14,060 nt of DNA from an uncultured Asticcacaulis sp. (lineage in GTDB: Bacteria; Pseudomonadota; Alphaproteobacteria; Caulobacterales; Caulobacteraceae): positions 1 to 14,060 of the forward strand of contig CAMLLA010000062.1 of the NCBI GenBank assembly GCA_946480525.1, written 5' to 3'. The translations under genes and the position numbers were made by a program. The notes under the pieces are model-generated. The model was not told the origin of the DNA, did not search any database, and saw only the letters and a program-made list of their open reading frames with translations. Below, in pieces: positions 1 to 14,060 of this stretch. Positions within the stretch are counted from its first letter, which is position 1, and each line of letters opens with the position of its first letter.

Positions 1-90
1 TTCCTGGAGGTTGACGAAGCCTCGTTCGACTTAAGGGCTTCATGTTCGCCTGCTCATACCACAGGCCGAATTGTTTTGAATATGTTTTTG

Positions 91-127
91 CGCAAAAGAA
101 ACGGCCTCCGGATGGCTCCGGAGACCG
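91..127 (-). terminator. Rho-independent terminator of the left TonB receptor gene
   Basis: Positions 102-112 pair with 117-127 (one mismatch, loop tggc) to form a GC-rich stem. Read on the minus strand it is followed at once by TTTCTTTTGCG, a typical U-tract. It lies about 80 bases downstream of the receptor stop codon, with no gene between. Seen directly; activity is inferred. Confidence 0.75.
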
Positions 128-147
128 CTTCTGGTGTGTTTTGTCAT

Positions 148-182
148 GATATCCGAAACCCGCATTGCAGGTTTCGGATATC
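148..182. repeat. Perfect 13-bp inverted repeat just after the receptor stop codon
   Basis: Positions 148-160 are perfectly complementary to 170-182, with a 9-base loop. It starts about 25 bases after the stop codon on the minus strand. Neither side has a clear T-run, so it may be an mRNA 3'-end stabilising hairpin or the first half of a two-hairpin terminator with 91-127. Confidence 0.6.
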
Positions 183-206
183 GCTTAAGCCCTCAAACCG
201 TAAGGT

Positions 207-2822
207 TTAGAACGCGGTACGCAGCGACAGGACGAAGGTACGCGGCGCGCCGACATTGATGAACGGGCGGGTGCCGGCCTTCGTGGCGCCGGTATTGTCG
301 ACATAAGCAAATGCGTTGTTCTGGGACGTGATCGAGCCAAGATACTTTTCGTCGAGCAGGTTAACAACGTTCAGCTGCAGGTAGGTACCCTGCTTCAGGA
401 AGGGCAGGTCGTAGCGGACCGATGCGTCGACCTTCACGAAACCGTCGGCGACTTCGTCGTTGACGTCCGTGGTGAAACGGTCGCCGACATACTTGGCGGT
501 CACGTCGACGTTCAGCCTGCTGGTAGCCTGGTAGTTGACACCCGCCGTGGCCATCCACTTCGGCATTTCGGTCAGTTGCTTGCCCTTGGTCATCAGGTAG
601 CGGCCGACGCCCGTCGCCGTCTTGGCGTATTCCAGGTTATTCTGCATCACGGCGTCGGTGTAGGTCACGCTGCCGTTCAGGACCAGGTTGTCCAACGGCG
701 TCCAGGCCGCAGAACCTTCGAAGCCGTTACGCTTCACCTGGCCGACGTTGCGGTCGAAAGACGCGCCCGAGTCGCGGTCGAAGGCCTGGATGATGCGGTT
801 GTCATCAACAGCCGAGAAGACCGTCGCCGTGCCTTGCAGGGTGGCCGCGCGATAACGCCAGCCAAGTTCGATCGTTTCGCTGGTTTCCGGCTCCGGATTG
901 GCGACGCTGAGGGCGTTGGCCTGGACCCACGCGGTATTGGTCGTCAGCTGCGCCGAGTTGGTCAGCGTCATCGTGGTCGGGATCGGCGTGTCGAAGACAG
1001 CGCCGTAATAGCTGTCGGTACGCGGCGACGACATCGACTGGGCGTAGGTGAAGAACACCTGGTTGCCTTCGTTGATGCGATAGGTCAGGCCCATGTTCGG
1101 CAGCGTCTTCTTGAACGAAACATTGCGCGAATAGGGCGAGAAGTACAGGCCGGTCGTCGTGGCGCTGGTGCCGCTGTTCTGGATTGCGACAACCTTGACG
1201 CCGTCCGACATGGTGACCGTGTTCACCGGTACCTGCGTCGTGCAGTAAGGCGCCGTCGAGCCCGTGCCGTTGATCGGCGAGTAGCAGTATTGGTTCAGCT
1301 CGCGTTCCAGTTTCTGGTCGCGAACGCCGAACGAGACGAATAGAGCGTCGTCAAAGAAGCGGCCGCGATATTCGAACGAAACGACATCGACATTGGCCTT
1401 CGAGAGGCGATCGCGGCGCTTCCAGTAGGAGCCATCAGCCGTCTTGATGCGCAGATCGTGGTTGGTACGGCCACCGAAGACGTCGATGGCCGCGCCATTC
1501 TCGTCGGTCAGGGTCGCTTCACCGGTTTGGCGGTGACGGGCGCGGTCCATCGACACGCCGACACGCAAGACCTGCGAGTCGGTGAGCTGATAGATCAGGC
1601 CGGTGTTCAGGCTGTAGCGGTGTGTGTTGGTCGTGTTCGGACGATAGATGTTCAGGACCGGGTTGGCTGGATTCGGCACTGCCGTCGTCGGGACGGTGCT
1701 GTCATTCGTGCCGTCACCGTTAACGTCGACATAGGCGACAGTGCTGTAGTTGGCGCCGCGCAGTTGCGGGCTGTTTTCCGCCAGGGTCGAATTGCCGCCG
1801 CCGTTGGCCAGGGTGTACTGGAAGGTCGGGTCAACTGTCAGGGTCAGCTTGTCGCTGAGCACCCACTTCGACTGGCCGCGCAGGTTGCCCGTGTTCGACG
1901 GGTTGATGTTGCCTGCATTGATGCTGCTGTAGTCGTAGCCGCAGGTCGGATAGACGTTGAGTGAGGTGCCACCGACAGCCGCGTTGGTGTCGCATTCACG
2001 TTGCGGCGTCGAAGGACCGAACTGGAAGTGGTTACGGTTTTCGTTCCAGTGGCCCGACAGACTCATGAACGAACCTTCGTCGCCGATGTCCTGATAGATG
2101 CGGAAGTTATACTGGTTCTTCTGCAGGTGCGGATTAATGTCCGCGTCGACGCCCGGTTCACGCGTCCAGGTGTCGTAGCTTTGGCCCGTGTAGGCGAAGA
2201 AGGCCTTGGTACCCCAGGGGCCGAATTTGCCCGAATCGAGGCGAACAAACAGTTGCTGGAAGTTGTTCGAGCCACCGCTGATCTTTACGACACCGCCCAT
2301 GGTGTCTTCCGGCTTGCAGGTCGTGTAGTTGACTGTGCCGCCCGAAGCAGAGGCCGACATCGAGTCGACGTCGGTGGCGCCGGTCTGGACCGTCGCCGAG
2401 CAGATCAATTCCGATTCCATCTGCTGGTTGGAGTAGATGGCATAGTTGCCCGAGTCGTTCAGCTGCGTGCCGTCGACGGTCAGCGAGATACGCGCACCAT
2501 CCAGGCCGCGCATCATCACGTTACCGCCCGACGAGCCGAAGGCGTCATTATTGGTGAAGTTATAACCTGGGACCAGGTTGAGCGTTTCAGTGATCGTCTG
2601 GCCGGCCGAGGACTTCGAAATCGTGCCCTGGTCGATCGTAGCCTTGGCTTTGGGGCCCGATTCGCGACGGATCGGACCGGTGGTCTTGTTGCCGCGGATA
2701 ACCACTTCCTGAGTCGGCGCGTCGAGGTCCTGCGTCGCGGTGGATTGGGCGAAGACGCCAGTGGCAACGGCCAGACCAGCAAACGCGGTGCTGGCCAAGA
2801 TGATGGACTTGTTCAATTTCAT
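207..2822 (-). CDS. TonB-dependent outer-membrane receptor, substrate unknown
   Basis: An 871-residue TonB-dependent receptor that should import a scarce ligand across the outer membrane using TonB-ExbBD energy. Residues 1-25 are a signal peptide ending in GVFA before Q26. A TonB-box-like stretch (EVVIRG) lies near residue 40. The plug follows, with the usual NVMMRGLDG and LTVDGTQLND segments, and the barrel runs to a terminal Phe (LSLRTAF), the outer-membrane insertion signal. Late-barrel receptor motifs are present (NPEPETSETIELGWRY, VVNLLDEKY). Six cysteines in plug and loops could form disulfides, and residues 366-374 (DVNGDGTND) look like a calcium-binding loop. The ATG has a good Shine-Dalgarno (GAGGGG, 9-base spacing). 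It is monocistronic: an ompA terminator lies upstream and its own terminator downstream. No neighbouring gene reveals the ligand, and I saw no convincing Fur box upstream. Confidence 0.93.
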   Translation of the reverse strand: MKLNKSIILASTAFAGLAVATGVFAQSTATQDLDAPTQEVVIRGNKTTGPIRRESGPKAKATIDQGTISKSSAGQTITETLNLVPGYNFTNNDAFGSSGGNVMMRGLDGARISLTVDGTQLNDSGNYAIYSNQQMESELICSATVQTGATDVDSMSASASGGTVNYTTCKPEDTMGGVVKISGGSNNFQQLFVRLDSGKFGPWGTKAFFAYTGQSYDTWTREPGVDADINPHLQKNQYNFRIYQDIGDEGSFMSLSGHWNENRNHFQFGPSTPQRECDTNAAVGGTSLNVYPTCGYDYSSINAGNINPSNTGNLRGQSKWVLSDKLTLTVDPTFQYTLANGGGNSTLAENSPQLRGANYSTVAYVDVNGDGTNDSTVPTTAVPNPANPVLNIYRPNTTNTHRYSLNTGLIYQLTDSQVLRVGVSMDRARHRQTGEATLTDENGAAIDVFGGRTNHDLRIKTADGSYWKRRDRLSKANVDVVSFEYRGRFFDDALFVSFGVRDQKLERELNQYCYSPINGTGSTAPYCTTQVPVNTVTMSDGVKVVAIQNSGTSATTTGLYFSPYSRNVSFKKTLPNMGLTYRINEGNQVFFTYAQSMSSPRTDSYYGAVFDTPIPTTMTLTNSAQLTTNTAWVQANALSVANPEPETSETIELGWRYRAATLQGTATVFSAVDDNRIIQAFDRDSGASFDRNVGQVKRNGFEGSAAWTPLDNLVLNGSVTYTDAVMQNNLEYAKTATGVGRYLMTKGKQLTEMPKWMATAGVNYQATSRLNVDVTAKYVGDRFTTDVNDEVADGFVKVDASVRYDLPFLKQGTYLQLNVVNLLDEKYLGSITSQNNAFAYVDNTGATKAGTRPFINVGAPRTFVLSLRTAF

Positions 2823-3264
2823 TCGGAGTATCCCCTCTCCAGAGGTTTAAAGCACACAAAACCTACCGCAACGCACAAGCGCTTCGCGATGCGCGTCGGC
2901 GGACGGCAACTCGTTTCATCTGTCAGCGGATTAAGCGGATTAATCCTTTAGTAGGTTTTCCGCCACTTTTTGAGCGAAAAGTGCGAAGCTTTCGTGACAA
3001 AACTGCTAAGCGCAAGGGATTGCTGCCTTATTGTCACACACGACACGACCCTTCCGGTTATATTTTGCCGCAGGACTCTCGGTGCGATCGGACGCCTTAA
3101 TACCATATGTATGTGTATTCAGACGGCTTTTCTCAACATATATTGTTTCGATTGAAATGAGATAATTGCGCAACGGACAAGCCGCATGTCTATGTAAGAA
3201 AATAAAATAGCGGCGGAAACGTCAAAATATATTGCAGCGCAGAAAGATATCGTCAGCAACATTT
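2823..3264 (-). promoter_or_regulatory. Long 5' regulatory gap of the left receptor gene
   Basis: About 440 bases without a credible gene separate the ompA terminator from the receptor start. The part near 3100-3265 is much more AT-rich than the coding DNA. Near the gene are two tandem copies of AGCGGATTA (2925-2942) running into the palindrome GGATTAATCC (2937-2946), and a 7-bp inverted repeat CACTTTT/AAAAGTG (2964-2970 with 2977-2983). I could not place a confident -35/-10 pair. The length and repeats suggest a regulated promoter; that is inference. Confidence 0.45.
2925..2946. repeat. Tandem AGCGGATTA repeat with GGATTAATCC palindrome
   Basis: AGCGGATTA occurs twice in tandem (2925-2933, 2934-2942). 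The second copy continues into the perfect palindrome GGATTAATCC at 2937-2946, giving three GGATTA half-sites, about 100 bases before the receptor start codon. The arrangement resembles a transcription-factor operator; the factor is unknown. Confidence 0.5.
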
Positions 3265-3265
3265 T

Positions 3266-3302
3266 GCAAAACAAAAGCCCGGCCTGTTTCCAGACCGGGC
3301 TT
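3266..3302 (-). terminator. Rho-independent terminator of the OmpA-family gene
   Basis: Positions 3275-3286 pair with 3291-3302 (one mismatch, loop tttc), giving a strong AAGCCCGG/CCGGGCTT stem. On the minus strand it is followed by TTGTTTTGC. It begins about 24 bases after the OmpA-family stop codon and separates that gene from the receptor downstream. Confidence 0.85.
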
Positions 3303-3326
3303 CGGTTTTAGCGTGACAACGTTCGA

Positions 3327-4547
3327 TTAGAACGTGATGTCGATCGTCGAACGACGGTTCAGCGGTTCCTTCACGCCGTCGCCGGTGGCGACTGCAGGCT
3401 CGGCTTCACCCTTCCAGTCAACGGCCAGCTTCGTGGCGTCGACACCCAGACCAGCCAGGGCATCAGCGACAGTCTTGGCGCGACGTTCCGACAGGCGGAT
3501 GTTGTAAGCCGCGGAGCCCGAGGTGTCGGTGTGGCCGACGACTACGATACGGGCGGCGTTGCCGGCCTTGGCGTAGTCAGCGGCGGCCGAAACAACGGCT
3601 TGCGCGTCAGCAGTCAGGTCCGACTTGTCGAATTCGAAGTAGACCGTGAATTCACGCGCTTCGTACACCGGAGCCGGCGGAGGCGGCGGGGGCGGAGGCG
3701 GCGGCGGGGGCGGAGGAGGCGGCGGGGGTGGCGGCGGAGGAGGCGGCGGAGGAGGCGCAGCTTCTTCACCGAAGGCCCAGCGCAGACCGACCGACAGGGT
3801 CTGGTCGTTCAGCTTGCCTTCAAAGTCACCCGGCGTCCAGCCGGCGACCGGGTGCGAGGAGATCGACTCGAAAGTCGCCTTCTCGGTGCCGACGTAACGG
3901 TAGGTCAGGTCGAGGCTCAGACGCTCCGACAACTCCCAGGCCAGACCGGCCAGGAACTGATAGGCCGGAACCGTGTCCGTGCCCTGGATCGTCAGGTGAT
4001 CGACGCGGCCCGACGGGTTCGTCGAGAACTGACCGATCATCTTTGCCTTGATCTGGTTCAGACCAACGCCCACGCCGACGAACGGGTGGAAGGTCGATTC
4101 CGGCAGGATGTCATAGTACAGATTGACGAACAGGCTGGTTTGCGTCAGCGAACCTTCGGGGCCACCGCATTCCGTCGAAGCGGTGCGGATCACGCTCGGC
4201 GTGCAGAGCGCGGTGTCGCGCGTGCCCGAGATGTTCGGATACGAACGCGGGAAGCCGATGGCGGTGTCGACGTCACCAGGACGGTAGCCGCCTTCGAATT
4301 CAACGCGCCAGTTCGGGGTGTAACGGTAACCGAGGCGAGCGAAGCCAGCCCAGGTGTCTTCCGTCGAAATGTCGTAAACAAAAGGACCGCCGTCGACCAT
4401 ATTGTTGGCCGAGCGCGCCTTGTAATCACCCATCGAGTTGTAGCCAGCGTCAAGAGCGCCGTACCACCCGTTAGCTTGTTCAGCGGACGCGCCAGTCGCA
4501 ACCGCCAGTGCAGCGAGCGCAGCGCCCGCTAGCAAATTGAGTTTCAT
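3327..4547 (-). CDS. OmpA-family outer-membrane protein with 27-proline linker
   Basis: A 406-residue outer-membrane protein that should anchor the outer membrane to peptidoglycan. Residues 1-22 are a signal peptide (ATGASA before EQANGWYGALDAGYN). Residues about 23-262 form an OmpA-like eight-strand barrel, ending in TLSVGLRWAFGEE. Residues 265-291 are 27 consecutive prolines. Residues about 297-406 are the OmpA/MotB peptidoglycan-binding domain, with YFEFDKSDL, VVVGHTDTSGS and the LSERRAKTV helix; the Asp and Arg that hold diaminopimelate are present. The protein ends in Phe (STIDITF). The ATG has AGAGGG seven bases upstream. It is a single-gene unit with a strong terminator. Similar two-domain proteins with Pro-rich linkers are common in Caulobacteraceae, but an uninterrupted run this long is unusual. 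Two cysteines in the barrel half (LCTPS, TECGG) may form a loop disulfide. Confidence 0.93.
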   Translation of the reverse strand: MKLNLLAGAALAALAVATGASAEQANGWYGALDAGYNSMGDYKARSANNMVDGGPFVYDISTEDTWAGFARLGYRYTPNWRVEFEGGYRPGDVDTAIGFPRSYPNISGTRDTALCTPSVIRTASTECGGPEGSLTQTSLFVNLYYDILPESTFHPFVGVGVGLNQIKAKMIGQFSTNPSGRVDHLTIQGTDTVPAYQFLAGLAWELSERLSLDLTYRYVGTEKATFESISSHPVAGWTPGDFEGKLNDQTLSVGLRWAFGEEAAPPPPPPPPPPPPPPPPPPPPPPPPPPPAPVYEAREFTVYFEFDKSDLTADAQAVVSAAADYAKAGNAARIVVVGHTDTSGSAAYNIRLSERRAKTVADALAGLGVDATKLAVDWKGEAEPAVATGDGVKEPLNRRSTIDITF

Positions 4548-4926
4548 CTTCTTGCCCTCTCTTGGCCATCAATCGACCAGCCGTTACCCTGGCTGATACA
4601 TAAAGAACAGGCTTTCATAACTTTACGAAGCCATTTTGCATAGCACCGAATTGCGCGTTTGGTTAAATTTGTGCGCATTTCGTCCCGTTTGGTTGTGACT
4701 GACACCTGAAAGCCACGCCTTACGACCGATGCCACTGCATCGCCGCATTTAGGCCTTGTTGCGGGGTAAAAAAGCTATCCCGCCCAGGAAGCGCCGAATA
4801 AAAATCCTATAAGGGACGATAAAAGGCTTGCGAATTCCGAATCCTATGAGTAGGAACACGCCTCTTATCGACCCACGGCCGACTGGCCGCTGACCGCAGC
4901 CAGAGATGGCCGGTGCCCCTGAATAC
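4548..4926. other. Intergenic region between the OmpA-family gene and tRNA-Ser
   Basis: About 380 bases with no gene I can support. It must hold the minus-strand promoter for the OmpA-family gene and the plus-strand promoter for the tRNA, but I found no confident -35/-10 pair for either. The clearest structure is an inverted repeat at 4761-4768 with 4776-4783 (GCGGGGTA, TATCCCGC, one G-T pair), with an A-rich loop and no adjacent T-run. Confidence 0.4.
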
Positions 4927-5016
<90 letters not shown>

Positions 5017-5044
5017 TTCATTTACCTGTAACACCGCCAGTGCG

Positions 5045-5147
5045 GGGTGGGATTAGAACCCACGGTAGAAGCAAAAATGCGGGTTCGTAACCGGAGCATC
5101 GCAGATGCGGAGGTTCGGCGGAGCGCAGCGTAGCCAATCCCACCCTC
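5045..5147. repeat. Palindromic element with an inverted copy of the tRNA-Ser T-arm
   Basis: Positions 5046-5068 are the reverse complement of tRNA positions 4984-5006 (end of variable arm plus T-arm) with one mismatch in 23. The element then holds a small hairpin (GCATC gca GATGC, 5096-5108). It ends at 5136-5147 with AATCCCACCCTC, a direct copy of the tRNA 3' end and nearly the inverse of the element's own start (GGGGTGGGATT). The ends therefore form imperfect terminal inverted repeats about 100 bases apart. It could be a tRNA-derived repeat or a small mobile element; I recognise no named family. Confidence 0.55.
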
Positions 5148-5195
5148 GTTCCGAGCGCTGTAGAATCACCTCGAACAGAGACGAACGTACTCCCC

Positions 5196-6455
5196 CTACT
5201 CCTCCGCCCAGTCCTTCCTCAGCCGGCCCGCCGCAAACACGAGCAGTACCGCCGCCAGAACATAGAAACTCAACGCATAAATGAAGGCGTAGCGAATCGA
5301 TTCGGCGCCGTAATGCGGCTTCAAAAGCTCGGACAACTTCCCGAATGCGTACGTGCCCAGGGCGATTCCGATAAGATTGTTGATAAGCAGGAAGAGCGAC
5401 GACATCACGCTGCGTGACGAAGCCGGTCCCAGGCTTTGCACCGCCGTCACGACCGGTCCCAGCCAGACCAGGCCAAGCGCCTGAGGCGCCAGAAAGAGCA
5501 AAAAGGCCTGCAAGGGGGTCTGCGCCATCAGCCCGACCAGGTACAGCGCCGCCGAAGCCAGAAAGGCCGCGGCCGGGACCAGCGCATAGGCCGCCTTGTG
5601 CCTGGCGCCCATCCGGTCCGCCACCACGCCGCCAAGGCTCATGCCTGCGATACCACCGAGCAACAGTATACCCGCGAACAGCCATGACCGGCTGGCCAGG
5701 TCCATGCCCAGCGATCGGGCCAGAAAGGTCGGCATCCAGTACATGATGCCGTATCCAACCATGGACGCGCACGCCGTGCCGAGCGACAAAAGCCAAAAGG
5801 ACGGCTTGGACGCCGCCAGCCTGACCACATCGGCGAATCGCATGGATGCTACATCCCGGCTCTCGCGAATCGGCTCTTTCATCACCAGGCGAAAGACCGG
5901 CGCCAGCAACAGTCCGCCTGCGCCCATGGCCAGGAATGCCCAGCGCCAGTCGACGTGCGCCGCCAGCAACCCGCCGGCAAGGACGCCACAGGCGCTGCCT
6001 ACCGGAATGCCAAACGAGAAAATGCCCATTGCCCTGGCGCGCAGGCGCGGCGGAAAATAATCGGCGATCAGGCTGTAGGCCGGCGCCACGCCACCCGCTT
6101 CCCCTACCCCTACGCCCATCCGGGCGGCGAACAATTGCCAGAAGGTCGTCGCCAGTCCGCACAGGGCGGTGAAACCAGACCACAGGGCAAGCGCGCCGGT
6201 AATGATCCAGACGCGCGACGTGCGGTCCGCCAGCCAGGCAGCAGGTACAGCCAGGGTCGTATAGAGCAGCCCGAAGGCCAGCCCTCCCATCAGGCCGAGC
6301 TGCTCGTCGTTCAGGCCAAGCTCGGCGGCTATGGGTTCCTTGAGGATGCTCAATATCTGCCGGTCGAGGAAGTTGACGGCATACACGACCAGCAGCATGG
6401 CCAGCATCAGCCAGCGGCCGCGCACGACCACCTCATCTTTTGCCCTGTTCGTCAT
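5196..6455 (-). CDS. MFS transporter, spinster-like, substrate unknown
   Basis: A 419-residue inner-membrane major facilitator with about twelve transmembrane helices. Helix 1 holds N28-F-L-D-R32, typical of the spinster-like branch. The loop after helix 2 carries a motif-A form (WLADRTSR), repeated in the second half as VVADRMGARHK. Helices 4-5 contain GVGVGEAGGVAPAYSLIADYFPP, again typical of this branch. I chose the ATG at 6455 because GGGGAG lies six bases upstream. The frame also opens at a TTG at 6512, which would add 19 residues without membrane character. The substrate cannot be told from sequence. The gene stands alone between a terminator-like hairpin and the tRNA region, with no obvious link to the iron genes upstream. 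I found no clear terminator after it. Confidence 0.9.
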   Translation of the reverse strand: MTNRAKDEVVVRGRWLMLAMLLVVYAVNFLDRQILSILKEPIAAELGLNDEQLGLMGGLAFGLLYTTLAVPAAWLADRTSRVWIITGALALWSGFTALCGLATTFWQLFAARMGVGVGEAGGVAPAYSLIADYFPPRLRARAMGIFSFGIPVGSACGVLAGGLLAAHVDWRWAFLAMGAGGLLLAPVFRLVMKEPIRESRDVASMRFADVVRLAASKPSFWLLSLGTACASMVGYGIMYWMPTFLARSLGMDLASRSWLFAGILLLGGIAGMSLGGVVADRMGARHKAAYALVPAAAFLASAALYLVGLMAQTPLQAFLLFLAPQALGLVWLGPVVTAVQSLGPASSRSVMSSLFLLINNLIGIALGTYAFGKLSELLKPHYGAESIRYAFIYALSFYVLAAVLLVFAAGRLRKDWAEE

Positions 6456-6584
6456 CGCGCTCCCCGTGGCTTCAAACCGGTATGCCGGGCTCTTTACAGC
6501 TTCCTTAGCCAAACAACCAGAAATCCGATTCGTTCCTTAGGCGCGAGAGGGTATGATGTCTGTGTTTCTAACGACCAGATCCAA

Positions 6585-6634
6585 ACCCAAAGCCGCAAGA
6601 CTTGATGCTTAACCGCAAAGAGCCTTGCGGCTTT
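6585..6634 (-). terminator. Probable terminator of the fiu-piuC unit
   Basis: Positions 6589-6599 are perfectly complementary to 6624-6634 (11 bp, AAAGCCGCAAG and CTTGCGGCTTT) with a 24-base loop. An alternative shorter hairpin CCGCAA/TTGCGG (6613-6618 with 6625-6630) shares one arm. It lies just after the piuC stop. The following minus-strand sequence (GGGTTTGG) is only weakly U-rich, so efficiency is uncertain. On the plus strand the right arm runs into CTTTTC. Confidence 0.5.
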
Positions 6635-6640
6635 TCGGTG

Positions 6641-7321
6641 TTACACCTCCGCCCACTGACGGATCAGATTGTGGTAGTGGCTGGTCAGGCCGACCACCTC
6701 TTCCGAATCTCCCAGGCGCATACGCAGTTTGAGGATGGTCATGTCCAGATCGAACAGCATCTGCCTGCGCACGCCGTCGCGCACCATGCTTTGCGTCCAC
6801 AACACCGAAACGGTCCGGGTACCGCGGGTCACCGGTTCGACGCGGTGCAGGGAGGTCGACGGGTAGAGGATTGCGTCGCCTGCCGGCAACTTGACCTCGT
6901 GAGCGCCATAGGTGTCCTCGATGACCAGCTCGCCGCCATCGTAATCCTCAGGGTCGCTCAGGAATACAGTGGTGGAGATGTCGGTACGGACGCTCAACGA
7001 TGTCGACGGATCGAGATGAATGGCGCTGTCGACGTGGTTGCCGAACGCACCGCCCCCCGAATAACGGTTGAAACGCGGCGGCAGGATGGTCCTGGGCAGG
7101 GCCGCAGACTGAAACATGGGATTGCGCTTCAGCGCACGCGCAATCACCGCGCTGAGCCGCAGATTGGCGGGCTCTTCGTACGGCAACTGCTCCGCGGTCT
7201 TGAGCTTGCTGGCCTGCGCGCCGGCTGTCATGGCGCCATCGCGCCACGGCGCCGCGTCCAGTGCCATACGCAACGACGACAGCTCTTCCGACGTGAGGAG
7301 TTGGGGAATGTGGAGCATCAT
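6641..7321 (-). CDS. piuC: PiuC/YbiX-type Fe(II)/2-oxoglutarate-dependent dioxygenase
   Basis: A 226-residue cytoplasmic PKHD-type hydroxylase, the usual length for PiuC/YbiX. The double-stranded beta-helix core holds the iron-binding triad H96-V-D98 (in GAFGNHVDSAIH) and H159 (TSLHRVEPV), with R169 placed to bind 2-oxoglutarate (GTRTVSVLW). The N-terminal HIPQLLTSEEL is typical. The family sits beside catecholate siderophore receptors (E. coli fiu-ybiX, Pseudomonas piuA-piuC), as here; its exact substrate is not established, and a role in processing imported siderophore is inferred. The start is the first of two adjacent ATGs, with GGAG eight bases upstream. It lies 73 bases after the receptor stop, a gap that contains a terminator-like hairpin, so its expression may be lower than that of the receptor. 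Confidence 0.94.
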   Translation of the reverse strand: MMLHIPQLLTSEELSSLRMALDAAPWRDGAMTAGAQASKLKTAEQLPYEEPANLRLSAVIARALKRNPMFQSAALPRTILPPRFNRYSGGGAFGNHVDSAIHLDPSTSLSVRTDISTTVFLSDPEDYDGGELVIEDTYGAHEVKLPAGDAILYPSTSLHRVEPVTRGTRTVSVLWTQSMVRDGVRRQMLFDLDMTILKLRMRLGDSEEVVGLTSHYHNLIRQWAEV

Positions 7322-7338
7322 GATGCAAACTCCATATA

Positions 7339-7365
7339 TGAAAAGACCCCGGCGCGAAACCGGGG
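7339..7365 (-). terminator. Terminator-like hairpin between fiu and piuC
   Basis: CCCCGG (7347-7352) pairs with CCGGGG (7360-7365) around a 7-base loop; on the minus strand TCTTTTC follows. This has the form of an intrinsic terminator inside a two-gene unit. It may end most receptor transcripts and leave piuC to read-through, or piuC may have its own promoter. Confidence 0.6.
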
Positions 7366-7394
7366 CCTCTTCGTCATGCCTGAGACAGGCTCGG

Positions 7395-9695
7395 TCAGAA
7401 ACGGACGCGCGCGGTCAGAGTTGCCGTACGCGGCGCCCCCAGAACCAGTCGGGCGCCTGAATTGTTGAGCGTGCTGACATAGTCTTCGTCGAACAGGTTG
7501 TTCACGTTCAACTGCAGGGCCACCCGGTTGGTCAGGTCGTAGGTCGCCATGGCGTTGGCGACGAAATAGCCATCGATATCCGGCATGTTCTGCGCCGATG
7601 GATTGGCGGACGGATCGACGACGCGCTTCTGTTCGCCGACATACTGGCCGCCAATGCCCGCGCTGAACTTCGGCGTGAACTTGTAGCTGGTCCATACCGT
7701 ACCGGTCAGCTCCGGCGACCAGCGCGTGCTGGCGCCCGCCGAATTGTTGCCAGTCGTGCCTTCCTCGATCTCGGTCTTCATCGTCTGGATACCGGCGGAA
7801 ATCTGCCAGTTCGGGATGATGATGCCGGTCGCGCTGAATTCGAAGCCGCTGACCTTGCGTTCGCCGACCTGGATATAGATGCCGGAACCGACCGGTTCCT
7901 CCTGGGTCAGCTCGTTCTTCGCCACGGTGTTGTAATAGGCAGCCGTCAGGGTCAGCCTGCGGTTGACGTCCCACTTGGCGCCGGCTTCGAAGCTTCCTGT
8001 TTCCTGCGGGTCGAAGATCGGGTTGGCGGCGCTGGACGCTGTGCCGCTTTGCGAGAAGTTCGTTCCACCCGGAGGCGTCAGGGCGTTGCCGTAAGAGACA
8101 TAGAGGCTGGAGGCCGGGGTCGGCTTATAAACGACACCGGCATTCCAACTGACAAGCGTACCGTCACCTTCGAGGCGCGTGACCACAGGCGCCGTCGTCG
8201 TGGTGGCCGCAGCCGCGACATTGGTCGTCATGTCGTAATTGTCGATACGCACTCCGCCGCTGACACGCCACTGCTCGCCGATCTCGATCGTGTCGAAGGC
8301 GTAGGCGGCCAGGGTCGTACTTTCACCGTCGGTATAGGCGCCGGTTGCCAGCGGCGCCGGCAGGACGTCGTTGACGTTCGGAGCGTAAAGATTCGCCGCC
8401 GGAATGACGATGGTCGTCGTCGTATGCGCGACCGGGTCGCTGGCCGCGTTGCCGTATGTGCGGTTGAACTGGCTCTCGTAACCGACTTCGAAACCGACGG
8501 ACAGGTCGTGCCGCACGCTGCCGGACTCGATGGCGAAGCTGTAGTTCGTCTGGTTGAACAGAATGGTGTTTTCCTGGTCGACGCGCTGGCGCGTGCGGGC
8601 GACGGTCCAGGTCGACGGATCGGCCGGCGTTACGGCGGTGAGCGCATTGATGCCGGTCAGGATGCGGTCCATCGTCGTCTTGCCGTAGCGCGAGGTATTG
8701 GTCAGCGTACCGCCGTGCCGGAGGTGGTGGACGATCTTGCCGGACAGCATGGCCGCCTCGACATCTTCATAATCGTTCGGGCTGCCGTAGAAGTTCTCAC
8801 GGTCGACCCTGGCGCCGGTGGCGAGGGCGGACGTGGCATTATAAAAGCCCTTGAGACCGATCGACGGCAGGCCGCCATCGGGCACATTGTCCTGCTTCAG
8901 GTACTGACCGAAGATATAGAAGGTCGTGTCCGTACCGAGACCGACGGCATAGGACGGGGCAATCCCGTAGCCGGAATAGTTCACATAAGAGCGCCCGGCG
9001 GCATCGACGTCCTGGGTCATCAGGTTCAGGCGCAAGGCGCTGGAACCGCTGAGGCGCATATTGGAATCGAGCGTGGCGCGCAACCCGCCCTGACTGAAGG
9101 CGCTGACAACCGCATTTGTGCCGCCCGACAGGTTCGGCAGCTTCGACACCAGGTTGATATAGCCCGAAGAGGCGCCGCGGCCGATATCGGCGCCGGCCGG
9201 CCCCTTGGCCACTTCGACCTGTTCGACATTAAAGACGTCGCGGCTGATGGCGCCCAGGTCGCGGATACCATCAAGGAAGAGCGAGGTCTGGGTCGAGAAG
9301 CCGCGCATCTGGAAGGTATCGCCGGACGCCGTATTGCCGTTTTCCCCCAGTTGCAGGGTGATGCCGGGCGTGTTGCGCAGAGCGTCGGTCAGCGACAGGG
9401 CATTCTGTTCGTCAAGCAATTGACGGCCGATGACGTTCAGGGTCTGAGGCGTATCGAGAAGCGGCTGCGTCTTCTTCGGCGAGCTGACCTCGGTCGCGCG
9501 ATAGCCTTCGCGATGGCCGCGGATCACGGCTTCATCCTCATCGCCATGGCGGTCATGATCGCGTCCGCCATGGTGTTCACCGCGATGCTCACCATGTTCC
9601 TGAGCCATCGCCGCGACGGGCGTGACAACGGCAAGTGCTGCGAGGGCAGCCAGATAGGGAGTGGCCGCGTGCTTGCGGCTGCGGATATGACGCAT
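7395..9695 (-). CDS. fiu: Fiu/PiuA-type catecholate siderophore TonB receptor
   Basis: A 766-residue TonB-dependent siderophore receptor, close in length to E. coli Fiu. Residues 1-31 are a signal peptide (AAMA before QEHGEH). Residues 32-61 are a linker rich in His, Asp and Glu with seven histidines. The plug follows with DTPQTLNVIGRQLL, MRGF and SLFLDGIRDLGAISRDVFN, then EQVEVAKGPAGADIGRGA and INLVSKLP, the hallmark of the catecholate-siderophore group. The barrel ends in TARVRF with terminal Phe. I chose ATG 9695 because TAAGGA lies about eight bases upstream and the signal peptide then starts correctly; an in-frame TTG at 9752 gives an unlikely extension. The gene is followed by piuC, the classic pairing. 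A Fur-like box lies about 80 bases upstream, so iron repression is expected. The ligand is predicted to be a ferric catecholate, not proven. Confidence 0.93.
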   Translation of the reverse strand: MRHIRSRKHAATPYLAALAALAVVTPVAAMAQEHGEHRGEHHGGRDHDRHGDEDEAVIRGHREGYRATEVSSPKKTQPLLDTPQTLNVIGRQLLDEQNALSLTDALRNTPGITLQLGENGNTASGDTFQMRGFSTQTSLFLDGIRDLGAISRDVFNVEQVEVAKGPAGADIGRGASSGYINLVSKLPNLSGGTNAVVSAFSQGGLRATLDSNMRLSGSSALRLNLMTQDVDAAGRSYVNYSGYGIAPSYAVGLGTDTTFYIFGQYLKQDNVPDGGLPSIGLKGFYNATSALATGARVDRENFYGSPNDYEDVEAAMLSGKIVHHLRHGGTLTNTSRYGKTTMDRILTGINALTAVTPADPSTWTVARTRQRVDQENTILFNQTNYSFAIESGSVRHDLSVGFEVGYESQFNRTYGNAASDPVAHTTTTIVIPAANLYAPNVNDVLPAPLATGAYTDGESTTLAAYAFDTIEIGEQWRVSGGVRIDNYDMTTNVAAAATTTTAPVVTRLEGDGTLVSWNAGVVYKPTPASSLYVSYGNALTPPGGTNFSQSGTASSAANPIFDPQETGSFEAGAKWDVNRRLTLTAAYYNTVAKNELTQEEPVGSGIYIQVGERKVSGFEFSATGIIIPNWQISAGIQTMKTEIEEGTTGNNSAGASTRWSPELTGTVWTSYKFTPKFSAGIGGQYVGEQKRVVDPSANPSAQNMPDIDGYFVANAMATYDLTNRVALQLNVNNLFDEDYVSTLNNSGARLVLGAPRTATLTARVRF

Positions 9696-9737
9696 CTTCG
9701 TAGTCCTTAGGTTGCATGGGCCGCCGCTCGGGCGTCC

Positions 9738-9769
9738 GGGGGGAGGAAGCAAGCCGAAGGATGCCCCCC
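9738..9769 (-). promoter_or_regulatory. GC hairpin in the fiu 5' leader
   Basis: GGGGGG at 9738-9743 can pair with CCCCCC at 9764-9769, with a 20-base loop. On the minus strand this lies between the Fur-like box and the fiu start codon, so it would be in the mRNA leader if transcription starts at the box. It has no following T-run. It may affect stability or translation; function is unproven. Confidence 0.35.
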
Positions 9770-9774
9770 TCAGC

Positions 9775-9795
9775 TGCGAATAGGTATCATTTGCA
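9775..9795. promoter_or_regulatory. Fur-like operator upstream of fiu
   Basis: An imperfect palindrome with outer half-sites TGCGAAT and ATTTGCA around the core AGGTATC. Aligned by eye, it matches the 19-bp Fur consensus at 11 positions. It lies 80 bases before the fiu ATG, where a promoter should be. The TGC(G/A)AA half-sites recur in the inverted repeat at 10859-10897. Iron repression by Fur is inferred. Confidence 0.6.
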
Positions 9796-9803
9796 CTGAT
9801 CTG

Positions 9804-9835
9804 ATGGAAAACACCCCGCCAGGATACGCGGCGGG
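9804..9835 (-). terminator. Probable terminator of the PepSY-DUF2271-DUF4198 unit
   Basis: CCCGCC (9815-9820) pairs with GGCGGG (9830-9835) around a 9-base loop; on the minus strand it is followed by GTGTTTTCC. It lies about 70 bases after the DUF4198 stop and just before the Fur-like box of fiu, so it would separate the two units. Confidence 0.6.
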
Positions 9836-9860
9836 CTGCGCGTTAGTTTATTGTTTTGGT

Positions 9861-9904
9861 GCGATATTTGGCCAAAGACCGCTGCACGCTTTTTGGCATA
9901 TCGC
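9861..9904. repeat. Long imperfect hairpin directly after the DUF4198 stop codon
   Basis: GCGATAT (9861-9867) pairs with ATATCGC (9898-9904), and inside it GCCAAA pairs with TTTGGC, leaving a 3-base bulge. It starts two bases after the stop codon on the minus strand. No T-run follows, so an mRNA 3' stabiliser or processing site is more likely than a terminator. Confidence 0.45.
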
Positions 9905-9905
9905 T

Positions 9906-10784
9906 TTAGTTTGCCAGGACCTCGAAGGTCGCGGCGTAGGAATAGCGGACGGCGGGCATGTCGGGCGAACCGCCCACGCCCTGGGCCTGGCCACCCTGGC
10001 TTTCGCCGGCCTGACGGCGTGGCGGATAGCTGGCCGTCAGCAGGTGATAGCCCGCCAGTTCCCAGGTGATCGAGACTTCACCGGCCGCATCCGTCGTGCC
10101 GACGATTTCCTTCAGCCCGTTGCGGAAACGACCGCCGTCCGGGATGACGGTGACGCTGAGGCCGGCCAGTGGCTTGCCATCGAGCAGGAAGCGGAACCTG
10201 GCGGCCTCGCCGACGAACAGTTCGCTCGGATGGGTGAGCGGCACGACTTCGAGCCCCTTGCCCGCCGGTGCAAGGACCGTGTCATTCGGCTTGTTGGCGG
10301 AGGCGAAGGTTTCGATGCGGCTGAAGTTCCGCGAAATGCGGACGTCGGCCGCGCCTTGGGGAATCTGCGACTGGTAGTCGGCTTCCGTGCCGCGGAACCG
10401 CTTGGTTTCGCCGTTCAGGGCGTAGCTGCCCGTAACTGTGGCGCCGACGACCGCAATGCGATATGTGCCCGGCGTCTTCAGCTCGACATCGAAAGCCGAG
10501 CGCATCTTGCCCGTCCACTTGTTCTGCGCCTCGACCGGCTGGCCGTCGGGCCCGGTGACAATCAGATTGTCAAGCTTGACCGGCATGTGGTCGAAGTCGA
10601 AAATGCCCTCGGAACTGGCGGCATCGACCGTTACCCACGGCGCCTTGCCTTCGACCTGGGCGGCCGACGGCTTCAACCACTGGCGGTGCGCCTCGGCGCT
10701 CATCGGCGCCAATGCTGCGATCGCAAGCGCGGCCACGCCGCACGCCATACGCAGTCCTTTGAAATTCAGCCCCTTGGTCATCAT
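9906..10784 (-). CDS. Periplasmic DUF4198-domain protein (NikM-like fold family)
   Basis: A 292-residue exported protein of the DUF4198 family. Residues 1-32 form a signal peptide (MSAEA before HRQWLKPS), so the mature protein begins with histidine, as is common in this family and suggestive of metal binding. The body resembles beta-sandwich carbohydrate-binding-like domains: a first domain to about residue 140 (TPGTYRIAVVG) and a second from about 175 (HPSELFVGEAARFRFLLDGKPLAGLSVTVIPDGG, then TDAAGEVSITWELAGYHLL). A Gln/Gly-rich loop precedes the last strand. Two adjacent ATGs occur; the first has only a weak ribosome-binding site (AGG). It follows the PepSY and DUF2271 genes, a recurring trio next to iron receptors, and precedes fiu. 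A role in periplasmic metal handling is inferred; its molecular function is unknown. Confidence 0.88.
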   Translation of the reverse strand: MMTKGLNFKGLRMACGVAALAIAALAPMSAEAHRQWLKPSAAQVEGKAPWVTVDAASSEGIFDFDHMPVKLDNLIVTGPDGQPVEAQNKWTGKMRSAFDVELKTPGTYRIAVVGATVTGSYALNGETKRFRGTEADYQSQIPQGAADVRISRNFSRIETFASANKPNDTVLAPAGKGLEVVPLTHPSELFVGEAARFRFLLDGKPLAGLSVTVIPDGGRFRNGLKEIVGTTDAAGEVSITWELAGYHLLTASYPPRRQAGESQGGQAQGVGGSPDMPAVRYSYAATFEVLAN

Positions 10785-10858
10785 CTACGTGCCTGGTTTC
10801 TTGTGACAGGCCTGCATTGAACGGCAGCCTATCGGTGTTGAGGTTGGGTTAGCACTCT

Positions 10859-10897
10859 TGCAAATCGTTCGCAACAGATTCTTGCGAACGATTTGCA
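10859..10897. promoter_or_regulatory. Perfect 16-bp inverted repeat of Fur-like half-sites
   Basis: Positions 10859-10874 (TGCAAATCGTTCGCAA) are perfectly complementary to 10882-10897 around a 7-base spacer. Each arm is itself an imperfect 7-1-7 palindrome (TGCAAAT C GTTCGCA), the layout of alphaproteobacterial Fur/Irr-type boxes. It begins about ten bases after the DUF2271 stop and lies 75 bases before the DUF4198 start. No T-run follows on the minus strand, so I favour a double operator over a terminator; an mRNA hairpin is the alternative. Confidence 0.55.
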
Positions 10898-10906
10898 TTT
10901 CATTCA

Positions 10907-11431
10907 CTACGGCTTGTAGCTGATCGAGACCGTCCCCAGCTCGCCTACCCCCTTGCCCTGTGCCGTCGTGGCCTTGGCGGGATTATAGGCGACCGGAACG
11001 CGGACCAGGTCGCGGCCGCCGCCTTCACGCGCGGCTTCGACGACAAAGTTATACTGCCCCGCCTGCAGGCCTTTCAGCGCCGCGGCGCTGTCCAGGGTTA
11101 GGGTCTGACGCCCTGGCGCGCGCGTGGCGCCGGTCACGCCGTCCACCGGCAGGGTCATTTCACGCCCGGCCTTGCGCCACCAGGTGCGCACATCCGGCAG
11201 CCACTTCTGGCCGGCGTTTTCACGCTTCTTGACGTCGTACCAGACGAAGACCGTCTTGACGGCCTTGCCATTGGCGTCTTCCAGCCAGCCGGCGATGTAA
11301 GGCTTGTGATACTCCGCCACCTTCTGCTGCGGAATGGTGATGTCCAGGGCCAGTTGACCGGCCTGCGCCACAACGGGCGCTACGGTAAGGATCAGGGCGC
11401 TGCCGCCCCACATCAGGGATTTCGATGCCAT
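10907..11431 (-). CDS. Periplasmic DUF2271 protein with ApbE-type flavinylation motif
   Basis: A 174-residue exported protein of the DUF2271 family. Residues 1-24 form a signal peptide (VVAQA before GQLALDITI). The family core PYIAGWLEDANGKAVKTVFVW spans residues 44-64. Residues 97-103 read DGVTGAT, matching the D-G-x-(S/T)-G-A-T consensus that ApbE flavin transferases modify; T103 would carry covalent FMN. No apbE gene is in the window. The ATG at 11431 has AAGGA about ten bases upstream, overlapping the stop codon of the PepSY gene 13 bases away, so the two are probably translated from one message. The frame stays open upstream into the PepSY gene, but the signal peptide fixes the start. 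A role as a flavin electron carrier with the PepSY protein is inferred. Confidence 0.88.
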   Translation of the reverse strand: MASKSLMWGGSALILTVAPVVAQAGQLALDITIPQQKVAEYHKPYIAGWLEDANGKAVKTVFVWYDVKKRENAGQKWLPDVRTWWRKAGREMTLPVDGVTGATRAPGRQTLTLDSAAALKGLQAGQYNFVVEAAREGGGRDLVRVPVAYNPAKATTAQGKGVGELGTVSISYKP

Positions 11432-11444
11432 GGTTCTGGTGTCC

Positions 11445-12062
11445 TTAAGTATGAACGAACAGGAGGAAGAGAATAACGGGAAGAGCGACACCCGCCGCGA
11501 CCAGCGGCCAGGTGATGGCGCGGTTCCTGGAATAGACCCAGAGAAGCCCAAGGCCGGTGGCCGAAAACACCACGCAGGCCAGGGCCAGGACGTCGATAAA
11601 CCACGACCAGACGATGCCCGTGTGCCGGCCCTTGTGCAGGTCGTTGAGCACGGCGATCGTCCCACGCGTCGTGCGTTCATAGATCAGTTCACCGGTTTCC
11701 GGGATAATGGTGACGGACGAACCTACCCCCGGTCCGGCCAGGTCAACGAATATCTCGTCGTCCGACACATCCGCCGGACGCTTTGCGATATCCGCGCCCG
11801 TTTGCGTCTTGACCGCCGCGACGACGACACCCGGCAGAGGCGCCTTGTCCTTCGCACGCTCAAGCGCCGTCAGCGCCGCTGCGTCCAGAACCTTTTCAAC
11901 GCGAACCGTCTTCGGCTCGGCTTCGAAGTCGGCAGCGTGGTTCAGCGTGTAACCGGTCACCGCAAAGAGCAGCAGACCGGCCAGGCAGACGGCCGAACTG
12001 ATCCAGTGCCACTGGCGAAGCTGGATGCGCCAGAAGTTGGGAGAAAGCTGAAAGCGCGACAT
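11445..12062 (-). CDS. PepSY-type transmembrane protein, putative ferric-reductase component
   Basis: A 205-residue inner-membrane protein of the short PepSY_TM type. A first helix spans about residues 20-40 (WISSAVCLAGLLLFAVTGYTL). A periplasmic PepSY-like domain follows (about 45-140, with IIPETGELIYERTTRG). Two C-terminal helices lie at about 150-175 and 183-203. Histidines flank the helices in pairs: H19 and H42 around helix 1, H143 and H147 before helix 2 (LNDLHKGRHTG); this is the family's usual pattern and could ligate haem. Relatives include proteins tied to siderophore iron release. The ATG has AAGGGG five bases upstream. It is the first gene of the unit with DUF2271 and DUF4198 and has a strong Fur box about 30 bases upstream, so iron-repressed expression is likely. 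Electron-transfer function is inferred. Confidence 0.9.
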   Translation of the reverse strand: MSRFQLSPNFWRIQLRQWHWISSAVCLAGLLLFAVTGYTLNHAADFEAEPKTVRVEKVLDAAALTALERAKDKAPLPGVVVAAVKTQTGADIAKRPADVSDDEIFVDLAGPGVGSSVTIIPETGELIYERTTRGTIAVLNDLHKGRHTGIVWSWFIDVLALACVVFSATGLGLLWVYSRNRAITWPLVAAGVALPVILFLLFVHT

Positions 12063-12092
12063 GCCAGCCCCTTAGCATCCGCTGCGGCGCAT

Positions 12093-12111
12093 AACAATGA
12101 GAATTATTATC
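12093..12111. promoter_or_regulatory. Fur box of the PepSY-DUF2271-DUF4198 unit
   Basis: Read on the minus strand, GATAATAATTCTCATTGTT matches the classical 19-bp Fur consensus at 14 positions by eye. It lies 30 bases before the PepSY start codon, in the AT-rich part of a 98-base gap where the promoter must be. This is the best Fur site in the window. Confidence 0.8.
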
Positions 12112-12160
12112 AACTAGAAAAAATGTCGCTGATATTGTGGCAATTCCGACATAGACGCTT

Positions 12161-13405
12161 TCAAAGCCTGACCTTCAAGGCCAATTGAATCTGTGTCTGC
12201 ACCCGGCGCGGCGACAGCGATTGATAGGCGCGCGAGGGACGGTTGCTGACCACATGCATTGCTTCAACCATCAGGCCGAGATGGGCATTGAACGGGCGCA
12301 TATAGGCGACCGTCGCGGCATAGCCTTTTTCGGTGTTGTCATCCTTGTTTCGCCACGACCAGTCCTTGACGGCGAAGTAATCGCCCCGGCCCGTCAGCTT
12401 TGCGCCATCGGCGAGCTCGCACGTCGCCAGGACATAGGCGGTGTCGAATGCGACGTCGAAAGTCCAACCGTCAACCCGGCGCCAGCCCATGACGGAGGTG
12501 CCGCGCATATATTGGCCAAGCACTTCGACATTGCCCATGGGCCGCGCCTGGACGCCAAGGTTCCAGAAACGTGTATCCCAACCCCATTGGTCATGCCGCA
12601 TGGCTTCCGGGTCGGCCGCGTTGGCATAGTATTCGAGATTGACGGCAAAGAGCGCCGGTGGCCGCCAGTCGAGGCGGACATATTGGCCGACATTGCTGTC
12701 GATCTCGGCCGAGATATCGCTGAACGGCGCCTGTCCGCCGTCATCAAAAATCGCCGCCCATCCCTTGTTCCCCGCCGGCAAGGGCAAACGGCTGTCGCGA
12801 CCCGACGCTATGTCGTGCAGGGCCCAGCCGCGCCAGGTCAGTATCGTTCCGGAGGTGTCGTTGCCGGTAAAGACCGCGCCCGTCACTCCGAACACATGAC
12901 CGCCAAACGATGTCTGCGCGGACGCTTCCAGAGCATCGACCAGCACTTCCTCGCCGATCCAGGCATTGGCCGCGGACGGCGTAAGCGTACGCGACACCGA
13001 CCAGCCGACGCCGTCGTGCTCCATCGATACCGGCGGGAACATCTGGCCGATCCGGACGGAATATTTCAGGTCCGAGACCGGCACCGGCTTCCACCTGATA
13101 AAGGCTTCTTCCACGGTCAAGGGCGTTGCGGCATCCGGCGTATACTGTGCGACCATATAGCCGGCGACGGTGTCCGCCAGAACCGGCTTCCACACCAAAG
13201 CCGCCTGTGCAAAGGCAAGACGGCTTTCATTGCCGTAGCGCAGCTTGCCGAATCCACCGTCGCGCCAGCTGCGCTCACCATCGGCCGTCACGGCGCGAAT
13301 ATCGATCCAGCCATCCACGTTTTCACGGTTGAACAGTTGCGTTTCGGCGTGCACGCCGGTGGCGGCCGCAAGTCCCAGCAATAGGGCCAGGCACGGTGCC
13401 CTCAC
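12161..13405 (-). CDS. Predicted outer-membrane beta-barrel protein of unknown function
   Basis: A 414-residue exported protein that I cannot assign to a named family. The GTG start at 13405 gives a short signal peptide (about 20 residues, TGVHA before ETQLF). The rest is rich in alternating, aromatic-bearing strands (LAFAQAALVWKPV, VEEAFIRWKPVPVSDLKYSVRIGQMF, WNLGVQARPMGNVEVLGQYMRG, YAATVAYMRPFNAHLGLMVEAMHV), as in porin-like barrels that describe a ligand channel or sensor. The final strand ends in Leu (LALKVRL) rather than the usual Phe. The frame is open 54 codons further upstream inside the EAL gene, but no ATG or GTG there gives an export signal. It starts one base after the EAL stop with only a distant AAAAGG, so translation is probably coupled to the EAL gene. 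No clear terminator follows it. Confidence 0.8.
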   Translation of the reverse strand: MRAPCLALLLGLAAATGVHAETQLFNRENVDGWIDIRAVTADGERSWRDGGFGKLRYGNESRLAFAQAALVWKPVLADTVAGYMVAQYTPDAATPLTVEEAFIRWKPVPVSDLKYSVRIGQMFPPVSMEHDGVGWSVSRTLTPSAANAWIGEEVLVDALEASAQTSFGGHVFGVTGAVFTGNDTSGTILTWRGWALHDIASGRDSRLPLPAGNKGWAAIFDDGGQAPFSDISAEIDSNVGQYVRLDWRPPALFAVNLEYYANAADPEAMRHDQWGWDTRFWNLGVQARPMGNVEVLGQYMRGTSVMGWRRVDGWTFDVAFDTAYVLATCELADGAKLTGRGDYFAVKDWSWRNKDDNTEKGYAATVAYMRPFNAHLGLMVEAMHVVSNRPSRAYQSLSPRRVQTQIQLALKVRL

Positions 13406-13406
13406 C

Positions 13407-14060
13407 TTAGCTGGCGGCCTTTTGCGGTGCGACCAGGCTCGGCAGGGCGCCGGCAATGCCCTTGCGCGAGAAATCCTCGATAAAGGGCACGAGCTTGTCG
13501 AACGACATCGGCTTGGCGATGCCATAGCCCTGAGCCATGTCGCAGCCCATGGCCTGCAACAGGCCAAAGGCAGCCGCGGTTTCCACGCCTTCCGCCGTCA
13601 CCTTCATGCCGAGGCCGTGCGCCAGATCGATCGACGACCTCACCAGCAGGGCATCGCGCTGGCCGCTTTCGATTTCCATGATGAAGGCGCGGTCGATCTT
13701 CAGTTCGTGCGCGGGGATCTGCTTGAGGTAGCTCAGCGACGACAGACCGGTACCGAAGTCGTCGATCGAAATTTCCAGGCCGTGGCTGACAAAGGTATTG
13801 ATCGCGGCCAGGCCGATCGTCGGATCTTCGATGACCGCCGTTTCGGTAATTTCCAGGCAGATGCCGCCGGCGGCGTTATCGCACATGGCCAGCGTGCGGG
13901 CGTTGAACTGTTCGTCGCTCAGCAGGCGGCCGGAATAGTTGATCGATATATCGAGTTCGATGCCCAGCGCCTTCAGGCGCGACTGGTCGGCCAGACAGGT
14001 CTGCAACACCTGAAGCGTCAGGTCGCGGATACAGCCGGTTTCCTCGGCGATACGCACGAA
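13407..14060 (-). CDS. EAL-domain c-di-GMP phosphodiesterase, C-terminal part
   Basis: The last 217 residues of a larger protein whose start lies beyond the right edge; the frame is open to the last base. This is most of an EAL domain, which hydrolyses the second messenger cyclic di-GMP. Visible motifs in order: SINYSGRLL (metal/substrate Asn), LEITETAV (catalytic Glu), ISIDDFGTGLSSLSYLK (paired Asp and loop 6), LKIDRAFI (conserved Lys), VTAEGVET (Glu) and MAQGYGIAKPM (Gln). All catalytic positions I can see are kept, so it is probably active; the EAL signature itself and any sensor or GGDEF domain are off the window. The C-terminal tail is short. It is cotranscribed with the barrel protein that starts one base after its stop codon. 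Confidence 0.93.
   Translation of the reverse strand, partial: FVRIAEETGCIRDLTLQVLQTCLADQSRLKALGIELDISINYSGRLLSDEQFNARTLAMCDNAAGGICLEITETAVIEDPTIGLAAINTFVSHGLEISIDDFGTGLSSLSYLKQIPAHELKIDRAFIMEIESGQRDALLVRSSIDLAHGLGMKVTAEGVETAAAFGLLQAMGCDMAQGYGIAKPMSFDKLVPFIEDFSRKGIAGALPSLVAPQKAAS

Follow-up and report, generated by a model that had tools for sequence, protein, structure and literature searches.

Gene clusters that bring together PepSY, DUF2271 and DUF4198 proteins are known mainly through genome surveys. Meheust et al. 2021 (PMC8238504) reported 3220 PepSY-like clusters, of which 2833 contain DUF2271 and 1500 contain DUF4198, and proposed that the PepSY/DUF2271/DUF4198 clusters are iron reductases. 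As described there, a cluster belongs to this type when a PF03929 or PF16357 protein is encoded no more than five genes away from a gene for DUF2271, an FMN-binding protein, DUF3570 or ApbE, and when at least one of these flavinylation gene products carries a signal peptide. The same study showed for A. ursilacus that ApbE flavinylates a DUF2271 protein. The substrate motif of ApbE has been given as D-x-x-[S/T]-G-A-[S/T], and seven residues suffice for the enzyme (PMC12052999). In Caulobacter crescentus, genes for PepSY, DUF2271 and DUF4198 are part of CCNA_03155-03159 and are under the control of Fur (PMC3751524, PMC12004947), and transposon mutants of this equivalent cluster are less fit with EDTA. 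PepSY_TM proteins of Alteromonas are described as enriched under iron limitation. In the literature searched, we found no report of a PepSY-DUF2271-DUF4198 module shown to reduce iron. Among iron-linked receptors, CciT requires the dioxygenase CciO, and the substrate of the CciT-CciO pair is still open (PMC12004947).

Organization of the locus

The window analyzed here is a stretch of 14,060 nucleotides from an uncultured Asticcacaulis sp. Based on ORF calls and Pfam, the minus strand encodes a PepSY protein followed by DUF2271; some 120 bp further on come, in this order, DUF4198, a TonB receptor resembling Fiu and a dioxygenase of the PiuC type. The features of the cluster, by coordinate, are as follows:

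6641-7321, minus strand: PiuC/YbiX/CciO-like Fe(II)/2-oxoglutarate dioxygenase (NF003975, 326 bits, cut-off 180)
7395-9752, minus strand: Fiu/CciT-like TonB-dependent siderophore receptor (TIGR01783, above cut-off)
9775-9789, minus strand: weak candidate Fur site upstream of the receptor (12.2 bits)
9906-10784, minus strand: DUF4198 periplasmic protein with signal peptide, predicted mature N terminus at His33 (Pfam)
10686-10688, minus strand: codon of His33, the residue with which mature DUF4198 is predicted to begin (from sequence and conservation)
10859-10897, no strand assigned: two Fur-type sites (10859-10873 and 10883-10897) in a perfect 16-bp inverted repeat (18.0 bits each)
10907-11431, minus strand: DUF2271 protein, predicted ApbE substrate (174 aa, PF10029, E 1.5e-43)
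11123-11143, minus strand: flavinylation motif DGVTGAT, residues 97-103 (T103 codon 11123-11125)
11445-12062, minus strand: PepSY_TM_like_2 membrane protein (205 aa, PF16357 E 3e-66, PF03929 E 4.8e-12)
12098-12112, minus strand: Fur site upstream of PepSY (19-bp box 12093-12111), the top site of the window (20.1 bits)

The PepSY and DUF2271 genes lie on the minus strand exactly where an earlier note, made from the DNA letters, had put them. That note also called the pair translationally linked, which is plausible, although the two genes do not overlap and are separated by 13 nt (11432-11444). The PF03929/PF16357 gene adjoins the DUF2271 gene, inside the five-gene limit, and the cluster is a further member, with an unusual layout, of the PepSY-like flavinylated systems already in print. 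ApbE has no match anywhere in the window; an apbE gene in the cluster is a frequent, not a defining, part of PepSY-like systems. A PADLOC run gave no matches.

We interpret the locus, with a probability of about 0.66, as a module for assimilatory iron reduction that belongs to the PepSY-like flavinylated type, is joined to a Fiu/CciT-PiuC/CciO pair and forms part of the Fur regulon. The iron-reductase part of this interpretation is mostly already known (Meheust et al. 2021). The parts, the motif, the histidines, the Fur-type sites, the gene co-occurrence and the DUF4198 fold match are all sequence-based here.

Elsewhere in the window, an OmpA-type protein (3327-4547, minus strand) has a very long uninterrupted proline linker between its barrel and its OmpA domain. 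The ORF GGEGGIRTHGRLAPTPHFECGTFDHSATSP (4749-5021, minus strand) overlaps a tRNA-Ser(CGA) gene on the opposite strand at 4927-5016 and is probably spurious. A mechanically called ORF of 468 aa (12161-13567, minus strand), porin-like by eye and with no Pfam match, overlaps an EAL-domain ORF at 13407-14057.

Fur-type sites

The Fur box in front of PepSY (12093-12111) matches the consensus at 14 of 19 positions on the coding strand and at 15 of 19 on the opposite strand; shuffling the upstream region of the window 20 times gave a best match of 13 of 19. The same 15-mer is found in the sister locus L106 at an equal distance from the PepSY ORF. Match counts and a trained site model were used because a search with the exact 19-bp consensus, allowing up to three mismatches, gave 0 matches. 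The training set of the model consists of 12 sites upstream of alphaproteobacterial PepSY genes; it excludes the window and L106-L109, and includes L001, L011 and L080, whose PepSY sites are not independent of the model. Among 60 first-order Markov windows the largest maximum was 16.6 bits, which is below the top three sites of the window and above the fourth. The candidate upstream of the receptor, at 12.2 bits, falls within the range of the null maxima (mean 10.7, largest 16.6), and the Fiu gene in L107, L108 and L117 is preceded by stronger Fur-type sites than in the window. Across PepSY upstream regions, the 19-mer count reaches at least 13 in 49 of 81; a third or more are without a clear site by that measure. 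Control of the PepSY-DUF2271 pair by a Fur box, as earlier claimed, is supported, but this box is not the only control in the cluster, as the paired sites at 10859-10897 and the weak site at 9775-9789 indicate.

The repeat at 10859-10897 is probably a double Fur operator, with DUF4198 as the gene served. A hairpin or terminator at this position is disfavoured because the arms in L106 differ at two central positions, and so lose the perfect stem while keeping both 15-bp Fur-type sites; no T-run follows the repeat. Both sites are also kept in L109, where the arms are still perfectly complementary. L109 is thus non-discriminating, and it is the single locus L106 that carries the case against the hairpin.

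DUF4198 and the metal handled

Mature DUF4198 probably begins with a histidine. The AxA↓H cleavage pattern occurs in 79 of 80 DUF4198 homologues, and in a structure search residue 33 of the DUF4198 model aligns with residue 1 of the Ni-bound protein 9gcb. The folds closest to the model are those of 9gcb and of Zcp (9mhm), the latter in complex with Cu, Zn and Co. When the PDB was searched by sequence, DUF4198 did not retrieve 9gcb, and a second DUF4198 paralogue missed it as well. With 9gcb the window protein has the fold and the predicted N-terminal histidine in common; the second ligand of 9gcb, His18, corresponds by numbering only to a Trp at mature residue 18. Zcp is alike in fold, and around its H142 the sequence alignment shows no His in the window protein. 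In Ideonella azotifigens (L137), a divergent DUF4198 paralogue (1417-2328, minus strand) adjoins a HupE_UreJ_2 permease (206-970, minus strand), a context unlike that of the DUF4198 genes adjoining PepSY-DUF2271.

These folds raise an alternative in which the cluster handles another metal, DUF4198 being a carrier of nickel, zinc or copper and the Fur sites reflecting cross-talk from iron shortage. The DUF4198 protein of Ideonella sakaiensis does bind Ni, with a Kd of 18 nM (PMC12537917), and both closest folds belong to proteins that bind such metals. We nevertheless regard this alternative as unlikely, since the Fur-type sites, the siderophore-type receptor and PiuC all indicate iron, since it is the divergent L137 paralogue that lies beside the permease, and since the His18 of the nickel protein is, by numbering only, a Trp in the window protein. 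In an iron-reductase module, DUF4198 may instead act on the iron that is released.

The PepSY protein and the flavinylation motif of DUF2271

The structure model of the PepSY protein (pLDDT 89.6) contains three long helices, 8-41, 150-178 and 184-204, which are taken as transmembrane. Four histidines of the haem-binding type are conserved among the 80 loci: H19 (79), H42 (78), H143 (80) and H204 (79). These four are candidates for the two haem-binding His pairs suggested earlier; H147 is a His in only 15 of 80 loci. The PepSY protein of the source species is predicted to carry haem. A PDB sequence search with the PepSY profile did not reach FoxB.

The motif DGVTGAT was confirmed at residues 97-103 of DUF2271 (DNA 11123-11143), and it fits the published ApbE pattern. 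T103 is invariant, both in the 80 genomic loci and in an alignment of 47 sequences (the window and 46 among the 120 matches listed, of 2059), and the same is true of G98. D97, which had been singled out together with T103, is conserved in all but one of the 80 loci but lies outside the near-invariant columns of the 47-sequence alignment. The presence of apbE was checked in relatives, and the gene is found in the genomes of all 80 loci; together with the invariant T103, this supports the proposed flavinylation site, at which the DUF2271 of the source species is predicted to carry covalent FMN. Neither an unconserved motif nor a missing apbE, two of the outcomes that the earlier note had named as refuting, was observed. 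The window protein has a hydrophobic start followed by AQA↓G, a Sec-type signal peptide by eye. At a threshold of 1.4, all 80 homologues are hydrophobic in this region, a crude measure that 7 of 15 PiuC controls also pass, and 65 of 80 DUF2271 proteins lack a twin arginine close to the N terminus.

A second alternative views the PepSY protein as a siderophore permease, with DUF2271 and DUF4198 as periplasmic binding helpers and no electron transfer, in line with the interpretation of Alteromonas PepSY_TM proteins as siderophore permeases. It appears very unlikely in view of the four near-invariant histidines, the presence of just three transmembrane-like helices, the invariant flavinylation threonine and the co-occurrence of DUF2271 with apbE; moreover, FoxB, a relative of PepSY, has been described as a siderophore reductase (PMC12424826).

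Co-occurrence and location of apbE

The apbE gene lies inside the locus in 66 of the 80 cases, and in the other 14 it was found by whole-genome search. A set of 119 genomes was taken from the family to which the nearest named relative belongs; 58 of them contain DUF2271 and 66 contain apbE. All 58 genomes with DUF2271 have apbE, compared with 8 of the 61 without it (Fisher p 1.2e-25, kinship ignored). Within the genus, 25 genomes contain DUF2271 in 23 cases, PepSY_TM_like_2 in 23 and apbE in 24. The two genomes that lack DUF2271 lack PepSY too, and one of them (G051) has an apbE gene that adjoins DUF3570, another known ApbE substrate.

In 4 of the 23 genus genomes with DUF2271, apbE lies apart from it, and all four have the window's order of DUF2271-DUF4198-Fiu-PiuC. 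One of these, the sister genome G042, aligns with the window in three blocks of 81.6 to 84.4% identity. Its sole apbE match is on a separate contig, just downstream of a strong Fur-type site (20.6 bits), and is followed by a gene whose 462-aa product combines a flavodoxin domain with an NAD-binding domain that barely exceeds its cut-off; a single hydrophobic segment is visible by eye close to the start of the protein. In G054 and G035, PepSY and apbE lie behind one Fur site and DUF2271-DUF4198-Fiu-PiuC behind another; both apbE stretches of G053 are without a strong Fur site (best 6.7 and 7.6 bits). The parts of the module have thus moved apart yet remain behind predicted Fur-type sites in three of the four split genomes. 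This branch favours unusually clean tests, as close relatives carry the parts at separate loci under predicted Fur control.

L107 and L108 contain DUF2271-DUF4198-Fiu-PiuC with no PepSY on site, and PepSY and apbE are together elsewhere in the genome. In L108, an IstB_IS21 gene and a transposase-type ORF adjoin DUF2271.

Linkage to the receptor and PiuC

With the Fiu model, the receptor reaches 676 bits where the cut-off is 686, and so is Fiu-like, 10 bits short of the curated limit. It adjoins a PiuC-type dioxygenase, as Fiu/PiuA-like receptors do in CciT-CciO pairs, and the earlier link of the PepSY-DUF2271 cluster to an iron receptor is borne out by these two downstream genes. The module is linked to Fiu and PiuC in 13 of 80 loci and in 14 of 23 genus loci (two loci are common to both sets). 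This joining suggests which receptor the reductase serves here, and bears on the open question of CciT-CciO. A third alternative, in which the flavinylated DUF2271 pair feeds electrons to a respiratory or repair enzyme and not to iron, as might be supposed from the PepSY_TM protein CrpH, titled as supporting haem-copper oxidoreductase function, has little to recommend it given the linkage to Fiu and PiuC and the EDTA phenotype of the Caulobacter mutants.

The compartment of ApbE

According to a review, ApbE enzymes for exported proteins normally have a lipoprotein signal, and cytosolic ApbE is known for cytosolic targets. In the cluster-type ApbE, the catalytic domain follows directly on a short RVLIP-like segment at the start. 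In 29 of 82 ApbE genes, fewer than 15 codons separate the upstream stop from the conserved N-terminal segment, which leaves no room for a signal peptide. The 82 genes comprise 77 cluster-adjacent ones, which include all 29, and 5 from split genomes; for the remaining 53, absence of a signal was judged by eye from printed starts. Of the 89 ApbE rows, seven fell outside the motif pattern and were omitted (five are visible variants, two are another ApbE paralogue). L053 and L062 have no usual start codon upstream of the ApbE motif.

A strict signal-peptide detector gave 0 of 92 ApbE rows (three loci doubled) but only 26 of 80 DUF2271 proteins, and was too strict. A second detector, at 1.8, accepted 59 of 80 DUF2271, 80 of 80 DUF4198 and 2 of 15 PiuC control proteins, compared with 6 of 66 and 0 of 16 cluster-adjacent ApbE proteins and 0 of 7 from split genomes. 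Of 13 ApbE proteins from elsewhere in related genomes, 9 were signal-like at this setting; among the four that were not, one (L150) is itself RVLIP-like. At 1.2 to 1.6 the linked ApbE proteins gave 15-28 of 66 and 5-11 of 16, and PiuC 5-7 of 15; at 2.0 the former fell to 4 of 66. The detector is weak evidence, and the in-frame-stop count is firmer. Taken together, the linked ApbE appears to have no signal peptide, while DUF2271 looks exported, which is a poor fit to simple periplasmic flavinylation. DUF2271 probably does not always go with a signal-less ApbE, since the A. ursilacus enzyme is described as signal-peptide-truncated (PMC8238504).

ApbE-DUF2271 fusions from the same bacterial family have signal peptides, by eye, in 13 of 13 sequences fetched. 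These fusions (L152-L164) have all lost [S/T]GA[S/T] at the flavinylation site of DUF2271, and all 13 have Thr or Ser at the position aligned with T103. In the genus, DUF2271 occurs in 23 genomes, and 15 of these give just one ApbE match. Of the 25 genus genomes, none has FMN_bind or NqrB/RnfD and 6 have DUF3570. These 6 do not include any of the 15 single-ApbE genomes, in which DUF2271 is the sole ApbE substrate among the four families tested. In many genomes, then, one ApbE with no evident signal must serve an exported DUF2271, and apbE accompanies DUF2271 without exception in the family set. In G001, G035, G044, G049, G051 and G053, DUF3570 has an ApbE match at about 150 bases or nearer, and the three DUF3570-linked ApbE starts fetched (L129, L132, L151) are not signal-like; the compartment question may extend to DUF3570.

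Either FMN is attached to DUF2271 before export, or ApbE is exported without a known signal, or DUF2271 is unmodified here. The first option, in which a signal-less cytoplasmic ApbE would modify the unfolded DUF2271 precursor and the flavinylated chain would then be exported, is supported by the short ApbE starts, by the signal-bearing fusions and by the DUF2271 proteins being mostly without twin arginine, as well as by the 15 single-ApbE genomes without other tested substrates and by the sufficiency of a seven-residue motif. We propose it tentatively, as possible though on balance doubtful; in that case, DUF4198 would then acquire Fe(II) via its N-terminal histidine. The literature searched held nothing on point about flavinylation of DUF2271 before export. 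If flavinylated chains can be exported, this would change the view of how extracytosolic flavoproteins are made; otherwise, an unknown route would take ApbE to the periplasm.

Proposed electron path and comparison with known systems

In the iron-reductase interpretation, NAD(P)H would reduce a flavodoxin/FAD reductase that has a single apparent membrane anchor and whose gene, in the sister genome, lies next to apbE and away from the cluster. Electrons would pass from it to two bis-His haems of the PepSY protein, then to the FMN covalently bound at T103 of periplasmic DUF2271, and from there to ferric iron brought in by the receptor. The released Fe(II) would be bound by the N-terminal histidine of DUF4198 and handed to an inner-membrane Fe(II) importer. 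Both the direction of electron flow and its ferric siderophore substrate are putative, and the same proposal is made in PMC8238504. From the earlier note, the flavin site, apbE in relatives, the histidines, Fur control and the receptor link are supported, and the electron path stays conditional. Findings that go beyond it are the pairing of Fur sites, the location of apbE and a reductase at a locus of their own in the sister genome, the histidine with which mature DUF4198 probably begins, and the ApbE with no evident signal.

Among known systems, HiuABC and FoxB (7abw) have in common with the window a PepSY-family inner-membrane protein that is proposed to reduce imported ferric siderophore (PMC12424826). 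HiuB partners with HiuC, and DUF2271 has 0 occurrences in the main text of that paper. The CciT-CciO, Fiu-YbiX and PiuA-PiuC pairs (PMC12004947) share an iron-linked receptor adjoining a 2OG-Fe(II) dioxygenase, whereas the pair in the window is directly downstream of DUF4198 and a flavin module. In Caulobacter there is one five-gene cluster with cciT-cciO elsewhere; in the window, the cciT-cciO-like genes are joined to the cluster and apbE is absent. The fourth and fifth Caulobacter genes, for ApbE and a sulfite-reductase-type flavoprotein (PMC3751524), match the pair found in G042. The closest likeness is to the PepSY-like system (PMC8238504), which shares the PF16357/PF03929 membrane protein, DUF2271 with [S/T]GA[S/T], DUF4198, the links to iron and TonB, and Fur control. 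Compared with that system, the window cluster is without apbE, is joined to Fiu-PiuC and has Fur sites before both PepSY and DUF4198, and the sister genome holds apbE and a reductase at a second site that is predicted to be Fur-controlled.
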